From IMG/VR virus record IMGVR_UViG_3300037261_000025, positions 1 through 50,988 of that record: a DNA stretch of 50,988 nucleotides; one strand, written 5' to 3'. The notes under the pieces are model-generated. The model did not search any database. It was not told the DNA's origin and saw nothing but the letters and a program-made list of their open reading frames with translations. This document shows, in pieces, positions 1-50,988 of this stretch. A program made the translations under genes and the position numbers. The stretch's first letter is position 1; each line of letters begins with the position of its first letter. Origin of the DNA: a virus.

Positions 1-240
1 GCCGCGCACGTAGCTCAGGTTGCCGCTCACGTAGCTCAGGTCGCCGCTCACGCCGGTCAGGTCGCCGCTCACGCCGGTCAGGTTGCCGCTCACGTTGCTC
101 AGGTTGCCGCGCACGCCGGTCAGGTCGCCGCTCACGTAGCTCAGGTTGCCGCTCACGCCGGTCAGGTTTCCTGAAATTTTCTCGCCATTCACAAAATGCC
201 AAATTCCTTTTTGTTCAATTCTCGTAAGTGCTTTTTTCAT
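1..240 (-). CDS. Heptapeptide-repeat protein, N-terminal part (continues at the other end of the window)
   Basis: Starts at ATG 240 behind a good ribosome site (AGGAG, 5 nt spacer) and stays open to base 1. The first ~20 residues (MKKALTRIEQKGIWHFVNGE) are a unique cap. After that it is a 7-residue repeat of the form G-N/D-L-T/S-x-V-S/R, encoded by near-identical 21-bp units. The remainder is at 50717-50988; merging the last 8 bases of the window with the identical first 8 restores the frame. A strict 7-residue period with Leu and Val at fixed positions suggests a beta-solenoid (inference). Similar repeat proteins ending in a D-V/I-DDCE-type tail are known from phages, but I know of no function. 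The repeat number may be wrong because the assembly ends inside the repeat. Confidence 0.8.
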   Translation of the reverse strand, partial: MKKALTRIEQKGIWHFVNGEKISGNLTGVSGNLSYVSGDLTGVRGNLSNVSGNLTGVSGDLTGVSGDLSYVSGNLSYVRG

Positions 241-408
241 GTTTACTCCTGTTGATTTCGATGGGGTAACTTTAACCAGATTTTCGGCATGGTGACATAG
301 GTAAAAACCCTAGATAAGTAAAACTACGTATAAGGGTTTTTCCCGATGCAATTTACTTGCTTAGTCGTGCAAAATCCACATCAGAAATAACTAACTTTTG
401 GAGTCCAC
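241..408. promoter_or_regulatory. Divergent intergenic region with a perfect 9-bp inverted repeat
   Basis: This is the only region from which two operons diverge (minus from 240, plus from 409). It contains AAAAACCCT at 303-311 and its exact complement AGGGTTTTT at 333-341, 21 bases apart. The A/T-rich spacer includes GTATAAG, which resembles a -10 box. I find no well-spaced -35/-10 pair on either strand, so promoters are inferred from gene arrangement only. The dyad could be an operator or a bidirectional stem-loop, since it has A runs on one side and T runs on the other. The plus-strand gene has a ribosome site (TTTGGAG) just before 409. Confidence 0.5.
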
Positions 409-1155
409 ATGAAATATGAATTTGTACCAGGCGACGAAATCACCATCGCACCAGGACGTACCGTAAAACGTATCCGTGCGCTTGTTGCTATAGAAATTTT
501 TGGAGTTGTTCCAGGGCAACTCGGCGGATACATTGAATCAGAATCCAATTTGTCACAGTCGGGCTCTGCCTGGGTGAGCGACTTTGCCAGGGTGAGCTGC
601 TCTGCCTGTGTGAGCGACTCTGCCTGTGTGAGCGACTCTGCCTGTGTGAGCGGCTCTGCCTGGGTGATCGACTTTGCCAGGGTGAGCTGCTCTGCCAGGG
701 TGAGCGACTTTGCCTGTGTGAGCGGCTCTGCCTGGGTGAGCGGCTCTGCCAGGGTGAGCGGCTCTGCCAGGGTGAGCGACTTTGCCAGGGTGAGCGGCTC
801 TGCCAGGGTGAGCGACTTTGCCAGGGTGAGCGACTTTGCCTGTGTGAGCGACTTTGCCAGGGTGAGCGGCTCTGCCTGGATGAGCTGCTCTGCCTGGGTG
901 AGCGGCTCTGCCAGGGTGAGCGACTCTGCCTTGATCGTCTGGTTTAGCCATGTAGGTTCAGAAAATGGGACACTGACCGTCTACAACGCAAAAGACAAAA
1001 CTATCGAGGTAACTCGCGGATGCTTCGAAGGGACTATTGATGAGTTTCTTGAGGCATCGGAAAAGAAACACGACGATGCTACTCATCTTGAATATCGGCT
1101 GCTGATAGAAGTAGCGTATTCGCGTATTACTCGCGCTCGTGGTGATAAAAAATGA
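409..1155 (+). CDS. Hexapeptide-repeat (left-handed beta-helix type) protein with shared C-terminal domain
   Basis: 248 residues in three parts. Residues 1-~50 are a unique cap ending in GQLGGYIESESNLSQ. Residues ~51-180 are an array of 6-residue repeats of the type S-G/D-S/F-A-R/W/C-V, encoded by 18-bp units that are almost identical at DNA level. A ~65-residue C-terminal domain follows (GSENGTLTVYN...GCFEGTIDEFLEA...EYRLLIEVA). Hexapeptide arrays with Val/Ala at fixed positions normally form a triangular left-handed beta-helix (family knowledge). The C-terminal domain resembles that of the pentapeptide-repeat protein two genes on. Ribosome site GGAG lies 7 bases before the ATG. Its stop overlaps the next start (ATGA). 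Function is unknown; a scaffold or decoy role would be guesswork. Confidence 0.85.
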   Translation: MKYEFVPGDEITIAPGRTVKRIRALVAIEIFGVVPGQLGGYIESESNLSQSGSAWVSDFARVSCSACVSDSACVSDSACVSGSAWVIDFARVSCSARVSDFACVSGSAWVSGSARVSGSARVSDFARVSGSARVSDFARVSDFACVSDFARVSGSAWMSCSAWVSGSARVSDSALIVWFSHVGSENGTLTVYNAKDKTIEVTRGCFEGTIDEFLEASEKKHDDATHLEYRLLIEVAYSRITRARGDKK

Positions 1156-1325
1156 ACACATTCACACAACGCGAAAAAGAGACAGCAGAAATGCTTGTCG
1201 CTGTGGCGAAACCCGAAGTCGCCAAATACGCCGAGCCGCAAGACCGAGAGGCTGCACTTGCTGCGGTGCTTGAGCTAGCTCTTGATATTGTCGAACCATG
1301 GCGCGCAAAGGAGGAAGTGAAATGA
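1152..1325 (+). CDS. Small hypothetical protein (57 aa)
   Basis: A 57-residue ORF that fits exactly between its neighbours: its ATG overlaps the upstream stop (ATGA at 1152-1155) and its TGA overlaps the next start (ATGA at 1322-1325). Such double coupling is good evidence of a real gene despite the size. The protein starts MNTFTQREKETAEMLVAVA and is rich in Ala and Glu, predicted mainly helical, ending RAKEEVK. The ribosome site of the next gene (AAAGGAGG) lies within its last codons. No recognisable family. Confidence 0.7.
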   Translation: MNTFTQREKETAEMLVAVAKPEVAKYAEPQDREAALAAVLELALDIVEPWRAKEEVK

Positions 1326-1897
1326 ATCAGATCAAACACCGTTACACAGGCGAAGTCCTGTACGAATGCGAAGCGGGTTTAACGACTCGCCAGATGCTTG
1401 AGAAAGCAACTGCTGCTGGCGCGGACTTGCGTGGCGCGAACTTTTATGGCGCGAACTTGCGTGGCGCGAACTTGTATGGCGCGGACTTGCGTGGCGCGAA
1501 CTTGCGTGGCGCGGACTTGCGTGGCGCGAACTTTTATGGCGCGAACTTGCGTGGCGCGAACTTGTATGGCGCGGACTTGGGTGGCGCGGACTTGCGTGGC
1601 GCGAACTTGTATGGCGCGGACTTTTATGGCGCGAACTTGGGTGGCAAAGGAAAAGCAGTCGGCAGTCGGCCGTACTTCTCTATCGGTCCTATCGGCTCTC
1701 GCGCAGACACATTGGTTCTTTGGCTGACCGACAAAGGTCAGTACGTAAAAGCCGGGTGCTTTTTTGACACGCTGGAGAAGTTTGCAGAAGCTGTCGAAAA
1801 GACATATTGCGACAGTGACCACGGCAAAGAGTATCGAATGGCAATCCTGATGATGGAAGAGCACGCGGCTCTGTGGACACCGAAGGAGGAAGTATGA
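1322..1897 (+). CDS. Pentapeptide-repeat protein with shared C-terminal domain
   Basis: 191 residues. After a 30-residue start (MNQIKHRYTGEVLYECEAGL) come about 17 consecutive A-D/N-L/F-x-G pentapeptides (residues ~34-105), from 15-bp DNA units such as GGCGCGAACTTGCGT. This is the canonical pentapeptide pattern, which forms a right-handed quadrilateral beta-helix (family knowledge, as in MfpA/Qnr). Residues ~110-191 form a C-terminal domain (GSRADTLVLWL...GCFFDTLEKFAEAVEK...KEYRMAILMM) matching that of the hexapeptide-repeat protein upstream. I chose the ATG at 1322 because AAAGGAGG sits 8 bases before it; an in-frame ATG at 1298 lies inside the previous gene. MfpA/Qnr-type gyrase binding is possible but not shown. 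Confidence 0.88.
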   Translation: MNQIKHRYTGEVLYECEAGLTTRQMLEKATAAGADLRGANFYGANLRGANLYGADLRGANLRGADLRGANFYGANLRGANLYGADLGGADLRGANLYGADFYGANLGGKGKAVGSRPYFSIGPIGSRADTLVLWLTDKGQYVKAGCFFDTLEKFAEAVEKTYCDSDHGKEYRMAILMMEEHAALWTPKEEV

Positions 1898-2175
1898 AAG
1901 ATTCCTCCAACATAGACCTTCCTGAGTGGATGGACAACTGGCCAGATGGTACGGTTAAGAGTTTTGATAATGCTTTTCTTGCTTACTTTGACGGACAGCC
2001 TTCGGTATTCGCTCCGAAAAAAGGCGAACAGTGCCCGATATCTTGCGCGATAAACGCACGGGAAACGCTCCAACGCAAGCGCACTACTGGCGAATTCGTC
2101 GATATCTCACTTCCTGGATCGTCACAAGCTGCAAAAGACAAGCACGCCATGCTCAACGGCAAGGGGTTCGCATGA
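1894..2175 (+). CDS. Hypothetical protein (93 aa)
   Basis: 93 residues, start at ATG 1894 chosen for the ribosome site AAGGAGG just before it; the ATG overlaps the upstream stop. The N-terminal half carries a motif also seen in many small phage proteins (LPEWMDNWPDGTVKSFDNAF), followed by a basic segment with two Cys. The stop overlaps the start of the next gene (ATGA at 2172). No catalytic motif is visible and I do not recognise the family. Confidence 0.75.
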   Translation: MKDSSNIDLPEWMDNWPDGTVKSFDNAFLAYFDGQPSVFAPKKGEQCPISCAINARETLQRKRTTGEFVDISLPGSSQAAKDKHAMLNGKGFA

Positions 2176-2390
2176 GACGTGGGAAAGCACCTCTAGGCGA
2201 GGCAAGCAGCTTCGCAAAACTCAGCAACGAGCAAGTGATGGACATTCGAAGCAAGCAGCGCCAGCGGCTGGCTATGCTCAAGTACATCCGCGAAAATCTG
2301 TCGCTTGAAGCTGTGGCAAAGCAGTACGACGTCGCACAATCAACGATAACTTGCATCAATTCTTACAGGACATGGGGGCATATTGAATGA
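2172..2390 (+). CDS. Small helix-turn-helix protein
   Basis: 72 residues from ATG 2172, which overlaps the upstream TGA. The frame extends further upstream, but only this ATG fits the coupled operon. Residues ~22-68 (NEQVMDIRSKQRQRL... then LEAVAKQYDVAQSTITCINS) look like a resolvase/terminase-type helix-turn-helix: 'LEAVAKQYDV' as the first helix, 'AQSTITCI' as the recognition helix. A small basic DNA-binding protein, perhaps a regulator or nuclease adaptor. The stop overlaps the start of the helicase-methyltransferase gene. Confidence 0.72.
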   Translation: MRRGKAPLGEASSFAKLSNEQVMDIRSKQRQRLAMLKYIRENLSLEAVAKQYDVAQSTITCINSYRTWGHIE

Positions 2391-4585
2391 ATCAAGACTA
2401 CGATAAGTTTGTGAATGGCAAGCGCAGATCTGAATTGGCGACAGGGCATCAACCAGGTGATCTGAACGAACATCTGTTCGACTTCCAGCATGCCATTACA
2501 TCATGGGCAATTCGGCGTGGGCGCTCGGCAATATTTGCTGATACCGGCCTTGGAAAAACTCTGATGCAACTATCATGGTCCGATGAGGTTGTTTCGCATA
2601 CGAACGGCATCGTTTTGATTCTTGCTCCATTGGCTGTATCAGAACAAACAATCGAACAGGGAAACACATTCGGAATTGAAGTAAAACGCGTTCCTCACGG
2701 AGAATCTCCATCATCGCCAGGAATCTGGATCACAAACTACGAGCGTATGGATGCGATTGATTTTGCAGAACTATCAGGTATCGTTCTTGATGAAAGCTCT
2801 ATCCTGAAATCTCACGATGGAAAGACTAGAACAAAGATCATCACGTCATGCCAGCAGGTCCAATATCGGCTTAGTTGCACAGCGACTCCATCTCCTAATG
2901 ATTTCGAGGAACTTGGAAATCAGTGCGAGTTCTTGGGAGTGATGACTCGTACAGAGATGCTGGCTACGTATTTTGTCAATGATACTGGCGATACCGGTAC
3001 ATGGCGACTGAAAGGATGGGGACAGTCCAGATTCTGGGAATGGATGGGATCATGGGCTGTGGTGCTTCGTAGTCCTGCGGATATTGGATTCGATGGATCA
3101 CGCTACGAACTTCCTGCGCTCCAGTATTTTGAGCATGTTGTCGACGTGGCCGGTCAAAGCGGCGATCTATTCGCAAAGCCAGCACTCACCATGCTGGAAC
3201 GTCGAAAGGCCCAGCGCGATAGTATTAAACAACGATGCGAGGCATTGGCAGAGATTGTGAACAGTGAACCAAATGAACCATGGCTTATCTGGTGCCACCT
3301 GAATGACGAGGCCGAATTGATAGAGTCGCTTGTCGCAGGGTCTGTGAACATCCAAGGATCTGATTCTGTCGAGTTCAAGACAAAAAACATGATGGCATTC
3401 AGTCATGGCGACTTACGTATCCTAGCCAGTAAACCAAAAATATGCGGGTACGGTATGAATTGGCAACACTGCGCAAGAATGGCATTCGTCGGACTTGATG
3501 ACTCGTTCGAGAAGTTCTACCAGGCCGTTCGTCGGTGCTATCGGTTTGGACAAAAGCGCAGTGTTCACGTCCTCGTTTTCACCGCAGAAAACGAGGGGCA
3601 AATACTTGCAAACTTGAAACGAAAAGAACTGCAACACCATGAAATGAGCGCAAATATGATTGAACACATGAAAGACATTATGAACAACGAACTGGCCGGA
3701 CAAACAAACGTGGTGGATGCATACAGAGAGGATACCCATACATCGAATAATTTCACAGTCCATCTTGGAGACTGCGTGAAATGGACTCGGCGCATGGAAT
3801 CGAACAGCATAGACTATTCCGTGTTTTCTCCACCTTTCGCCGACTTGTTCGTTTATTCAAACAGCGATCATGACATGGGAAACTGCAAAGACGATGCTGA
3901 GTTTGTCGCGCAACTTCGATTCTTGATCTCTGAGCTTTTCCGAGTCATCAAGCCAGGACGTAACGTCTCCTTCCATTGCATGAATCTTCCAACGACAAAG
4001 ATGCGCCAAGGGTTTATTGGATTGCGTGATTTCCGTGGAGACTTGATTCGTGCATTCCAAGATGCAGGATTTATCTATCACTCCGAAGTTGCTATCTGGA
4101 AAGACCCCGTAGTCGCAATGCAACGTACAAAGGCACTTGGTCTGCTGCATAAGACCATCCGCGAAAACAGCACCATGAGCCGTATGGGATTGCCTGATTA
4201 TGTTGTCACGATGCGCAAGCCTGGGGATTGCGAAGTTCGCGTTACTCATGGAGAAGATTTCCCGGTGGCATTGTGGCAAAAATATGCAAGCCCTATCTGG
4301 ACTGACATTAACCAGGGACGAACGCTCAACAAACTTCCTGCCAGGAACGAGAATGACGAGAAGCATATGTGCCCACTGCAGTTAGATGTTATCGAACGGT
4401 GCATCCATCTTTGGACAAACCCCGGTGATGTAATTTTCTCGCCTTTCACTGGCATCGGTAGCGAGGGATATTGTGCTGTGAAGATGGGGCGAAAGTTCGT
4501 TGGAACTGAACTAAAGCCGCAATATTGGGAGTTGGCATGCCAGAACATTGCTGACGCTGAGAATGAGCAAATTGGTCTTTTTTAA
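2387..4585 (+). CDS. SNF2-like helicase fused to a beta-class DNA methyltransferase
   Basis: 732 residues with two enzyme domains. Residues ~30-440 are an SF2/SNF2-type ATPase: Walker A ADTGLGKT (51-58), Walker B LDESS (134-138), motif III CTATPSPND (164-172), and motif VI YQAVRRCYRFGQ (378-389) with the arginine finger. Residues ~455-730 are an amino-methyltransferase: SPPF (481-484) is catalytic motif IV of N4-cytosine/N6-adenine enzymes, and DVIFSPFTGIGSEG (681-694) is the SAM-binding motif I. The order IV then I defines the beta class. I infer a translocating modification enzyme protecting phage DNA; no restriction nuclease is adjacent, so it is not an evident R-M system. It is coupled to the HTH gene upstream (ATGA). 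Confidence 0.9.
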   Translation: MNQDYDKFVNGKRRSELATGHQPGDLNEHLFDFQHAITSWAIRRGRSAIFADTGLGKTLMQLSWSDEVVSHTNGIVLILAPLAVSEQTIEQGNTFGIEVKRVPHGESPSSPGIWITNYERMDAIDFAELSGIVLDESSILKSHDGKTRTKIITSCQQVQYRLSCTATPSPNDFEELGNQCEFLGVMTRTEMLATYFVNDTGDTGTWRLKGWGQSRFWEWMGSWAVVLRSPADIGFDGSRYELPALQYFEHVVDVAGQSGDLFAKPALTMLERRKAQRDSIKQRCEALAEIVNSEPNEPWLIWCHLNDEAELIESLVAGSVNIQGSDSVEFKTKNMMAFSHGDLRILASKPKICGYGMNWQHCARMAFVGLDDSFEKFYQAVRRCYRFGQKRSVHVLVFTAENEGQILANLKRKELQHHEMSANMIEHMKDIMNNELAGQTNVVDAYREDTHTSNNFTVHLGDCVKWTRRMESNSIDYSVFSPPFADLFVYSNSDHDMGNCKDDAEFVAQLRFLISELFRVIKPGRNVSFHCMNLPTTKMRQGFIGLRDFRGDLIRAFQDAGFIYHSEVAIWKDPVVAMQRTKALGLLHKTIRENSTMSRMGLPDYVVTMRKPGDCEVRVTHGEDFPVALWQKYASPIWTDINQGRTLNKLPARNENDEKHMCPLQLDVIERCIHLWTNPGDVIFSPFTGIGSEGYCAVKMGRKFVGTELKPQYWELACQNIADAENEQIGLF

Positions 4586-4771
4586 GGATACGGACTCAAA
4601 TAACTGGAGTCCGAATGAAAACCCAACTAGACCGCCTTGGAACGCTGTTGACATTTTTGAAACACGCCGGATAATCCACGTTCTGAACCCGGCTATCCAC
4701 GGATTGATCCCCATGGAGAAAAGAGAACCCTGCTCCTGCCGTCAGTTCTTTCAAGGGATCACAGGATAAAA
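4586..4771 (+). promoter_or_regulatory. Intergenic region with a hairpin over a possible ribosome site
   Basis: A 186-base gap in an otherwise overlapping operon. CGGACTC (4591-4597) and GAGTCCG (4607-4613) form a perfect 7-bp stem with a 9-base loop. The 3' arm contains GGAG, which would serve as the ribosome site of a 19-codon ORF, ATG 4615 to TAA 4674 (MKTQLDRLGTLLTFLKHAG). The stem would hide that site. No T run follows, so it is not a standard terminator. The microORF could be a leader peptide or chance. No other gene is supported here, although one frame stays open across most of the gap. Confidence 0.35.
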
Positions 4772-5581
4772 ATGAACCTAACTCAACACCCTCTTAGCGG
4801 CGCATTCCCGTCAATGAACGATGCGGATTTTCTGGCGCTGAAAGACGACATAGAAAACAACGGGCAACGCGAGCCAGTCATTGTTTTAGACGGAATGGTG
4901 CTCGATGGATGGCACCGGTTTCAGGCGTGCACACAACTCGGAATGGCTGTGAAAAAGTTCACGTTCGATCCGAGCGACGATCCTGTTGCGTTCGTTCTGA
5001 GCCAGAACATGCACCGGCGCCACTTGACCGCTTCGCAGCGTGCCGCCGCCGTTGTCGCATGCTCAAATTGGTCGCCTCCACATCGTCAAAAGAAGTCCGC
5101 ACCTGGTGCGGACTTATCAAAAACAACGAAGGAACTTGCCATTATTGCGGGCACTGGGACTCGAACTATCGAGCATGCGAAAGCGGCTGAAAAGGCCGGT
5201 CTCGGAGATTTGGTGAAAGAAGGCGTAATGACCGCAAAAGAGGGAGCAAAAGTTGCATCTGGGAAGATAGATGAAAAGCCCTCAAAAGTTCTGCCAAAAC
5301 CGGAAGTCGCTTTCATAGAACACGATCAGGATAAGGTGCAGATTCTCAGCGAAGAGAATGACCGCCTGAACGACCGATTGGCTGTAGTGGCGATGGATGC
5401 CACACCAGAAGAGCGCAGCGCGGCCAAGGACACGATCGCAAGCCTTCGCGCAGAACTCAAGACCATGGGTATTGAACTGGCTGCAGTCAAGGCGTCTCGA
5501 GATAGCTTGATGATGGAGACAAACGAACTTAAAAAGCAATGTGCAAGCCAACGAAAACAGATCGAAAAGTTGACGAAATAA
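4772..5581 (+). CDS. ParB/Srx-fold DNA-binding or nuclease protein
   Basis: 269 residues. Residues ~1-85 form a ParB N-terminal-like domain: MNDADFLALKDDIENNGQ..PVIV, then GMVLDGWHR (the G-x-DG-x-HR signature) and FVLSQNMHRRHLT. Residues ~85-170 are helical, with a probable HTH (TKELAIIAGTGTRTIEHA) as in ParB/Spo0J or phage ParB-like nucleases. Residues ~190-269 are charged and likely a coiled coil. Roles in partitioning, transcription or nicking are all known for this family. The location between two helicase genes suits replication, but the exact role is not shown. Ribosome site: AGGA before ATG 4772. Confidence 0.82.
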   Translation: MNLTQHPLSGAFPSMNDADFLALKDDIENNGQREPVIVLDGMVLDGWHRFQACTQLGMAVKKFTFDPSDDPVAFVLSQNMHRRHLTASQRAAAVVACSNWSPPHRQKKSAPGADLSKTTKELAIIAGTGTRTIEHAKAAEKAGLGDLVKEGVMTAKEGAKVASGKIDEKPSKVLPKPEVAFIEHDQDKVQILSEENDRLNDRLAVVAMDATPEERSAAKDTIASLRAELKTMGIELAAVKASRDSLMMETNELKKQCASQRKQIEKLTK

Positions 5582-5588
5582 TGCTCAC

Positions 5589-5615
5589 GCCGACGAGCCA
5601 GTGTCGGTATTTTTT
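5589..5615 (+). terminator. Weak stem-loop with T run before the helicase gene
   Basis: CCGAC (5590-5594) pairs with GTCGG (5603-5607) around an 8-base loop and is followed by a run of six T (5610-5615). The stem is only 5-6 bp, so at most it is an attenuator. The ribosome site of the helicase gene (GGGGA, 5616-5620) follows directly. Confidence 0.3.
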
Positions 5616-5624
5616 GGGGATTTT

Positions 5625-8600
5625 ATGAGTGAAGTTGTCCTATTTGAAGATCAAAAAGAGGTGCTAGATAAAGTGCGTTCCGCGTTTATTGAGGGCCATA
5701 GGTCTGTGATGTTGTACGCGCCAACTGGCGCCGGAAAGTGCTTAGGACGCGATACACCTGTGATGATGGCAGACGGAACCATCAAGCCGGTGCAGGACAT
5801 CATAGCTGGTGAGTTTTTGATGGGCGACGATGGCGATCCGCGCTGTGTTATGAGCACAGCAACGGGAAGAGAAATGCTCTACCGCGTGACGCCACGAAAG
5901 GGTGATTCCTATGTGGTGAATGCGAGCCATCTTCTAAGTCTGCGTGTGACTCCAGGTAGCAACGGGATCCTTCTTGCTGATGGTATGCACATTAAGCGTG
6001 GTGAAGATGTTGTCTCTGTTCGTGCAGACGTATTCGCAAGAAGCAATAGAACCGCGAAGCATTGCCTAAAGGGCTGGAGATCGGATGCTATCCAAGCGTT
6101 CATGCGCGAGGATGATGGCGAGGACCGATTGATGCCGTCATATATTCTTGGTGCATGGCTTGGAGACGGAACCTTGGGCCACGCATCGATTACGAAGCCG
6201 CGCAGCAGGATGGTTGATGAGTGGGTTGCCTATGGTAGATCGATTGGTTACGGCGTCAGTATTGACGAGTGCGATGGTCGATGCCCCACATGGTTGTTGA
6301 CGAATGGATCTGACGGGTACGCATTCAACATCGCTCAATCGTCTCTTGGCGTCATCGGGGTCTTGCAGCGCAAGCACATACCTGACGCCTATAAGTATGG
6401 CCCGCTCTCTGATCGTCTGCAACTGCTGGCAGGTCTGATTGACAGCGATGGATCAGAATCGAATGGCGGATGCGACTGGATCAGTAAGAGCGAGGAGCTT
6501 GCCCGCGACTTCGCATTCGTCTGCCGTTCAGTGGGGCTGGCGTGCTACTTGACCTATGAGAAGAAGGGAATAAAGAGTACCGGATTTGTAGGTTGGTACT
6601 GGCGGGCGAGCGTGAGCGGAGACCTATCGATCATCCCGACGCGCGACAAGATATTCCCCGAACGTCGACAGATCAAGCGGCATCTTGTCCACGGGATCAC
6701 CGTCGAGCCAATGGGAGAGGGTGACTACTTCGGTTTCGAGATCGATGGTAATCGGCTGTTCTTGCTGGGTGACTTCACGGTAACGCACAACACCGAGATG
6801 GCAATTTCCATGCTCAAAGCAACGTCGGACAAGTACAAGCGCGGGGCAATGATGCTTGACCGCATTGTTCTTTGCAATCAGACAAGCGCGCGCCTGCAGA
6901 AGTACAACATCGATCACGGCGTCATGCAGTCAGGCCATTGGCGAAATCGACCCTATGAGCGCATCCAAGTGTGTAGTGCGCAGACTCTCGAAAAGCGCGG
7001 ATCGTTCCCAGGGCTTGACCTTTTGATTGTTGATGAGTGTTTTCCTGGTGAAACGTTAATTGACACAATTGACGGCGCGCGTCGAATAGACACACTAAAC
7101 GATGGCGGTCTCATATACAATGCAATAGGTACTGGAACAGTTCGTTCAATTTTCTCGAAAACGGTGTTTCAGACATTGCTTGTAAGGATGTCAAATGGCG
7201 ACTCATTTGAATGCACAGAGGATCATCCCGTGTTCACTGACTTGGGATGGCAACCCGCTGGCGCCATGGCGCGGGGTACGAAGCTATTTCGCGGTGAAAA
7301 CTTGCGAAGTCTGTGGAGAGGAGATTCGACCGCTTGTCATAAACTCGAAAACGGAGGGAGTGATACCGGAAGCGGAAACATTATTCAATGCGCGGAAATG
7401 TTGCGGGAAATCTTGCGCCAAGAAATTGAGCAACCCGATGCACAAGCCGGAATTGCGTATGAAAATGAAGGATACGCTTCTCCGAATTGGGCACAAGCCA
7501 TTGGTGCGCGGAGGCAATGGGAAGGGCATGACGGAGACCGAGACGCTTATGTTGAGCAAGTTGCCGGTGGGGTGGGGTCCAGGCCACATTTTCAAGACGT
7601 TGAGAAGTGCGGCTCAGGGGTATCCGCATCACTACAAATTGGATCTTGCGTTTCCTATCCAAAGGCTTTGTCTGGAGTTGGATGGCGGGAGTCATCGCTC
7701 GATTGCTCGGCAAGCGCAGGACGCGAAGAAGGATGCGCTGCTAAGAGAGTTTGGGTGGAAAGTGTGCAGACTCAAGAACACCCAAGCGGTAGAACTGTTT
7801 TCAACTTGCGAGTCAGTGGACACCCTTCGTATTTTGCAAATGGCTACCTAGTCCATAACTGCCACACCCAGCGACAGCAGACAACGGAGTTCATTCGGTC
7901 GAACGAAAGCATCAAAGTCATCGGCCTATCGGCTTCACCATTCGCCGACGGACTTGGAAAGACCTATACCAAGGTCGTATCGGCAACAACCACTGCAAAG
8001 TTGGTAGACCAAAAGCGACTCGTTCCTCTGCGCGTGTTTATCGCCAAGGAAATCGACATGGCTGGAGCGAAGAAAGTCGCTGGAGAATGGTCACAGGGCG
8101 AAGCGGCAGAGCGGGGCATGAAAATAACCGGCGATGTGGTGGCTGAGTGGGTGAAGAAAACGACCGAGATTTTCGGTGGACCTCGAAAGACGATTGTGTT
8201 TTGCTCGAATGTCGCCCACGGCGCTGATCTGGCGAATAAGTTCTCGGATGCCGGGTACAACTTCGTCGCGATCAGCTACAAGGATTCTGACGAGTTCAAG
8301 GTTGATGCCGTCGCTGATTTCTCAAAGCCTGATACGGCCATTCATGGTCTGATTGCATGCGACATCTTGACCAAGGGATTTGATGTGCCTGATGTCATGA
8401 TCGGAGTCAGCGCGCGTCCGTTCACCAAGTCATTCATGAGCCACGTCCAGCAAATGGGCCGGGTGATGCGCAGCTACCCAGAAAAGGAGTTCGCAATATG
8501 GCTTGACCACTCGGGGAACTATCTCCGGTTTCAAGAGGACTGGGACGAGCTATACCACGAAGGAGTCCATGAACTTTCTGACGGAAAAGAAAAGGCAAAG

Positions 8601-8975
8601 AAAGAAAAATCCGACAAAGAAAAGGAAGCGGCAAAGTGCCCTCGATGTCATGCGCTATGGGTCGGAAAGTCCGACAACTGCGTTGCATGCGGGTATGCCA
8701 GGCCGTTCACCAGCTTGATCGAAGCCGTACCGGGTGAGATGGAAGAACTCAAGGGTGCTCCGACGAAGGATGTGAAGCAGTCATGGTATTCGCAGCTTCG
8801 CACGCTTGCGGAGAACAGAGGATATTCGAATGGCTGGGTCGCGCACAAGTACCGTACCCGTTTTGGGGTGTGGCCCAAGGGCTTGCAGGAGGTTGCGCTG
8901 CCAGTTAGCATCGAGGTCGCACGATGGGAAACAAGCCAAAGAATTGCATGGGCTAAAGGTAAGAAATCAGTATGA
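5625..8975 (+). CDS. DEAD/DECH-box DNA helicase precursor interrupted by two inteins
   Basis: 1116 residues as translated. Removing two inteins (351 and 274 residues) leaves a helicase of about 491 residues. Mature motifs: Walker A PTGAGKT, formed only after intein 1 is removed; DECH box VDECH, formed only after intein 2 is removed; LSASPFADG (motif III region); QQMGRVMRS (motif VI); and a C-terminal zinc ribbon CPRC...CVAC. Start: ATG 5625 has GGGGA 4 bases upstream and is preferred over the in-frame GTG at 5601. Both inteins sit in catalytic motifs, so the protein should be inactive until spliced. A GIY-YIG nuclease and primase follow with overlapping starts, so it is a replication helicase by context. 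Confidence 0.93.
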   Translation: MSEVVLFEDQKEVLDKVRSAFIEGHRSVMLYAPTGAGKCLGRDTPVMMADGTIKPVQDIIAGEFLMGDDGDPRCVMSTATGREMLYRVTPRKGDSYVVNASHLLSLRVTPGSNGILLADGMHIKRGEDVVSVRADVFARSNRTAKHCLKGWRSDAIQAFMREDDGEDRLMPSYILGAWLGDGTLGHASITKPRSRMVDEWVAYGRSIGYGVSIDECDGRCPTWLLTNGSDGYAFNIAQSSLGVIGVLQRKHIPDAYKYGPLSDRLQLLAGLIDSDGSESNGGCDWISKSEELARDFAFVCRSVGLACYLTYEKKGIKSTGFVGWYWRASVSGDLSIIPTRDKIFPERRQIKRHLVHGITVEPMGEGDYFGFEIDGNRLFLLGDFTVTHNTEMAISMLKATSDKYKRGAMMLDRIVLCNQTSARLQKYNIDHGVMQSGHWRNRPYERIQVCSAQTLEKRGSFPGLDLLIVDECFPGETLIDTIDGARRIDTLNDGGLIYNAIGTGTVRSIFSKTVFQTLLVRMSNGDSFECTEDHPVFTDLGWQPAGAMARGTKLFRGENLRSLWRGDSTACHKLENGGSDTGSGNIIQCAEMLREILRQEIEQPDAQAGIAYENEGYASPNWAQAIGARRQWEGHDGDRDAYVEQVAGGVGSRPHFQDVEKCGSGVSASLQIGSCVSYPKALSGVGWRESSLDCSASAGREEGCAAKRVWVESVQTQEHPSGRTVFNLRVSGHPSYFANGYLVHNCHTQRQQTTEFIRSNESIKVIGLSASPFADGLGKTYTKVVSATTTAKLVDQKRLVPLRVFIAKEIDMAGAKKVAGEWSQGEAAERGMKITGDVVAEWVKKTTEIFGGPRKTIVFCSNVAHGADLANKFSDAGYNFVAISYKDSDEFKVDAVADFSKPDTAIHGLIACDILTKGFDVPDVMIGVSARPFTKSFMSHVQQMGRVMRSYPEKEFAIWLDHSGNYLRFQEDWDELYHEGVHELSDGKEKAKKEKSDKEKEAAKCPRCHALWVGKSDNCVACGYARPFTSLIEAVPGEMEELKGAPTKDVKQSWYSQLRTLAENRGYSNGWVAHKYRTRFGVWPKGLQEVALPVSIEVARWETSQRIAWAKGKKSV
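5739..6791 (+). mobile_element. Intein 1 with LAGLIDADG homing endonuclease (in Walker A)
   Basis: 351 codons in frame. It starts at Cys (TGC 5739) after APTGAGK and ends VTHN (AAC 6789-6791), followed by Thr as the +1 residue. Block A: CLGRDTPVMMADGTIKPV. Block B-like: VNASHLLSL. The endonuclease core has two dodecapeptides, YILGAWLGDGTLG and LLAGLIDSDGSES. The C-terminal splicing blocks are YFGFEIDGNRLFLLGDFTVTHN. All residues for canonical splicing are present: Cys1, terminal Asn preceded by His, and Thr+1. Insertion in the P-loop of an ATPase is a typical intein site. Confidence 0.95.
7038..7859 (+). mobile_element. Intein 2 (in the DECH box), with an out-of-frame nuclease gene inside
   Basis: 274 codons in the helicase frame. 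It starts at Cys (TGT 7038) after LLIVDE and ends GYLVHN (AAC 7857-7859); the next residue is Cys, the start of CHTQ. N-terminal splicing blocks: CFPGETLIDTIDGARRI and FECTEDHPVF. C-terminal block: TVFNLRVSGHPSYFANGYLVHN split over 7797-7859. In its own frame the ~160 residues between the blocks have no endonuclease motif and read like a by-product frame. The other plus frame (7195-7851) encodes a nuclease. So the middle of this intein is a linker whose sequence is set by another gene. Confidence 0.93.
7195..7851 (+). CDS. Vsr/DUF559-like homing endonuclease nested out of frame inside intein 2
   Basis: 218 residues, frame +1 relative to the helicase, wholly inside the intein. Start ATG 7195 has its own ribosome site AAGGA with a 6-base spacer, supporting independent translation. 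Residues ~36-82 carry paired Cys (KTCEVCGEEI and KCCGKSC), a likely zinc-binding DNA-recognition element. Residues ~150-205 hold a PD-(D/E)XK core: YKLDLAFP, then CLELDGGSHRS, then DALLREFGWKVCRLKN. This pattern matches Vsr-like/DUF559 nucleases found as free-standing homing enzymes. Its stop (TAG 7849-7851) lies 8 bases before the end of the intein. The first ~30 residues overlap the N-terminal splicing block and may be less constrained. Confidence 0.85.
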   Translation: MATHLNAQRIIPCSLTWDGNPLAPWRGVRSYFAVKTCEVCGEEIRPLVINSKTEGVIPEAETLFNARKCCGKSCAKKLSNPMHKPELRMKMKDTLLRIGHKPLVRGGNGKGMTETETLMLSKLPVGWGPGHIFKTLRSAAQGYPHHYKLDLAFPIQRLCLELDGGSHRSIARQAQDAKKDALLREFGWKVCRLKNTQAVELFSTCESVDTLRILQMAT

Positions 8976-9685
8976 GTAACACCAATTGTCGATGCGGTAT
9001 TTATTCAATTGCTACGCCGAATGGCAGTACGTACATTGGCAGCAGCAACAAAATCGAGCGCCGATGGCACGAGCACCGGAGCCTGTTGCGCCACGGCAAG
9101 CACCATTCCACGAGGTTGCAGGCAGCTTGGGATAAGCATGGTGCGGCGCTTGTGTTTTCTGTATTGATGGAATGCCCGCTGGCTGAATTGAACGAGCGGG
9201 AGCATGAGTTTATTGATCGGCTTGGCGCTAAATTGAATACGTCCACATTCGTAGAAAACGTTTGGCTTAACGAAAGTACACGGGCGAAGTTCTCGGCTAT
9301 CCACCAATCCCCCGAATGGAAGGAATCCCGTAGACGCATTGCGACCGAATCTTCAACGCGCTGGGTAGCAGTCGAGTGCAGCAATGGGACTCAGTACAAG
9401 AACATGACGGATGCGGCACGCGCTTTTGGGGTTCGCGCTGCTGGCATCGCTCATCTTGTCAGGTCGCAGCGAGTTGGAAGGCTTGGCGTCCGCTTCAAAC
9501 TACAAACAGAGTGTTGGCGCGATGTGCCGACATGGCAGGATCAGCGCGTCATTACTATGCGCCAAAACGGCAACGACAAACGCACCGATCAATCTCGCGC
9601 GCGCATGAGCGCAGCGAAGAAGGGGCGCGCCGTCAGCCCCCAATGCCTTGCGGCCGCGACTGCTGCGAATCGGAAGACTGCATGA
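8972..9685 (+). CDS. GIY-YIG homing endonuclease
   Basis: 237 residues. N-terminal GIY-YIG domain (~1-90): GIYSI (9-13), TYIGSS (20-25), RRWHEHRSLL with the catalytic Arg, and EFIDRLGAKLN with the metal-binding Glu. The C-terminal region (~120-190) has a NUMOD-type DNA-binding stretch (SNGTQYKNMTDAARAFGV). The extreme C-terminus (DKRTDQSRARMSAAKKGR) resembles the basic repeat of segE-type mobile nucleases. ATG overlaps the helicase stop, and its stop overlaps the primase start, so it is coupled into the operon rather than sitting in an intron. Likely target: a gene next door in related phages (inference). Confidence 0.88.
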   Translation: MSNTNCRCGIYSIATPNGSTYIGSSNKIERRWHEHRSLLRHGKHHSTRLQAAWDKHGAALVFSVLMECPLAELNEREHEFIDRLGAKLNTSTFVENVWLNESTRAKFSAIHQSPEWKESRRRIATESSTRWVAVECSNGTQYKNMTDAARAFGVRAAGIAHLVRSQRVGRLGVRFKLQTECWRDVPTWQDQRVITMRQNGNDKRTDQSRARMSAAKKGRAVSPQCLAAATAANRKTA

Positions 9686-10551
9686 GCGACTTCATTGCAT
9701 TCGCCCGGTCCCACGGTGTTCTGATTGACAGGATTCAGGACGATGGAAAGTGGCACAGGGTGCCAACGGAAACTCACCCGAAGAAGAAAAACGGCGCATA
9801 TCGTCACTGCGGCACGCATGCGCACGTACAGGATCATTCGACCATGGTCGATCCAGTTCTATGGACGCCAACGGCTGAACAGGTTGCCAACATAGACCAC
9901 GAAGGAATCGCACGCCGGGCAATCGAAGCGGCGCATGAAATCCGCGTCGGCCAGGAAGGCGCTTCGAAACGTGCATCTTGGATCATGCACCAATGCGTAA
10001 TCGATGTTCATCCATACCTCGAAAGCAAGGGGTTTCCAGAAGAGCGAGGATACGTCTGGAACGATGAAAAATCAGCGAATAAAAAGCTCGTGATACCCAT
10101 GCGGATCAATGGGCAAATAGTTGGAGCACAGACCATCAGCGACAGAGAAGGATTTGAAAAAAGGTTTTTGTTCGGGCAGAGAACGAGCGAGGCAACATAC
10201 ATCATCGATAACAAGGGTCCGAAGTGGTTTTGCGAGGGCTATGCAACTGGCTTGTCCGTTCGCGCCGCCTTGCAGGCCATCAAGACCCGGTACACGTTGA
10301 TCGTCTGTTTCTCGGCTGGAAATTTGCTCAAGGTAGCACGCAACCACGGCGAAGGATTCATCGTCGCAGATCATGACAACGCGAGCCCGTTAGCGCCTCT
10401 TGAAGGCGGAATTGGCGTGAAGGTGGCCACTGATAGCGGGTTGCCGTTTTGGAGTGCTGGCGAGGCCGGTATTGACTTCAACGACTACCATCGAAAGCAT
10501 GGGCTATTCAAGGCGTCACAGGCGCTCAATGGGTTGATGATGCGACGATAG
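9682..10551 (+). CDS. TOPRIM-domain DNA primase
   Basis: 289 residues from ATG 9682, overlapping the upstream TGA; the frame extends further back only as a shadow of the GIY-YIG gene. Residues ~1-60 form a short N-terminal region with H and C residues (YRHCGTHAHVQ) resembling the zinc-type DUF927/P4 primase start. Residues ~105-165: AYLESKGF-like segment and LVIPMRINGQIVGAQTIS. Residues ~185-280 are the TOPRIM fold: FCEGYATGLSV (catalytic Glu), then GEGFIVADHDN (the DxD). Family: phage P4 alpha-like Toprim primases. It would prime replication along with the helicase upstream. Confidence 0.88.
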   Translation: MSDFIAFARSHGVLIDRIQDDGKWHRVPTETHPKKKNGAYRHCGTHAHVQDHSTMVDPVLWTPTAEQVANIDHEGIARRAIEAAHEIRVGQEGASKRASWIMHQCVIDVHPYLESKGFPEERGYVWNDEKSANKKLVIPMRINGQIVGAQTISDREGFEKRFLFGQRTSEATYIIDNKGPKWFCEGYATGLSVRAALQAIKTRYTLIVCFSAGNLLKVARNHGEGFIVADHDNASPLAPLEGGIGVKVATDSGLPFWSAGEAGIDFNDYHRKHGLFKASQALNGLMMRR

Positions 10552-10786
10552 ATTACCACTTTTATTGCACTTGAGTGGTGGGACATAGTTTAACCGCAGC
10601 ACTCAAGGAAGATCCCCTACTGTGAGGACAGACAAGGAAGAAGGGGTAAGGGTGGCGAAGGCAGCGCCCGATTGTCGAACGGCTACCGGGTCATGTAACG
10701 GCGAGAGGCATACATGTGAAGGACTTGGACCCAAGGATGGGCTAGGTCCGTCCAGCTCAAGGCATTTAGAAGTTAAGGGGAAGTTA
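10552..10786 (+). other. 235-base noncoding stretch with several inverted repeats
   Basis: Downstream of the primase the plus strand has no supported gene until 10787. CTTGAGTG (10570-10577) and CACTCAAG (10600-10607) form a perfect 8-bp dyad with a 22-base loop. Further on, GGACC-type and GGTCC-type segments around 10727-10752 could pair. An open frame from GTG 10622 covers part of it, but it lacks a ribosome site and codon character. A structured RNA or a remnant is possible; I cannot assign a class. Confidence 0.35.
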
Positions 10787-11065
10787 ATGCAGTCTGGTGG
10801 AGATTGGGAAGAATTCGAGATTCAGAGATTTCTTCGGAGAAACGATAGATTTTTGAATGAGGGTTTACCCGAATTGCAGTCAGAAGCACTTGCGCAGACA
10901 ATGCTTTATCGTGACCGAGATGGCTCTGGCGATGACCGGCGAATTTGCATTGAGTGCAAGCATATCAAAGGATCATTGTGCAGGCATCCGAAATTAAAAA
11001 TTGTGAGCCCAGTGAGATTTATTCTGAAGCGGTGCGACGGATTTGAATTGATAGGCCAAAAATGA
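10787..11065 (+). CDS. Small Cys-containing phage protein (92 aa)
   Basis: ATG 10787 chosen because AAGGGG lies 6 bases before it; the frame upstream of it is noncoding in character. 92 residues: a charged helical start (MQSGGDWEEFEIQRFLRRND), then ICIECKHIKGSLCRHPKLK, a likely zinc-binding knuckle (C-x2-C-x-H-x5-C), and a hydrophobic end. The C-x-EC-x-H pattern recurs in small phage proteins next to replication genes. Function unknown. Confidence 0.72.
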   Translation: MQSGGDWEEFEIQRFLRRNDRFLNEGLPELQSEALAQTMLYRDRDGSGDDRRICIECKHIKGSLCRHPKLKIVSPVRFILKRCDGFELIGQK

Positions 11066-11068
11066 AAA

Positions 11069-11227
11069 ATGGAATCAGTGAAAAAAGCGCACATCGCGCA
11101 CCTGATCCGGCTGCGTCAGGCGGACCCGGAATATGCCCGATACGCGCTCGCACAGACGCTGGCGATGGACATATGGCCGGACCTGGAAGAGTGCGTGCTG
11201 AGGGCTTGGAATGATCGAGAGAAGTAA
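11069..11227 (+). CDS. Small hypothetical protein (52 aa)
   Basis: 52 residues: MESVKKAHIAHLIRLRQADP at the start, ending WNDREK. Amphipathic, helical, normal codon use; a slightly longer ORF in another frame from ATG 11062 reads as Gly/Ala/Pro-rich junk and is rejected. The ribosome site is weak. The stop TAA lies in TAACGC, the left box of the structured element that follows. Confidence 0.55.
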   Translation: MESVKKAHIAHLIRLRQADPEYARYALAQTLAMDIWPDLEECVLRAWNDREK

Positions 11228-11293
11228 CGCCAAAAATCAGGGGGACTCCGGCGGCTTTATCGCCGGAGGCTCCCCTGGATTGCCGGGTTAGCC
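11225..11293 (+). repeat. attC-like structured element C
   Basis: TAAC (11225-11228, containing the upstream stop codon), a 7-base spacer, a left arm 11236-11253, the loop GCTTTAT, a right arm 11261-11280, a 6-base spacer and GTTAGCC (11287-11293). The inner stem CTCCGGCG/CGCCGGAG is perfect and is extended by GGGGA/TCCCC. The right arm is two bases longer than the left, so extra bases are unpaired. Box-spacer-stem-spacer-box order is that of integron attC sites. The right box is close to GTTRRRY; the left box is degenerate. Confidence 0.45.
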
Positions 11294-11316
11294 CCGGCGC
11301 AACTACGGAGACGAAC

Positions 11317-11787
11317 ATGGAGCGATTGAAATACCCAATGAGCCATGAATGGCACGTTGCGATCAACCGGCACCACGACGGAAAGATGGGAACGCCCGAT
11401 TGGAAGCGCTGGATGTACGAAGCGAAAGCGATGGCCGACGAAGTGCCGCGCATGGCACTGGTGCTCGGCAGGGAGCGGCGCGGAGAACTCGCCAAGACGC
11501 ATAAGCAATGCTCGATGAATCCGGCGGTGCCGGTGCCAAGCAACCACCTGACGTGCTGCCTCGGCGTGAAGTGCGCGGAGTGCCCGGAACTGCTGGCGAT
11601 CGACAAGATTGAGCGGGTAACGCCCGAAGACATTGACACGGCGAAGGCATGGACGTGCGCGGCGCACATTGTTTCCAAGGGCGGCGACACGATGAACGAA
11701 GGCTACCTGCTCGACGTGAGCGACCGGATGTACTGGGACAACGTGTGCGAGAGCCTGAGCCAAGGTGATGAAGGGGCTAACGCTTGA
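11317..11787 (+). CDS. Hypothetical protein (156 aa) with a Cys cluster
   Basis: 156 residues, ATG 11317 behind ACGGAGACGAAC. Residues ~1-50 are charged and helical (HEWHVAINRHHDGKMGTPDW). Residues ~79-90 carry CCLGVKCAEC, and another Cys follows in KAWTCAAHIV, suggesting metal binding. The C-terminus is acidic and aromatic (DVSDRMYWDNVCESL). It lies between two attC-like elements, in the position of a cassette gene. No recognised family. Confidence 0.7.
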   Translation: MERLKYPMSHEWHVAINRHHDGKMGTPDWKRWMYEAKAMADEVPRMALVLGRERRGELAKTHKQCSMNPAVPVPSNHLTCCLGVKCAECPELLAIDKIERVTPEDIDTAKAWTCAAHIVSKGGDTMNEGYLLDVSDRMYWDNVCESLSQGDEGANA

Positions 11788-11862
11788 ATTCAGCGACCGC
11801 GCTGAAAAATAAACTACAGCGTGCCACGCTTCGGCGCGGTTCGCTGGAATGACGGGTTAGCC
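11775..11862 (+). repeat. attC-like structured element D
   Basis: GGCTAAC (11775-11781), spacer GCTTGA, left arm 11788-11802, variable loop, right arm 11834-11850, spacer of 5, GTTAGCC (11856-11862). The outer boxes are exact complements. The arms pair throughout except for two extra bases (T and G) in the right arm, as expected for the extrahelical bases of an integron attC. It overlaps the last codons of the upstream gene, also typical of cassettes. Boxes match RYYYAAC and GTTRRRY at 6 of 7 positions each. Confidence 0.55.
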
Positions 11863-11902
11863 GCTGCCCGCGAAACAGCGCGCAACACTTGGAGAACGTG
11901 AA

Positions 11903-12091
11903 ATGAACTACTGTGAAGCCCTCGGCAAAATACGTGAAGCGCGAGCATTATTGCAAGACGAAGCTGCAACCCCGGCAAACACGCGGGAACTGGCTATGGC
12001 AATAACAAAGCTCGACGAAGCGATCCTCTGGCGGCAAAGCGACATGCAGAAAAAAGCGCCGGTCGTGGATGGCTGCTCCATAGGCGGCTAA
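11903..12091 (+). CDS. Acb2/Tad1-like helical-hairpin protein (candidate anti-CBASS)
   Basis: 62 residues, ATG 11903 after TTGGAGAACGTGAA. The core NTRELAMAITKLDEAILWRQ matches the pattern R-E-x-(S/A)-L-A-x-T-K-L-E-E-A-x-M-W common to DUF7681/Acb2-type phage hairpin proteins. Acb2 binds cyclic nucleotides and blocks CBASS/Thoeris-type defence. Here the N-terminal helix (CEALGKIREARALLQDEA) and the core would form the hairpin. Many such hairpins have no tested function, so anti-defence activity is inference. It lies between two structured elements. Confidence 0.5.
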   Translation: MNYCEALGKIREARALLQDEAATPANTRELAMAITKLDEAILWRQSDMQKKAPVVDGCSIGG

Positions 12092-12142
12092 CGCAATGTC
12101 TAGCGCAACTGCGACATAACGTCGCCACGGCCAAGTTATAGA
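12086..12142 (+). repeat. Structured intergenic element A (matches element B at 46501-46556)
   Basis: GGCTAACGCAAT (with the upstream stop TAA at 12089) runs through GCAAC and CATAAC to GTTATAGA (ending 12142). GCGAC/GTCGC (12111-12115/12121-12125) and ATAAC/GTTAT can pair. From TAA to the end of GTTATAGA is 54 bases, exactly as in element B after a different gene on the other strand. About two thirds of positions agree in a gap-free hand alignment. The ribosome site of the next gene follows at once. Confidence 0.45.
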
Positions 12143-12160
12143 TCAACTGGAGAATTTGAA

Positions 12161-12820
12161 ATGACCAAAGACATGATCGAACGCCTGCGCGATGGGTACG
12201 TATCGCGGGCCAAGCGATGGTCTGGTGATACCCACTCAGGGCTCGAAGGTGGCGAGGTTGACGTAGCAGCTACGGAATACCTGATGAAAGCAGCCGCCGA
12301 CGAACTCGAAGCCTCTGCCAAGCGCGAAGTGGCGCTGGCGGCTAGGGTTGCGGAGTTGGAACGTGAGTGCTATGCAACAACTAACACCATTGGACGCAAG
12401 GAAGTTGCCATCTTCACAAAGAAACACCACTCTACCTCGCAGCAGGAGCAAAACATGAGTAACGAAAAAGTGCTGATTGATCGGGCGCTGGTGGAGCAGG
12501 CAGTTGCGAGCATTTACGTAGCGTTTGGTGATTGCGCGCTGCTTAGAGGATTTAACGCCGAACTCGCTGCCAGTCCTGCTGCAACCAACGCCTTCAACCC
12601 AGAAGCCGAACGCACTGCTGCGTACAACGTCATTGCCGCTAGGGACAGACACATCGCAGAGCTTGAAGCCGAACTCGCGGCGGTCAGGAGTCAGGAGCCA
12701 ATTGGCTACGTCAGTGAAAACGATTGGAGTTGTGCATATCTGCATCATGACAATACACCAGGAAATCCCGTGTACGCAGCAGGCGGGGCACAGGAGAAGA
12801 AGTCACGCCCTCCGCTGTGA
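12161..12820 (+). CDS. Ead/Ea22-like accessory protein, possibly two fused or nested genes
   Basis: 219 residues, ATG 12161 after CTGGAGAATTTGAA. Residues ~1-68: MIERLRDGYVSRAKRWSGD, then an Ala/Glu-rich helix (VALAARVAELERE). Residues ~70-98 look unstructured and unlike their flanks. At residue 99 a second start (ATG 12455) has its own AGGAG 6 bases upstream and begins MSNEKVLIDRALVEQAVAS. The rest contains AELEAELAAVRSQEPIGYVS, a tail pattern common in phage Ead-like proteins. Either a 121-residue product is also made from 12455, or two genes fused after loss of a stop. The end overlaps the convergent gene by 18 bases. Confidence 0.7.
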   Translation: MTKDMIERLRDGYVSRAKRWSGDTHSGLEGGEVDVAATEYLMKAAADELEASAKREVALAARVAELERECYATTNTIGRKEVAIFTKKHHSTSQQEQNMSNEKVLIDRALVEQAVASIYVAFGDCALLRGFNAELAASPAATNAFNPEAERTAAYNVIAARDRHIAELEAELAAVRSQEPIGYVSENDWSCAYLHHDNTPGNPVYAAGGAQEKKSRPPL

Positions 12821-13015
12821 TTTCCTACGCTCAACTTCAAAATGGAGCGTCATTCTCCGCCGTTTCTCGTGATTCTCCACGGCAACTCTGATTCCGAGCG
12901 CCATGTTCCCGTCCCCTATTCGACGGGCATGGTAGGCGTGCCAAGCGCTAAGTCTCACTGAGAACGCATCCATTGCATCCATGTGTCGCTTCCTCCGTTC
13001 TTCTTGAATATCCAT
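12803..13015 (-). CDS. Small hypothetical protein on the opposite strand (70 aa)
   Basis: 70 residues, starting MDIQEERRKRHMDAMDAFSV, with a near-perfect ribosome site (AGGAGG, 5-base spacer) before ATG 13015. The frame remains open upstream to 13753, but that part is the antisense of a well-supported plus-strand gene. The protein is very basic at the C-terminus (VERRKSQRRA). It is the only minus-strand gene inside the plus-strand block, convergent with 12161-12820 and divergent from 13124. No family recognised; a nucleic-acid-binding role is possible from charge alone. Confidence 0.7.
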   Translation of the reverse strand: MDIQEERRKRHMDAMDAFSVRLSAWHAYHARRIGDGNMALGIRVAVENHEKRRRMTLHFEVERRKSQRRA

Positions 13016-13023
13016 GGTGACCT

Positions 13024-13036
13024 CCTGTAATACAGG
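13024..13036. promoter_or_regulatory. 13-bp palindrome over the ribosome site of the minus-strand gene
   Basis: CCTGTA-A-TACAGG is a perfect 13-base palindrome. It lies immediately upstream of ATG 13015 on the minus strand, next to its AGGAGG. It could be an operator or an RNA hairpin controlling translation. The divergent spacer 13016-13123 should hold promoters in both directions, but I see no clear -35/-10 pairs. Confidence 0.4.
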
Positions 13037-13123
13037 CTTGTAGCACGTATCGATGACTTCTGATGTACGGTAGCGCACACTGAATATGCCGCCGATTTGT
13101 GCGGTCATTTCAAAGGAATCATC

Positions 13124-13816
13124 ATGGCAGACATCGTTACCGGCACCGTCACGGGCCAACTTGACACTACTGCACTCTTGCAAGCTGACGCTGACATTCG
13201 TCGTGAAGCTGCAATCTACACCGCCGACATCCGGCGCGAAACCGCTAAAGAAGCTTCGGACCTGACCGACACTGTGAAAACCGCAGGATGGGCAAACAGC
13301 GACCGCACCGGCACCGAAGCGGATCGCATCGTGGCGCAGGATACGGCGTATTTCATTGCGAATCAGTCGCAGACTTTCGCTAACGCGACCGCTCTGGCTG
13401 CTCTCAAAGCTGGTACCGACATGTCGTTCGCAAACACCATGGCGGCTATCGCTGCGTCGGCTCAAGCGGGCCAAGCCGCTACCGCCCTTGAAGGTGCCAA
13501 GAATGCTGCCGCTACGGCCCTGGGTCAAGCGCTGCTTACGCAGGCAGTTATGGGCGATGGGGCGACTACCCGCGCACTCATCAACACGCTGAAGATGGAA
13601 GACCTGAACCGCTCCTTGACCGAGCGCCATGCGGAGATCGTCGAACAACGTGGCGATGCTCGTCGCTATCAGGACGGGTTCAACAACAGTCAGGTGAACG
13701 CGCTGTCTTCGCAGATCAATGCGCTTCATAGCCAGTTCCAGCAAGCAACCCAAAAGACCGTGAACTTCGGTACCATGGGAGCGGCTACCACTTCCAACGC
13801 TAACAACGTGGCGTAA
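13124..13816 (+). CDS. Phage structural-type protein, Ala-rich (230 aa)
   Basis: 230 residues, ATG 13124 with AAGGAA before it. Residues ~8-50 carry DTTALLQADADIRREAAIYTADIRRETAKEA-type repeats, followed by long Ala-rich helical segments (AMAAIAASAQ-like), and it ends in a low-complexity Asn/Ala/Gly stretch. No enzyme motif. This composition is typical of virion-associated or tail-fibre-assembly helical proteins in podoviruses, but I cannot name a family. It is separated from the other structural genes by the lysis cluster and is transcribed from the other strand. Confidence 0.75.
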   Translation: MADIVTGTVTGQLDTTALLQADADIRREAAIYTADIRRETAKEASDLTDTVKTAGWANSDRTGTEADRIVAQDTAYFIANQSQTFANATALAALKAGTDMSFANTMAAIAASAQAGQAATALEGAKNAAATALGQALLTQAVMGDGATTRALINTLKMEDLNRSLTERHAEIVEQRGDARRYQDGFNNSQVNALSSQINALHSQFQQATQKTVNFGTMGAATTSNANNVA

Positions 13817-13878
13817 TCATGTTCTCCGCCGCAGTCACTTGGGTGTGGTGGAGAATCTCAACTTTAAGGAGGATTCGT

Positions 13879-14109
13879 ATGACACTTACCGAACAAGCTA
13901 CTCAAGATGCCCAGGCCGTCACCCAGGCACAAACAGCGCTCACAATAGCAACTAACAGGGCCACCACAAGCGCTGCCGCACTTGCCACAATGCAGCCATC
14001 CGTAGGCATGCTGGCGGACATTGAATCCGAACTGGCAAAACTAGACTCCGCAGCCAGCGCAATACTGCTTGAAACTATGGCGAAACTGAAAGCGCTGCTG
14101 AACGTGTGA
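13879..14109 (+). CDS. Small helical protein (76 aa)
   Basis: ATG 13879 chosen for AAGGAGG 7 bases upstream; a longer frame from 13819 is not supported. 76 residues, Ala/Thr-rich and nearly all helical (TEQATQDAQAVTQAQTALTI...), ending in ESELAKLDSAASAILLETMA. Likely a coiled-coil accessory to the upstream structural-type protein. The stop is one base from the end of the convergent spanin gene, and no terminator is visible between them. Confidence 0.72.
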   Translation: MTLTEQATQDAQAVTQAQTALTIATNRATTSAAALATMQPSVGMLADIESELAKLDSAASAILLETMAKLKALLNV

Positions 14110-14110
14110 T

Positions 14111-14581
14111 CTATTTCGGCCACGCCTGCTGATACATCATCGAATCTGCGGCGTGGGCGTCAGCTTCTGCTGAGATTCGTCCACCAGTTTGCGCCATTGT
14201 GCCGAGTACGGTTGTGCAGGCTGTGAGGCTCGCGGCAATGGCATCGCGGGTAGCTGTGCTTGCACCGGTACGGATGGTTTGCAGGGTGGTGTCGAGCAGC
14301 CTACCAGACTGAGCAGCAGCAGTGGCAGCAGCAGCCAGTACCTGGCGTTGTTTGTCAGCTTGTTTTTCGGCATCATCTTTCTCCTTTTGTTGTCTGATTT
14401 CAGTGGCTCTCTGTGCAGTAGCGTCAGCCAGTCTCTGGGCATCCCACTGTGCCTGCACCCGCGCTGCGCCGATGCTCTGCTGGTACGTCGTGTCCAGGTG
14501 CCGCAGGTAGAACGCACCGGCCAGCAGCGCGGCGATGATGATGGCGTCTAGAACGTATTTGTAGGGTCCGAGGAAGTTCAT
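14111..14581 (-). CDS. Rz: Inner-membrane spanin subunit (Rz-like)
   Basis: 156 residues from ATG 14581 (AAAGGA 8 bases upstream). A single N-terminal membrane helix (YVLDAIIIAALLAGAFYL) is followed by a long charged coiled coil (WDAQRLADATAQRATEIRQQ...) and an Ala-rich periplasmic end. This is the i-spanin layout (DUF2514/Rz type): it spans the periplasm and fuses inner and outer membranes in the last step of Gram-negative lysis, with the lipoprotein nested in its gene. A longer start (14653) is possible but overlaps the small membrane ORF upstream. Confidence 0.85.
   Translation of the reverse strand: MNFLGPYKYVLDAIIIAALLAGAFYLRHLDTTYQQSIGAARVQAQWDAQRLADATAQRATEIRQQKEKDDAEKQADKQRQVLAAAATAAAQSGRLLDTTLQTIRTGASTATRDAIAASLTACTTVLGTMAQTGGRISAEADAHAADSMMYQQAWPK
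14137..14376 (-). CDS. Rz1: Outer-membrane spanin lipoprotein (Rz1-like), nested in Rz
   Basis: 79 residues in a different frame inside the Rz gene. AAGGAG lies just upstream of two consecutive ATGs (14376 and 14373). Signal peptide YWLLLPLLLLSLVGC with lipobox LVGC gives a lipoprotein that begins CSTPPCKPSVPVQAQLP, the short proline-rich stretch typical of o-spanins. It would pair with the i-spanin across the periplasm. The frame stays open further upstream, but this start is clearly supported. Confidence 0.88.
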   Translation of the reverse strand: MMPKNKLTNNARYWLLLPLLLLSLVGCSTPPCKPSVPVQAQLPAMPLPRASQPAQPYSAQWRKLVDESQQKLTPTPQIR

Positions 14582-14682
14582 GGGTTCGGTCCTTTCAGCC
14601 ATTGGCATATCTTGCGCCACACATACAAAAATCCGATGAGTAGAACGCACCATCCTATGCCAACCAAATGTCCCCAGGTCAT
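14578..14682 (-). CDS. 34-residue single-span membrane peptide
   Basis: Starts at ATG 14682, overlapping the upstream stop (ATGA), and ends in TGA overlapping the Rz start (ATGA). It begins MTWGHLVGIGWCVLLIGFLY, one hydrophobic helix, followed by a basic tail (WRKICQWLKGPNP). The double coupling inside a lysis cluster makes it likely real. Possible pinholin, holin partner or anti-holin; not testable by eye. Confidence 0.6.
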   Translation of the reverse strand: MTWGHLVGIGWCVLLIGFLYVWRKICQWLKGPNP

Positions 14683-15062
14683 GGCGTCACCTTGATGGCT
14701 TTGTCGGCACTGTTGAACAGGTTCGTCCGAACACCCCTGGACAAGATGATGCACCCTTCGGATGCGTTACCAGGATTTGAAATCGAATCGCCGTGCACGC
14801 GGAAAGTGGACCGACCGAACATTTCATTCGACGGATCAGGAATCAGGAGGATCGCGAACGGGCCGAGCTTCGGGCTATCCTCTGTCTCGGTGAAGGTATA
14901 AATGCCTCTCGGCAGCGGTCCGATGCACGGCTGATCCTGCATGTCTGGTGCGTTCTTGCCTTCTGGGTTCTTTCCGCAGTTTCCCCCGGCGTAGCCGTGC
15001 GCAACAAGGTTGCCATTCGGATCGGTCAGCGCCCCGCTACTTTGAGAATATGTCCAACTCAT
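14679..15062 (-). CDS. L,D-transpeptidase-like / DUF2778 (Tlde1-type) cell-wall protein
   Basis: 127 residues. Central signature FRVHGDS (His, Asp) then SEGCIILS with the catalytic Ser-x-Gly-Cys of YkuD/DUF2778 folds; GPLPRGIYTF precedes it, as in that family. These enzymes cut or exchange peptidoglycan cross-links, and Tlde1 is a type VI effector. In phages such domains sit in lysis clusters. No other endolysin is recognisable in the window, so this is the best candidate for the wall-degrading function. It has no signal peptide, consistent with delivery through a holin. Confidence 0.82.
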   Translation of the reverse strand: MSWTYSQSSGALTDPNGNLVAHGYAGGNCGKNPEGKNAPDMQDQPCIGPLPRGIYTFTETEDSPKLGPFAILLIPDPSNEMFGRSTFRVHGDSISNPGNASEGCIILSRGVRTNLFNSADKAIKVTP

Positions 15063-15298
15063 GATTTATCCTTGTCCAGTGTTTGCTGTTTCTGATTCAG
15101 CACTCGGGCAGCGACCTCGTGCATGATAACCACAGCACCGTAAGCAGCAACGAACCACTCGGTCAGAGTCCCGGTCTTTATCTCGTGACACAGGCCGTAT
15201 GTCAAGGCTGCTTTCCCGATGTTCGACCAAATCATCGTCTCCCGCAGCTTCCCTGTTTTGTGGTCCACCCATAAGTCGCGCCAGTGCCATTCACTCAT
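15059..15298 (-). CDS. Small membrane protein, holin-like (79 aa)
   Basis: 79 residues from ATG 15298, overlapping the upstream stop. Begins MSEWHWRDLWVDHKTGKLRE; two hydrophobic segments (~28-40 ALTYGLCHEIKTG and ~45-65 FVAAYGAVVIMHEVAARVL), then a short polar tail. Position directly before the wall enzyme fits a holin or a holin partner. Three membrane proteins in this cluster compete for that role. Confidence 0.6.
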   Translation of the reverse strand: MSEWHWRDLWVDHKTGKLRETMIWSNIGKAALTYGLCHEIKTGTLTEWFVAAYGAVVIMHEVAARVLNQKQQTLDKDKS

Positions 15299-15711
15299 TT
15301 GTGTATCGCCTTCAGAAGTTCTTGGACAAACCCGCTCCACATCCACGCGGCGAACAGCCCCAGCAGCCCGAGCCCCGCCCATTTTGCCCCCGCGATTCGC
15401 ATCTCCTTCCAAAACTCAGCTTGTTCCTCAGCCTTGCGGATCGCCGCCTCATGGGCACGCCGGTGTCCATCCCAGTCACCATCGGGTACGGCTTGCTGCG
15501 CGATCTTCTCCAGAGTGGCATCAAGGTCTATGCGGTAACTCTCCATGTGGTCTGACACTTTCTGGTCGAGATGCACCAGCCCTGCATAAGTGCGCTTCAC
15601 CAGCGCCAGTACGGGATCATTCAATCGGCGTTGCGGGTGCCCCGGATGCGTGTCCTCAAACCCGTCGAATGGTGACGGCGCAGTCTCACCAAAGATGTCT
15701 TGTTCACTCAT
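15295..15711 (-). CDS. Membrane-anchored protein of the lysis cluster (138 aa)
   Basis: 138 residues. The acidic, proline-containing N-terminus (MSEQDIFGETAPSPFDGFED) is followed by a helical middle (VLALVKRTYAGLVHLDQKVS...) and a single C-terminal membrane helix (WAGLGLLGLFAAWMWSGFV). Tail-anchored topology. Its stop overlaps the next start (ATGA). Similar proteins occur near holins in podoviruses; function unknown. Confidence 0.65.
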   Translation of the reverse strand: MSEQDIFGETAPSPFDGFEDTHPGHPQRRLNDPVLALVKRTYAGLVHLDQKVSDHMESYRIDLDATLEKIAQQAVPDGDWDGHRRAHEAAIRKAEEQAEFWKEMRIAGAKWAGLGLLGLFAAWMWSGFVQELLKAIHK

Positions 15712-15753
15712 TTCAGAAACGTAGCTCCATAGAGTATTGCAGGAACGCCTAGA

Positions 15754-16011
15754 TTACGTGGGCTCAACTGGGCCACCGCCGCCGCCAACGTTGACGACCG
15801 CGCCAAGCGCCACCGGCTGAGCAGGCTGAGGCGGCAACGACTCGGGAAACAGGTGATGCCAGTTCGACAGGATGTCTGACTTCAGCACTTCGATTTCCGC
15901 TTCTAGCCAAGGCTTGGCAGACGCTACGGCAGCTTCGAGCTTCGCTTTTTCTAGAGCTAGATCGCCCTCGATTGCAGCGATGCGGGTTTGGATGCTTTGA
16001 ATGATATTCAT
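15754..16011 (-). CDS. Small coiled-coil protein (85 aa)
   Basis: 85 residues, AAAGGAAACCC before ATG 16011. An N-terminal coiled coil (MNIIQSIQTRIAAIEGDLAL, then EKAKLEAAVAS) is followed by DILSNWHHLFPESL and a Pro/Gly-rich tail with a run of five Gly. No membrane segment. It lies between two membrane-protein genes in the lysis cluster. Function unknown. Confidence 0.65.
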   Translation of the reverse strand: MNIIQSIQTRIAAIEGDLALEKAKLEAAVASAKPWLEAEIEVLKSDILSNWHHLFPESLPPQPAQPVALGAVVNVGGGGGPVEPT

Positions 16012-16020
16012 GGGTTTCCT

Positions 16021-16332
16021 TTAGTGTAAATAAGTCAACGAGAGAATTATTGCAGGTATCGCGGCTGTTACAACGGTCTTTCCGACACACATGAACAAAG
16101 ACTCGTTCTTCGGTGGCATGAAGTCACCCACCTTTTTCACGGCACACAGTCCACCGACGAGCACCGTAGCTATGAGGAAACAGAATTGCCACGGGAATGC
16201 AAATTGGTGGATACCTACGCCGATTAGGACGCCAAGACCACCGCCGTAGGCAAAGTGATTGACCCACGCGCCCCCAGGTAGTTGCGGAACGGAGTCAAGT
16301 AAAGCCGAAAGTTTGGCCAGTGATGTGTTCAT
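16021..16332 (-). CDS. Three-span membrane protein, class I holin candidate
   Basis: 103 residues. Three hydrophobic segments: ~27-45 (FAYGGGLGVLIGVGIHQF), ~48-68 (FCFLIATVLVGGLCAV) and ~84-102 (VVTAAIPAIILSLTYL), with charged residues between. Size and topology fit a class I holin. The ATG overlaps the stop of the RCC1-like gene. The function rests on context only. Confidence 0.6.
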   Translation of the reverse strand: MNTSLAKLSALLDSVPQLPGGAWVNHFAYGGGLGVLIGVGIHQFAFPWQFCFLIATVLVGGLCAVKKVGDFMPPKNESLFMCVGKTVVTAAIPAIILSLTYLH

Positions 16333-17657
16333 TGTGCGATTCCTAGAGTGTGAGAGCCACCCAACGCGGCGCGTAGGTAAGTCTTGGTGGAGTAATTCAC
16401 GGGGGTGATCGAGCCGAACTGTGCCCCATACTGCACTGGTGAGTTCGCGTACACCACAGTGGTTGTGACGGTGATCACTGGCGGGGCGTTGATAATAATG
16501 CTGCTGTATTGGTAGTTAATCGTCGTCAAAGACGCGATTTCCAGAGTACTGTTTTGATTTGCGTAGATATTGCTCGGAACACGGGTGGTCAGCAGCACCG
16601 CGCTGAACGAGTATGGCACTGTGGTGCCTGTCCCAAGCTGGCCGCTGACGTTCGCGCCCTGTACGGCCATCAGAGTATATCCACTTACACCAGGAACACC
16701 AGTCCCATGCGCGGTGCACACAGTATGATTATCCCCGCACGCGGCGGATAGATACGTGTAACCTAAGAACAGCCCGGTCATTCTGATTCTCGTGGGGGAC
16801 ATGTAGTATGCAGGCCAAACTGGTATGAACCCGCCCTGTGCCATCTGCCCGTTTGAATTAGACCCCCAGCTCCATAGAGACCCGTCCGCTTTGACGACCG
16901 CTGAGTGAGCACCGCCACATGCGGACGTCACAGGGGCTGCGGCATTGAGCCAGTCCGTAAGTACACCAACCTGAGTCAATGTGCTGCGGTTCGTCGTGTC
17001 CCCCTGCCCAAGTTGACCGCTTGAATTGAGCCCGCACATCCACAACGTGCCGTCTTGCTTAATCGCCAAACTGAACCCATTGCCCGTGCAGATTGCGGCC
17101 CAGGTAGTCAGTGCACCGATCTGCGTAGGGCTCAGGATATTTCCCGCTGGCGCGGTGCCGCACTGACCGTAGGTGTTGTCCCCCCAAGCCCATAAAGTGC
17201 CGTCCGTCTTGATAGCCAGCGCGTGGGTGTAGCGGCAGGATACTGACTGCCAAGTGGTCAGCGCTCCAATCTGAGTAGGGACGGTGAGTTGTGTGGTGTT
17301 GCCCTGGCCCAGTTGCCCGAATGAATTACCGCCCCATGACCACAGCGTACCAGTGCCTTTGATGGCATGGCTGCTGACTGTGCCCGCACCAAGTGCTTGC
17401 CACTCTTTAACAGCGCCTATCTGCACAGGGCTTGCAGGGGCCACGGCCACCAGAGATCCATTGCCGCACTGTCCGTTCGTGTTCGCACCCCAAGCCCAGA
17501 GCGTTCCGAGCGAAGTGCTCCCGCTGGGGGCCACGGGTGGAGGGCTAACCGCTGGCACGCTACCCGCTTGCAGTTGCAGCATTTGGTCAAGGCCCCATAC
17601 GCCTGCTGTACTTGGCGGGGAGGAACTGATATTGCTACCTAAACAACGGAGGGACAT
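16329..17657 (-). CDS. RCC1-repeat beta-propeller protein (tail appendage candidate)
   Basis: 442 residues. From residue ~50 to ~290 there are repeats of the RCC1 type: GTLWAWGANTNGQCGNG, GTLWSWGGNSFGQLGQG, GTLWAWGDNTYGQCG, GTLWMCGLNSSGQLGQG and GSLWSWGSNSNGQMAQG, each followed by P-x-Q-(I/V)-G. These form blades of a seven-bladed propeller (family knowledge). The C-terminal ~110 residues are Thr/Val-rich, resembling fibre tips. In bacteria RCC1-like repeats occur in secreted proteins. Here, next to tail-fibre-like genes, a receptor-binding role is inferred. Confidence 0.8.
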   Translation of the reverse strand: MSLRCLGSNISSSPPSTAGVWGLDQMLQLQAGSVPAVSPPPVAPSGSTSLGTLWAWGANTNGQCGNGSLVAVAPASPVQIGAVKEWQALGAGTVSSHAIKGTGTLWSWGGNSFGQLGQGNTTQLTVPTQIGALTTWQSVSCRYTHALAIKTDGTLWAWGDNTYGQCGTAPAGNILSPTQIGALTTWAAICTGNGFSLAIKQDGTLWMCGLNSSGQLGQGDTTNRSTLTQVGVLTDWLNAAAPVTSACGGAHSAVVKADGSLWSWGSNSNGQMAQGGFIPVWPAYYMSPTRIRMTGLFLGYTYLSAACGDNHTVCTAHGTGVPGVSGYTLMAVQGANVSGQLGTGTTVPYSFSAVLLTTRVPSNIYANQNSTLEIASLTTINYQYSSIIINAPPVITVTTTVVYANSPVQYGAQFGSITPVNYSTKTYLRAALGGSHTLGIAQ

Positions 17658-17659
17658 AG

Positions 17660-18838
17660 TCAGGCTCTCGTGAAGACAGACAGCGCTGCGACCAGCTGAC
17701 TACCTGCATAGACAGTAGATAAGTCGGGGCTGATCGCGATACCATAACCATTGTTTGTCGAAGCTATGGTCGCCGGGGTCATCAGTGTTAGCACACTTGA
17801 TGTCAGATTTCTACTGAACTGTGATATCGTGCTCAGTGCACCGTTAACATTAAGTGAATATAGATTCAGGTTATCTCCACTGACACAAATGTTGAACGAG
17901 GTGGCTCCTGTCTGTCCGGTGGGAATAGTGGCCGGGGACAAAGCTGTCAACAGCCCGGTTGCCGGGTCCCTACCGAATTGGGATATTGTGAGTGCTGAGG
18001 TCGACGACACATACACCCCTAGTCCGTCTGGACTTATCGCAATGTCCTTGCTGTTTGTAGCCAGTGCGGTCGTTGGAGTACCCAACGCTGTCAACAAACC
18101 TGTGGAAGTATTTCTAGAGAACTGGTAAATCAGGGTGTTCGACGAGCTGACACTGTACACATGTGCCCCATCAGGGCTGACCACTAATGATTGCCCGGAG
18201 ACCCCGGAATATGAAGCTACGGAGGGTGGAACTAGTGCTGCGAGCGCTCCTGTAGTCGGATTACGAGACATCTGATAGACGCCACCAGAATACCCGCCGA
18301 AATATAAAGACAGTCCGTCCGGTGACATGCACATCTCGCGTGTGCTCGAACCTCCGGTATTCGCAGAGATGGTGCCGCCTGCCGTAAGCAATCCAGTGGC
18401 GGTATCACGGGAGAACTGCTGGATGACAAAGGCGCCGTACCCGAGGACGTAGAAGAATTTTCCATCCGGACTGATGAGGGCGCCGGATGCGATTCCAGGA
18501 CAACTGACCGTGGCGGGAGTCAGTGGGGTCAATGTACCATTGGCGGTGTTTCTTGAGAATTGCGCGACCACTGACCCTGATTCTTGGATCACATACACGA
18601 ACTTACTGTCAGGACTTACGACGATGTTCATTGGCTGCGTTCCACCAGCAACTGTAACAGTTGCTGGTGTGGCCGCAGCCAACAGACCACCATAAACTAA
18701 TGTGTGGGGCCAATTCCCCGATTTAAGATACGGAAATACTTGGCCGAGCGTCCACATCCCTGGCGCGGCACCGAGAAGCCCCCCGACAGGAATTACCGGG
18801 GTTTTTGTGATCAGGCCACCAACCCAGCGCTCAGTCAT
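17660..18838 (-). CDS. YVTN/lactonase-like beta-propeller protein (tail appendage candidate)
   Basis: 392 residues. After ~55 residues, a repeat of ~45 residues recurs about seven times: SPD(G/S)..(V/L)Y....Q.SRN..TG.L..L.PAT, e.g. VVSPDSKFVYVIQ, LISPDGKFFYVLG, VVSPDGAHVYSVS, AISPDGLGVYVSS. This is the pattern of 6-phosphogluconolactonase/YVTN propellers. No catalytic residue is evident, so a binding role is more likely than an enzyme. It directly precedes the RCC1-type propeller: two unrelated propeller families in tandem. Confidence 0.8.
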   Translation of the reverse strand: MTERWVGGLITKTPVIPVGGLLGAAPGMWTLGQVFPYLKSGNWPHTLVYGGLLAAATPATVTVAGGTQPMNIVVSPDSKFVYVIQESGSVVAQFSRNTANGTLTPLTPATVSCPGIASGALISPDGKFFYVLGYGAFVIQQFSRDTATGLLTAGGTISANTGGSSTREMCMSPDGLSLYFGGYSGGVYQMSRNPTTGALAALVPPSVASYSGVSGQSLVVSPDGAHVYSVSSSNTLIYQFSRNTSTGLLTALGTPTTALATNSKDIAISPDGLGVYVSSTSALTISQFGRDPATGLLTALSPATIPTGQTGATSFNICVSGDNLNLYSLNVNGALSTISQFSRNLTSSVLTLMTPATIASTNNGYGIAISPDLSTVYAGSQLVAALSVFTRA

Positions 18839-18840
18839 GA

Positions 18841-19215
18841 TTACTGCATCACTTCGTAAGAAGCGGTGTAGCTGAGGCCACTGGCTGTGCCGGATTGAAC
18901 AACCAAAGACTGGTTCTCGTTAAGATAGACCGTAGTGGTCTTGTCAACGATGATCAACGACGCACTGATTGGCACTGGTACTGCGCTGGCTATGGGGTAG
19001 CTGGTGCCCGCGCCGGACGCCAAGGAATTGATGGCTAGCGTAGCATTGACCGTGGCCGCGCCGTTGACATTGGCCGCTACCACCTGATTCACTTTGAGTA
19101 GCTGATTCGACCCGATGGCGTTTGCTACCAGTACGTTGGCCGTGGTGTTGGCAGGGGTCAACTCGGCATTGGTGCCGGTGATGCTCGTAAGGTTGAGTAA
19201 ATTCGGAGTTGTCAT
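18841..19215 (-). CDS. Beta-rich virion protein (124 aa)
   Basis: 124 residues of Thr/Val/Ala/Asn-rich beta-type sequence (LLNLTSITGTNAELTPANTT at the start), no Cys. The stretch ASLIIVDKTTTVYLNENQSL looks like a small beta-sandwich. Probably an adaptor or decoration in the tail. It lies between the fibre-like protein and the propellers. The C-terminus SYTASYEVMQ resembles those of phage proteins that decorate tails. Confidence 0.68.
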   Translation of the reverse strand: MTTPNLLNLTSITGTNAELTPANTTANVLVANAIGSNQLLKVNQVVAANVNGAATVNATLAINSLASGAGTSYPIASAVPVPISASLIIVDKTTTVYLNENQSLVVQSGTASGLSYTASYEVMQ

Positions 19216-19224
19216 GGTGAGTCC

Positions 19225-20187
19225 TTAAAGTCCAAAGATCATCGCCATGGCGAGCGCCCGGCTATTACTGAGCACCGCCGTGCTTACTGTCTGCCGCACA
19301 AGAATTTGTGTGGCACCTGGAAGCACGACCACTTGACTTACCCAGCCGCTGGTCACGTCGCCCGCCACAAGGGCGGTATACCCCCCTGCGGATGTCCCTT
19401 TGACCAGCGGTAGTGCGGCCAGTCCGCTGATCGCCAGCGTGGGTGACGCGCCGCAAGTAGAGTTAAAGGTCACATCGAAGTGCATGCCTGCCGGGGTCGC
19501 GGCAATTGCGGGTGACGGGGTGAGCGTATATGCGGTTGAAGTGCCGCCCGTAGTGAACGCCACCGGTGTCTGGGCTTGATAGGTAGCGCTACTCAACACC
19601 GTGGCCGGTAGGCTGGTGGGGGACGCGCTCAAGATACTGTACTGCATCACCGACGCGCCAGAGTCCAGCGCGATGCTATCATTGGTGACCACTACGGTGG
19701 TGATCCCGGCCCCGAAGCTACTGGACACAATAGTGCCGTAAGCCAACCCGCCAGAGACCGTGAGCTTGACCCGACGCAGCGCTTGCAGGATTGCGGTCTG
19801 GTCGCCAGTCACCGAGAAGCTGGTGGCGCTGATATAGGTTGGAACACCGCCCAACAGCCATTCGGCAGCGTTCACCTGAGTGTAAGACGCATCGTTGATG
19901 CCGGACACGTTGTCCATCGAATAACCGATCTGGTTGCCCAGAGAATCAGTGATGACGAACTTGTACTTGGTTCCGGCTGCGAGCCATATTTCTTGTTGAG
20001 GTCTGCCACCCGCATCGAGTTGCATTGGATTCGCATTGGCCACGCCCTGGGACGGGTCTGTCCAAGTAGGGGCCAATGATGTTGACCCAGCCAAATAAGT
20101 CCAGAGTTGCCCGCCAGCAGCAGGGAGCCCGGAATTGGTGAAAACCTGAGCGCCTGCCCCGAAGAATGGTGCGAGAAATGCGCTCAT
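19225..20187 (-). CDS. Tail fibre / tail-spike N-terminal-type protein
   Basis: 320 residues. The N-terminus (FLAPFFGAGAQVFTNSGLPA, GGQLWTYLAGST...TWTDPSQGVANANPMQLDAGGR) is the recurrent phage tail-fibre head-binding pattern, describing a collar of short beta strands. The rest is beta-rich and Thr/Ser/Ala-rich, ending in ILVRQTVSTAVLSNSRALAM. It overlaps the ATP-grasp gene upstream by 4 bases. Confidence 0.78.
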   Translation of the reverse strand: MSAFLAPFFGAGAQVFTNSGLPAAGGQLWTYLAGSTSLAPTWTDPSQGVANANPMQLDAGGRPQQEIWLAAGTKYKFVITDSLGNQIGYSMDNVSGINDASYTQVNAAEWLLGGVPTYISATSFSVTGDQTAILQALRRVKLTVSGGLAYGTIVSSSFGAGITTVVVTNDSIALDSGASVMQYSILSASPTSLPATVLSSATYQAQTPVAFTTGGTSTAYTLTPSPAIAATPAGMHFDVTFNSTCGASPTLAISGLAALPLVKGTSAGGYTALVAGDVTSGWVSQVVVLPGATQILVRQTVSTAVLSNSRALAMAMIFGL

Positions 20188-21521
20188 GTTGCGGCCTCAT
20201 ATTCAAAATGGGTGGCGTACCCGTGCTTGTGGAAGTCCGGCAATTGCTTTTCCATGCTCTCGCCCACATCGTCCCGCAGACCCATGTTGCTGATGTGGAG
20301 TTGCTTCGCTGTCTTATAAGCCCGTTCAGCCGCCTGCTTCACATCTTTGCCGTACCCCGTCACCACCATCACATAATCGCCGGAAGTGTTCCATGTCGGG
20401 CGCTTCACAACCTTTTCGCCCTCCATGTCAGGCATGATGTCGATCTTGATGGATTGCGGGTGCAGGTGCTTCTTGTTGCCCTTGGTTACCCCGTAAACAG
20501 GAACGCCGGACACTTCTTTCTTTGTGGCATTTCCGTGGGGAAAGTCACCGTGAACGAGCACGATGCAGCAACCAATGTCTTTCTTGAATGTGGTCGTGTC
20601 CTTGCCCTTGAGTGCGTCGATCATCCACTGGGCGGGATCACCTTCAATGGACCCCAACATCATATTGAATATGGGCCAACCGGGGCGGCAAGTCCATTCA
20701 AGGACCCATGCCTTGCCGTCTTTGTCGATCATGAACCCGATCGCGACATCACCACTATGTCCGTGCTTGAGAAGCTCTTTCTCCAACTTGGCGAGTGTTT
20801 CTTCCCCAAGTTTGGATTTTTCGACAAACGCCGCGATGGTCCCCATCTCACCTGTGTTGGGGCCGAAATTTCCGGACATCAGCTTCTTGTGCTCGAAGGA
20901 TTCGTTATATGGTCCCACGAAGCCATCACGCCCGAACCAACGGCTAACCCCAAGTTCCATGCCGCCGTCCACAAAGTCCTGCAGCATCACATCGCCCTTG
21001 GGCTCTTGCTTCAGGCCGACCATTCGATCGATCCATCCAATCATATCAGCAGGGCTTTTGGAGCAATACGTCAACGCTTTGTTTTCATTGTCCCCCATCG
21101 TCTTGAAAACGAAACGCTTGCTTGTCTCTTCAACATGCTTCTTGGCCTCAGACATGTTCTTGAATGTCTTGTAGGGTGCGACATTCAATCCCGCCGCCGC
21201 GCAGATGTCCAGTCCAGTTTTACGGTCAATTTCGAGCTTTGCGCTTTCAGGGCTAGGTCCGAACACTGGAGCACCGCGTTTTTTGAAGAACGCCAAGCGT
21301 TCGATGAACATGTCATTGGATGTCGGGAAAATAAGGTCCGCCCATTTCACATGGGATACCCAGTTCGCGACCTTTTCAATCCCCTTGAACCCGTCGCCGG
21401 TCTGTTTTGAGATTGAAGGCTTGTCGGCAAGGAACCACTTCACCTCATGTCCGGCCTGGACGCAACGCCACGCGAAGGACAAACCAACTCCATCGCTGTC
21501 AATGATCAGGATTTTTGCCAT
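20184..21521 (-). CDS. PurD-like ATP-grasp ligase among the tail genes
   Basis: 445 residues. N-terminal Rossmann-like domain (KILIIDSDGVGLSFAWRCVQ, as in GAR synthetase). Pre-ATP-grasp segment IFPTSNDMFIERLAFF. ATP-grasp domain ~110-330: RFVFKTMGDNENKAL, DVMLQDFVDGGMELGVSRWF, GFMIDKDGKAWVLEWTCRPG (metal-binding Glu). A PurD-type C-terminal domain follows (VVKRPTWNTSGDYVMVVTGYG). PurD ligates glycine to phosphoribosylamine. Here the gene sits between a fibre and an ejection-protein gene, far from any nucleotide genes, so the substrate is open. A carboxylate-amine ligase acting on a virion component or a DNA precursor are both guesses. Confidence 0.82.
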   Translation of the reverse strand: MAKILIIDSDGVGLSFAWRCVQAGHEVKWFLADKPSISKQTGDGFKGIEKVANWVSHVKWADLIFPTSNDMFIERLAFFKKRGAPVFGPSPESAKLEIDRKTGLDICAAAGLNVAPYKTFKNMSEAKKHVEETSKRFVFKTMGDNENKALTYCSKSPADMIGWIDRMVGLKQEPKGDVMLQDFVDGGMELGVSRWFGRDGFVGPYNESFEHKKLMSGNFGPNTGEMGTIAAFVEKSKLGEETLAKLEKELLKHGHSGDVAIGFMIDKDGKAWVLEWTCRPGWPIFNMMLGSIEGDPAQWMIDALKGKDTTTFKKDIGCCIVLVHGDFPHGNATKKEVSGVPVYGVTKGNKKHLHPQSIKIDIMPDMEGEKVVKRPTWNTSGDYVMVVTGYGKDVKQAAERAYKTAKQLHISNMGLRDDVGESMEKQLPDFHKHGYATHFEYEAAT

Positions 21522-23500
21522 TATTGAAGAGTCTCCTTGACTTGCTTGCCTATTTTATGCGACTTATGGGCTTGCTTTGCGTATTTTGCCACCGTGGCTA
21601 CGGGCAGCGGGAGGCCAAAGTGACTACTCGCGATCGTGTCAATCATCGCCGAGATAACCGTCGCTGTGTTGGATGTGTTCACTGCGTCAGGCACTGCAAC
21701 GAAGATATCCTTCACGATGCCGTTCATGTCGCGGATTTTCTCTGCGCCTTTCTTGCCGAACAGGAAGTCTAGCTTGCCGTCTTTGTCCATTTCTCGCACC
21801 CACGCATCCAGCTTCGCAGGTGATGGTACCGGCGTGCCGCGCTCGTCTCGGCCAACGTTCTTTGTGACTTCGTCGCGCACATTGCGCAGCGCGGCCCCCT
21901 GGATCTCTGACCATGCTTGCTTACCTGCGTCACCCCCTGCAAGTAGAGACGTACGCACCTGTTCAATAGAATCGAGTGGAGCCTTGAGAATGTGGTCGAC
22001 TACACGTTCCGTGGCAACAGAAGCATCGGTAGTGCCTGGCTTTGACGCGAGCAACTGCTTCACCAGACCTTGACGCTCGAACTCGGCTCCGTACTGCGCT
22101 CGCAATTTGCGCGCAGCTTTGTACAGATCACCACCGGCGTATTCGGTAGAACCGTCAATGAGCTTTTTCATCGCGATTCCGTGCACATCGTCTGGTGTGC
22201 CTGGTGTGATATTTTTATTGATCAGCTTGCGTATGTCTTCCAGTTGGTTGATTGGGAGAGTTCCTTTTCCCGTAGGGTCGTTCTTGGCGATTTGCTCCTC
22301 GACTACCTTGGTGATAGGGGCGAGCTTGTCTTTCACCGTAGGCGTTAAGTCTTCAAGATACACCTGAAGTGCCCCGTAAGGCACTTCCTCTGCCATATGG
22401 CCGGATTCCTCCGCATCCTTGTACGCTTTGCTGATGGCGTTTCTCGCTGACTTTGCACGCGTCATGAGAGCACCCTTCACAGCGGAACCTGCGCCATGTC
22501 GGTCTGTGGCGAACGCTCCCGTATTATCGACCCATGCGTCAAAATTACCGATTACCTGCTGACGAAGGTCTGCCATGCGCTCGCGAATGGGTTGCCCCTC
22601 GATTGGCATCTTCGCGGTTTCCTTTTCGAACCTCTGATCTGCAAAGTCCCGGCTCTTCATTCCCTTGGTCAGCGCCATCGGAACATCCATGCTCTTTGCT
22701 CGCATGTCTCGCACGGTGGCCTGATCTACGCCAGAGGCCCCCACGGATCCAGGTCTTGGCGCTTGGTCACGTGCATTTGCTGTGATGTTTATTGTGGGTG
22801 GAGATTTGGTGAGTGCTTCTGCTGAGCTTATAGCTGGTTTCTTGGCCAGAGCGGACCCTAATTCAGCGGCGCTTGGAACCTTCACTGGGGATTTCAGTGT
22901 CAGCGCACCAACCATTGGAACTACTGCACCACCGATGGCTTCTCCGGCAGCTTCATTGCCAAAGGAGCGGCCAGCAGCGCCGCCAATCTTCGTCCAACCT
23001 TCAGATGCCATTTCAAACGGAGCGGCGACGGCCTGAGACAACTTTTTACCTTCAGGTGACTCTGGCTGGTATGCGCCTTGTTGGACCGATTTCACGACAT
23101 TTGCACCTTTGTCCATCGCCGTATCGAAGTCCTCGCCAGCACCTCCGAATGTCGCTGGTGTCATTCCGTACATAGCACGACCCGCCCCGGCAAGTCCGCC
23201 GACGATTGATCGACCCAACCCCGAAGCCATGGTGTGCGCCGTCTCCACGACAGCGTTTGCGGCTTTTTGTGCGCCAGCGGCAGTAGCTTTTTGCTCTTCT
23301 CGAGTCGGTGTGGCGCGGACCTTCGGGCGCGTCATATCAGGAATAGGCGTGTTGTCGTCCCATTCGCTGACGTCGTGGGATGTGTCCTCTGGCGCGGCTT
23401 GAAGGTGCGTCGGCATGTCATCCGCAGGAACTGCCTGCAGATGATCCGGCATGTCTTCGACTGGAACAGGCTTGGCAGAGCTGGTCATTGTTTTCACCAT
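21521..23500 (-). CDS. Large internal virion (DNA ejection-type) protein
   Basis: 659 residues. N-terminus with tandem VEDMPDHLQAVPADDMPTHL-type repeats, then a SEWDDNTPIPDM motif shared with the C-terminus of the previous protein. Gly/Ala-rich segment ~100-120 (GLGRSIVGGLAGAGRAMYGM), a long helical middle, and a hydrophobic Ala/Gly stretch near the end. The size, flexible start and Gly-rich hydrophobic patches fit P22/T7-type internal ejection proteins. Start: ATG 23500 overlaps the upstream stop; ATG 23488 is an alternative. Confidence 0.7.
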   Translation of the reverse strand: MVKTMTSSAKPVPVEDMPDHLQAVPADDMPTHLQAAPEDTSHDVSEWDDNTPIPDMTRPKVRATPTREEQKATAAGAQKAANAVVETAHTMASGLGRSIVGGLAGAGRAMYGMTPATFGGAGEDFDTAMDKGANVVKSVQQGAYQPESPEGKKLSQAVAAPFEMASEGWTKIGGAAGRSFGNEAAGEAIGGAVVPMVGALTLKSPVKVPSAAELGSALAKKPAISSAEALTKSPPTINITANARDQAPRPGSVGASGVDQATVRDMRAKSMDVPMALTKGMKSRDFADQRFEKETAKMPIEGQPIRERMADLRQQVIGNFDAWVDNTGAFATDRHGAGSAVKGALMTRAKSARNAISKAYKDAEESGHMAEEVPYGALQVYLEDLTPTVKDKLAPITKVVEEQIAKNDPTGKGTLPINQLEDIRKLINKNITPGTPDDVHGIAMKKLIDGSTEYAGGDLYKAARKLRAQYGAEFERQGLVKQLLASKPGTTDASVATERVVDHILKAPLDSIEQVRTSLLAGGDAGKQAWSEIQGAALRNVRDEVTKNVGRDERGTPVPSPAKLDAWVREMDKDGKLDFLFGKKGAEKIRDMNGIVKDIFVAVPDAVNTSNTATVISAMIDTIASSHFGLPLPVATVAKYAKQAHKSHKIGKQVKETLQ

Positions 23501-25248
23501 TTCATATCAGGTAAAGGCGTGTTGTCATCCCACTCGCTTGTTGAGTACACCCAAGCACCATTTTTGAATACCATCGGCTTGCCTGACTTTGATACGCTTG
23601 TCGCGCCTTCCTTTGTCGTAACTGATCCTCCGAGCGCCTTAATTTCACGTTGAATGCCTTCAATGTCGGATTGTGCTCGCGCTTTTGCCGATGGGTCTGT
23701 CGCGGTGGCGGCTTCCTTTTGCGCCTTAACCAACTCTTGGTTCATGATCTCAAGTTGGCCAGACTTTGCGTCTGATCCGGGACCGTGCTTCGGGGTGAGT
23801 TTCTCGCGCACCGCCTCCGAACCTTGGACGTTGGCCTTCACTTCCTTCTCCACCATAGCCAGCGCGGCCTCGTATGCCTCTTTTGATTCCGCCGTTTGCA
23901 GCAGGTGCATTGCCTCGTTCAGCGCGGTGACGTTTGATCCTCCTCGGCTGATGACCTGCTGGTACTCGCTGGCGATGCCTTGGTTTGCGATCTTGAGCGC
24001 TTTTAGGTTTGGGTCGCTGAGTTTTGCGTCTCCATATTGCATGAGTTGGTTCCACGGAACAAACGATCCACGGTCCACCTTGGCAGAGGCTTCGCGTGCG
24101 TTGGCGATGAGGCGCGGGATTGTCGCTTCGACCGACACCATTGATCCGGCACGGTGCCCGGATGTCACAGCTGCAGCAAGGTCGAACTTACGCTGCGCCT
24201 GGCCGCTTGCGACGTCTTCCGCCGTAATTCCCATGGACGCCGCCCACTTGATGACGTTTTGCTGATAGGTCTTGTCCAGTCCGCGCAGGCTGGACGGATT
24301 TTGAATCCATTGCCCAACGGCAAGCGATCGCTCCTTGTCGCCTATCTGCGATTCTGGGACGCCTTGCAGCTTGGCAGCAGCGGAGCCTGCGCCCTTTGAA
24401 AGCAGCATTTTCTTTTGCTCGTCGAACGATTCTTGCGTGATTTCGCCAGCGTCCAACTTGTCCTGAAGTGTGCTCAGCGCAAGTCCTTCCTTGCCCTGCT
24501 TCATGATTTCGGTTTGCGTCTCGGTCCTGTTTACCGATGCCTGTTCCTTCTTGAGGTCGAGAGCGGCTTTTGTGACGGCTGACTGATGGCTGATCACGTC
24601 CCGGCTGTGCGACCACTGTTCCGGTGTCCACTGCGCCATGGCGGCGAGTCGTTCAGGCGGAATTCGTGGCTGTTTAGTCACTGGATCGATGTCGTTTTTG
24701 CGCATCTCAAGGGCTGCAGCTTTTGCCGCTTCGAACGCAGCCGCAGCTTCTTCCGTTGACTTCCCGCTTGACAAAGCATCTTGATACGCAGTCACCGGCC
24801 CAGCCATGTCTCTACCGAGTTCAGCGAGTTGCTCTTTTTGTTGGTTAAGCTGGCGCTCGTCAAGTGCTGCGAGTTTGATCTTTGCGGTGTCGGTGGACGC
24901 AGTCAGGTCTGATTTTCTCTTGATCAGGTCTTGCATCCCCTTGGGGCTGAGTTGTGGACCAACTTCCTTAATCAGTTGGTCCATACCTTCAGGGCTCGCC
25001 ATGTTGATGCCAGAGGCTTGTGCGGCCTTCAAGATCGCAGTATCACTGGCCTCAGTGTCGCGGGCAGTTTGAGCCTGATTGTATTCACCGATCCCCTCCG
25101 CCAACGAATATGCCTGCGCGGCATTCTTCATCGGGTCGATGATCGGGAATGGCTTGACTCCCATCGGGATATTGGGATCAACCGGCGTCAAATGTTGCGG
25201 CATGATGCCGACCGAGGCACCTTCAGCGGGGAGGTTGTAGTCTGGCAT
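23494..25248 (-). CDS. Large helical internal virion (ejection-type) protein
   Basis: 584 residues, mostly charged helix (AALDERQLNQQKEQLAELGR, AEGIGEYNQAQTARDTEASD), like a long coiled-coil injection protein. C-terminus VYSTSEWDDNTPLPDMKW carries the same short motif found near the N-terminus of the following protein. No enzyme motif. Second of three consecutive large internal-type proteins. Confidence 0.7.
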   Translation of the reverse strand: MPDYNLPAEGASVGIMPQHLTPVDPNIPMGVKPFPIIDPMKNAAQAYSLAEGIGEYNQAQTARDTEASDTAILKAAQASGINMASPEGMDQLIKEVGPQLSPKGMQDLIKRKSDLTASTDTAKIKLAALDERQLNQQKEQLAELGRDMAGPVTAYQDALSSGKSTEEAAAAFEAAKAAALEMRKNDIDPVTKQPRIPPERLAAMAQWTPEQWSHSRDVISHQSAVTKAALDLKKEQASVNRTETQTEIMKQGKEGLALSTLQDKLDAGEITQESFDEQKKMLLSKGAGSAAAKLQGVPESQIGDKERSLAVGQWIQNPSSLRGLDKTYQQNVIKWAASMGITAEDVASGQAQRKFDLAAAVTSGHRAGSMVSVEATIPRLIANAREASAKVDRGSFVPWNQLMQYGDAKLSDPNLKALKIANQGIASEYQQVISRGGSNVTALNEAMHLLQTAESKEAYEAALAMVEKEVKANVQGSEAVREKLTPKHGPGSDAKSGQLEIMNQELVKAQKEAATATDPSAKARAQSDIEGIQREIKALGGSVTTKEGATSVSKSGKPMVFKNGAWVYSTSEWDDNTPLPDMKW

Positions 25249-25255
25249 GTTGGTC

Positions 25256-27391
25256 CTAGATGTAGAGATTCGGGTCTACGGCAGGGTTGTAATTCGGATC
25301 AGTGATCGGAGCCGTGTACGCACTCGGGTTATTTCCACCACCGGCCACAGCGTTCGTCACACCACTTGGAAGACCCAAGTTCGGGTCAGTCGCGGGAGTC
25401 GCCGACCCCATGGTGTTCGTGTTCACCCCAGGGATCGTAGGGATCGCCCCGTTCTTACTAGCCGCCGCCGTGCCGAGAGTACCCAGAATACCTTGAGCAT
25501 TCAGACTATTGCCCACGGCACCGGCACCAGCAGCAAGGATATTCGCAGCACCGGCCAACCCAGCAGCATTAGCATTGGCCGCACCAGTGATCCCGCCTGC
25601 CTGCGCGTTAGCTGACCCAGTGACGCCCGTAGCCAAATCCTTCGCACTGCCCATTGTGCCCGCCGCCGTGGCCTGAGCCGCGTTCGTGGTGCCCGTGGAC
25701 AAATCTGTGCCGATTGCGGCCTGCGCAGTGCCGATACTGACACCGGCTTGGGACAGTGCGCTTTGTAACTGGGCGGTTGACACCTGCCCAGTTTGCACCA
25801 TATTCTGCAAAGCACCGAGAGACAAATTGTTCTGTTGCAGCCATTGATTGAATGCCTGCTGTTCGTATTGTGCCGCGTTTGCTTGACCGAATTGCACCAG
25901 CCCCTCATTGGTGTTCGAGGTCAGCAGTCCACCCTTCGCGGCAGCGCTGTTTTGAATGGTGTTCATCCCTTGTTCTTGGGCGAACTGCATGGCTGGCGTG
26001 TTCTGAGCATCCGCCATCGTAAAGGGTTTATTGAATTGCCCGCCCGGTTGAAGCCCAGCGGATAGAGTCTTGAGCGCATCGGTGCCCGCAGTCATGTAAG
26101 GCTGTTGATTCGTGGTCTGGGTGGCGAGAGTGGACTTCGCAGTGTCGATCGCTGCATTTTGACCCGCAACCTGCTGTTGTGCCCCTTGCAGTGCTCCGGT
26201 AGACAAGGTACCAGCAGCACTCAGCGCAGCATCCGATTGCATCTTCGCGGCCTGGGTCGAGGCTGCGGACAATACCGCCGCCGCATCCGTGGCCCCTGTG
26301 GCCTGAAGTGCCCCCGCCTGAATCGCAGCAGCAGCCGCGCCCGCGATGCCTGCCGCGTTGATCAGGTTCGTGGCCCCGCCGCCCAAAGCTTGGAGCGCAC
26401 CGGTAGCAAGGGCACTTTCTGCGGCGGTCATAGCCTTTCCCGTAGCTGCCTTGGTGAGCGCAGCCTGTTGGGCCGGGGACAATAGCGATGTACTTGCGGC
26501 CACTGGGGACCCCGTGACACCAGTGGCCGCACCGGCGTCAGCAGCCGCTTGCTGCCCAGTGATGCCGAGTTGAGAACTCGCTGCCTGACTGTCCACCGCA
26601 GGATTAAACACGGACGGGGTCGCTCCTGCTGCCGAAGACGCTAAACCTTCGGCCATTGTCGGGGCGGACGTAACGCCAGTGGTGGCAATTGCGGCATCAG
26701 CAGCGGACTGACTGCCGGTGATTCCAAGAGCGGAGCTGGCGAGTTGAGAATCCACCGCAGGATTGAATACAGCAGGAGCCGCAGAAGCAGCAGCATCGGC
26801 ACCACCCACTGCAGCAGCCCCCTCTCCGCCCATCATCGCACCACCAATCGCACCGCCTGAAACAATGGCCGCGCCGATGGGGACTACAGTGTTTATCACC
26901 GGGGCAAGGACACTATTTTCAAAGTGATTGATGGCACCCCAGAACCCGCCTTCAGGGGCCTGCATTGTGATGAGTTGGCCATTAGAGCCATCGGCGTTCA
27001 ACACCTGGGAATCACCATTCGGGGCGGTGATGGAGAAAGATGCCGGTGCGGCCCCCGTCATCTGGCCAGTCGGACCGGCATTACCATTGCCTGAATCCTG
27101 ACCAGCTGTCGCAGGAGTGTAAGTAAACCCCGGTGTGTTCACCATTTTGGCAAGCCCCGGATTCGCCTGCTGCCAGTTTTGATATAACGTCGCTATCTGC
27201 GCCTTCGTGAGCGGATTGTCTGCGCCCTGACCCGGCACATACTCTGGGACTTGTTGGGCAGTGTACGCCGCTTGCACTTCTGGGGTGCTATTGAACCAAG
27301 CAGGTACGCCAGCGGGCGCGGCTACCTGTTGCGGTGCCGCCATCCCGGAAGCCATGGAAAGTGGGGTAGTCGCACTCTGAATAGTCGCCAT
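25256..27391 (-). CDS. Large Ala/Gly-rich internal virion protein with duplicated segment
   Basis: 711 residues. The N-terminal part includes FNSTPEVQAAYTAQQVPEY and NPLTKAQIATLYQNWQQANP. A ~38-residue unit starting VFNPAVDSQ.ASS.LGITG is present twice (around residues 210 and 260). A hydrophobic Gly-rich segment (VINTVVPIGAAIVSGGAIGG) could insert in membranes. The C-terminal half is Ala/Gln/Thr-rich and coiled. First of the three large internal proteins; a DNA-transfer role is inferred from composition and position downstream of the gp10-like neck gene. Confidence 0.7.
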   Translation of the reverse strand: MATIQSATTPLSMASGMAAPQQVAAPAGVPAWFNSTPEVQAAYTAQQVPEYVPGQGADNPLTKAQIATLYQNWQQANPGLAKMVNTPGFTYTPATAGQDSGNGNAGPTGQMTGAAPASFSITAPNGDSQVLNADGSNGQLITMQAPEGGFWGAINHFENSVLAPVINTVVPIGAAIVSGGAIGGAMMGGEGAAAVGGADAAASAAPAVFNPAVDSQLASSALGITGSQSAADAAIATTGVTSAPTMAEGLASSAAGATPSVFNPAVDSQAASSQLGITGQQAAADAGAATGVTGSPVAASTSLLSPAQQAALTKAATGKAMTAAESALATGALQALGGGATNLINAAGIAGAAAAAIQAGALQATGATDAAAVLSAASTQAAKMQSDAALSAAGTLSTGALQGAQQQVAGQNAAIDTAKSTLATQTTNQQPYMTAGTDALKTLSAGLQPGGQFNKPFTMADAQNTPAMQFAQEQGMNTIQNSAAAKGGLLTSNTNEGLVQFGQANAAQYEQQAFNQWLQQNNLSLGALQNMVQTGQVSTAQLQSALSQAGVSIGTAQAAIGTDLSTGTTNAAQATAAGTMGSAKDLATGVTGSANAQAGGITGAANANAAGLAGAANILAAGAGAVGNSLNAQGILGTLGTAAASKNGAIPTIPGVNTNTMGSATPATDPNLGLPSGVTNAVAGGGNNPSAYTAPITDPNYNPAVDPNLYI

Positions 27392-27401
27392 TTTTTGTCT
27401 T

Positions 27402-27809
27402 TCAATAGAGCCTGTACCAAGTGGCGTTGACTGCTGAATAGGTGAACGCTATGCCGATCCCTGCGGCCAATCCAGCGGGGGCGTTCATCACGGTCACACC
27501 AGACGGAGGCGTCAAAGTCAGAGCGGTGATCGCCTGGGTCGATGATAACCGCCACTCCATGCCTTCATACGGGTTCGTCGGCAATAGAACTGCACCAGTA
27601 GCCAACCCAGCAGCAGGCGTCAGAATCAACTTGCTTGTGGCAGGGAGGGCTTGAATACTGAACCCGGTAACCGGGGCCACATACTGCGCGGCGTAGTGGT
27701 ACTGGACGCCAAACAGAATCTTTGCCGCATCAGCAAACCACAGCCGCCACACGGACGACAGATTGAAGTTTGCGGTGACCACCGGGGCGGTGAATGGTGT
27801 GCTTTTCAT
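27402..27809 (-). CDS. Beta-rich virion protein (135 aa)
   Basis: 135 residues: STPFTAPVVTANFNLSSVWR, then a hydrophobic beta-type middle with Pro/Gly turns (NPYEGMEWRLSSTQAITALTL). The end (FTYSAVNATWYRLY) resembles short tail or fibre adaptors. Overlaps the gp10-like gene upstream by 4 bases, implying coupled synthesis with the neck. Function otherwise unknown. Confidence 0.68.
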   Translation of the reverse strand: MKSTPFTAPVVTANFNLSSVWRLWFADAAKILFGVQYHYAAQYVAPVTGFSIQALPATSKLILTPAAGLATGAVLLPTNPYEGMEWRLSSTQAITALTLTPPSGVTVMNAPAGLAAGIGIAFTYSAVNATWYRLY

Positions 27810-29233
27810 TGTGGTATGTCCGCATTAGCCGATACGATGACAAACGGGATCGGGTCCGTCATCGTGAACCGCAGAACAAAGTCCGTCGTGCTACCGAGCC
27901 TGTCCCATTTCACGCGGGGGGTGCGATATTGTCCAACACGTCCCATTGTACGAAGACGAGGACTGCCGAACGTGTCCCCGCCATCCTTGGAAACTGTCAA
28001 TTCAATATGGTAATTCGATGCCTCTGGCACGACTCCAGAATCCATCTCCAGCTGCAATTCTGCGATACTGAATTCTAGACCACCGTTCCTCAAGTGCTTG
28101 CTTGTGGCTTGCCTGAATAGAGCCTGACCACCATCGGAATAGGCCAGCGCCGACAAGTAGGATAGCTTGGTCGTGGACTTGTCCCACACAAGGGTTTTGC
28201 TGTTGAATATCACAGCGCCATCCGCGAAATGCCGGGCCGGAGTGACGCCGGTTTGTACCGAACTCCAAATCCCAGTCGTGGCGTCAAGCAAGATTGACCG
28301 GTTCGCTGTCGGAAACGTCAACTGGTACATGCTGTGGCCATTGACTGTGTAGGACAATCCCACGGCATCGGCCAATGATTGGGTAGCGCTGAGCAATGTC
28401 AGGTAATCCTCAACGTCCGACGTACTTACGCGGTTCGGTGTCAGGCTGGATGTCAGTTCAAGAGAAAATACCCCGATCCCCCCGCCATCATCGACACCCA
28501 GAAACATCAATGACTTGTCCACAGGAGTCGGGCTGTACTTCGCGACAAGACCATAAGGCTGCGACGAGCCAGACACAAATTGAAACGGCATCGGGCTAAG
28601 CCCCGCGTCTTGCCAGAATTCAATATTCGACGTTCCGAAGGCGATCAGCAAGCTCCCGAATCCTGATATCGAATAAAGCAAATCCGAATGCTGTTCCTTT
28701 GTAAAGTACATCGACGCACCCAGAGCAGTCCATGTCATCCCGTCAAGAGCTGCACTCACATATGCGGCCCGAGACAAAGGGGATTCAACGATGAACCGGC
28801 CACTTAGTTCGAAAACAGTCGTTGCCCCGTTCGGAAAGTTCACATCACTGATCTGAGCCAACACGCCAGTGGCGATCGTGACGATATATCCCTTCGCACC
28901 GTCCACGATCATCAACTGCGCGTAATTGTCCTGCATCTGGACCCGGTTCACATTGGTGGTGAGAACCCCTAAAGCTGTTGTCACACCGGTCACAGTCACC
29001 GAGTAGACAGTCGCGCCCGCCACAACATAGAGCACCGCACCAACGACTCTGGCACCGCGAATAGGGGAGCCAGGAATATCGATCCAAGGGAAAGACCCTG
29101 GCGTACCTCGAACTGAAATCTTCGTGCCACCAGACTCTTTGCGTACGTCATAATAACAATTCACCAGCAATTCAGACGCCAGAGCGTTAGATGATGCGTG
29201 AAAACCTGTGCCAAAGAGGTCGATTGGTTTCAT
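27806..29233 (-). CDS. P22 gp10-like packaged DNA stabilisation protein
   Basis: 475 residues, matching the phage stabilisation family: LLVNCYYDVRKESGGTKISV near the start (the N-C-Y/F-x-E pattern), ARVVGAVLYVVAGATVYSV, SGRFIVESPLSRAAYVSAAL, IAFGTSNIEFWQDAGLSPMP (a family hallmark), and a C-terminal beta domain ending RFTMTDPIPFVIVSANADIP. gp10 plugs the portal-tail channel and holds packaged DNA in P22-like podoviruses. Overlaps its upstream neighbour by 4 bases. Confidence 0.85.
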   Translation of the reverse strand: MKPIDLFGTGFHASSNALASELLVNCYYDVRKESGGTKISVRGTPGSFPWIDIPGSPIRGARVVGAVLYVVAGATVYSVTVTGVTTALGVLTTNVNRVQMQDNYAQLMIVDGAKGYIVTIATGVLAQISDVNFPNGATTVFELSGRFIVESPLSRAAYVSAALDGMTWTALGASMYFTKEQHSDLLYSISGFGSLLIAFGTSNIEFWQDAGLSPMPFQFVSGSSQPYGLVAKYSPTPVDKSLMFLGVDDGGGIGVFSLELTSSLTPNRVSTSDVEDYLTLLSATQSLADAVGLSYTVNGHSMYQLTFPTANRSILLDATTGIWSSVQTGVTPARHFADGAVIFNSKTLVWDKSTTKLSYLSALAYSDGGQALFRQATSKHLRNGGLEFSIAELQLEMDSGVVPEASNYHIELTVSKDGGDTFGSPRLRTMGRVGQYRTPRVKWDRLGSTTDFVLRFTMTDPIPFVIVSANADIPQ

Positions 29234-30186
29234 GAATAGTCGCCAGACTGAAAATATCTCGTCTCTATTTCCGCGTCTTTTTTCTGTGCGATGGCCAAAG
29301 ACGCGGTGAAATTTTCAGACATCACCGGCGTCCATGTCGCATTGAACATGGGGCCGGATTCTTTCGTCAGAGCCCAGCATAACGGTCGATACCATTCCTG
29401 AGGGTAATACGGTAAATCCGTGCTGTTGACGAAGTCCTGTACGGGCTCCATGTATGTCAACACGATATGCTTTGTCATGTCAGCGCACCCGGCCACATCA
29501 ACATAAACGTAACTAGACCCAAGTTGGTTCTCATAATATACCGCACCAGGATCACTGACATTCGTCGGAGCCATCTTGCTGGGCAACCAATCATAATCCC
29601 GCGACTGCAAGATGCTTAGTGGATTGTCATTCAAATTGATATCACGTAATACGGCAGCCTCAATACTCAGTGGCTGTTGCGGTGTAGCCGTGTAGGAATA
29701 CACCACCTGATTCGCAGCGGACGAACTCGGCAAATTCGTGTTGAGGTACGCCACCCCTGCATTGATCAGGGATACCGTGGACCAGAACAGGTCGCCCGTG
29801 TCGAGTTCTACGCCGATATTGGCTCCGACCGTAACACCTGTGGTCGACGCAAGAACCAACGCACCTGCGCCCGCTGGAGCAGCAGCAGTTGTCGTTGTCT
29901 GGACGTAACTGGAAGCCCAACCAACGGCTGTCGGTCCCACCGCATACTGGCCGGTGAACGCCCGCAAGAACAGGTGCCCGCGCTTTCGAGTCCAAACCTT
30001 CAGTCCTGGTGCGAAATCTGTTTTTCCCATCCACTGCTTGCAGATGAGATTGAGTTTGCGCACCATGTCCACCATGATAACCGGGTCAATCGGGTCATAT
30101 CCGTCGATCTTCTTGTTGTTCAACAACGCCTCGCGGACAATATCGTCCCGAGTGACGAAGAACGAATATGAACCGCTAGTCGTCAT
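29230..30186 (-). CDS. Neck/tail adaptor protein (P22 gp4-like in position)
   Basis: 318 residues. N-terminal helical part (FFVTRDDIVREALLNNKKID...VRKLNLICKQWMG) resembling P22 gp4-type head-to-tail adaptors, then a beta domain (~75-190) and a C-terminal helical part. Motifs: LSIEAAVLRDINLNDNPLSI and LTYMEPVQDFVNSTDLPYYP. It lies just upstream of the gp10-like gene in transcription order, as the adaptor does in P22-like neck modules. Identification is by architecture. Confidence 0.7.
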   Translation of the reverse strand: MTTSGSYSFFVTRDDIVREALLNNKKIDGYDPIDPVIMVDMVRKLNLICKQWMGKTDFAPGLKVWTRKRGHLFLRAFTGQYAVGPTAVGWASSYVQTTTTAAAPAGAGALVLASTTGVTVGANIGVELDTGDLFWSTVSLINAGVAYLNTNLPSSSAANQVVYSYTATPQQPLSIEAAVLRDINLNDNPLSILQSRDYDWLPSKMAPTNVSDPGAVYYENQLGSSYVYVDVAGCADMTKHIVLTYMEPVQDFVNSTDLPYYPQEWYRPLCWALTKESGPMFNATWTPVMSENFTASLAIAQKKDAEIETRYFQSGDYS

Positions 30187-30542
30187 ACCACAACACCATA
30201 GTTTTCCACGCCCAACTCGTGGGCCATCAGATGCTCAATCATCATGGCGAACCGATGCTCCTTGCGATATGGAGCATCTGGCAGGTCGCCGGGCTCGCCC
30301 TCACAATCCTCGGCGGCGAAGTCAAAATCATCGACCTGCTTCTGAGTAATCAAACGCTTGCGGCACAACAGCACCTCAACAAGTTCATGCAGCGCGATAA
30401 GGTTCTGGTGGTCATCTGTCGGCATCTCTGGGACATCGTTAGACACCTTGATGATCAGGTCCCCGGCAGCGTCAAAATACCAGTCCCCCAGTGTGTCGTA
30501 ACGCTGTTCACTGGACGGCACCTTGAGGATGTGAATGTTCAT
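30183..30542 (-). CDS. Small protein with HELxE motif (119 aa)
   Basis: ATG 30542 overlaps the stop of the MTase-glycosyltransferase gene and is preferred to a longer frame. Residues ~45-58 NLIALHELVEVLLC contain HELVE, similar to but not the classical HExxH zincin motif. Another His/Glu set occurs in YRKEHRFAMMIEHLMAHEL near the C-terminus. A metal-dependent hydrolase is conceivable. The family has no name I can give. Confidence 0.65.
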   Translation of the reverse strand: MNIHILKVPSSEQRYDTLGDWYFDAAGDLIIKVSNDVPEMPTDDHQNLIALHELVEVLLCRKRLITQKQVDDFDFAAEDCEGEPGDLPDAPYRKEHRFAMMIEHLMAHELGVENYGVVV

Positions 30543-32119
30543 GCTGCGTCCCGATCTGGAATGCCGAGTTTTGCATCGATAAACTGTTCCAAGTGCCAAT
30601 AAACCTCTTCTTTGGAGATATCTGATTGACACTGCGCCGTGCCTGTTTCTTTGTCTTGTGTGCAGTGTTCCCACCCGTAATGCATCATGTGGCAGGCCGG
30701 TGCTTCATCATCGCCACGGCCCTTGCACTTTGTGCCCTTGCTCTGTAGCGATACGGTGTTTGTCCAGTCGCGGGTAAGATTTTCTTCCGTACTGTGAGAC
30801 AAGAAAACCACCTTCGGCATGGCCTCTGTGGCAACGGCATTGAGCACGCCAGTCTCTGGGCCGATGACCAAATCGGCATCCATAGCGAAGCTCAACGTCT
30901 GACGAATCGACCACTTCCCGCAAGTTTTGACAACACGGGATTCCTTCTCCCAGCCCGCCTCAAGGATGTACGCCTCAGGCCCGCCACAAAGCACAACATC
31001 GACTTCCTTGTAGTTCAACATCAAAGCGGCAATGATCGCGTCAAGCCCAGCCCAGGTCTTGTGCACTGATGATCCGGCGAGACTCCAAAGAACCACAAAC
31101 TTTCCCATCCGTGCCCGAGTTTTCCGCGCCCATGCACGCTCGTCTAACGTGGTATGGAACTTGACGCGAAGCTCATACGGAACACCGGCCAGCTCGTGCT
31201 GGTGTTGCACGTAGTTGTGATTCATGTACTTGTGACGCAGCGCCGGGTGCCAAACTGCGTGGGCGGTGCGCTTGGGCATGGCCAAAAACGTGCCCTCGAC
31301 GGATTCGCTCAGGTTGATGAACTTGGTATATTTCTTGGCCTGCCATGCCCAAAAGTCACCGAGGTGGGCATTTGGCACCTGGTCCTTGTCCAGCAGCATG
31401 ATCTTGCTGATGTAGGGGTCTTCAGTGATGATGTCGGCACCTGGGTTGCTCGTCATTAGCGTGATGTGATACCCCTGCTTGCTGAGCGAGGTCCAAACAC
31501 TGGACGACTGAAGAAGGTCGCCATACGCCCCAAATCGGCACACAAGCGCAGTTTTTTCTGGCTTGGTCATCTGCCAAGATTGGTCTGTGGCTTTGCTCTG
31601 CAGCTTCTTGAAAATCAGCAACATGGAGTATTCCATGTCCTCGTTTCGTTCCTGACACTCGATCAAGTCCCATCCCTTGCGTTCCGACATCACATCAATG
31701 ATGTCCTTGGGCAGGAAGTCCTGTTTGTGGTCTGGATTCGCGCCTGGTTGGCCGACATTAGGATAGAAGTCTTTGTGCGGCAGATACAAAATCATGAACC
31801 CGCCAACCTTCACTAAACGCCACCATTCGTGCAGCGCAGCCTGCCAGTTGGTGATGTGCTCCAAAAGATGACTTGAGTACACGAAATCCATTGACTGGCT
31901 GGCGAAGATGTCCATCTTCTCGCAAGTCTCGACGCGAACATCTGGCTGAATGGTGTGCCCGAACTGCTCATGGTTCCCGTTGTCAACAGAGATCACATGG
32001 GGGAGTACTTTGAAAGTCCCCGCCCCAAGATCAACTCCCCTGCCTCGGAGATACGGGGCCACTTCCCAGCAAATTTTCTTGCTCTCAGCGACGTATGGAA
32101 GGTCAATGCTCCAAACCAT
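30539..32119 (-). CDS. Fusion of a SAM methyltransferase and a GT9 (heptosyltransferase-like) glycosyltransferase
   Basis: 526 residues. Residues ~1-185: class I methyltransferase, with GRGVDLGAGTFKVLPHVISV (motif I), SMDFVYSSHLLEHITNW (motif IV) and RLVKVGGFMILYLPHKD. Residues ~190-500: GT9-type fold, with CRFGAYGDLLQSSSVWTSLS (the family's G-D-x-L), FVVLWSLAGSSVHKTW, VVLCGGPEAYILEAG and the donor-site region LVIGPETGVLNAVATEAMP. GT9 enzymes move heptose or other sugars to LPS core. In a virion cluster the target could be a virion protein or host surface glycan (inference). It could be methylglycan synthesis. Confidence 0.85.
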   Translation of the reverse strand: MVWSIDLPYVAESKKICWEVAPYLRGRGVDLGAGTFKVLPHVISVDNGNHEQFGHTIQPDVRVETCEKMDIFASQSMDFVYSSHLLEHITNWQAALHEWWRLVKVGGFMILYLPHKDFYPNVGQPGANPDHKQDFLPKDIIDVMSERKGWDLIECQERNEDMEYSMLLIFKKLQSKATDQSWQMTKPEKTALVCRFGAYGDLLQSSSVWTSLSKQGYHITLMTSNPGADIITEDPYISKIMLLDKDQVPNAHLGDFWAWQAKKYTKFINLSESVEGTFLAMPKRTAHAVWHPALRHKYMNHNYVQHQHELAGVPYELRVKFHTTLDERAWARKTRARMGKFVVLWSLAGSSVHKTWAGLDAIIAALMLNYKEVDVVLCGGPEAYILEAGWEKESRVVKTCGKWSIRQTLSFAMDADLVIGPETGVLNAVATEAMPKVVFLSHSTEENLTRDWTNTVSLQSKGTKCKGRGDDEAPACHMMHYGWEHCTQDKETGTAQCQSDISKEEVYWHLEQFIDAKLGIPDRDAA

Positions 32120-32170
32120 GGATGCTCCTTTTTAGAATCTGACAAACGCCTTTTTGCACGCCGGTGCGTA

Positions 32171-32316
32171 CTAAAGTCGGCCGGAAAACAACTCGTCCAC
32201 TGCTGCATTGGCGCGGTCATGTAGCCGTAATCATCGAACCAAATTATCCCACCTGTCACCATCATCGTCGATAAATAATTTTCCGACTCTTTGATTGCCT
32301 TGTACTGATGAAAGGA
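32171..32316 (-). pseudogene. Frameshifted remnant of a TylF-type O-methyltransferase
   Basis: Directly after the stop of the next upstream gene, in the same frame, the sequence reads YKAIKESENYLSTMMVTGGI then IWFDDYGYMTAPMQ. This is the C-terminal TylF/macrocin-O-methyltransferase pattern (GG-x-I-x-FDDYG). After a one-base shift the adjacent frame continues AVDELFSGRL and stops. Intact relatives typically continue P-x-x-x-KAVDEF. No start, ribosome site or N-terminal half is present. I interpret it as a vestige of a third transferase beside the MTase-glycosyltransferase gene. Confidence 0.6.
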
Positions 32317-32688
32317 TCAAGTTACGCTCCAGATTGATCCTCCCTTTGCCCTGCCATCGGACATTTTTACGCCCTGATCGGCAGCAGCGGTTTTGACCTT
32401 TGCCCAATCCAGTCCTCGAAATCCGCACTCTTTGTAGATGTTGGACTGAGCCACCTGGCCACCAGACAACATGGAGCGAACAAAATCGGATTCAGGAGTA
32501 CCAGAACTGTCGGCAGTTTCAGGGATCTCATCAGCGATAGCCGGAACCCCCGAAACAACAACAGAACCATCGCCAGCGAACAACACTCCATCTTGTTCAT
32601 AAGCAGCTGTAGGGTGGCCCCAGATCGCGCCGTGGGGCTTTTTTGGATCGAATTTCATGATAATATATTCATGGTTGAGATGGCGCAT
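32317..32688 (-). CDS. Hypothetical virion-region protein (about 113-123 aa)
   Basis: Start uncertain: ATG 32688, right after the upstream stop, or ATG 32658 (MKFDPKKPHGAIWGHPTAAY). Middle: YEQDGVLFAGDGSVVVSGV, then a Glu/Pro linker. C-terminal ~60 residues (SDFVRSMLSGGQVAQSNIYK, CGFRGLDWAKVKTAAADQGV) form a small helix-turn-helix-like fold. This start peptide and KPHGxIxGH pattern are common in phage proteins next to structural genes. Function unknown. Confidence 0.65.
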   Translation of the reverse strand: MRHLNHEYIIMKFDPKKPHGAIWGHPTAAYEQDGVLFAGDGSVVVSGVPAIADEIPETADSSGTPESDFVRSMLSGGQVAQSNIYKECGFRGLDWAKVKTAAADQGVKMSDGRAKGGSIWSVT

Positions 32689-32689
32689 A

Positions 32690-33784
32690 TTACTCTTCTG
32701 TACCGAAAACATATCCGCTGAGAGTCTGTGTCGCTGTGCCCGTGGCAGTCAGTACATTATTCGCCGCAGCACTCAATATTCCGTTGCCCATCGGAGGGCT
32801 GATGATCGTACCAGCAGCAGTTCCGAATGGGATGACCAATATCGTCGTACCCGCCGTATTGTCCTTGATGGTGATGTTTCCGGCAACTGTACCTGCCGTC
32901 AACACGAACCCCATTAGGCGAAATCTCCGACCAGATGCGGGAGTCCAGATGGTCGCCTCGGCTGCGACTGAAACAGCAGTTAGATTGATGAATACCCCCG
33001 GTTGTCGCTGACGTAACAAAACCTGACCGTTATATAACATCGGGTAAGTAGACCCGCTATCGATGATCGTGGCCCCAAAGAATCGAATGGTCGGCGCAAC
33101 TAACGGCGGCGACGTATGATTGATCGCATGCATCCTGACCGGAAGATTGATGGTCGCCGGGCCGACGATCTGAACACTGGCAACAGGCTCTTCTATGTCA
33201 TTGATAAAGAAGTATGTGACATCCGCCCGCACACGGCAATAGATCAAATGCGGGGCACCGTCGATAACATAACTAGTCAAGTCCTTTATCACTGTTCGGA
33301 CATTAGTATTGTAGTAGACCGCACTGAACGTACCATCAATGGCACGTTCAAACCCTATCGCATTGGCAAGTGGCGTAGACGCAGTGAATGACGCATTAGG
33401 AGTACCTTGGCCAAAGAAGGCATTCACATTCAGAGGCAATAGGACCCCATTGCCCGCCTCAAACTGAACGATGGTGGCAGCATTCAAGGCGGAAGACCCA
33501 ACGGAGTAGAAATTTTCAATGGATGCCAAAGCAGCGGCGTTACTTGCAGTGGTCCCGACAGTAAGAACCAGCAATCCCCCGCCCTGCGTCGCCACGCCAG
33601 TGCCGCCCAACGTTGACACCCATCGATATACGGTGTCAATGGTTGTCCCGTCGAACTGATCACTCAACAAACTCGACCCCTCAGAGGTCACGGTCAAATG
33701 ACCACCAGGATCCACAAACGCCCGCTGTAACTGATTCCTACTTTGGATAGATGTTATTTGCGTGGTGGCTGAAAGCGGTAACAT
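32690..33784 (-). CDS. Beta-rich structural protein (364 aa), head decoration candidate
   Basis: ATG 33784 preferred over the upstream in-frame TTG 33790. Residues ~1-50 link (TTQITSIQSRNQLQRAFVDP), then a jelly-roll-like beta domain (LLSDQFDGTTIDTVYRWVST...) of the concanavalin/lectin type seen in phage head fibres. The C-terminal domain (~280-364) has TIWTPASGRRFRLMGFVLTA and NNVLTATGTATQTLSGYVFG, the pattern of a small decoration-type domain found in many phage virion proteins. Possibly a capsid-bound or fibre adhesin. Confidence 0.72.
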   Translation of the reverse strand: MLPLSATTQITSIQSRNQLQRAFVDPGGHLTVTSEGSSLLSDQFDGTTIDTVYRWVSTLGGTGVATQGGGLLVLTVGTTASNAAALASIENFYSVGSSALNAATIVQFEAGNGVLLPLNVNAFFGQGTPNASFTASTPLANAIGFERAIDGTFSAVYYNTNVRTVIKDLTSYVIDGAPHLIYCRVRADVTYFFINDIEEPVASVQIVGPATINLPVRMHAINHTSPPLVAPTIRFFGATIIDSGSTYPMLYNGQVLLRQRQPGVFINLTAVSVAAEATIWTPASGRRFRLMGFVLTAGTVAGNITIKDNTAGTTILVIPFGTAAGTIISPPMGNGILSAAANNVLTATGTATQTLSGYVFGTEE

Positions 33785-33786
33785 GG

Positions 33787-34164
33787 TCAAATTCGATCAA
33801 GGTAATTGTTACGCTCCACAAATCCTACGTTCCCCAATTCATCCTTAGCTTCGCCGTAGAACAAATCGATGTGTTCGCCACCATATTGGTCGTCAGTGGC
33901 TTTCATGTCAAGTCGGTTGAACCCCTGGACGAAAGCCTTGGGCTTCAGGCCATCGGACACGTCGGTATTTCCGCCAAACCCGTTGGCAAATTCGTACTTG
34001 CCGTGAATCTGGGTCTTCGGCATGCGGTTGAACTTGGCCGTGGCTTCGGACGTCATGCACCCATCAGTGCATCGGGCGCTGTCTTGCGTGGCCCAGTTGT
34101 TTGCCGGTTCGTGCCCCTCATTTTTCGGAGGAACCGTGATTTGGAATTTCTCTGCGAGGCTCAT
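33787..34164 (-). CDS. Hypothetical protein (125 aa) in the head region
   Basis: 125 residues, AAGGAGC before ATG 34164. Polar, with few hydrophobic clusters (MSLAEKFQITVPPKNEGHEP, WATQDSARCTDGCMTSEATA) and repeated Gly/Asn/Asp. The terminator before it implies expression partly separate from the capsid genes. No domain recognised. Confidence 0.65.
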   Translation of the reverse strand: MSLAEKFQITVPPKNEGHEPANNWATQDSARCTDGCMTSEATAKFNRMPKTQIHGKYEFANGFGGNTDVSDGLKPKAFVQGFNRLDMKATDDQYGGEHIDLFYGEAKDELGNVGFVERNNYLDRI

Positions 34165-34173
34165 GATTGCTCC

Positions 34174-34201
34174 TTAAAAAATCTGGGGCCGAAGCCCCAG
34201 A
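34174..34201 (-). terminator. Rho-independent terminator (minus strand)
   Basis: On the minus strand: TCTGGGGC, tetraloop TTCG, GCCCCAGA, then TTTTTT. A perfect 8-bp G/C-rich stem with a UUCG loop and a six-T tail. It lies between 34205-34588 and the ribosome site of 33787-34164, so it ends or attenuates capsid-region transcription while the next gene is read by leakage or its own promoter. This is the strongest terminator in the window. Confidence 0.88.
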
Positions 34202-34204
34202 CTC

Positions 34205-34588
34205 TCAGTTTGCCGAACCTTTGGGCTTGTAGTCCTCGCGCAAATCGCGGGGCTCCGGGCTCCAACCGTCAGACGGGAAGCTGACGCCGCCCGAATAGGT
34301 TTCCAGTTTCATGTCGCGAATGTCGCGCATTGGCTGGTCGTTGATATCCATGCCGGGCGGCATGATGTTGAGCTTCGCGGCTTCACCGAAGGCGGTTCCC
34401 TTCTTGACGATGTAGTCATCGGTGCTGGCCTGAAAACCAGACTTTTCACCAATATCGTCGTGAGTACCACCAAGATTCATGACTCCGGAATCAACGCCCT
34501 CGAAGGGCTTCCCGAACTTCTGGTCCTTGCCGATTTGCCCCATGTATTTCTGGCCCTTGCCAGCGGGGAGATTGGGTTTCACTGCCAT
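34205..34588 (-). CDS. Hypothetical head-region protein (127 aa)
   Basis: 127 residues, AAGGAGAACC before ATG 34588. Lys/Gly-rich polar sequence (MAVKPNLPAGKGQKYMGQIG) with FGKPFEGVDSGVMNLGGTHD and a C-terminal segment FPSDGWSPEPRDLREDYKPK. No transmembrane or catalytic motif. Located one gene from the decoration protein and followed by the terminator. Possibly a minor capsid or maturation component (position only). Confidence 0.65.
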   Translation of the reverse strand: MAVKPNLPAGKGQKYMGQIGKDQKFGKPFEGVDSGVMNLGGTHDDIGEKSGFQASTDDYIVKKGTAFGEAAKLNIMPPGMDINDQPMRDIRDMKLETYSGGVSFPSDGWSPEPRDLREDYKPKGSAN

Positions 34589-34599
34589 GATGGTTCTCC

Positions 34600-35157
34600 T
34601 TATGCAGTTACGTTGGCGAGCGGCAACACATTGTATTCCAGCGCGATGGCCAGGACGCTGGAAGCATCCGTACCACGTTGGACGTACAACTGATCGCCCT
34701 GATTGACGGTGAAACCACCAGTGTACGGGTAAGTACCCGCGCCTGCCTGGGCTTGACCAGTGGTGGCCGTACCATTGAGCGCAACACTGTTCGTGAACCC
34801 AGCCAGCCCGGTTTGCGTGCCGGTCGCCGTACCGTTGTACAACGACGCCACGAATGGACCGTAAGTACTGGTCGTGAGTGAGGGGGACGCGCCCGCAGCG
34901 GCGTTGTTCATCACGCGGATCACCGAATACGTGTCAGCGGACACGGCAGTCACCGTGGACGTGCCGTTGTACAAGGTAGCGGTGCTGGTGGAAGCGGCCA
35001 CAGTGACTTGCGACACCGTAACAGCAAACACTTGTAGTGCCGTAAACGCGATGAACTTGCTCGTCGCAGCAGAAGCACCGGCAGCGAGGGCCGGGAATAC
35101 ATGGGCCACGCGGGCCAAATACGAGGGGTGGTCATACCCCATGCTTTTCGTTGTCAT
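34600..35157 (-). CDS. Capsid decoration-type beta protein (185 aa)
   Basis: 185 residues. Start MTTKSMGYDHPSYLARVAHV, then Thr/Ala/Val-rich beta sequence (VTVAASTSTATLYNGTSTVT, GTATGTQTGLAGFTNSVALN). Its C-terminal end (QGDQLYVQRGTDASSVLAIA) matches many small head-decoration or head-fibre proteins. It is the gene immediately after the major capsid gene in transcription order, the usual place for a decoration protein. Confidence 0.72.
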   Translation of the reverse strand: MTTKSMGYDHPSYLARVAHVFPALAAGASAATSKFIAFTALQVFAVTVSQVTVAASTSTATLYNGTSTVTAVSADTYSVIRVMNNAAAGASPSLTTSTYGPFVASLYNGTATGTQTGLAGFTNSVALNGTATTGQAQAGAGTYPYTGGFTVNQGDQLYVQRGTDASSVLAIALEYNVLPLANVTA

Positions 35158-35210
35158 TTCAAATACTCCAATTATATGCGGACCTCTCCCACATTATTTA
35201 CGGTTTGAAT

Positions 35211-35236
35211 GGCCGGTGGGAGTAGGTCCACCGGCC
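35211..35236. other. Strong hairpin after the capsid gene
   Basis: GGCCGGTGG (35211-35219) and CCACCGGCC (35228-35236): a perfect 9-bp stem with an 8-base loop, just downstream of the major capsid stop on the minus strand. No T run, so it may act as an mRNA stabiliser or partial terminator that keeps capsid protein in excess of downstream products. Confidence 0.5.
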
Positions 35237-35258
35237 CCGCGCTTTGGAAATTATCAGG

Positions 35259-36248
35259 TTAAACCAGCGAGTCCCACTTCACGATCCGCGCATTTGCGGC
35301 CAACGTGTGAACGATGCCGAAGCCGCCCATGTAGTACCACGCGACGCCCTTGGACCGGCCGAAGTCAGTGGGGATCTTGCCGCGCATTTCTTCCGGCACC
35401 GCAATCGCTTCCGCCACCGTATCATTGCCGAAGAAGAAAATCCAGTCGGACTTGCCTTGCGACCAACCGACCATATCACCACCAGCAGCGGTCGAAATAC
35501 CTGTGGTACCGATGCCCTTGGCGATGTTGGTTTGTTCCACATAACGGCAATTTTCGTAACGACCAATTTCACCATTCATGATGAGCTTGAAGCCGGTGTC
35601 CGAATATTGGTGGATGGTTTCGAGGTTGTTCTTGAAGGCGCGCAGCGTGGTGGGCCAAGCGAGCGCATAGTAGTCATCACCCAAGTACGCGGGAATGTTG
35701 CGCTCCTTCATCAAGTCAACCATCGACTTCGCGTGGGCGTTGTTGTAGGCGACCGTATTGGTGCCGGTCACAGTGCCGTTGGTGTACAGCGTGAGCGCGG
35801 CAACATCGGTACCGCCGACCGGAATCGCACGCAGCAGCGTTTGATTGAACTGATTCCAGGACATGCGGTCGAAAGACTTCACGGCGTCGTTCTTCAGAAC
35901 CTTTTGCACCAATTCCATCACCGGGAACTTGGACAGATTGTCCAGTTTGCCCGAGTACGGCACCGAGTTGCCAGCTTCCGTGATCGTCAGAGTACCTTGA
36001 ACGATCGTGAAGTTGGATTCGGGCATCGTGTTGGTTTCCGTCAACACACCACCTGCGGTGGCGACGTCAGAGAACACGTCCCAGGTGAAGATATCCCCCT
36101 TTTTCTTGCCTTGCTGACTCGCATCGCGAACGTCACAGAACTGGCGGAATTTCACCAGCGGCTGTACGGACATCCGCAACACGTTCGAAAGTTGGCGCGA
36201 GTACATGAACCCGCCCAACGAATTAACTGCCCAAACTTGACCTGCCAT
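35259..36248 (-). CDS. Major capsid protein (N4gp56 family)
   Basis: 329 residues. N-terminal VNSLGGFMYSRQLSNVLRMS, QPLVKFRQFCDVRDASQQGK and GDIFTWDVFSDV match the N4gp56-type major capsid pattern. ESNFTIVQGTLTITEAGNSV and SVPYSGKLDNLSKFPVMEL correspond to the E-loop/P-domain part. The C-terminal IPTDFGRSKGVAWYYMGGFG is the conserved end. HK97-fold capsid shell. Downstream of a scaffold-type gene and followed by a strong hairpin, as expected for the most abundant protein. Confidence 0.88.
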   Translation of the reverse strand: MAGQVWAVNSLGGFMYSRQLSNVLRMSVQPLVKFRQFCDVRDASQQGKKKGDIFTWDVFSDVATAGGVLTETNTMPESNFTIVQGTLTITEAGNSVPYSGKLDNLSKFPVMELVQKVLKNDAVKSFDRMSWNQFNQTLLRAIPVGGTDVAALTLYTNGTVTGTNTVAYNNAHAKSMVDLMKERNIPAYLGDDYYALAWPTTLRAFKNNLETIHQYSDTGFKLIMNGEIGRYENCRYVEQTNIAKGIGTTGISTAAGGDMVGWSQGKSDWIFFFGNDTVAEAIAVPEEMRGKIPTDFGRSKGVAWYYMGGFGIVHTLAANARIVKWDSLV

Positions 36249-36269
36249 GATCTGGCTCCTTAAAGATGA

Positions 36270-37247
36270 TTAATGTTGTGTCGGGGAGCCCGCCATCCAT
36301 TGCGGGCCACCGCGAGACTTCGCGATACCGGCGATGATGTCGGACATCGACTCTTCGACTTCCGGTTCAACCAAAGACACCGTTTTTTGGGACGCTGGTT
36401 TCGGCGCGGGCGTTGCCGCTTGCTTGCGAGCCAATTTATCCACAGGTTGGACAACGGGGGGCGCAGCGGCTTGGGTCTTTTTCGCTACCCAAGCACGCAA
36501 CGAATCACCGATATCCTTATACCGGACATCATACGGTCGGGTATCGCCAGCCGCAATCAATTTAGCGTCAGTTTCCTGGGCCAAGTTGTTGAGGATGGGG
36601 TCGCCCACGATGTCCGCATAATCCTTGCGGTATTGTTGGATCGCCTGATTGAACGTCAGCCGGTCATCAATCATCTTGGCAATGTCGGCAGTCGAAACTG
36701 ATGGACTCCCACGAAGCAATGCATGTACCGCTGCTGCCGCCTCTTCTTCACTGCCCATTTGTAGCGCGCGGGCAAACGCAAGGTCGTCATCGACCGTATC
36801 CGGCGCAGGGTCCGCAACTACGGATGCCTGCGCTTTCTGGATTTGTTCCTGCCGCAAGCGCGATGCCTCGGCAAGATAGTTATCTGCTGCCTCGACCTTA
36901 CTGGCGGTGACCAGCCAGTCATCGAGGGACTTTGTGACCTCACGGCCATTCACCTTGCGGGTGATCATCTGGGGGGCGGGAGGTGCCGTGTCAGACTCAC
37001 GGGCAAGAGCCTCAATGGCGGCATCGGCCTCCGGGTCTGCAACGGTGTCATCGGTCAGTTGCACTTGCGTGCCATCGTCCTGCTGGACTGTGAATTTTTC
37101 CGTCGTCCCGTCGTCGTTGATACTGACGTAGTCGTCGGCATGCGCTGCGTCGTTGGCGTCGTTGATCTTTGCCAGCATCGCCAGTCGTGCATTGTTGCCA
37201 GAGCCCACCGCTTCGCCGTCGTTGTTTGTTCCGTCTTCGAGTGCCAT
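36270..37247 (-). CDS. Scaffolding-type protein
   Basis: 325 residues from ATG 37247 (AGGAG 6-7 bases upstream; a longer frame from 37289 is not supported). Acidic, low-complexity, strongly helical: NDDGTTEKFTVQQDDGTQVQ, AADNYLAEASRLRQEQIQKA, then a Pro/Ala linker and a basic end (SDIIAGIAKSRGGPQWMAGS). These are the features of a phage scaffold, and the position between portal and capsid genes fits. Fragments with GFP-like folds are absent; no protease motif seen. Confidence 0.78.
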   Translation of the reverse strand: MALEDGTNNDGEAVGSGNNARLAMLAKINDANDAAHADDYVSINDDGTTEKFTVQQDDGTQVQLTDDTVADPEADAAIEALARESDTAPPAPQMITRKVNGREVTKSLDDWLVTASKVEAADNYLAEASRLRQEQIQKAQASVVADPAPDTVDDDLAFARALQMGSEEEAAAAVHALLRGSPSVSTADIAKMIDDRLTFNQAIQQYRKDYADIVGDPILNNLAQETDAKLIAAGDTRPYDVRYKDIGDSLRAWVAKKTQAAAPPVVQPVDKLARKQAATPAPKPASQKTVSLVEPEVEESMSDIIAGIAKSRGGPQWMAGSPTQH

Positions 37248-37248
37248 G

Positions 37249-37530
37249 TCAACTCCTATCGTCAATAATGTTAATCGCCTGCAATCCATCAGCTACGGCA
37301 TCAGATAGCCATTTTGCTATCGAGTTGGCCTGTACGATAGTATTTTGCAATTGTCGCACCTTTTCTATATCCGAGCAATCGACACTCAAAAACTCGCATT
37401 GAGCCTCGTCTTTTTGGTCTCTCGCCCTTCCTAGCAGGTATATCCCGATGTCTGAATTTAGAAACGACTCGACCTGCTTGCCGAACACGGCTCGACGGAT
37501 CATCACTGCCTCTTCTTCGCCGTCAGTCAT
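37249..37530 (-). CDS. Small helical protein between portal and scaffold (93 aa)
   Basis: 93 residues. ATG 37530 overlaps the portal stop (ATGA), and the stop lies just before the scaffold start. Motifs: VFGKQVESFLNSDIGIYLLG, RARDQKDEAQCEFLSVDCSD and IEKVRQLQNTIVQANSIAKW. The same type of protein (F-x-x-S-x-I-G-x-Y/x-L) occurs at this spot in many phages, where its role is unknown. Confidence 0.75.
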   Translation of the reverse strand: MTDGEEEAVMIRRAVFGKQVESFLNSDIGIYLLGRARDQKDEAQCEFLSVDCSDIEKVRQLQNTIVQANSIAKWLSDAVADGLQAINIIDDRS

Positions 37531-39782
37531 GCTGCAACCCCTTGAGACATTGGCTGCTGCGGTTCAGTAGATGGGGACTGTGCCAGCGTGTGCTGGTGCG
37601 CAAGGTTCATCTTCGCCACGTCATGAGCGACTCCGTGGTCTTGCTCACGGATGGCCCGCAGGTGTGTCGTGGCGGTGCGCAAGTTGTTTCCTTCTTCCTT
37701 GATCTGAGTATCTTTGAGCTTTGTTTCTGCCGTGATCTTGGTGGCTTCGAGCTTGACTTGGTGGCCTGTCATCTTTTCCTGCACCTTGGCATTTAGGTCT
37801 TGAATGACCTTTGCCTGCTTTTGCAGTTGGTCCTGTAGATGCGCGATATTGGGGTCGTCGTTGGTGAAGAATCGACTGCCGTCGCTGTATCCCATGTGCC
37901 CGAAAATCTCTTTCCCGATCTCTGCCAGGTTCAGTCCTGGGACGGGCTCCTTAACCATTCCGATGTAGGTTTGCATGCCTGCGAGGAACTTCTGCAGCTT
38001 CATCTGCGGGTCGGTCGCACCCATACCGACGTTGACCGTGAGGGTGAGTTCTTTTTCCAGTAGCTCGTCCGTCACCTCGTCAAGACCGAACTTCTGCATC
38101 AACTGAGCTTTCTTCGCGACCAGCGAAAGAATCGTCTTGTCGGTCTCGTATTTCTGCTCAAGCAACACCAGTTGGCGAAGTATCGGCTGTACGAACGTCT
38201 CCACGTAAGTGCGCAGCAGGTACTCCACAAGCGTTCCGGTTGACTGCTGCAAGATAGCCATGTTGCGTGCCGGTCCTGCAATGCCTTTGTCGGCCATGAC
38301 CTGCCCGGCGCTGAAGTTGCCAAGCAGGTCGTTCATGTCATTGTCGATACGGCCCTGTTCTTCGTATGCGCTTGCTGTAACGTCTGGCCACGTAATTTCG
38401 CGTACATCGGATTGTGGGTCTTCCATCATCACCGCGCCGCCTGGTACGTTGCGCATGAGACCTGAAATGTCCACGTCTCGCCCGCGCTTCACAAACCATT
38501 TTTTGTTCAGTACAAATTTGACGTTATCAATGCGCTGATTCGCGACTTCGTTGGCTTCCTCGCTGAGTCCCTTGCCGAGCATCGGCAGAGAGGAAGGCAT
38601 GATCCTGTGCGTCTCGATGATGCAGTGGCCCATGACATAGGGGCGCTGTCCATGAAATACGGTTTCAATCAACGGACGAGGTGACGTGAGCAACGCCTTG
38701 TCGCTGAGCGTGTAAAACTCCACATCCGACCCGTCGCGCCGGTGAATGTGGCGCTGCACCCAGATGATTTCGTAGTCCGGCAGAGACTTCCCGTCTGGTG
38801 CATACGGGTCTTCTCGGTCCTTTCCGCGTGCCGACCTAGTGCTGTCAGACATCGTGTCGGTTGCGCTGCGAAGCAGTCCTTCACCGAGTCTGCGCCATAC
38901 TCCCTGTTCCATCTTTTCCATCACGTCCATGACGTACATCGGGATAAGCTGTATCACGTATGGACTGGAGTTGATCGGGTCCATCCAGTTCGCTCCAGGA
39001 TCGATGCGAAGATTCTCGATCGGGAACAAATCCACTACTGGCTTGTCTACCTTTGGCTTTGGTGCTTCAACGGACACCGGTGCTGCGCCGAACGCCTTGT
39101 ATTCGTCAAGGCTTGGCGGATCGAGCGGGTCGCCTCCAGCGGGTTGCGTCAATTGAGGAAGAACCGACTCAGCACCTTCTGGCAACTTCGCGGCTTCCTG
39201 GTCTGGGTATTCCTCGTCGGTCTGGGCTGCTCCCATCGAAATCGGGCCTTCTGGCTCAGGCTCTGACCGTTCGTCTGATGCCTGATAGTCCCAGTAAATA
39301 TGCGCGCACGCAACGCCGACTGTCTGGGCATCCTGCAATCCGCCCAACACAACCTGATACCAAGGGATCGACTTTGTAAGTCGGTACTGAAGCAACTCCT
39401 TCATGATGGTGGCGCTGGCCACCTCCACCTTGTTGCTAGGGTCCAGTGCCGTCACACTGGTGGTGTCCATGTTGCTGAAGAAAGCAGCCGCAGCGGCGGC
39501 TTCGTTCTTTCGGATGATGGCGCGCATCTTTGGTCGGTAAAGCCTGCTGCGCTTCTCAAATGCGGCTGTGTTGTACTTGCTGTCCCCGGCGTGCTGATTG
39601 TTGAATGCGCGGATCGAGTCGTCCCAGTTCTTTCGGTAGTTGTTGTCCACGTAGGACGTACTGTCTCTGTAGGCGTCTTGCGCACGCTTGAGCCAGTCAC
39701 CGTCACCGTAGCCACCGGACTGTCCGTCTTGCGGGCCTTGTTGCGCGGTAGGGGCGAGGTTGTTTTGGTTGATGACGCCCAT
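37527..39782 (-). CDS. Portal protein (P22 gp1-like)
   Basis: 751 residues, the right size for a P22-type portal. N-terminal SYVDNNYRKNWDDSIRAFNN, RSRLYRPKMRAIIRKNEAAA and FFSNMDTTSVTALDPSNKVE; later IPWYQVVLGGLQDAQTVGVA, NLRIDPGANWMDPINSSPYV and EEANEVANQRIDNVKFVLNK; the C-terminal third has long helices and a Gln/Ala-rich end (QHTLAQSPSTEPQQPM). Forms the dodecameric DNA entry ring. Located between the terminase region and scaffold, the usual order. Confidence 0.9.
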   Translation of the reverse strand: MGVINQNNLAPTAQQGPQDGQSGGYGDGDWLKRAQDAYRDSTSYVDNNYRKNWDDSIRAFNNQHAGDSKYNTAAFEKRSRLYRPKMRAIIRKNEAAAAAAFFSNMDTTSVTALDPSNKVEVASATIMKELLQYRLTKSIPWYQVVLGGLQDAQTVGVACAHIYWDYQASDERSEPEPEGPISMGAAQTDEEYPDQEAAKLPEGAESVLPQLTQPAGGDPLDPPSLDEYKAFGAAPVSVEAPKPKVDKPVVDLFPIENLRIDPGANWMDPINSSPYVIQLIPMYVMDVMEKMEQGVWRRLGEGLLRSATDTMSDSTRSARGKDREDPYAPDGKSLPDYEIIWVQRHIHRRDGSDVEFYTLSDKALLTSPRPLIETVFHGQRPYVMGHCIIETHRIMPSSLPMLGKGLSEEANEVANQRIDNVKFVLNKKWFVKRGRDVDISGLMRNVPGGAVMMEDPQSDVREITWPDVTASAYEEQGRIDNDMNDLLGNFSAGQVMADKGIAGPARNMAILQQSTGTLVEYLLRTYVETFVQPILRQLVLLEQKYETDKTILSLVAKKAQLMQKFGLDEVTDELLEKELTLTVNVGMGATDPQMKLQKFLAGMQTYIGMVKEPVPGLNLAEIGKEIFGHMGYSDGSRFFTNDDPNIAHLQDQLQKQAKVIQDLNAKVQEKMTGHQVKLEATKITAETKLKDTQIKEEGNNLRTATTHLRAIREQDHGVAHDVAKMNLAHQHTLAQSPSTEPQQPMSQGVAA

Positions 39783-40129
39783 TAGAGTTTCACCTGCAGT
39801 TCATTGGCAACGGAAAACGGCAAACCTTCATTGCGTTTCACGCCTACGGCTCGGTCATCGTACAAAGCAATCATGCCGCTGTCCTTTTTGTTTGTGATCT
39901 GCAGCACCTTACCGATGTGTTCGTTGCACCACTTCCGAATGGCTGGATGCGGGGCACGGGCAGTGAAGATGCGAACTTCGTAGCCAGCCTTTATCCATCC
40001 TTTGACCTTCCCAACCATGGGCGCGATGGGCTTTCCGACATGTTCATCACCACGATACTCATCGTAGTAGGCCAACGTACCGTCGAGATCCACCCCAATC
40101 CACTGATCATGAAAGTCATCTTTCTTCAT
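39782..40129 (-). CDS. HAD-like phosphatase-family protein
   Basis: 115 residues. IGVDLDGTLAYYDEYRGDEH carries the HAD nucleophile motif DxDGT(L). EVRIFTARAPHPAIRKWCNE corresponds to motif II (T-A-R). SGMIALYDDRAVGVKRNE corresponds to motif IV (Y-DDRA). All key residues are present. Such compact HAD proteins are common in phages, usually annotated as 5'(3')-deoxyribonucleotidase-like or PNK-phosphatase-like. The substrate is not determined. Overlaps the portal gene boundary. Confidence 0.82.
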   Translation of the reverse strand: MKKDDFHDQWIGVDLDGTLAYYDEYRGDEHVGKPIAPMVGKVKGWIKAGYEVRIFTARAPHPAIRKWCNEHIGKVLQITNKKDSGMIALYDDRAVGVKRNEGLPFSVANELQVKL

Positions 40130-40293
40130 AACTCGCTACACGCTTTCGTGAATTCAGGCCACCACGAGGCATTCTGGTGCGCAAAAATCCAGCTAACCAT
40201 AACCAAGGTCGCGGGCTTACGGTCCTTGTCCTGGATGTAGTCGATGATAGATGACAGCATCGGCCACTCAGGGAGGGATTTGAATTTTCCCAT
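40126..40293 (-). CDS. Small hypothetical protein (55 aa)
   Basis: ATG 40293 overlaps the upstream stop (TGATG), so I prefer it to an earlier start at 40314. 55 residues: MGKFKSLPEWPMLSSIIDYI, then KPATLVMVSWIFAHQNASWW. A short hydrophobic/aromatic core, no clear membrane span. Coupled to the HAD gene. Function unknown. Confidence 0.6.
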   Translation of the reverse strand: MGKFKSLPEWPMLSSIIDYIQDKDRKPATLVMVSWIFAHQNASWWPEFTKACSEL

Positions 40294-40553
40294 CAAGAGA
40301 ATGACTCGTCCCACTTCTTGCCGAGTTCACCCTTGTCTACTCCGCCGTTGGAGTTTGAAGCACCAGCTTCATCAAGTACCTTCTTCATCCTATCATTCCT
40401 GTCCTTGATGACTTCAATGGTGCTCTTGGATTTGGCAGGAGCAGACGCAGCAGGCTTAGGTTTCGGTTCCTCGGTGAACTTCTCCTTTGGGCTGGTGATC
40501 TTTTCCCAGAGAGATTTCTCTTTCTTGGGAGGTTCAAGGTCTGGAAGTGGCAT
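40293..40553 (-). CDS. Small charged protein (86 aa)
   Basis: Start at ATG 40553, with GGAGAT 4 bases upstream. 86 residues, Lys/Glu/Pro-rich: MPLPDLEPPKKEKSLWEKIT, a low-complexity middle (KPKPAASAPAKSK), then a helix STIEVIKDRNDRMKKVLDEA. Disordered, likely a minor head-assembly component by position only. Confidence 0.62.
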   Translation of the reverse strand: MPLPDLEPPKKEKSLWEKITSPKEKFTEEPKPKPAASAPAKSKSTIEVIKDRNDRMKKVLDEAGASNSNGGVDKGELGKKWDESFS

Positions 40554-40555
40554 GA

Positions 40556-40858
40556 TTATCTCCGTTGAATTTGACCGAAATGCTGATTCCAAGGCTGACC
40601 GACTTCGCCCGCATTGTGCCCGGCTTGCTGGAGGTGGGCGGGCTGGGCCATGCCGACAGGGGAGGCCATCTGCGCAGGTTGTGCCGCATTGACTCCCTGA
40701 TGAACAGCCTCCCCGACTGCGGCGCGAATCGGCGCGGCCATTCCCACAGGCGCGGCCATTGGTTGTTGTGCTTGAATATGTGCGGGACCGGCCATCCCAA
40801 CAGCCGGTGCTGCGGGTTGCGGACCAAATGCCCGGACTGCGTTTTGAATACTTGCCAT
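40556..40858 (-). CDS. Ala/Gln/Pro-rich low-complexity protein (100 aa)
   Basis: 100 residues starting MASIQNAVRAFGPQPAAPAV. The motif G/P-M-A-x-P-x-H/I recurs (PVGMAAPIR, SPVGMAQPAH). No fold is predicted by eye. The plus strand is also open here, but its product has no ribosome site. It follows the module between portal and terminase. Function unknown. Confidence 0.6.
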   Translation of the reverse strand: MASIQNAVRAFGPQPAAPAVGMAGPAHIQAQQPMAAPVGMAAPIRAAVGEAVHQGVNAAQPAQMASPVGMAQPAHLQQAGHNAGEVGQPWNQHFGQIQRR

Positions 40859-40866
40859 GTTGACTC

Positions 40867-41220
40867 CTAATTCAGTTGATACTCAGCGCCGAACTCACCA
40901 TTCCAACGACCACGAGGCAAACCCATGCGCTCCAATAATTCGCCACCAGCCAGCATGGCCATATGTGCGAGTGCCTTTGGCGTGAACCCCTTGCCGCCAT
41001 CGATTGTGTAACCGTACCGGGCGTCACCAGCCATGTGCTTTACCACCAGCGTCATGCCCGGAGCCCATCCGACCATCCACGGGTGGTCAGGATAGGCCTT
41101 GCACAGCAACGTGGCCACCTCTTTGGCCTTGTGCTCCATCTCGATTGATTCTGCGTCTACAGACGTAACCTCGACGGTCTGCACGTCAACATCGATTTGC
41201 CGGTCGTGAATATTGCTCAT
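40867..41220 (-). CDS. Hypothetical protein (117 aa)
   Basis: 117 residues. VEVTSVDAESIEMEHKAKEV, then LCKAYPDHPWMVGWAPGMTL, LVVKHMAGDARYGYTIDG and ALAHMAMLAGGELLERMGLP. The middle has a W-x-V-x-W pattern and the C-terminus ends GRWNGEFGAEYQLN. This pattern of a beta domain followed by a helix is repeatedly found in phages near terminase genes, but its function is unknown. Confidence 0.68.
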   Translation of the reverse strand: MSNIHDRQIDVDVQTVEVTSVDAESIEMEHKAKEVATLLCKAYPDHPWMVGWAPGMTLVVKHMAGDARYGYTIDGGKGFTPKALAHMAMLAGGELLERMGLPRGRWNGEFGAEYQLN

Positions 41221-41423
41221 GACACCAATGGGGATGGGTTCGGAATGAGGACGGGTTTCGGCTCAGCCACAGGGGCCTGGGAGGCGGTATCGGTAGCGAT
41301 GTTGTACGCAGCATTGGCTTGGACCGCAGCAATTCCGTCGAGTCTGCCTTGTTCGTATACCGCTTGGACAGCCGCCTCATGGGAATGGCTGAAGTTCTCA
41401 GCGTAGGTTTGCAGTGGGCTCAT
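41217..41423 (-). CDS. Small hypothetical protein (68 aa)
   Basis: 68 residues: MSPLQTYAENFSHSHEAAVQ, VYEQGRLDGIAAVQANAAYN and a Pro-rich end (APVAEPKPVLIPNPSPLVS). The stop overlaps the next start. Function unknown. Confidence 0.6.
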   Translation of the reverse strand: MSPLQTYAENFSHSHEAAVQAVYEQGRLDGIAAVQANAAYNIATDTASQAPVAEPKPVLIPNPSPLVS

Positions 41424-41498
41424 GTGTGCTCCGTTGGTTTGGCGGAATTATGCCGTAGTCTTTTGCTGTGATAATGATTATTCTGTTCGCTGCTTCTA

Positions 41499-41708
41499 TC
41501 ATGCCAAGTTCGGATTGTAAATACCTGTGTTGTTTTTGTCTGTGGAATCGTACTTGCGCCCGTTGCTGAACTCATAGACTCCGTGGTCTGGCGCATTGAA
41601 CTCGCTTCCCCATGCGCGCTGAGCCAGTTCGTTCCATGATATCGCTCTAGAGACAACCGCGTTCCCGAGGTTGTTGATGTTAACTGCTGCGGGTGGATTC
41701 GTTGCCAT
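41499..41708 (-). CDS. Small hypothetical protein (69 aa)
   Basis: Start ATG 41708 (GGAG upstream; a longer frame is not supported). 69 residues: MATNPPAAVNINNLGNAVVS, ISWNELAQRAWGSEFNAPDH and FSNGRKYDSTDKNNTG. Asn/Gly-rich; no domain. Its start lies inside the end of the next upstream gene (29-base overlap). The 75 bases downstream of it (41424-41498) hold nothing clear. Confidence 0.6.
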   Translation of the reverse strand: MATNPPAAVNINNLGNAVVSRAISWNELAQRAWGSEFNAPDHGVYEFSNGRKYDSTDKNNTGIYNPNLA

Positions 41709-41901
41709 TTTGGTTCTCCATGAATCTCTCGAATACCTCAATGCTGGCGCTCAGCGCGTCCACATCATCCCTGACATTTTGCACGTCATGCTCCATGTTC
41801 GACAGCGCCTGACTACGCATTTTCAGCCTTTCGCGCATTTGTTTCAACTGGCTTTCGATCAGTTGGCGCGGCGTGGGTTCACGGTTCAATAGACTGGTCA
41901 T
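41680..41901 (-). CDS. Small coiled-coil protein (73 aa)
   Basis: 73 residues: MTSLLNREPTPRQLIESQLK, MRERLKMRSQALSNMEHDVQ and VDALSASIEVFERFMENQ. Strong heptad-like coiled coil. Position next to the terminase suggests an assembly or packaging helper, but nothing specific is visible. Confidence 0.62.
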   Translation of the reverse strand: MTSLLNREPTPRQLIESQLKQMRERLKMRSQALSNMEHDVQNVRDDVDALSASIEVFERFMENQNGNESTRSS

Positions 41902-42088
41902 GCCCCAAATCCTTCAAAATTCCGACCAGGCGGCTGATGATCTTCACAGAGTTTCCGGTGCACTCAATGCGGGAGCGCTCGCCTTCTATCTTCGTGTACG
42001 TGAATCCCGCCACAATGGTGTCGCCGCGCATAAGGCGTGCAACAACTTCTGTGTGCTCCAAACCATCAGGTGTATTCTGGCTCAGCAT
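41879..42088 (-). CDS. Small hypothetical protein (69 aa)
   Basis: Start ATG 42088 lies inside the terminase C-terminus (23-base overlap). 69 residues: MLSQNTPDGLEHTEVVARLM, RGDTIVAGFTYTKIEGERSR, then KIISRLVGILKDLGHDQSIE. Mixed alpha/beta, acidic end. Function unknown. Confidence 0.58.
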   Translation of the reverse strand: MLSQNTPDGLEHTEVVARLMRGDTIVAGFTYTKIEGERSRIECTGNSVKIISRLVGILKDLGHDQSIEP

Positions 42089-43709
42089 ATGATGGCTCGT
42101 TGCGTTTTGGGGCCATCGGCTCCATGTCATAAATTCGGGCCGCAGCGTCGATTGCGTCCTTCAGACCGTGCGGAAAGTAGTGGAATTGTAGCTTCAATTG
42201 CGCAGTTAGGTCATACATATTACCGTGCTCATCCTTCCGTCGGATTTGCCGAGCGATTCGGTAGTCGTATCCAGTTCCGGCCATCTGGCGCTGGTTTCTG
42301 GTGAGATTTTTCTCATCCGTCTCATAGGGCAGGAAGAACTTGTGCGACTTGCAGTCTGGCACCAGCCGCTGCACGCGGTCCGTCTTTGAGCCCTCGCCGT
42401 CACGTGGCCAAGCCAACTCCTTTACTTCAAATCGCGGTCGATCTGGCAACCGCATTTGCTCCTTAAAGTAGTCTAGATCAGCCTGTGCACCGAAAGACTC
42501 GTAGCCCATCTTGACCTGCTGCACGCCTGTGGCGTTTTGCCACTTTATGTACATCCGGGAAAAGTTCTCCCACCGCTCCTGCAGGTCCATTTTGTGGTTG
42601 AAGCCATCCAAAAGATACTTGTTGTTCCCGGCGTCGATGCCGATGACAATGATTGCTGTGTTTGCGCTGTCCTTTTTCTTTGACCGAGCCGGATCGCACA
42701 GGACGTACACAGCCAGCGTCTCGGGCCTGACCTCGTAGACCTGCAGGTCAGTGATGTCAAAGATGCGTTGCTCTCCTGACAGCGGATTTTGAAGGTACTG
42801 ACAAGCAATGTCGCTGTCGGTGTTCTTCAATAGCCTTTTCTCCCACTCACCCTGCGGGAAATACACCGGTCTACCCTCTCTTGTGCCGTCATGCGTGGCC
42901 GGGTAGATGCGCGGCTTCAGGGCTCCACGGGAAATAACCCAGTCATAGGTGTCAGCGTAGGAGTATCGAGTCCCGATCATCCATTCTTCGCCGCCAACCG
43001 TCCCAAGCGATTGACTCAGCGAGTATGCGTTTGTGGTCTTTTCGCTTTGCTCTGGAGTGGAGACTGATTTGTCTGTGACAACATCGTCGTATATCCTGAG
43101 TCGATAGTGTTTACCTATGGGCTGGCCGTCAATCAGGCCAGATGCCTCGACCGTGGCCTCCTTGGAGTTGCCCTTGCGCTTGACTACGATCCCGTCAGTC
43201 GACCACCGCTGTGCCTGCTTGCTTGGGTCATCCCAGAGTATTTCCGGGAAAGCCGCCTTTAGACGACCATTTGTCTCTAGCTCGACCTTGATCTGCCGCA
43301 GGAAGTCCACCGCAAGTGTGCCGACATTGCTAAAAATGCCGATTGTGATCTCTGGGTCTTGGAGGATTCGCTGGATTGACCCACCGAATGTAATCACGGT
43401 ACTCTTGTAATGCTCTCTGGCCCATAGATCAATGTGCCCTGCTGGGTCTGCTTCTACCTCCCGACAGCGAGCATAGATCCACGGATGTAGCATGTCCTTG
43501 CGTGCGCACATCTGGACGAGCAGAAAGTACCTATCCCACAAGCACAGCGCACGAACGCCTGTGATGTCCTTGCCGCCGTCTGTGATACGGTCCCACGCGG
43601 CGAACAACTCAGACCCGAACGGGAGGTCCTGAGTGGCGAGTCTCATCGACCGTCGAGTTTCTCGGCTAAATGGATCACCAGAATCCACAGCGCCATACCC
43701 AATACCCAA
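42066..43709 (-). CDS. terL: Terminase large subunit
   Basis: 547 residues. ATPase: LWAREHYKSTVITFGGSIQR has the adapted Walker A (REHYKST), LRIYDDVVTDKSVSTPEQSE the Walker B (YDDVV) and SLGTVGGEEWMIGTRYSYAD the coupling segment. Nuclease: VYVLCDPARSKKKDSANTA (first Asp), MGYESFGAQADLDYFKEQMR, and HYFPHGLKDAIDAAARIYDM (late Asp). This is the headful-type motor of this podovirus family. Start uncertain: TTG 43709, or GTG 43688. Small-subunit gene upstream, portal downstream. Confidence 0.9.
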   Translation of the reverse strand: MGIGYGAVDSGDPFSRETRRSMRLATQDLPFGSELFAAWDRITDGGKDITGVRALCLWDRYFLLVQMCARKDMLHPWIYARCREVEADPAGHIDLWAREHYKSTVITFGGSIQRILQDPEITIGIFSNVGTLAVDFLRQIKVELETNGRLKAAFPEILWDDPSKQAQRWSTDGIVVKRKGNSKEATVEASGLIDGQPIGKHYRLRIYDDVVTDKSVSTPEQSEKTTNAYSLSQSLGTVGGEEWMIGTRYSYADTYDWVISRGALKPRIYPATHDGTREGRPVYFPQGEWEKRLLKNTDSDIACQYLQNPLSGEQRIFDITDLQVYEVRPETLAVYVLCDPARSKKKDSANTAIIVIGIDAGNNKYLLDGFNHKMDLQERWENFSRMYIKWQNATGVQQVKMGYESFGAQADLDYFKEQMRLPDRPRFEVKELAWPRDGEGSKTDRVQRLVPDCKSHKFFLPYETDEKNLTRNQRQMAGTGYDYRIARQIRRKDEHGNMYDLTAQLKLQFHYFPHGLKDAIDAAARIYDMEPMAPKRNEPSYAEPEYT

Positions 43710-43718
43710 AAAGCATGA

Positions 43719-43922
43719 TCAGTCCAGGCTTGAGCCGTTGTAAGCCGTGCGCTTCTGGTATGCCTGATCACACATGATGTGATCCTCCAGCTTCTGCGCC
43801 ATTTCTCGATTGGGCGTCTTGTGGATCATACCGTCCAGCTCGTAGGAGCCGGTCAGGTCGCTGATGCTGCGCCAGTCTTTCGGGCAGCACTGGTGGTTTG
43901 AGTAGGTTTTCAGCTTTCTCAT
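43719..43922 (-). CDS. Small hypothetical protein (67 aa)
   Basis: 67 residues; ATG 43922 overlaps the small-terminase stop (ATGA). MRKLKTYSNHQCCPKDWRSI, then SDLTGSYELDGMIHKTPN, KLEDHIMCDQAYQKRTAYNG. One Cys pair and a C-terminal helix. Lies between both terminase genes; function unknown. Confidence 0.65.
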   Translation of the reverse strand: MRKLKTYSNHQCCPKDWRSISDLTGSYELDGMIHKTPNREMAQKLEDHIMCDQAYQKRTAYNGSSLD

Positions 43923-44404
43923 TTGCCCTCCAATTTTTTGTTAGCGTAGCTCCTAAGATCATCCTGAGACATGAGCGGGATGGACACCTCGTTATTGACC
44001 TGCACCGCCACGGCTGGAGCCTTTCCGACGAGATTTTCCTTCGCCGCGTTGATTGTAGCCGACCTGTGGCGGTAGTCGGTTTGGTCTTCGCAGTCTGCGG
44101 CCATTGCTTGTGCGACATTTTCTAGCGCCATCTTAGCAAGGTACTCCAGGCGCTTAGATATGATCGTGACCGTCTCCTCGACGGCGGTCACGATGCGGTC
44201 ATCTTGGGCCTGGAGGGCGCGTCGATATTCGATACCGGCGGTCACGATTGGTGCGACATCTTGCTCGACGCCTTTGCAGAGCTTATTTACGGCACCCTTG
44301 CTTACACCGTGCTTATCGGATATCTGACTCTGGCTCATCTGCCCCAATCGCCAGTCTGTGACGATAGCACTTGATATGGCTTTGTCTAGCGGTTTTGCTG
44401 CCAT
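43919..44404 (-). CDS. Terminase small subunit-like DNA-binding protein
   Basis: 161 residues. N-terminal HTH: AIVTDWRLGQMSQSQISDKH, GVSKGAVNKLCKGVEQDVAP (two helices with a turn at HGVSKGA). The rest is helical (DDRIVTAVEETVTIISKRLE, YLAKMALENVAQAMAADCED), as in small terminases that recognise pac/cos and oligomerise. C-terminal NEVSIPLMSQDDLRSYANKK could bind the large subunit. Position next to the large subunit supports the call. Confidence 0.75.
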   Translation of the reverse strand: MAAKPLDKAISSAIVTDWRLGQMSQSQISDKHGVSKGAVNKLCKGVEQDVAPIVTAGIEYRRALQAQDDRIVTAVEETVTIISKRLEYLAKMALENVAQAMAADCEDQTDYRHRSATINAAKENLVGKAPAVAVQVNNEVSIPLMSQDDLRSYANKKLEGK

Positions 44405-44489
44405 GTTTGGTCCTTTGATGTGCCCGCGCAGGCTACACGATGGGTTTGGCTTGTCGCCTGGGTTGAGTCATGCGTGCGGGGCGAGTGTA

Positions 44490-44699
44490 TTATGACGCTG
44501 TTTCGGATATTTCGAACAAACTCAACTGCCCGTCGGCATGCTTGATCACCCGACGGCGCGACACCACTCTCGCCGTATTTTCTTTGCCCGTGCTGAGCCC
44601 CATCTTAGCCGCGCAGACCGGCCCGAATGAGCACCCGGATATTGTCATCACCGTTGCGGTTTGTAGGGGTCGGCTACAGCGGGAACAGCGCAGAGTCAT
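44490..44699 (-). CDS. Small zinc-finger-like protein (69 aa)
   Basis: ATG 44699 chosen; a longer frame overlaps the HNH gene. 69 residues: MTLRCSRCSRPLQTATVMTI, GCSFGPVCAAKMGLSTG. Four Cys (C-x2-C, then C-x5-C) suggest a zinc ribbon of the type found in the NinX-like phage proteins. C-terminus DGQLSLFEISE. The 85 bases downstream (44405-44489) to the small-terminase gene hold no supported gene. Confidence 0.65.
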   Translation of the reverse strand: MTLRCSRCSRPLQTATVMTISGCSFGPVCAAKMGLSTGKENTARVVSRRRVIKHADGQLSLFEISETAS

Positions 44700-44701
44700 G
44701 G

Positions 44702-45001
44702 CTAAGCGAACATCCCTAGTTCTGAGCGTGTTTCCTGAGCCCACTGCCGCCCGATCTTCATGGCTTCGGCGCGTGGGAACAGAATATATCGATCGTAGCT
44801 GGCGTGGCATCCAAGGATTCCGGGACGCGTGCAGCACAGAGGAAATGTCATTCTGTCGTCGGCCTTGATCGCTTTACCATCTGGCGGCAAGTGCGCGGCT
44901 TGGCTGTATCCATGGATTCCGCACTGCTTGCACGGTAGCGCTGCTACCAGTCGTCGGTACGACTCAGAGCGCATTGGGTTTGACTTTGGGCGGGCGGTCA
45001 T
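44702..45001 (-). CDS. HNH/DUF968-like nuclease protein
   Basis: 99 residues from ATG 45001 (AAGGGG upstream; a longer frame is not supported). PCKQCGIHGYSQAAHLPPDG, DDRMTFPLCCTRPGILGCHA, SYDRYILFPRAEAMK. The C-x2-C...AH...C...GCH arrangement is that of HNH-type phage recombination nucleases (DUF968/NinG-like). The start MTARPKSNPMRSESYRRLVA is basic. Location in the recombination cluster supports it. Confidence 0.75.
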   Translation of the reverse strand: MTARPKSNPMRSESYRRLVAALPCKQCGIHGYSQAAHLPPDGKAIKADDRMTFPLCCTRPGILGCHASYDRYILFPRAEAMKIGRQWAQETRSELGMFA

Positions 45002-45053
45002 GATTTCCCCTTCGTTGCAAGAACAATTTCCAGGCATCCGGATTTGGGTGTGT

Positions 45054-45293
45054 TTAAGGCGTTTTAGGCATACGCACAATGAGCGCAGACTTGATTCTAA
45101 AAAGCTCCCACATTGCCGGGTGCATACGCCGGTCTCCAGCCTCCCATTGCTGCCACGCACGGCACGTAGAGTGCACCAGGGCAGCAGCAGCGGTTTGAGT
45201 AAGTCCCGCGATGGCTTCGCGTGCCGCTTTGATTTCTTCTGGCGTAGGATTTGAAGAAGGCCCTTTCGGGCCTCTGTTTGGGTGTGCTGTCAT
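45054..45293 (-). CDS. Cro/XRE-type small regulator
   Basis: 79 residues. Residues ~15-65: NPTPEEIKAAREAIAGLTQT, AAAALVHSTCRAWQQWEAGD, RRMHPAMWELFRIKSAL form a four-helix XRE fold with recognition helix VHSTCRAWQQWE. Many phages use such small regulators. It is separated from 45298-45612 by 4 bases and lies downstream of an operator-like dyad at 45686, so autoregulation is plausible. Confidence 0.8.
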   Translation of the reverse strand: MTAHPNRGPKGPSSNPTPEEIKAAREAIAGLTQTAAAALVHSTCRAWQQWEAGDRRMHPAMWELFRIKSALIVRMPKTP

Positions 45294-45297
45294 GGTT

Positions 45298-45612
45298 TTA
45301 CAGAGTGGCTACTAAGCCGCCCCATGCATATCCTTTTTCGCACATTTCCATCAATTTCTGAAGGCTTATAGACTTGTCAGCAATCATTTCATGAGTGCCT
45401 TCAAAGTCGATTCCTTGTCCACCAGCAGCGTCAAATGCAGAAGTCAGGCATTCCTGAGCGGCGCGAAGATAGGCGGCTTTTGCTGCGGCTTCAAACAGGC
45501 TGTAGACAAATTTTTCTTCGCGATTTCCAAGCAGGGTTTTTGCTGGCTTTGCAGGCATTAGAGCGGCGATGCTGGCGGCAGCTTGAATCATGGCATCTTG
45601 AGTGGTAGACAT
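45298..45612 (-). CDS. Hypothetical protein (104 aa)
   Basis: 104 residues: TTQDAMIQAAASIAALMPAK, NREEKFVYSLFEAAAKAAYL, RAAQECLTSAFDAAGGQG, then SISLQKLMEMCEKGYAWGG. Helical and acidic. AAGGAAATCAAA upstream of ATG 45612. It is the first gene behind the presumed promoter at ~45675, with the Cro-like regulator next. Family not recognised. Confidence 0.7.
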   Translation of the reverse strand: MSTTQDAMIQAAASIAALMPAKPAKTLLGNREEKFVYSLFEAAAKAAYLRAAQECLTSAFDAAGGQGIDFEGTHEMIADKSISLQKLMEMCEKGYAWGGLVATL

Positions 45613-45674
45613 TTTGATTTCCTTAGCCCCTGTACCCGAGGCGCGGTGGTCAGCGATTTTGCTGGCCTGAATGA

Positions 45675-45708
45675 ATTATATATCGAAATACGAGCATTGC
45701 GCGTATTT
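45675..45708 (-). promoter_or_regulatory. Operator-like dyad with adjacent TATAAT box
   Basis: AAATACG (45686-45692) and CGTATTT (45702-45708), extended inward to AAATACGAGCA/TGCGCGTATTT with one mismatch, form a 23-base dyad. Just downstream on the minus strand is TATAAT (complement of ATTATA at 45675-45680), which would drive 45298-45612 and the Cro-like gene. No good -35 box. The dyad overlaps where -35 would be, fitting a repressor site. Confidence 0.5.
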
Positions 45709-45738
45709 GTGAAAAATAAAAACACACCAAAATCCGGA

Positions 45739-46197
45739 TCACCCAATTTCCCCAGTTTCTGGGTCTGTTACCCACTGCGCGGATTCCCGAAGCTCCACGC
45801 CGTTTTGCGCTGCCCACGCCATCACGTATTCAACCAGGCTTGAAAGACGCGCCTTGCTCATCCTGGCCGTACTCTCGCGAATGTTTACCGCCTCATTCTC
45901 AAGGCCAGGCACAAACTCTGCGCCCTCTCGCGTAGCCACGGAATGGGCCGAAACGAACAAAACTTTCCATTCCGTGGCGCTGCGCTTCTTACCCATCCAT
46001 TCGGCCTGTGCGGCCACGTCGGCAAAAAGCGCGTGCAGCAGCCGGTTTTGCGCGCTGGATCGCGTCTCCTTGCGGATTTCGAGTGTCAGGCGGTTCCGGG
46101 CCATGAGCATGGATTTCGCCCACTCCCACGCGAGCTTGATGACTTGCCAAGCCTGCACCGGCTCCCACAAACGGGCAGTGAACTTTTCTTCGGTCAC
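45739..46197 (-). CDS. ninB: NinB-like recombination protein
   Basis: 152 residues. RSSAQNRLLHALFADVAAQA, EWMGKKRSATEWKVLFVSAH and EFVPGLENEAVNIRESTARM, then SSLVEYVMAWAAQNGVEL: this matches the NinB family signature (QN-x-LHA...WKVLF...VPGL...ST-x-x-M). In lambda NinB (Orf) is a ssDNA-binding recombination mediator that works with Red. Here it lies with VRR-NUC, Exo and Bet. The stop overlaps the next gene's region. Confidence 0.88.
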   Translation of the reverse strand: MTEEKFTARLWEPVQAWQVIKLAWEWAKSMLMARNRLTLEIRKETRSSAQNRLLHALFADVAAQAEWMGKKRSATEWKVLFVSAHSVATREGAEFVPGLENEAVNIRESTARMSKARLSSLVEYVMAWAAQNGVELRESAQWVTDPETGEIG

Positions 46198-46484
46198 GGT
46201 ATACCCCTCAGCACTTTCAGCGACCGCAGCGCCGCATCAACTGAATCGACCATCGCCACGGGCAATCCCTTTGCTTCTTCGGCCTGCTTCGCGTTCATGC
46301 CTTTTCGGCCATAGCCTGTTTTCGCATTTTTTACCTCAAAATACATACACACCTCCGATTCGTTTGTTGCCCATACTTGCAGGTCATAGGGCTGGTGAAC
46401 CACCTTTACCCGTGCGCCAGCCTTTCGGAGTGCTTCAACGATGGTTTTTTGGTTTCCGTCAACCCTGCGGGCGTATCGTGTCAT
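46194..46484 (-). CDS. VRR-NUC-type Holliday-junction nuclease
   Basis: 96 residues. QKTIVEALRKAGARVKVVHQ, then PYDLQVWATNESEVCMYFEV and KNAKTGYGRKGMN: the D-(x)n-E-V-K triad of PD-(D/E)XK VRR-NUC nucleases (D in PYDL, E in YFEVKN, K in EVKN). C-terminal AEEAKGLPVAMVDSVDAALR. Overlaps ninB by 4 bases, a recombination module. Phage enzymes of this family resolve branched DNA. Confidence 0.85.
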   Translation of the reverse strand: MTRYARRVDGNQKTIVEALRKAGARVKVVHQPYDLQVWATNESEVCMYFEVKNAKTGYGRKGMNAKQAEEAKGLPVAMVDSVDAALRSLKVLRGIP

Positions 46485-46500
46485 TTTTATTTTTCCATTC

Positions 46501-46556
46501 GCTCTATAACGTCTCCACAGACAAGTTATAGAGCGGTTGCGGTTTATATTGCGTTA
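46501..46556 (-). repeat. Structured intergenic element B (matches element A)
   Basis: On the minus strand, TAACGCAAT (46556-46548, with the stop of the DUF3268-like gene), GCAAC, then GCTCTATAAC (46526 region), an inner GTCT-gtgg-AGAC hairpin and GTTATAGAGC (46510-46501). GCTCTATAAC and GTTATAGAGC are exact complements. Length and layout equal element A at 12086-12142. A partly matching GTTAGAT box lies at 46991-46997. It separates two genes of the recombination operon. Confidence 0.45.
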
Positions 46557-46976
46557 TGTGCGTTCCCACAGAATCGAGTTCCGTCCAAGCTGCACGGCCT
46601 TGGCGCATTGCACCTCGTCAAACTCGCCTATATGGGCTTCTCCCTTCCCGAGATTCATCAATACCGCGAGGTGTGAATACACCTCGTGTCTGCGTAGTCG
46701 GCCTTCGCGCCAGTAAGGGTCAATGGCCGCGTGTGCCGCTTGCTTCGCCGTTCTCAGTTGCGCGTTTGCCAGCCTACCGAGTGGTCTGGTGCCGTCGCCG
46801 TAGCCGTTGCCTGCTTTGTGGCATCCAACGTAAGCACCACATGGCACACAGCGCCAAAACCTCAAGGCTTCAAGGTCTGGGCGGTGCGGGTAAATGTCTG
46901 CGCCCGTTGCCAGTACCGCAGGCGTTCCGCAGTAGTGGCACATAACAGGTCGCTCAATCTGATTCACTTCGTTCAC
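46554..46976 (-). CDS. Zinc-finger protein (DUF3268-like)
   Basis: 140 residues, GTG start at 46976 supported by GGAG at a normal distance. CHYCGTPAVLATGADIYPHR and FWRCVPCGAYVGCHKAGN give two C-x2-C pairs plus a further Cys/His, the pattern of the zinc-finger domain of DUF3268. GKGEAHIGEFDEVQCAKAVQ ends the fold. These proteins occur widely in phage recombination clusters, function unknown. Confidence 0.8.
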   Translation of the reverse strand: MNEVNQIERPVMCHYCGTPAVLATGADIYPHRPDLEALRFWRCVPCGAYVGCHKAGNGYGDGTRPLGRLANAQLRTAKQAAHAAIDPYWREGRLRRHEVYSHLAVLMNLGKGEAHIGEFDEVQCAKAVQLGRNSILWERT

Positions 46977-47007
46977 AGCTTATCTCCAGCGTTAGATCGC
47001 ATAATCT

Positions 47008-47334
47008 TCATGCCAAAATACAAATTCCCGCCAGCAGCACAATGCACACAGCGAAAGTCCCGATAGTCCAAGCTGAGTCTTTCCAGTGCCATGCTGTGTC
47101 CTCGTCCAACTCGTCATCCATCGTGATAGGCATCGGTGATTCGTCGCGGGTTGTAAGGTTTTGCTCCAGCTTCCAATGCTTTGATAGCTCTACACAAAGT
47201 TTCTGGCCAATCGGAGTTAGCGTATGCATCATGGGTGGCCTTGGCGCTTGCGTGCTGGATGCGTACTCTTCATCCGCGCAGCAGGTGCAGTCGCGGCCTT
47301 GCCGACAATTTCCTAGACATGGGCTATTAAACAT
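47008..47334 (-). CDS. Membrane-anchored Cys-rich protein (108 aa)
   Basis: Start ATG 47334; an in-frame TTG at 47346 is less likely. 108 residues: CLGNCRQGRDCTCCADEEYA near the N-terminus (four Cys), a polar middle and a C-terminal membrane helix (WTIGTFAVCIVLLAGICILA). Tail-anchored. Present between the Exo gene and the zinc-finger gene; possible superinfection-exclusion or host-takeover factor (unknown). Confidence 0.68.
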   Translation of the reverse strand: MFNSPCLGNCRQGRDCTCCADEEYASSTQAPRPPMMHTLTPIGQKLCVELSKHWKLEQNLTTRDESPMPITMDDELDEDTAWHWKDSAWTIGTFAVCIVLLAGICILA

Positions 47335-47353
47335 GGGTTCTTCCAATGGTTGG

Positions 47354-47384
47354 CGCGCAGCAGCGGGGTCTAGGGTGCTGCGCG
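47354..47384. other. Hairpin between the Exo gene and the membrane gene
   Basis: CGCGCAGCA (47354-47362) and TGCTGCGCG (47376-47384), a perfect 9-bp stem with a 13-base loop. On the minus strand the T run of the Exo stop region precedes the stem, so it is not a classical terminator. Could stabilise the mRNA end or limit read-through. Confidence 0.45.
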
Positions 47385-47399
47385 TTGGTCCCGAAAAAA

Positions 47400-49118
47400 T
47401 TAGGCGGCCTGTTTGATCTGGATAGCCTGGATATGAGACACGAGGCGCATGCAGATCATCGGGAAGTCGCTCTCTCGAAAGAGCTTCGCGTTGCGCTCAG
47501 TGGTCGCATCGAATCCCAGGTTCGATAGGAATTCGGCGGAAAGCGAAAAGCCAAGGCGCTCTGCGATCTGTCCTAGTTTCAGAGTCGGAGCGGATTGCGT
47601 CATCGCTTTTGCAACCGGTGTCGGCATGATTGCAACCACTTCGGCGAACGTCACAGCGCTGGCTACAGACTGCGCTGGCGCTGGTGTCGGTACTACCACG
47701 GCTTGGGCCGCTGTAATCGCATCCTGGACCTTCTTTTCGGCATCGGCCCGCGCCGCCGTCTCACGCTCGATCTTCGCAAGCTCTTCGGCACGGATCGCGG
47801 CGCGCTGGGCTTCTTCTTTGCGCTGCACCTCGGCCTGGTGCTCGGCGATGCGCGACTTCACCAGCATGTTCAGGTCATCAGGTGCCTTCTGCACGATCGT
47901 TCCGGTATCGGCGAACAAGAACGCGTGATCCTTCGCCAGCTCACGCAGCGTGCCGAGATTGATCTGGATTTTGTCGGCCACGGCATTGGCTTCGATCTTG
48001 CAGCGCGCCAGCTCAGTGGCCACTTTGTCGCGCATGCTGTCGATACTTTTCAAGCCCTTGACCACGGTCTGAAACTCGGTCTGAATAGTAGGCAAGTATG
48101 GTTTTCCAAGGCGCTCGTTCAGGCCGCGCATGTGCGTGATAAATTCCGCTGAAGCGTCTCCGATGATCTTGGTGCGGCGGTTTTCCTTTTCCACCTTGAC
48201 GAGCTTTTCCACCAGCAGCCGGTTGGTGCGCGCCGTCTCGCGGTACAGGCCCACGGTGCGGCGCATGCTGTCGATACTCTCGGTCTGAGCCAGAGCGCCG
48301 TTCTCGGCTGCGTCCAGCGCTTCCTCGGCGGTCTTGAGCGTCTTCACCGTTGCTTCGAGGTCCGCGAAGTCTTGATCGGTTTCTGGCGTCTTGTTGATTC
48401 GGTTGACGTAGGCCGTCAGTGCCGTGCCGAAGGCTTCTAGGTTGTCCACAAGAGCGATAGAACCGTTGACTTGTATCGAGACGGAAGGCAGCGACATTTG
48501 CGGCTTGGAGACTGGAGCCAGAACGACTTCGGCGGGAATGTAGGCGGCTAGGTCTTTGGCGAATTGATGCCAGCCTGCAATCAGCGCATCGCGGCGTTCT
48601 GGTCGAGACTGATACCAGACACCACGGGTGTTTTCTTCGGTGCCGTCCGATGTGGTGAAGTACGCCTCAGATCCACCGCACACTAGTATCTGTTGTTCAA
48701 GTTGCCAATAGTAATGCGGCTCAAGTTCGCCAGAATTTATGGCCTCGACAAGCAATGCGTTCCATAGCTTATTTTCCCACGGCCTGGATTCGTCCATCGT
48801 CAGGCCGTCAAAGCTCGCCAGAAGCGGCAGTCCATTGATGTTCAATGTTCCTGTGCATGGATATAGTTCTTCGCCGAAATATTTTTCGACGATTGGACGG
48901 GCGGCAGCTTCGGCGGCGTGGCCAGCGTAGAACAAGCGCTGTTTCGCTGGGTCGATTTCCGCATCAACGATACGCTCTGCCTTTGCTTTCAGCAGGGCGG
49001 ACCGTGTTTGATATTTACTCACTCCCATCATGGCCGGTGCTTCGCTGGCCGTGAAGTGGTCTGCGCGGATTGCCATCCACTTGGCGCTTCCTTGATGTAC
49101 GTTGCTCAATGTTTCCAT
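47400..49118 (-). CDS. YqaJ-type viral recombinase exonuclease with a long C-terminal extension
   Basis: 572 residues from ATG 49118 (GGAG 8 bases upstream). Residues ~1-170 are a lambda-Exo/YqaJ nuclease: DHFTASEAPAMMGVSKYQTR, FYAGHAAEAAARPIVEKYFG, PLLASFDGLTMDESRPWENK (PD-(D/E)XK: D then E-x-K at 'WENK'), PHYYWQLEQQILVCGGSEAY. Residues ~230-572 are an extra coiled-coil region with two helical blocks and an Ala/Pro linker, ending in an HTH-like RLGFSLSAEFLSNLGFDATT. It makes 3' overhangs loaded by the annealing protein encoded by the preceding gene. Confidence 0.9.
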   Translation of the reverse strand: METLSNVHQGSAKWMAIRADHFTASEAPAMMGVSKYQTRSALLKAKAERIVDAEIDPAKQRLFYAGHAAEAAARPIVEKYFGEELYPCTGTLNINGLPLLASFDGLTMDESRPWENKLWNALLVEAINSGELEPHYYWQLEQQILVCGGSEAYFTTSDGTEENTRGVWYQSRPERRDALIAGWHQFAKDLAAYIPAEVVLAPVSKPQMSLPSVSIQVNGSIALVDNLEAFGTALTAYVNRINKTPETDQDFADLEATVKTLKTAEEALDAAENGALAQTESIDSMRRTVGLYRETARTNRLLVEKLVKVEKENRRTKIIGDASAEFITHMRGLNERLGKPYLPTIQTEFQTVVKGLKSIDSMRDKVATELARCKIEANAVADKIQINLGTLRELAKDHAFLFADTGTIVQKAPDDLNMLVKSRIAEHQAEVQRKEEAQRAAIRAEELAKIERETAARADAEKKVQDAITAAQAVVVPTPAPAQSVASAVTFAEVVAIMPTPVAKAMTQSAPTLKLGQIAERLGFSLSAEFLSNLGFDATTERNAKLFRESDFPMICMRLVSHIQAIQIKQAA

Positions 49119-49120
49119 TT

Positions 49121-49876
49121 TCAAGACTCCATATCGATTGTTGATTCACTGGCCCGAACCATGGCGATCTGTTCTTCGCTCATGATGGCTTTGCTTGACA
49201 CCATGGCGATGATCTGTTCAGCACTCTTTCGTCCTGAATTGATCAGTCCGCGCCAGATGCAGAGATTCTTTTGGAACGCTTCATCGGAGTAGTTTGGAAG
49301 TGCTGCCGTCGCTGCGAGCTTCGCGATGATCTCGCCGGTCGATGGGTCGATGGTCTTTGACGGCGCGGTATTCTCAATAATCCGCTCGGCTTCGTCAACG
49401 TCATAGATTCCGCCAAAACCAAACGCGATACGAGCGCACTGAATCATTGCTTTGTGGCGCAGCATTCGGTATGGGTGACTATCCCAAGGCTTCACTCCTG
49501 GTCGCCTGCATTCGGCCATCCACTCCGTTAGCTTTGTCGGGTGAGTACGGTCTTTACGGTAGATCGTGCAGGTGCATGAATCGGCGGTTTGCTCAAAATC
49601 CATTCCATCAAATTGAGGGTTTGTGTTAATGATTCGACTCCATCCGTCAACTCCAACAACCGGGACGATGCCGCCTTTGTCCGGAAACGCATAAATTTCC
49701 TTGGTCCAAGGGTTCAGCTTGTATTGCCCGGCGACGATTAGCAGTGCGGACAACTGAGCGTCTGTCACATCTCCCTTGAAGGCAGTTGACTTGAGTACCT
49801 GATAAAGCTCTTCGCTCTTTGGAAGATCAAAACGAGTAGCAAGCTCGTTGATCTGTGTGGTGATTAGATTGCTCAT
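49121..49876 (-). CDS. bet: Single-strand annealing protein (Bet/RecT)
   Basis: 251 residues. TAFKGDVTDAQLSALLIVAG, KLNPWTKEIYAFPDKGGIVP, VVGVDGWSRIINTNPQFDG and DSHPYRMLRHKAMIQCARIA form the RecT/Bet core (the QYKLNPWTKEIYAFP and VGVDGWS segments are diagnostic). The stop is 2 bases before the Exo ATG, so Exo is coupled. Together with Exo and NinB this is a complete phage recombination module of the lambda Red type. Confidence 0.92.
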   Translation of the reverse strand: MSNLITTQINELATRFDLPKSEELYQVLKSTAFKGDVTDAQLSALLIVAGQYKLNPWTKEIYAFPDKGGIVPVVGVDGWSRIINTNPQFDGMDFEQTADSCTCTIYRKDRTHPTKLTEWMAECRRPGVKPWDSHPYRMLRHKAMIQCARIAFGFGGIYDVDEAERIIENTAPSKTIDPSTGEIIAKLAATAALPNYSDEAFQKNLCIWRGLINSGRKSAEQIIAMVSSKAIMSEEQIAMVRASESTIDMES

Positions 49877-50014
49877 AATTTCCTCGTTGGTTAAAGTGTT
49901 CTTGCTAGTGTTTCCACCAACACTTTGAGAATAGGTTTCAGGAGAAGAGTTCGTCCTGATTCGTATGGATGGTTGAGAATCAAACAGCCAATATTTGAAG
50001 TATCAACCATGATT
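49877..50014 (-). other. Intergenic region with a possible 39-residue ORF
   Basis: Downstream of the gene at 50015 in transcription order, an ORF ATG 50010 to TAA 49891 encodes MVDTSNIGCLILNHPYESGR and ends LVETLARTL. Codon use is plausible, but no ribosome site precedes it. The bet gene's own ribosome site lies in 49877-49890. Confidence that it is coding is low; nothing else is seen in these 138 bases. Confidence 0.35.
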
Positions 50015-50242
50015 TCAGTGCAAAGTTCGTAAGTGAGTAATCGCTATCGACGGACTGCGCATAGATTCGACAAACTCACCATCAAAATAAATGTCAAAAA
50101 CCCCTTGACACAGCGCCATGCGGGTTTGCGCAGAAGTTAGTGCCCACTCTCGCTCTACACCGCATAGATATTGGCTAGAATTTCCACCAAGTTCAGCAAT
50201 TGTTTCTGCAACCCAATGGTGAAAATAGGTAGGATTCTTCAT
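50015..50242 (-). CDS. Small hypothetical protein (75 aa)
   Basis: Start ATG 50242, overlapping the upstream stop (ATGA); longer frame unsupported. 75 residues: MKNPTYFHHWVAETIAELGG, CGVEREWALTSAQTRMALCQ, VFDIYFDGEFVESMRSPSIA. A three-helix and beta-type small protein; no family recognised. Confidence 0.68.
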   Translation of the reverse strand: MKNPTYFHHWVAETIAELGGNSSQYLCGVEREWALTSAQTRMALCQGVFDIYFDGEFVESMRSPSIAITHLRTLH

Positions 50243-50490
50243 TTCGCGCTCACCGTCGCTACGGCTCCGAGCCCGGTGTGCATCTGGCATGAGATCGTCT
50301 GATCGTCCAGCCACTTCGCATACGCACCAGGTCCGCAGATTTCCTGTGCCGCCATCTGCTTGCGGCGCTCGGACATTTGCTGGCGCTGTGCATCGCCGGT
50401 GAAGTCAACATTGTCATCCAGGTGGAACGACAGGCCGAGTATCAGCGCCAGAAGTGCGGCGGCGAGCCAGTTGAATTTTGTTTGGTTCAT
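50239..50490 (-). CDS. Small inner-membrane or secreted protein (83 aa)
   Basis: 83 residues. A hydrophobic segment (NWLAAALLALILGLSFHL) after a 5-residue basic start is a signal-anchor or signal peptide. The rest is polar (RQQMSERRKQMAAQEICGPG, DDQTISCQMHTGLGAVATVS), with Cys that could form a disulfide in the periplasm. Overlaps both neighbours by 4 bases (ATGA). Function unknown. Confidence 0.72.
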   Translation of the reverse strand: MNQTKFNWLAAALLALILGLSFHLDDNVDFTGDAQRQQMSERRKQMAAQEICGPGAYAKWLDDQTISCQMHTGLGAVATVSAK

Positions 50491-50714
50491 GCGAACACTC
50501 CCACAAGCGGCCCAGGCATGCCATGGTCACGACCGCCGAACTTCGCATCGACGTAGCTATACCAGATCGCGCCGTTTTTATCGACCTCTGCCTGCAGTTT
50601 ATGCAACTCGCGCAGCTCGTCACGTCCAGCACGATAGACAGTGTTGTCGTCGCTGAACTCGAATTTCCAGTCCATGCTCTCAAGTGCTTTTTGATATTGC
50701 TCTCGTGTAGTCAT
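50487..50714 (-). CDS. Small hypothetical protein (75 aa)
   Basis: ATG 50714 with GGAGTAAAC in front, the same leader as the heptapeptide-repeat gene; a longer frame is unsupported. 75 residues: TREQYQKALESMDWKFEFSD, REVHKLQAEV-like helix (DELRELHKLQAEVDKNG), then AIWYSYVDAKFGG. A small alpha/beta fold. Coupled by 4 bases to the membrane-protein gene. Function unknown. Confidence 0.7.
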   Translation of the reverse strand: MTTREQYQKALESMDWKFEFSDDNTVYRAGRDELRELHKLQAEVDKNGAIWYSYVDAKFGGRDHGMPGPLVGVFA

Positions 50715-50716
50715 GT

Positions 50717-50988
50717 TTACTCCGAAATCAAGTCGCTGATGGCGATTACTGAAGAGCGTTCTTCGTCTGTTATTTCGCAATCATCAATGTCGCCGCGCAC
50801 GCCGGTCAGGTCGCCGCGCACGCCGGTCAGGTCGCCGCGCACGCCGGTCAGGTCGCCGCTCACGCCGGTCAGGTTGCCGCTCACGTTGCTCAGGTCGCCG
50901 CGCACGCCGGTCAGGTCGCCGCGCACGCCGGTCAGGTCGCCGCTCACGCCGGTCAGGTTGCCGCTCACGTTGCTCAGGTCGCCGCGCA
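50717..50988 (-). CDS. Heptapeptide-repeat protein, C-terminal part (continues from 240-1)
   Basis: Second part of the gene that begins at 240. Repeats GDLTGVR / GNLTGVS / GDLSNVS run up to a C-terminal tail: DIDDCEITDEERSSVIAISD, then LISE and a stop at 50719-50717. The DDCEITDEER tail is seen in other phage repeat proteins with the same 7-residue period. The frame at 50988 is one base out of register with base 1 unless the 8-base overlap is merged. In this half the 21-bp units differ little, so copy number may be under-called. Confidence 0.8.
   Translation of the reverse strand, partial: RGDLSNVSGNLTGVSGDLTGVRGDLTGVRGDLSNVSGNLTGVSGDLTGVRGDLTGVRGDLTGVRGDIDDCEITDEERSSVIAISDLISE

Follow-up and report, generated by a model that had tools for sequence, protein, structure and literature searches.

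An endonuclease gene nested out of frame within an intein of a phage helicase, and the family of loci that shares this layout

Introduction

Inteins are taught as single proteins in which the endonuclease is a domain of the intein itself. Fractured genes, reportedly described by Dassa et al. in NAR in 2009, are said to contain split inteins with a free-standing gene for a Vsr-like endonuclease between the two halves. Out-of-frame endonucleases are also on record: in the ShiLan domain, an HNH endonuclease lies out of frame in a phage methylase, in which the authors could not identify an intein (PMC11855218). Both this domain and the Pacc40 insertion carry an HNH or HNH-like endonuclease in another frame of a continuous phage host ORF; neither has a detectable self-splicing domain, and no ribosome site could be detected for the HNH ORF (PMC11855218). 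As its reference 7, the same paper cites a preprint on actinobacteriophage inteins with a "non-canonical architecture" (PMC11855218).

Here, a virus record of 50,988 bases, in its entirety called the window below, was analysed for an intein that contains, in the +1 frame, a complete gene for a DUF559/Vsr-like nuclease. The layout looks like a widespread and little-noticed build of mobile genetic element.

The helicase gene and its second intein

The features of the locus are listed in Table 1. The most upstream start of the helicase ORF is the GTG at 5601, and the ATG at 5625 is also possible. Intein 2 has the junctions VDE/CFPGET...YLVHN/CHTQ (a slash marks a splice junction). In another phage (L009), the helicase is 63% identical and lacks intein 2, its uninterrupted motif reading DE/AH. 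The gap in the alignment of the two genes coincides exactly with the intein as it had been delimited from the sequence alone, splitting the DECH box, which confirms its boundaries.

Table 1 Features of the helicase locus in the window
Feature	Position	Strand	Evidence
SF2 (DEAH/DECH-type) helicase gene, interrupted by two inteins	5601..8975	+	ORF; ResIII and Helicase_C; PHROG DNA helicase
Intein 2, 274 codons, DE/C...HN/CH, in the Walker B/DECH box	7038..7859	+	Pfam, TIGRFAM, gap in L009
N-terminal splicing (Hint) part: Cys1, block B T60..H63	7038..7301	+	AF2 pLDDT; conserved C1, T60, H63
AAGGA, candidate ribosome site for ATG 7195, 6-base spacer	7184..7188	+	Sequence; SD survey
Nested +1-frame ORF, 218 codons, DUF559/Vsr-fold endonuclease	7195..7851	+	ORF, Pfam, AF2, VIA-align
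Alternative start codon GTG, close upstream of the zinc motif	7294..7296	+	Start inspection
Insert in the intein frame: mostly low-confidence linker, unconserved except for being open	7302..7745	+	AF2, control-frame comparison, 0 stops
Zinc-type Cys pairs C37, C40, C70, C74 of the nuclease	7303..7416	+	Nearly invariant, 57 sequences
Nuclease catalytic core, PD-(D/E)XK/Vsr fold	7525..7788	+	Conservation, AF2, VIA-align
C-terminal splicing part ending LVHN, then +1 Cys	7746..7859	+	AF2 pLDDT >90; V272/H273/N274
Nuclease stop TAG, from the LV codons of intein LVHN	7849..7851	+	Sequence; stop-position survey

Matches of intein 2 to the Pfam profiles Intein_splicing and Vint were below the cut-off, and those to TIGR01445 and TIGR01443 just below it; the Intein_splicing profile was matched by all 50 aligned inteins of the family (E 0.01). 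In the alignment of these 50 inteins C1, T60 and H63 are conserved, V272 and N274 are invariant, and H273 is nearly so. The window thus meets the criteria for an intein: a nucleophile Cys1 with a Cys at position +1 of the C-extein, a block B TxxH, a terminal HN, and an in-frame insertion at an exact site that is absent from homologues (L009, phi674 and VchM-138). AF2 models were made from input alignments from which rows of the phage record collection had been left out. That of the intein has a pLDDT above 90 over approximately residues 1-85 and 240-274 and mostly below 60 in between; at the level of a prediction, a linker that is mostly disordered thus interrupts a confidently modelled Hint fold. 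The best structural match was the gp41-1 intein (TMt 0.87), which we take to be one of the split inteins of the fractured-gene type; the Mtu RecA intein was matched as well. The splicing residues and the Hint fold of intein 2 are intact, from which protein splicing is inferred in the absence of expression data.

The same helicase carries a further intein in its Walker A motif (intein 1, 5739-6791, GAGK/C...HN/T). It is of the usual kind, with a Hom_end_hint match and a weak in-frame LAGLIDADG match, so that one helicase gene holds both intein architectures. Between the helicase and a Toprim-domain ORF (9376-10551) lies a GIY-YIG gene (8972-9685). It looks like a free-standing endonuclease insertion, since a primase-like gene directly follows the helicase in L009.

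The nested nuclease

The sequence-only reading had described a complete, 218-residue Vsr/DUF559-like nuclease with zinc-type Cys pairs, situated wholly inside intein 2 at an offset of +1 from the helicase frame, preceded by AAGGA at a 6-base spacer from its ATG, and stopping 8 bases before the end of the intein. Coordinates and frame were confirmed, as were the ribosome site and the stop. In the profile search proposed as a check, the nuclease matched Pfam DUF559 (PF04480) at E = 8.4e-8, with 32.5 bits against a curated cut-off of 20.6; the lack of any match to a nuclease profile, which would have counted against the reading, was thus not encountered. All 57 aligned family members matched this profile. 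PHROGs gave only weak matches for the nuclease. Residues D150, D163 and H167 are invariant in the 57 sequences and E161 nearly so.

The AF2 model of the nuclease (pLDDT 85) had no Foldseek match below E = 0.001. For this reason, the fold was assigned from the profile, the active-site pattern and a second-look alignment with VIA-align, which joined residues ~107-218 to the DUF559 protein 3hrl (Z 9.2), the homing endonuclease I-Bth0305I (Z 8.8) and Vsr (8.6). The first 20 residues, which are read from the block B region of the intein, are modelled with low confidence. With a profile match and a PD-(D/E)XK/Vsr fold with an acidic active site, the criteria for a DUF559/Vsr-like endonuclease are met.

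A family of nested loci and its exceptions

When the window nuclease alone was scanned directly against viral contigs, no matches were obtained, and relatives beyond this single-query scan required family alignment and profile scans. A tblastn search with the nuclease against 50,697 phage records gave 41 matches. The matches listed fell under single large genes labelled helicase, P-loop NTPase, coil containing or hypothetical protein. Seven loci were opened, from Vibrio, Pseudomonas and Corynebacterium phages; in each the host gene is a helicase and the nuclease is +1 to the spanning ORF. In these phage records (L002-L008), the nuclease had no separate gene annotation, the whole ORF being labelled helicase, P-loop NTPase, coil containing protein or hypothetical protein. 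By profile scans, relatives were found in their hundreds in IMG/VR, and 27 came from contigs of bacterial genomes. After removal of duplicates, 208 non-redundant family members remained, L103-L116, distant DUF559 proteins of bacterial genomes, being placed outside the family. The nuclease is nested in the +1 frame of a spanning ORF in 204 of the 208, and a nuclease nested in the +2 frame or in frame was sought among them and not found. The nested layout, noticed first in this one phage, is therefore the rule for a large family.

In the 192 loci of which both ends could be located, DE precedes the intein in 185 and HN/C marks its end in 179. Most hosts are SF2 helicases, a few are SNF2-like in appearance, and clamp-loader (DnaX-like) ATPases make up at least 28 of 164 representatives, as judged by eye from the downstream sequence. 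What the hosts have in common is the Walker B DExx motif. The clamp-loader genes with the nested element are those of L099, L101, L102 and L273-L333, among which are contigs of bacterial genome assemblies. A tree of the nucleases was weakly supported, with free-standing copies among nested ones and an outgroup that was not monophyletic, and for that reason no origin is claimed.

The four members that are not nested are L090, L231, L234 and L187. Free-standing nuclease genes lie directly upstream of an intein-less helicase in L231 (3489-4175; DECH) and L090 (3468-4082; DESHH) and overlap the open frame of the helicase, while the nuclease of L234 stands free elsewhere. In L187 (3083-4072), decay has left a split intein whose halves flank the nuclease: the intein frame contains 27 stops between them, and the nuclease ORF is intact and still +1 to both. 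L187 meets the criterion for a fractured gene; the window, with its continuous host ORF, does not.

Proposed mechanism and translation of the nuclease

We consider it very probable that intein 2 is mobile and carries an overlapping gene for a homing endonuclease that is translated independently, a reading in which splicing, internal initiation, site-specific cutting and homing are inferred. The helicase precursor would be translated straight through the intein and the insert, after which the Hint halves would fold around the long unconserved linker and self-splice, restoring the DECH box. On the same mRNA, a second ribosome would initiate at the nested start within the intein and give a separate nuclease. 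This enzyme would cut the conserved Walker B/DEAH-box coding site where no intein is present, and during repair, intein and nuclease would together be copied into the cut gene. The +1 phase may have been fixed by a single fusion event; it fits such an event because an indel that changed the phase would break one of the two layers.

Recognizable signals for internal initiation are common. A ribosome site together with a start was found in the nuclease frame of 128 of the 192 loci and in the control frame of 32, and strong combinations (SD of at least 5 with ATG) numbered 38 and 0, respectively. The exact start is less certain than the ORF, as a conserved [D/N]G motif of the intein partly determines the ATG at 7195. 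In the clade of the window, the loci inspected have an ATG over this motif. Little weight as evidence was given to the conserved ATG at intein position 157, since the [D/N]G motif alone yields an ATG. A start downstream of block B is found in many of the other loci, such as the one with host sequence DEVLYD and GAGG upstream. The nuclease stops at a few fixed places; in 59 of the 192 loci this is a TAG over the LV or VV of LVHN or VVHN.

Programmed +1 ribosomal frameshifting in the intein, by which the extein and the N half of the intein would be fused to the nuclease, could also account for a phase that is always +1 and for the approximately one third of loci in which no ribosome site is recognizable at the nested start. 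It is unlikely in view of the start codon found upstream of the zinc Cys residues in 187 of the 192 loci (by the rule used here it is absent in 5), the fourfold excess of ribosome site plus start over the control frame, and the occurrence of the same nuclease as a free-standing protein with its own start.

Presence, absence and mobility

Several closely related phages differ in the presence of the element. The Corynebacterium phage phi673 carries it and phi674 does not, with flanks that are 99.1% identical; the +1 residue is Cys with the element and Val without it, and 7 of the 17 mismatches fall within 77 nt downstream of the site. Such clustering is what co-conversion would be expected to leave. 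A second pair is that of CP-T1 and VchM-138 (96.4%), in which VchM-138 is empty and the +1 residue changes from Ala to Cys; here, unlike in phi673 and phi674, the mismatches are spread. Among Vibrio phages with approximately 88% identical helicases, the empty (1.285.O, DEAHH), mini-intein and nested (1.088.O) states are all present. The mini-intein, in Vibrio phage PS65A.1 (L353), consists of 150 residues at the same DE/C site; the whole insert with the nuclease is missing, and it is the only nuclease-free intein that was seen at this site. The same PS65A.1 gene also has a LAGLIDADG-type intein in its Walker A motif. Some nucleases that are 74-76% identical reside in helicases that are only 36-38% identical. 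The identities of nuclease and host gene are still correlated (Spearman 0.50), which points to vertical inheritance as well as transfer.

These data also bear on the idea that the nuclease is real and co-selected without being a homing enzyme, and serves the phage against competitors, in repair or in packaging while merely being lodged in the intein. The DUF559/Vsr-fold proteins do include non-homing enzymes such as Vsr and TnsA. However, the intein occupies one conserved target motif across helicases and clamp-loader genes, and the presence/absence pairs, with the mismatches of phi673 and phi674 clustered at the site, are likewise what homing elements display, so that a purely domestic role is improbable.

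Two overlapping coding layers

Synonymous resampling of the nuclease codons of the window would be expected to give approximately 8.5 stops in the intein frame, and none is seen. For 84 loci, 652 stops were expected with the nuclease's own codon usage and 792 with that of the host, again with none observed. Because of this deficit, the nested ORF is not a chance ORF. Over all 192 loci, none of the 31,507 intein-frame codons that overlap the nuclease is a stop, against 2,540 of 31,327 in the third frame.

A comparison of substitutions in both frames across relatives had been put forward as a check on the sequence-only reading. At intein codon positions 1, 2 and 3, respectively, 535, 397 and 1012 substitutions were counted in the N splicing block, 2533, 1302 and 1049 in the insert, and 130, 87 and 278 in the C block. 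The fastest position is thus the wobble position of the intein in the N block, that of the nuclease in the insert, and that of the intein again in the C block. This switch between frames indicates that both the intein and the nuclease are under selection. No relative was seen that has stops in the nuclease frame while the intein insert is kept, an outcome that would have contradicted the reading.

Whether the insert, as read in the intein frame, yields a functional domain of its own, such that both frames would encode working proteins throughout, can be judged from the nuclease core of paired relatives. In favour of such a domain are the constant openness of the frame and a few low-complexity motifs that it contains repeatedly. 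The mean identity of the nuclease protein is 79%, while the intein-frame reading is 60.5% identical, the same as the unread third frame (0.605 vs 0.605), AF2 gives mostly low confidence there, and conserved nuclease codons, read out of their own frame, can account for the recurring motifs. A functional linker is therefore very hard to maintain; going by these identities, the intein frame within the insert is constrained little beyond the absence of stops. Some inteins carry decayed endonuclease domains, and the proposal that an ordinary intein with an in-frame endonuclease was put out of frame by indels, as a relic or an assembly artefact, is refuted by the family comparison, in which the same +1 offset holds at both ends of 204 non-redundant loci, including cultured and separately sequenced phages, and the nuclease has wobble substitutions and 0 stops.

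For the mobile intein with an overlapping endonuclease gene, both coding layers and the selection on them, the fixed +1 phase, the nuclease fold and the exact empty sites stand as demonstrated, as do the splicing residues and Hint fold, the presence/absence pairs, and the clustering of mismatches beside the site in phi673 and phi674.

Implications

In more than 200 loci, one stretch of DNA encodes a splicing element in one frame and, as a second protein in another, the nuclease by which this element would be spread. As a natural example of long dual coding, the family is a clear one, and the two kinds of constraint in it can be told apart; the cultured pairs of phages with and without the element make homing testable. 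A possible origin of split inteins and fractured genes is suggested by L187: when an open intein frame is no longer required, it would collect stops while the nuclease survives. Annotators may take warning from the lack of separate annotation of the nuclease in the seven phage records opened. The broadest interpretation is of a widespread, undescribed class of inteins that have homing separated from the intein protein. A single ancient insertion would have fixed the +1 overlap, and this would have been retained as the element moved to the Walker B motifs of SF2 helicases, SNF2-like proteins and clamp-loader ATPases of phages and bacteria; such inteins can also decay to split inteins, as a route to fractured genes. 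We regard the evidence for this interpretation as a whole as evenly balanced.

Comparison with known systems

In the literature searched, no intein with an out-of-frame endonuclease was found; priority remains unsettled, as preprint 10.1101/2025.01.02.630785 may hold something similar. Canonical large inteins, such as PI-SceI and intein 1 of the window, share with intein 2 a Hint domain in a conserved motif and an endonuclease between the N and C splicing parts. Their LAGLIDADG or HNH domain is in frame, whereas intein 2 has a DUF559/Vsr fold in the +1 frame; this nuclease is therefore not part of the intein protein and requires separate translation. The canonical criterion, an endonuclease in the intein frame, is met by none of the 208 members.

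I-Bth0305I (PDB 3r3p), a Vsr-like homing endonuclease annotated as a mobile intron protein, shares the fold of the catalytic core (Z 8.8 over 91 residues) at 13% identity to the window nuclease. Its N-terminal part is different; the window nuclease has the zinc Cys pairs and an RGGNG motif.

Like the window, fractured genes place a Vsr-fold nuclease that has its own start between the halves of a phage intein, and L187 is the same in this respect. In fractured genes the host is broken, whereas that of the window is one uninterrupted ORF with a contiguous intein and overlapping layers. The closest published case is the ShiLan domain. Like the Pacc40 insertion, it shares with intein 2 a homing endonuclease out of frame inside a continuous phage host ORF. 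The criterion for that type, an out-of-frame HNH endonuclease in a host ORF without splicing domains, is not met by the window: ShiLan and Pacc40 have an HNH or HNH-like enzyme and no detectable splicing domain, whereas intein 2 is a complete intein with a DUF559/Vsr nuclease.

Follow-up and report, generated by a model that had tools for sequence, protein, structure and literature searches.

A probable overprinted intein in a phage helicase gene, with an endonuclease gene in its +1 frame

An intein that has no nuclease in its own frame is usually taken to have lost mobility. Naturally split inteins, for their part, are in wide use as tools, although how they arose is unclear. Fractured-gene split inteins of the gp41-1 type, accompanied by Vsr-like endonucleases, were reportedly described by Dassa et al. 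in 2009. Out-of-frame HNH insertions in phages have also been published; the ShiLan domain is such an insertion in actinobacteriophage DNA methylases (PMC11855218).

The window examined in the present study is the 50,988-nt stretch of IMG/VR record IMGVR_UViG_3300037261_000025, a tailed-phage genome that carries a helicase gene with two inteins. An initial annotation had assigned the inteins to different lineages, with an in-frame LAGLIDADG nuclease in intein 1 only, which held. That intein 2 has none in frame is literally right, but it is not nuclease-free: a nuclease gene lies in its +1 frame at 7195-7851. This second, out-of-frame reading of the intein DNA is the main point that the annotation missed. 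We consider it probable (about 0.8) that intein 2 is an overprinted intein, in which the same DNA encodes a HINT splicing domain and a separate endonuclease in overlapping frames; on this reading intein 2 has no in-frame nuclease because its nuclease is overprinted.

The helicase gene and its two inteins

The features discussed below are as follows.
5625..8975, plus strand: precursor of an SF2 DExH helicase, containing both inteins
5739..6791, plus strand: intein 1, in Walker A (GAGK/T), 351 aa, with in-frame LAGLIDADG
7038..7859, plus strand: intein 2, in Walker B (VDE/CH), 274 aa, frame open throughout
7183..7197, plus strand: Shine-Dalgarno-like TAAGGA and ATG start, within intein 2 codons
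7195..7851, plus strand: putative endonuclease gene overprinted on intein 2 in +1, 218 aa (DUF559, 8.4e-8)
7739..7851, plus strand: candidate dual-coding C-terminal stretch, intein blocks F/G in frame 0 and nuclease end in +1

The helicase reading frame is open on the plus strand from GTG 5601 or ATG 5625 to 8975, and its earlier assignment as a phage helicase is borne out by matches to Helicase_C (8.7e-7), ResIII (2.6e-5) and phrog_16 (4.9e-54) and by the tailed-phage character of the genome. The initial annotation also placed the inteins correctly, between GAGK and T of Walker A (5739-6791) and between DE and CH of the DECH box (7038-7859), and removing both in silico does restore PTGAGKT and VDECH in a helicase of 491 aa counted from ATG 5625. 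In phage ctsTn925 (L007), intein 1 occupies the identical site and the gene is contiguous across the site of the absent intein 2; contig L008 has intein 2 and no intein 1. Alignment with these relatives, each free of one intein, corresponds to the check that had been proposed and found the flanks contiguous and the spliced helicase gapless at both junctions (304/480 identities with L007, 291/453 with L008). Since related phages have either intein without its partner, both junctions are real. The box of ctsTn925, which lacks intein 2, reads DEAH; the DECH of the window therefore includes the +1 Cys of intein 2 and should not be taken simply for the ancestral motif. Because each intein breaks an ATPase motif, helicase function sensibly would depend on both splicing events.

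Intein 1 has the ends C1...HN with +1 Thr, matches Hom_end_hint (6.7e-18) and, under the curated cut-off, LAGLIDADG_3 (0.003); two LAGLIDADG motifs are visible in frame within its HINT domain. Its counterpart in ctsTn925, inserted at the same position, is 65.1% identical to it.

Intein 2 is unbroken in its own frame from 7038 to 7859, and is thus neither split nor part of a fractured gene in the window. It has the residues expected of a HINT domain (C1, T60xxH63, H273, N274 and +1 Cys), and its predicted structure comprises the two halves of the HINT domain (residues 1-90 and 238-274) with a low-confidence linker at ~133-234. The best solved relatives are gp41-1 inteins (6qaz, E 2.5e-23; Foldseek E 2.4e-7, TM to target 0.87), and the model gives a confident predicted HINT fold nearest to gp41-1. 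Over 80 loci, C1, the terminal HN and a +1 Cys or Ser were each present in 80/80; the block B TxxH was kept in 74/80 and degenerate in 6/80, with the His still there in those six. A group I intron was ruled out, an Rfam scan of positions 5000-10000 giving no match.

A putative endonuclease gene read in +1 within intein 2

The nuclease gene extends along the linker, overlaps the C-terminal splicing blocks and ends 8 nt short of the intein end, its TAG stop being spelled by the Leu-Val codons of the intein LVHN. The product comprises a cysteine-rich (zinc-finger-like) region followed by a DUF559/Vsr-like catalytic domain of the I-Bth0305I fold, and its predicted structure (pLDDT 82) compared best with 3hrl (Z 8.6), I-Bth0305I (3r3p, Z 8.3) and Vsr (1cw0, Z 7.3); these matches are good and not decisive, the Foldseek E against Vsr and I-Bth0305I being never better than 4e-3. 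DUF559 was present in 39/39 family members scanned, with D150, H167 and D176 invariant and E161, D163 and K179 near-invariant. By predicted fold and by its acidic and His residues the protein appears to be a Vsr/EDxHD-type nuclease, which would be expected to cut a target site. The window copy is without a stretch of ~23 residues (SSxTMAxTNRKYAS) found in six phage copies; no CDS was annotated for the nuclease in 6/6 phage records examined.

In 65/80 loci the nuclease start has a Shine-Dalgarno match of >=4 nt upstream, compared with 31% of control starts, a signal that is partly confounded because the conserved intein codons Glu-Val (GAGGT) can spell it. The remaining 15/80 loci, the close relative L008 among them, have no such match.

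Openness of the two frames was assessed by codon shuffling in 80 non-redundant loci. Shuffling predicted a total of 830.7 intein-frame and 391.8 nuclease-frame stops (10.45 and 3.48 for the window alone), yet both frames were open in 80/80. The intein frame by natural contrast has 15-35 stops in five fractured loci and 19 in a free-standing nuclease copy. Among 23 independent pairs, 501 linker substitutions were silent in the nuclease frame only versus 150 in the intein frame only, and linker amino-acid identity was 0.699 in the nuclease frame versus 0.524 in the intein frame; in blocks F/G the corresponding substitution counts were 69 versus 69. These patterns of substitution show that in the linker it is the nuclease frame that is constrained, and in the splicing blocks both frames. 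A chance origin of the +1 reading frame is ruled out by its recurrence, by the codon shuffling and by the way substitutions are distributed. Also ruled out was a plain mini-intein with filler, the filler being the second reading of a conserved nuclease.

Distribution among related loci

A first comparison of seven loci (the window and six phages) placed the nuclease in +1 inside the intein, at the same DE/C...HN/C site, in 7/7. In a wider HMM survey, 164/190 loci were contiguous with the nuclease at +1, none had it in frame and none at +2; with the window this gives 165 uninterrupted-intein loci with a +1 nuclease, 123 of them at <90% identity. The insertion follows the Walker B DE in 79/80 loci examined in detail. 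An out-of-frame nuclease is the usual state of this intein class, and comparison of the sequences shows both frames to be open, conserved and constrained and the arrangement to be recurrent. One analysis resolved all but 4 of 80 loci, and the 96-locus set used for codon shuffling excludes L011 and L098 (cut by contig ends), with L073 and L089 set aside there as not contiguous.

Fractured loci were confined to L073 and L112-L118. Five of these (L073, L113, L114, L116 and L117) have an N-half of 88-89 aa, a separate nuclease gene and a C-half with its own start, and the fractured split-intein clade (gp41-1-like) falls among the contiguous forms. Distances between N-HINT and nuclease were correlated at rho 0.22 (0/300 permutations as high) and those between C-extein and nuclease at 0.47; the former correlation is only weak, and we therefore make no case for HINT and nuclease having been inherited strictly together.

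Sampling seeded with inteins also recovered overprinted HNH nucleases, in both +1 and +2. The HNH call for L230, L231, L253 and L258 was made by eye, without a Pfam scan, and for single loci of the +2 set the openness signal is weak (P up to 0.51). L249 and L265, with long nested reading frames in which no nuclease likeness was seen, were left out of the counts. L220 has an N-half followed by stops and a zinc-rich reading frame. No HINT was found in the distant chromosomal DUF559 proteins L101-L110, a scan of IMG/VR with a single protein gave 12 pattern matches and 0 relatives, a plasmid search found none, and a search of phages for near DNA matches to window positions 1-12000 likewise found none.

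Proposed mechanism and relation to known elements

We infer that the intein 2 element splices, is translated in part by internal initiation, and cleaves and homes. In frame 0 the helicase would continue through HINT halves joined by a linker of ~100 residues, predicted to be disordered; in +1 the internal Shine-Dalgarno sequence and ATG would start a free cysteine-rich, Vsr/I-Bth0305I-type endonuclease. The full precursor would be translated and intein 2 would excise itself, joining the Walker B halves, while ribosomes initiating within the mRNA would produce the nuclease as a free protein. The nuclease would then cleave the Walker B coding sequence of intein-free copies, and repair would copy in the whole element, including the +1 Cys codon.

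Programmed ribosomal frameshifting from the intein frame, which would fuse the N-terminal HINT half to the nuclease without internal initiation, fits the +1 offset of every DUF559-type locus with HINT, as a fixed direction of shift would need. We regard it as unlikely, given that start codons with Shine-Dalgarno matches are enriched, that HNH inteins with this architecture can have their nuclease in +2 and that the nuclease stays its own gene in fractured relatives; moreover, the +1 frame of the window has a stop 12 nt upstream of the ATG, and there is therefore almost no space for a slip site. The shorter nuclease of the window could instead suggest a decayed passenger, once separate, with selection now acting on the intein frame only. 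This is very unlikely and already disfavoured at the family level, as linker substitutions spare the nuclease sequence more often than the intein sequence (501 versus 150); the nuclease frame is also the more conserved of the two (0.699 versus 0.524) and open in 80/80 loci against 391.8 stops expected, with catalytic residues invariant or nearly so. Least credible of all is an unspliced insertion retained as an extra helicase loop, a fate suggested for the ShiLan insertion in methylases: the out-of-frame HNH insertion described in a phage methylase does lack splicing domains (PMC11855218), but here the HINT end residues occur in 80/80 loci, the predicted HINT fold is confident and closest to gp41-1, and retention should abolish ATPase activity because the site splits Walker B.

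If intein 2 is overprinted, the 165 loci with a conserved nuclease in another frame imply that the lost-mobility reading would be wrong for the whole class. Our judgement is evenly divided on a broader proposal: that overprinted inteins form a third general architecture beside nuclease-fused and mini- or split inteins, with at least three nuclease lineages (DUF559/Vsr in +1, HNH in +1 and HNH_3 in +2) nested out of frame in HINT, and that fractured split inteins of the gp41-1 type derive from them through intein-frame stop codons, acquired after the nuclease gene had become able to exist independently. Overprinting would offer a concrete route to naturally split inteins, and the overlap of splicing blocks and nuclease would be a naturally occurring example of extended dual coding on one strand in which both protein folds are known. 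We make no claim that overprinted inteins are unpublished; the arrangement is rarely recognised.

Like intein 2, classical LAGLIDADG inteins carry a homing nuclease in the linker that separates the two HINT halves, but theirs is in frame and fused to the intein, whereas that of intein 2 is out of frame. The catalytic-domain fold of I-Bth0305I (3r3p), a group I intron nuclease, and of Vsr (1cw0, 1vsr) is matched over nuclease residues ~110-208; unlike I-Bth0305I, the window nuclease begins with a cysteine-rich region and is encoded within an intein. Fractured inteins of the gp41-1 type belong to the same HINT subfamily as intein 2 (6qaz being its best solved structure) and likewise have a Vsr/EDxHD-like nuclease between the splicing halves, in phage DNA-metabolism genes. 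They are split, whereas the inteins of the window and of 164 further loci are unsplit, each with a frame that reads through the nuclease gene. The ShiLan element resembles intein 2 in having a mobile endonuclease in a shifted frame within an insertion open in the host frame; as described, it has an HNH nuclease, no intein splicing domains and, according to its authors, no detectable ribosome-binding site (PMC11855218). Intein 2 differs from the element as described there in carrying a complete HINT intein, with a nuclease of DUF559/Vsr type that overlaps the splicing blocks.

Inteins of the phage helicase and neighbouring elements

The window, a 50,988-base virus record of IMG/VR, carries tailed-phage genes for a terminase large subunit, head closure, a head-tail adaptor, a RecE-like exonuclease and a primase. 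The initial annotation placed one intein at Walker A and another at Walker B of a single phage helicase, and this anatomy proved correct to the residue, with removal of both yielding a 491 aa protein with PTGAGKT and VDECH motifs. Alignment of the spliced protein with relatives is gapless over both junctions (304/480 and 291/453 identities). A LAGLIDADG nuclease is indeed in frame in one intein only, but the second is not nuclease-free, since a DUF559 nuclease is encoded in its +1 frame. The observation of two inteins stands, with an improved interpretation.

Features of the helicase region (a slash marks an insertion point here and below)
2387-4585, SNF2-helicase/methylase fusion, Walker B uninterrupted (LDESSILKSHDG)
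5739-6791, intein 1, 351 aa, at Walker A
7038-7859, intein 2, 274 aa, at Walker B (VDE/CH)
7195-7851, nested nuclease ORF, +1 frame of intein 2, spanning the linker and C-terminal splicing blocks, with its stop 8 nt before the intein end
8972-9685, GIY-YIG endonuclease gene (Pfam GIY-YIG 1.4e-8; phrog_314 3.1e-17), ATGA overlaps at both ends

The two inteins are found separately in relatives, which proves both junctions independently. Phage ctsTn925 (L007) has a counterpart of intein 1 (65.1% identical), identically placed in Walker A, and an uninterrupted Walker B (VDEAH), while a related contig (L008) has intein 2 and an uninterrupted Walker A (GGGKT). As the intein-free box of L007 is DEAH, and the cysteine of DECH is the +1 residue needed by the intein, the intein 2 element itself probably altered the motif that it entered. 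The GIY-YIG gene sits between the helicase and primase genes, which overlap directly in ctsTn925, and so represents a third mobile nuclease at this locus. Two hosts similar to the SNF2-helicase/methylase fusion (L066 and L095) have an overprinted intein exactly at Walker B (VDE/CSLLAS and LDE/SSILKS), and the window therefore seems to offer, in its own fusion gene, an unoccupied position where a sister element could insert. At another locus (L089), a free-standing copy of the nuclease family (3797-4399) immediately precedes a helicase gene that has no intein and reads VDESHHS.

The nested nuclease and its reading frames

The nested protein belongs to the DUF559 family (Pfam, E 8.4e-8) and combines a cysteine-rich region with a catalytic domain. 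Its structural model (pLDDT 82) aligns in the catalytic domain with 3hrl (Z 8.6), the homing endonuclease I-Bth0305I (Z 8.3, rmsd 2.5 over 78) and Vsr (Z 7.3); mitoribosomal chains that share this type of fold score equally high in the same list (Z 8.7-9.4), and the best Foldseek E-values are modest (4e-3). For the intein frame, a model built on 42 sequences shows the HINT (protein-splicing) fold with confidence at residues 1-90 and 238-274; its linker has a pLDDT of about 33. The best solved relative of intein 2 is the gp41-1 intein (E 2.5e-23; TM to target 0.87).

Several sequence statistics show that both reading frames of the overprinted intein are real. Across 80 loci, synonymous-codon shuffling that preserves the nuclease predicts 830.7 stops in the intein frame, and shuffling that preserves the intein predicts 391.8 in the nuclease frame, against none observed in either, with the nuclease start taken as the first ATG, GTG or TTG of the open frame and the overlap hence at its longest. 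The intein frame accumulates stops where it is not needed, with 15-35 per nuclease in five fractured loci, where host gene and intein are split around the nuclease gene, and 19 in the free-standing copy. Across 23 independent pairs, differences in the linker concentrate on nuclease third positions (0.402 vs 0.224 and 0.211), and one-base changes silent in the nuclease only outnumber those silent in the intein only (501 vs 150); in its overlap with splicing blocks F/G the counts are 69 and 69. The sequence of the linker is thus dictated by the nuclease, and that of the shared end by both proteins. The nuclease stops exactly 8 nt short of the intein end in 59/122 loci, and its stop codon is TAG in 98/122, spelled in 51 by the Leu-Val codons of the LVHN motif.

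Upstream of a nuclease start, 65/80 loci have a properly spaced Shine-Dalgarno match of 4 nt or more, compared with 31% of the matched controls (5 nt or more: 50% vs 10%); in the window, TAAGGA lies upstream of ATG 7195. Conserved intein codons could write part of this signal, which hence supports, without proving, translation by internal initiation.

Distribution and fractured loci

Intein 2 is a member of a large, conserved class whose nuclease is apparently unannotated. A tblastn search with the nested protein matched 40 phage records, in each case within a single named CDS, mostly annotated as helicase, P-loop NTPase or hypothetical protein. In all six of these that were examined (Pseudomonas MR14, Vibrio 159E43-1b, Corynebacterium phi673, Vibrio 104E43.1, CP-T1 and 1.088.O) the nuclease occupies the +1 frame of an intein inserted at the same DE/C...HN/C site, and the annotation has no CDS for it. 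IMG/VR scans returned 327 and 384 relatives, with 80 kept from each, and a bacterial-genome scan 23. HMM classification of 190 loci gave 164 contiguous forms with a +1 nuclease, eight fractured, five with the C-half only (each starting at, or close to, an edge of the available DNA), one without a nuclease (L007) and 12 in which HINT was not found; the nuclease was in the intein frame in none and at +2 in none. With the window, the contiguous set numbers 165, of which 123 are at <90% nuclease identity, some loci being one contig found by two scans. Among 80 non-redundant loci whose boundaries were set to the residue, insertion is directly after the Walker B 'DE' in 79 and three residues further on in the other (L091). 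Among the ten scanned hosts are SF2 and SNF2 helicases, an SNF2-methylase fusion, a Terminase_6N protein and DnaX clamp loaders.

Five non-redundant, helicase-like fractured loci (L073, L113, L114, L116 and L117) are candidate new split inteins. Each N-half has 88-89 intein residues and ends at or just past the start of the separate nuclease gene that follows; the C-half (48-57 aa) has its own ATG and is followed by the extein sequence CGAFPKP. The three parts keep the frame relation of the contiguous form. In a 130-row tree the fractured loci form one clade (100/99) among contiguous rows, and the arrangement label requires three changes over the whole tree, where shuffled labels give a mean of 6.9. 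As rooting is at the midpoint and the bootstrap was unsettled, descent of the split from the overprinted forms is no more than likely. It fits this descent that the nearest solved intein is gp41-1, an intein encoded by fractured genes of this kind.

Other nested nucleases and known systems

A second sampling, seeded by the N-terminal HINT half rather than the nuclease, gave 80 loci, some already seen: 41 with overprinted DUF559, one odd case, 34 contiguous without DUF559 and four not assigned. Another nuclease lies out of frame in 14 of these 34, with HNH at +1 in seven (L230, the identical L231, L237, L259, L261, L262 and L263) and HNH_3 at +2 in seven (L233, L235, L252, L253, L255, L256 and L258). 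Pfam recovered HNH in 5/5 and HNH_3 in 5/5 scanned nested ORFs, one HNH match being just below cut-off. The intein frame has no stops in six +1 HNH loci (65.5 expected) or in the seven +2 HNH_3 loci (18.0 expected). The +1 proteins are multi-zinc-finger HNH endonucleases, and all of their loci except L259 have an IDDP-like I-D-D motif, as in terminases, within a few residues after the intein. Three contiguous 382 aa inteins (L241, L242 and L244) have a long middle part, with no LAGLIDADG motifs by eye and no nested + strand ORF of at least 120 aa. A further locus (L220) has stop codons after the N-terminal intein half, and a long zinc-finger-repeat ORF in another frame.

No account of an overprinted DUF559 nuclease in an intein turned up in a literature search that excluded bioRxiv and most subscription journals. 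Arsenault, Gosselin and Gogarten 2025 (PMC11855218) describe an HNH endonuclease hidden out of frame within an insertion in a phage methylase; this insertion has no splicing domains. The +1 HNH protein is matched by a Gordonia phage terminase, and the same group's work on non-canonical actinobacteriophage inteins may therefore cover the HNH form.

What the first reader, a model, noticed from the sequence alone, without database searches (positions are those of the whole stretch)
11225..11862. Integron attC-like elements between small phage genes
Elements C (11225-11293) and D (11775-11862) follow consecutive small genes. Each has TAAC at or in the end of the upstream gene, a short spacer, a long stem whose right arm has two extra bases, a second short spacer and GTTAGCC. 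This is the order of R''-spacer-L''-loop-L'-spacer-R' in attC sites, including extrahelical bases. The gene between them (11317-11787) would then be a cassette, and the Acb2-like gene the next. Integron cassettes without an integrase (CALIN-like) inside a phage would be a notable route for gene gain.
Basis: partly seen in the sequence, partly recalled or inferred. Interest (0 to 1): 0.78.

Follow-up and report, generated by a model that had tools for sequence, protein, structure and literature searches.

The report
Mirror-image integron cassettes in phages
This phage carries genuine integron-type recombination sites between small genes, but the sites point the opposite way to the genes, and this reversal, nearly absent from the bacterial integrons sampled, recurs in dozens of other phage sequences, which suggests that phages keep a gene-cassette pool of their own.

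Summary
C (11222-11293) and D (11775-11862) are attC sites: a covariance model trained only on bacterial chromosomal attCs finds them at E 1.4e-5 and 8e-12. They delimit a two-cassette array without integrase (CALIN) in a tailed phage: a 156-aa gene and an Acb2/Tad1-like gene. Homologues of the 156-aa gene occur in other phages between different attC stems, and in one relative the DNA match ends exactly at the R boxes. Both sites lie on the strand opposite to the genes, so the sense strand is the recombinogenic attC 'bottom' strand. This is general in the sample. With the same model, genes beside attCs are inverted 125:10 in IMG/VR contigs and 1:139 in bacterial chromosomes; 42 of 42 fully bounded viral cassettes are inverted; a further pattern sample gave 22:4. 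Phage CALINs are published, including one canonical example (TJE1). I found no report of a systematic reversal. Best explanation: an integrase supplied from elsewhere shuffles a phage-specific pool; the reversal may expose the recombinogenic strand, or be a founder lock-in. Integrase action is inferred, not shown.

The parts
11222..11293 (-). attC site C (canonical top strand is -). Gene-sense boxes AAGTAAC 11222-11228 and GTTAGCC 11287-11293; two extrahelical bases on the canonical left arm
   Evidence: Model R2 31.3 bits, E 1.4e-5, - strand; detector exR G9,T16; fold z -3.3
11775..11862 (-). attC site D (canonical top strand is -). Boxes GGCTAAC/GTTAGCC, 7/7 complementary, extrahelical C and A
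   Evidence: Model R2 56 bits, E 7.9e-12, - strand; fold z -5.2
11317..11787 (+). cassette 1 gene, 156 aa, family unknown, found only in viral contigs
   Evidence: homologues L003, L005, L006, L030-L033; none in GTDB
11228..11780 (-). cassette 1 as a mobile unit (stem C plus gene), cut points inferred from G|TT of the R boxes
   Evidence: DNA homology to L005 spans exactly 11287-11783; flanking boxes complementary over 9 nt (GTTAGCCCC/GGGGCTAAC, sequence)
11903..12091 (+). cassette 2 gene, 62 aa, Acb2/Tad1 hairpin-like; TAA stop lies exactly at the predicted cut
   Evidence: Pfam PF24729 E 1.4e-4, below its curated cut-off; weak Tad1 chain matches
11781..12091 (-). cassette 2 as a mobile unit (stem D plus Acb2-like gene); flanking boxes GTTAGCCGC/GCGGCTAAC complementary over 9 nt; cut points inferred
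   Evidence: sequence
12086..12141 (-). element E: end of array 1 in canonical orientation (attI position), CTATAAC-N14-GTTAT...GTTGCG...TTGCG|TTAGCC
   Evidence: homologous to F, local score 70.5 against a null maximum of 54.5; further instances in L260/L261 and L258
46504..46559 (+). element F: same as E, at the canonical 5' end of the second array
46940..46997 (+). third, probably decayed attC (genes here are on -); no stable fold
   Evidence: Model R2 33.6 bits, E 3.5e-6; fold z -0.3 on the sense strand
46554..46943 (-). putative cassette 3 gene (phrog_1934, CxxC protein); stop TAA exactly at the cut; boxes GTTATGTGC/GCACATAAC
   Evidence: homologues in 543 isolated-phage records
11069..11227 (+). 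52-aa gene ending in TAAC of site C; no matching box upstream, so it borders the array rather than being a proven cassette
   Evidence: sequence

Best explanation
The window carries a small integron-derived cassette array without an integrase in a tailed phage (shown by sequence and model). Each cassette is one phage gene plus the attC stem upstream of it, with attC polarity opposite to the gene (shown). Across phages the same polarity predominates, so phages hold a cassette pool that is the mirror image of the bacterial one (shown for the sampled contigs). An integron integrase, encoded by the host or by a co-resident element, binds the folded sense strand (the attC bottom strand), cuts at the R box and moves cassettes between phage arrays (inferred from attC homology, box complementarity and gene/stem exchange). 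The reversed polarity persists because phage transcription, not an integron promoter, expresses the genes, and because in genes that run with the replication fork the reversed polarity puts the recombinogenic strand on the lagging-strand template, where it folds and recombines more readily (hypothesis; about 0.35 likely as the reason for the reversal).
For: attC model from chromosomes only: D E 8e-12, C E 1.4e-5, both antisense to genes. Relatives' sites in L017, L022 and L030-L033 all lie on the minus strand, opposite to the cassette genes. Orientation: viral 125 inverted to 10 canonical, chromosomal 1 to 139, Fisher p 5e-65, contigs 58:4 (2 ties) and 1:21; stable over four thresholds; independent detector 277:5 canonical in chromosomes; bounded viral cassettes 42:0; further pattern sample 22:4. 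R box before a gene matches the box after it better than the box of the same site (perfect 29 against 8 of 51 viral pairs, 280 against 148 of 361 chromosomal pairs), as expected of circularised cassettes. Window/L005 DNA homology 11287-11783 stops at the boxes. In 59 of the 150 best viral sites an open frame of at least 50 aa stops in the left box, always at TAA of TAAC. No PF00589 recombinase in the window or its four relatives. Published: attC bottom strand on the lagging template raises excision (PMC11023631).
Against: No excision, circle or recombination was observed. The published lytic-phage CALIN TJE1 has canonical polarity, so reversal is not universal. Viral and chromosomal loci in the main comparison came largely from different core patterns, and the chromosomal sample is mainly Xanthomonadales. 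Some viral contigs are near duplicates, and only 14 of 33 checked carry a terminase (PF03237) or HK97 capsid (PF05065) hit. Stems, not only genes, differ between homologues, which simple cassette transfer does not by itself explain. The replication argument rests on analogy and on GC skew that follows gene direction.
Confidence: 0.75

Rival explanations
1. Founder lock-in: polarity has no benefit. A phage array that began reversed can only express cassettes of the same polarity, because attC x attC exchange preserves polarity, so the phage pool stays reversed and isolated from the bacterial pool.
For: The cassette gene was not found in GTDB genomes but occurs in several phages; cargo is phage-like; reversal is consistent inside arrays.
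Against: Needs one or few founders, yet the reversed arrays lie in diverse contigs with diverse stems.
Confidence: 0.3
2. Insulation from the host: reversed cassettes captured by a host integron are antisense to the Pc promoter and stay silent, so phage genes do not harm the host and hosts do not profit from them.
For: Follows from the polarity and the known fixed orientation of insertion at attI (PMC11023631).
Against: No benefit to a lytic phage is obvious; the one phage cassette gene that was searched for was not found in bacterial genomes.
Confidence: 0.12
3. The hairpins are kept for an RNA role on the sense transcript (mRNA processing, stability or attenuation), and attC-like sequence is inherited but no longer recombines.
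For: The sense strand of D folds better than the antisense strand (-26.5 against -21.6 kcal/mol); sites lie between stop and ribosome-binding site.
Against: Box complementarity across genes, stem exchange and homology ending at the boxes fit recombination, not RNA function alone; no Rfam family matches the sites.
Confidence: 0.12
4. Ordinary intergenic terminators or repeats that resemble attC by chance.
For: Short G+C-rich hairpins after stop codons are common in phages.
Against: Model E-values, conserved extrahelical bases at fixed positions in relatives and R boxes.
Confidence: 0.02

Closest known systems
CALINs in phages (Qi et al. 2023, PMC9892861; e.g. Tetrasphaera phage TJE1)
   Same: attC sites with small cassettes and no integrase in a phage genome; published phage attCs were recombined by IntI1 in vivo
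   Different: TJE1 genes and attCs have canonical polarity; the window and most IMG/VR arrays sampled here are reversed
Sedentary chromosomal integron arrays (Xanthomonadales type)
   Same: same R boxes, extrahelical C and A, GC before GTTR; the chromosomal model finds the phage sites
   Different: genes run with the attC top strand there (139:1), against it here; no intI in this record
Integrase-bearing phage records found here (L187, L202)
   Same: reversed cassette(s) next to the attCs
   Different: these two carry a full-length integron integrase; the window does not

Membership tests
integron attC site | outer inverted boxes RYYYAAC / GTTRRRY | tested here: met
   D GGCTAAC/GTTAGCC 7/7 complementary, one mismatch to the consensus in each box; C 4/7 with degenerate left box
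integron attC site | inner arms with extrahelical bases on one arm only | tested here: met
   G and T on the right arm in gene sense at the same positions in C, D and relatives
integron attC site | significant score with an attC covariance model | tested here: met
   own model from chromosomal attCs; E 7.9e-12 and 1.4e-5. IntegronFinder's own model was not available
integron attC site | recombined as a folded bottom strand by IntI | not testable with these tools
   needs an attC x attI assay
canonical gene cassette | gene 5' end next to TTRRRY, gene sense = attC top strand | tested here: not met
   attCs on -, genes on +
CALIN | two or more attC sites close together, no integron integrase | tested here: met
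   C and D about 480 bp apart; no PF00589 match in the record; the record may be incomplete
complete integron | intI gene and attI site | tested here: not met
   no recombinase; E/F sit in the attI position but lack a recognised attI core
attI site (elements E, F) | conserved primary site at the canonical start of the array, cut at G|TTRRRY | tested here: inconclusive
   E and F homologous and both end at G|TT; similar element beside an attC in L260; no functional test
Acb2/Tad1 anti-defence protein (cassette 2) | profile match over the curated cut-off | tested here: not met
   PF24729 22.4 bits against 27; another viral cassette does match at E 9e-14

The most novel reading that the evidence does not exclude
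Tailed phages maintain a separate, mirror-image integron cassette pool with its own attI-like landing element (E/F), shuffled by integrases of hosts or co-infecting elements, in which polarity is reversed so that the sense, fork-exposed strand recombines during the short lytic cycle.
Probability: 0.3. Interest if true: 0.9.

Novelty: new variant of a known kind. Interest (0 to 1): 0.76.

Why it matters
Integron cassettes are thought to have one polarity because the integrase picks the bottom strand and Pc expresses the genes. A large phage reservoir with the opposite polarity would mean two cassette pools kept apart by expression, would offer a modular route by which phages swap small genes (methyltransferases, Acb2/Tad1-type proteins), and makes the replication-strand hypothesis of attC recombination testable in a natural system.

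Tried and rejected
DNA search of named phages with the locus: no match; cassette gene in phages and plasmids by tblastn: none. First detector pass with a box filter of 5/7 missed C because of its degenerate box (found). First gene-orientation count by longest ORF was noisy (246:83 canonical to inverted in chromosomes) and was replaced by codon-usage scoring. First attC model had no base pairs because the alignment was by sequence only; replaced by a fixed-position structural model, with long loops trimmed, in R2. Same-pattern chromosomal control: only 1 match in 398 genomes of the phylum, so not usable. The homologous cassette genes in isolated phages RSP, TJ1, Yong-M4-211 and 0507-KN2-1 have no attC beside them. 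Acb2 relatives L007-L016 (L009 not scanned) show no attC. TJE1 is canonical; P12002L (first 48 kb) and the first 50 kb of PH101 gave no hit with R2.

Full report
Observation. The window is an IMG/VR virus record of 50,988 bp with phage hallmarks: large terminase, major head protein, head-tail adaptor, RecE-like exonuclease, helicase and primase. Elements C and D are at the stated places. D has boxes GGCTAAC and GTTAGCC, fully complementary, and a stem with two extra bases; it is the best candidate in the window, a little above the best of ten shuffles. C has the same stem architecture and a degenerate left box. The + strands fold better than shuffles, z -5.2 and -3.3.

Membership. I built a covariance model (R2) from 20 chromosomal attC sites only, long loops trimmed, with the known attC architecture given as the structure. 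It finds D at 56 bits (E 7.9e-12), C at 31 bits (E 1.4e-5) and a third, probably decayed site at 46940-46997 (E 3.5e-6), which does not fold stably. So C and D are attC sites by sequence and structure. Recombination by an integrase was not tested.

Polarity. The extra bases sit on the right arm in gene sense. In canonical attCs they sit on the left arm of the top strand, with the gene on that strand; the chromosomal loci confirm this. Accordingly R2 places C and D on the minus strand while the genes are on plus, and places the third site on plus where the genes are on minus. In relatives of the gene (L017, L022, L030-L033) every R2 site lies opposite to the cassette genes.

Cassettes. Homologues of the 156-aa gene were found in viral contigs and not in the one-genome-per-species GTDB collection. 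In L005 the DNA match to the window runs from 11287 to 11783, that is from box to box, while the neighbouring genes and stems differ. G003, the record of L005, holds a run of about eight such units. The box before a gene matches the box after it: GTTAGCCCC/GGGGCTAAC for the 156-aa gene and GTTAGCCGC/GCGGCTAAC for the Acb2-like gene (sequence). Over 51 viral site pairs this across-gene match is perfect in 29 cases and the within-site match in 8; over 361 chromosomal pairs 280 and 148. This is the signature of units that close into circles. With the polarity found, each unit is the upstream stem plus the gene, and the gene's TAA stop often abuts the predicted cut: all 59 viral sites whose box holds the stop of an open frame of at least 50 aa have it at TAA of TAAC.

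Generality. Loci were drawn by attC core patterns scanned on both strands, so gene orientation did not enter the choice. With my detector, chromosomal gene calls are 277 canonical and 5 inverted; viral ones are 5:0, 39:5 and 59:12 inverted to canonical in three samples, where 10 of the last 12 come from one record (L242) that carries a full integron integrase. With R2 sites, viral calls are 125 inverted and 10 canonical (contigs 58:4, 2 ties), chromosomal 1 and 139 (contigs 1:21), Fisher p about 5e-65; L242 was not in this run. The ratio holds at four score thresholds. All 42 viral cassettes bounded by two sites are inverted. A further pattern sample gives 22:4. Counts are of gene calls, not independent events, and some contigs are near copies. 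Of 33 records checked, 14 have a PF03237 terminase or PF05065 capsid match. For one cassette the strand is confirmed by annotation: its homologue in Pseudomonas phage RSP is annotated on the strand that I called.

Integrase. No PF00589 recombinase lies in the window or the four relatives. Of 48 viral records only three have a full integron integrase. L187 has one next to a phage-type integrase and a phage tail protein, with a reversed cassette. L152, a chromosomal contig, has a phage-type integrase, a second tyrosine recombinase of the same domain make-up as L187's IntI, and reversed cassettes. So the integrase for most arrays must come from elsewhere (inference).

Cargo. Viral cassette genes include a Phage_gp49_66 protein, DNA methyltransferases, a crAss001_48 relative, an Acb2/Tad1 hairpin protein and an RMF-like protein. 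The window's third putative cassette gene belongs to phrog_1934, with relatives in 543 isolated-phage records; some cassette homologues stand without attC in isolated phages. The cargo is phage-like.

Array ends. E (12086-12141) and F (46504-46559) are homologous (score 70.5, null maximum 54.5) and both lie where attI would lie in the canonical direction, ending at G|TTRRRY. A like element lies beside an attC in L260. They lack a recognisable attI core, so an attI role is only a suggestion.

Mechanism. Established: the integrase recombines the folded bottom strand, and inverting the Vibrio cholerae array so that this strand is on the lagging template raises excision (PMC11023631). Inference: in phage genes that run with the fork the sense strand is the lagging template, so the reversed polarity exposes the recombinogenic strand; transcription also exposes the sense strand. 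GC skew follows gene direction in the window, which fits but does not prove this. Founder lock-in would give the same pattern without benefit. I give the replication/transcription reason about 0.35, lock-in 0.3.

Known and new. CALINs in phages and their recombination by IntI1 are published (PMC9892861). The published TJE1 array is canonical, so both polarities exist. Six searches of the held open-access library turned up no report of a systematic reversal; subscription papers and preprints are not covered. Hence: a new variant of a known kind.

Noticed in passing
10568-10691 (+): Rfam Betaproteobacteria-1 RNA (RF02932, 87 bits) lies between the primase gene and the cassette array; it hints at a betaproteobacterial host.
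   Followed up: no
5601-8975 (+): DNA helicase interrupted by intein/Hint-like segments (PF05203, PF14623, PF14890); the next ORF (8972-9685) looks like a GIY-YIG endonuclease by eye.
   Followed up: no
50790-50988: Run of near-identical repeats at the contig end, probably a repeat-rich protein gene cut by the end of the record.
   Followed up: no
L187:814-3693: Phage contig with an integron integrase directly beside a phage-type integrase and a reversed attC cassette.
   Followed up: partly
L152:1470-7991: Chromosomal contig with phage-type integrase, IntI-like recombinase and reversed cassettes, one encoding a Thg1-like tRNA-His guanylyltransferase.
   Followed up: partly
12086-12141 and 46504-46559: Duplicated palindromic element CTATAAC-N14-GTTATAG at both array ends, similar up to the start codon of two unrelated downstream genes.
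   Followed up: partly
L242: IMG/VR record with a full integron integrase and canonical cassettes of class-1-like boxes; the main exception to the reversal.
   Followed up: partly
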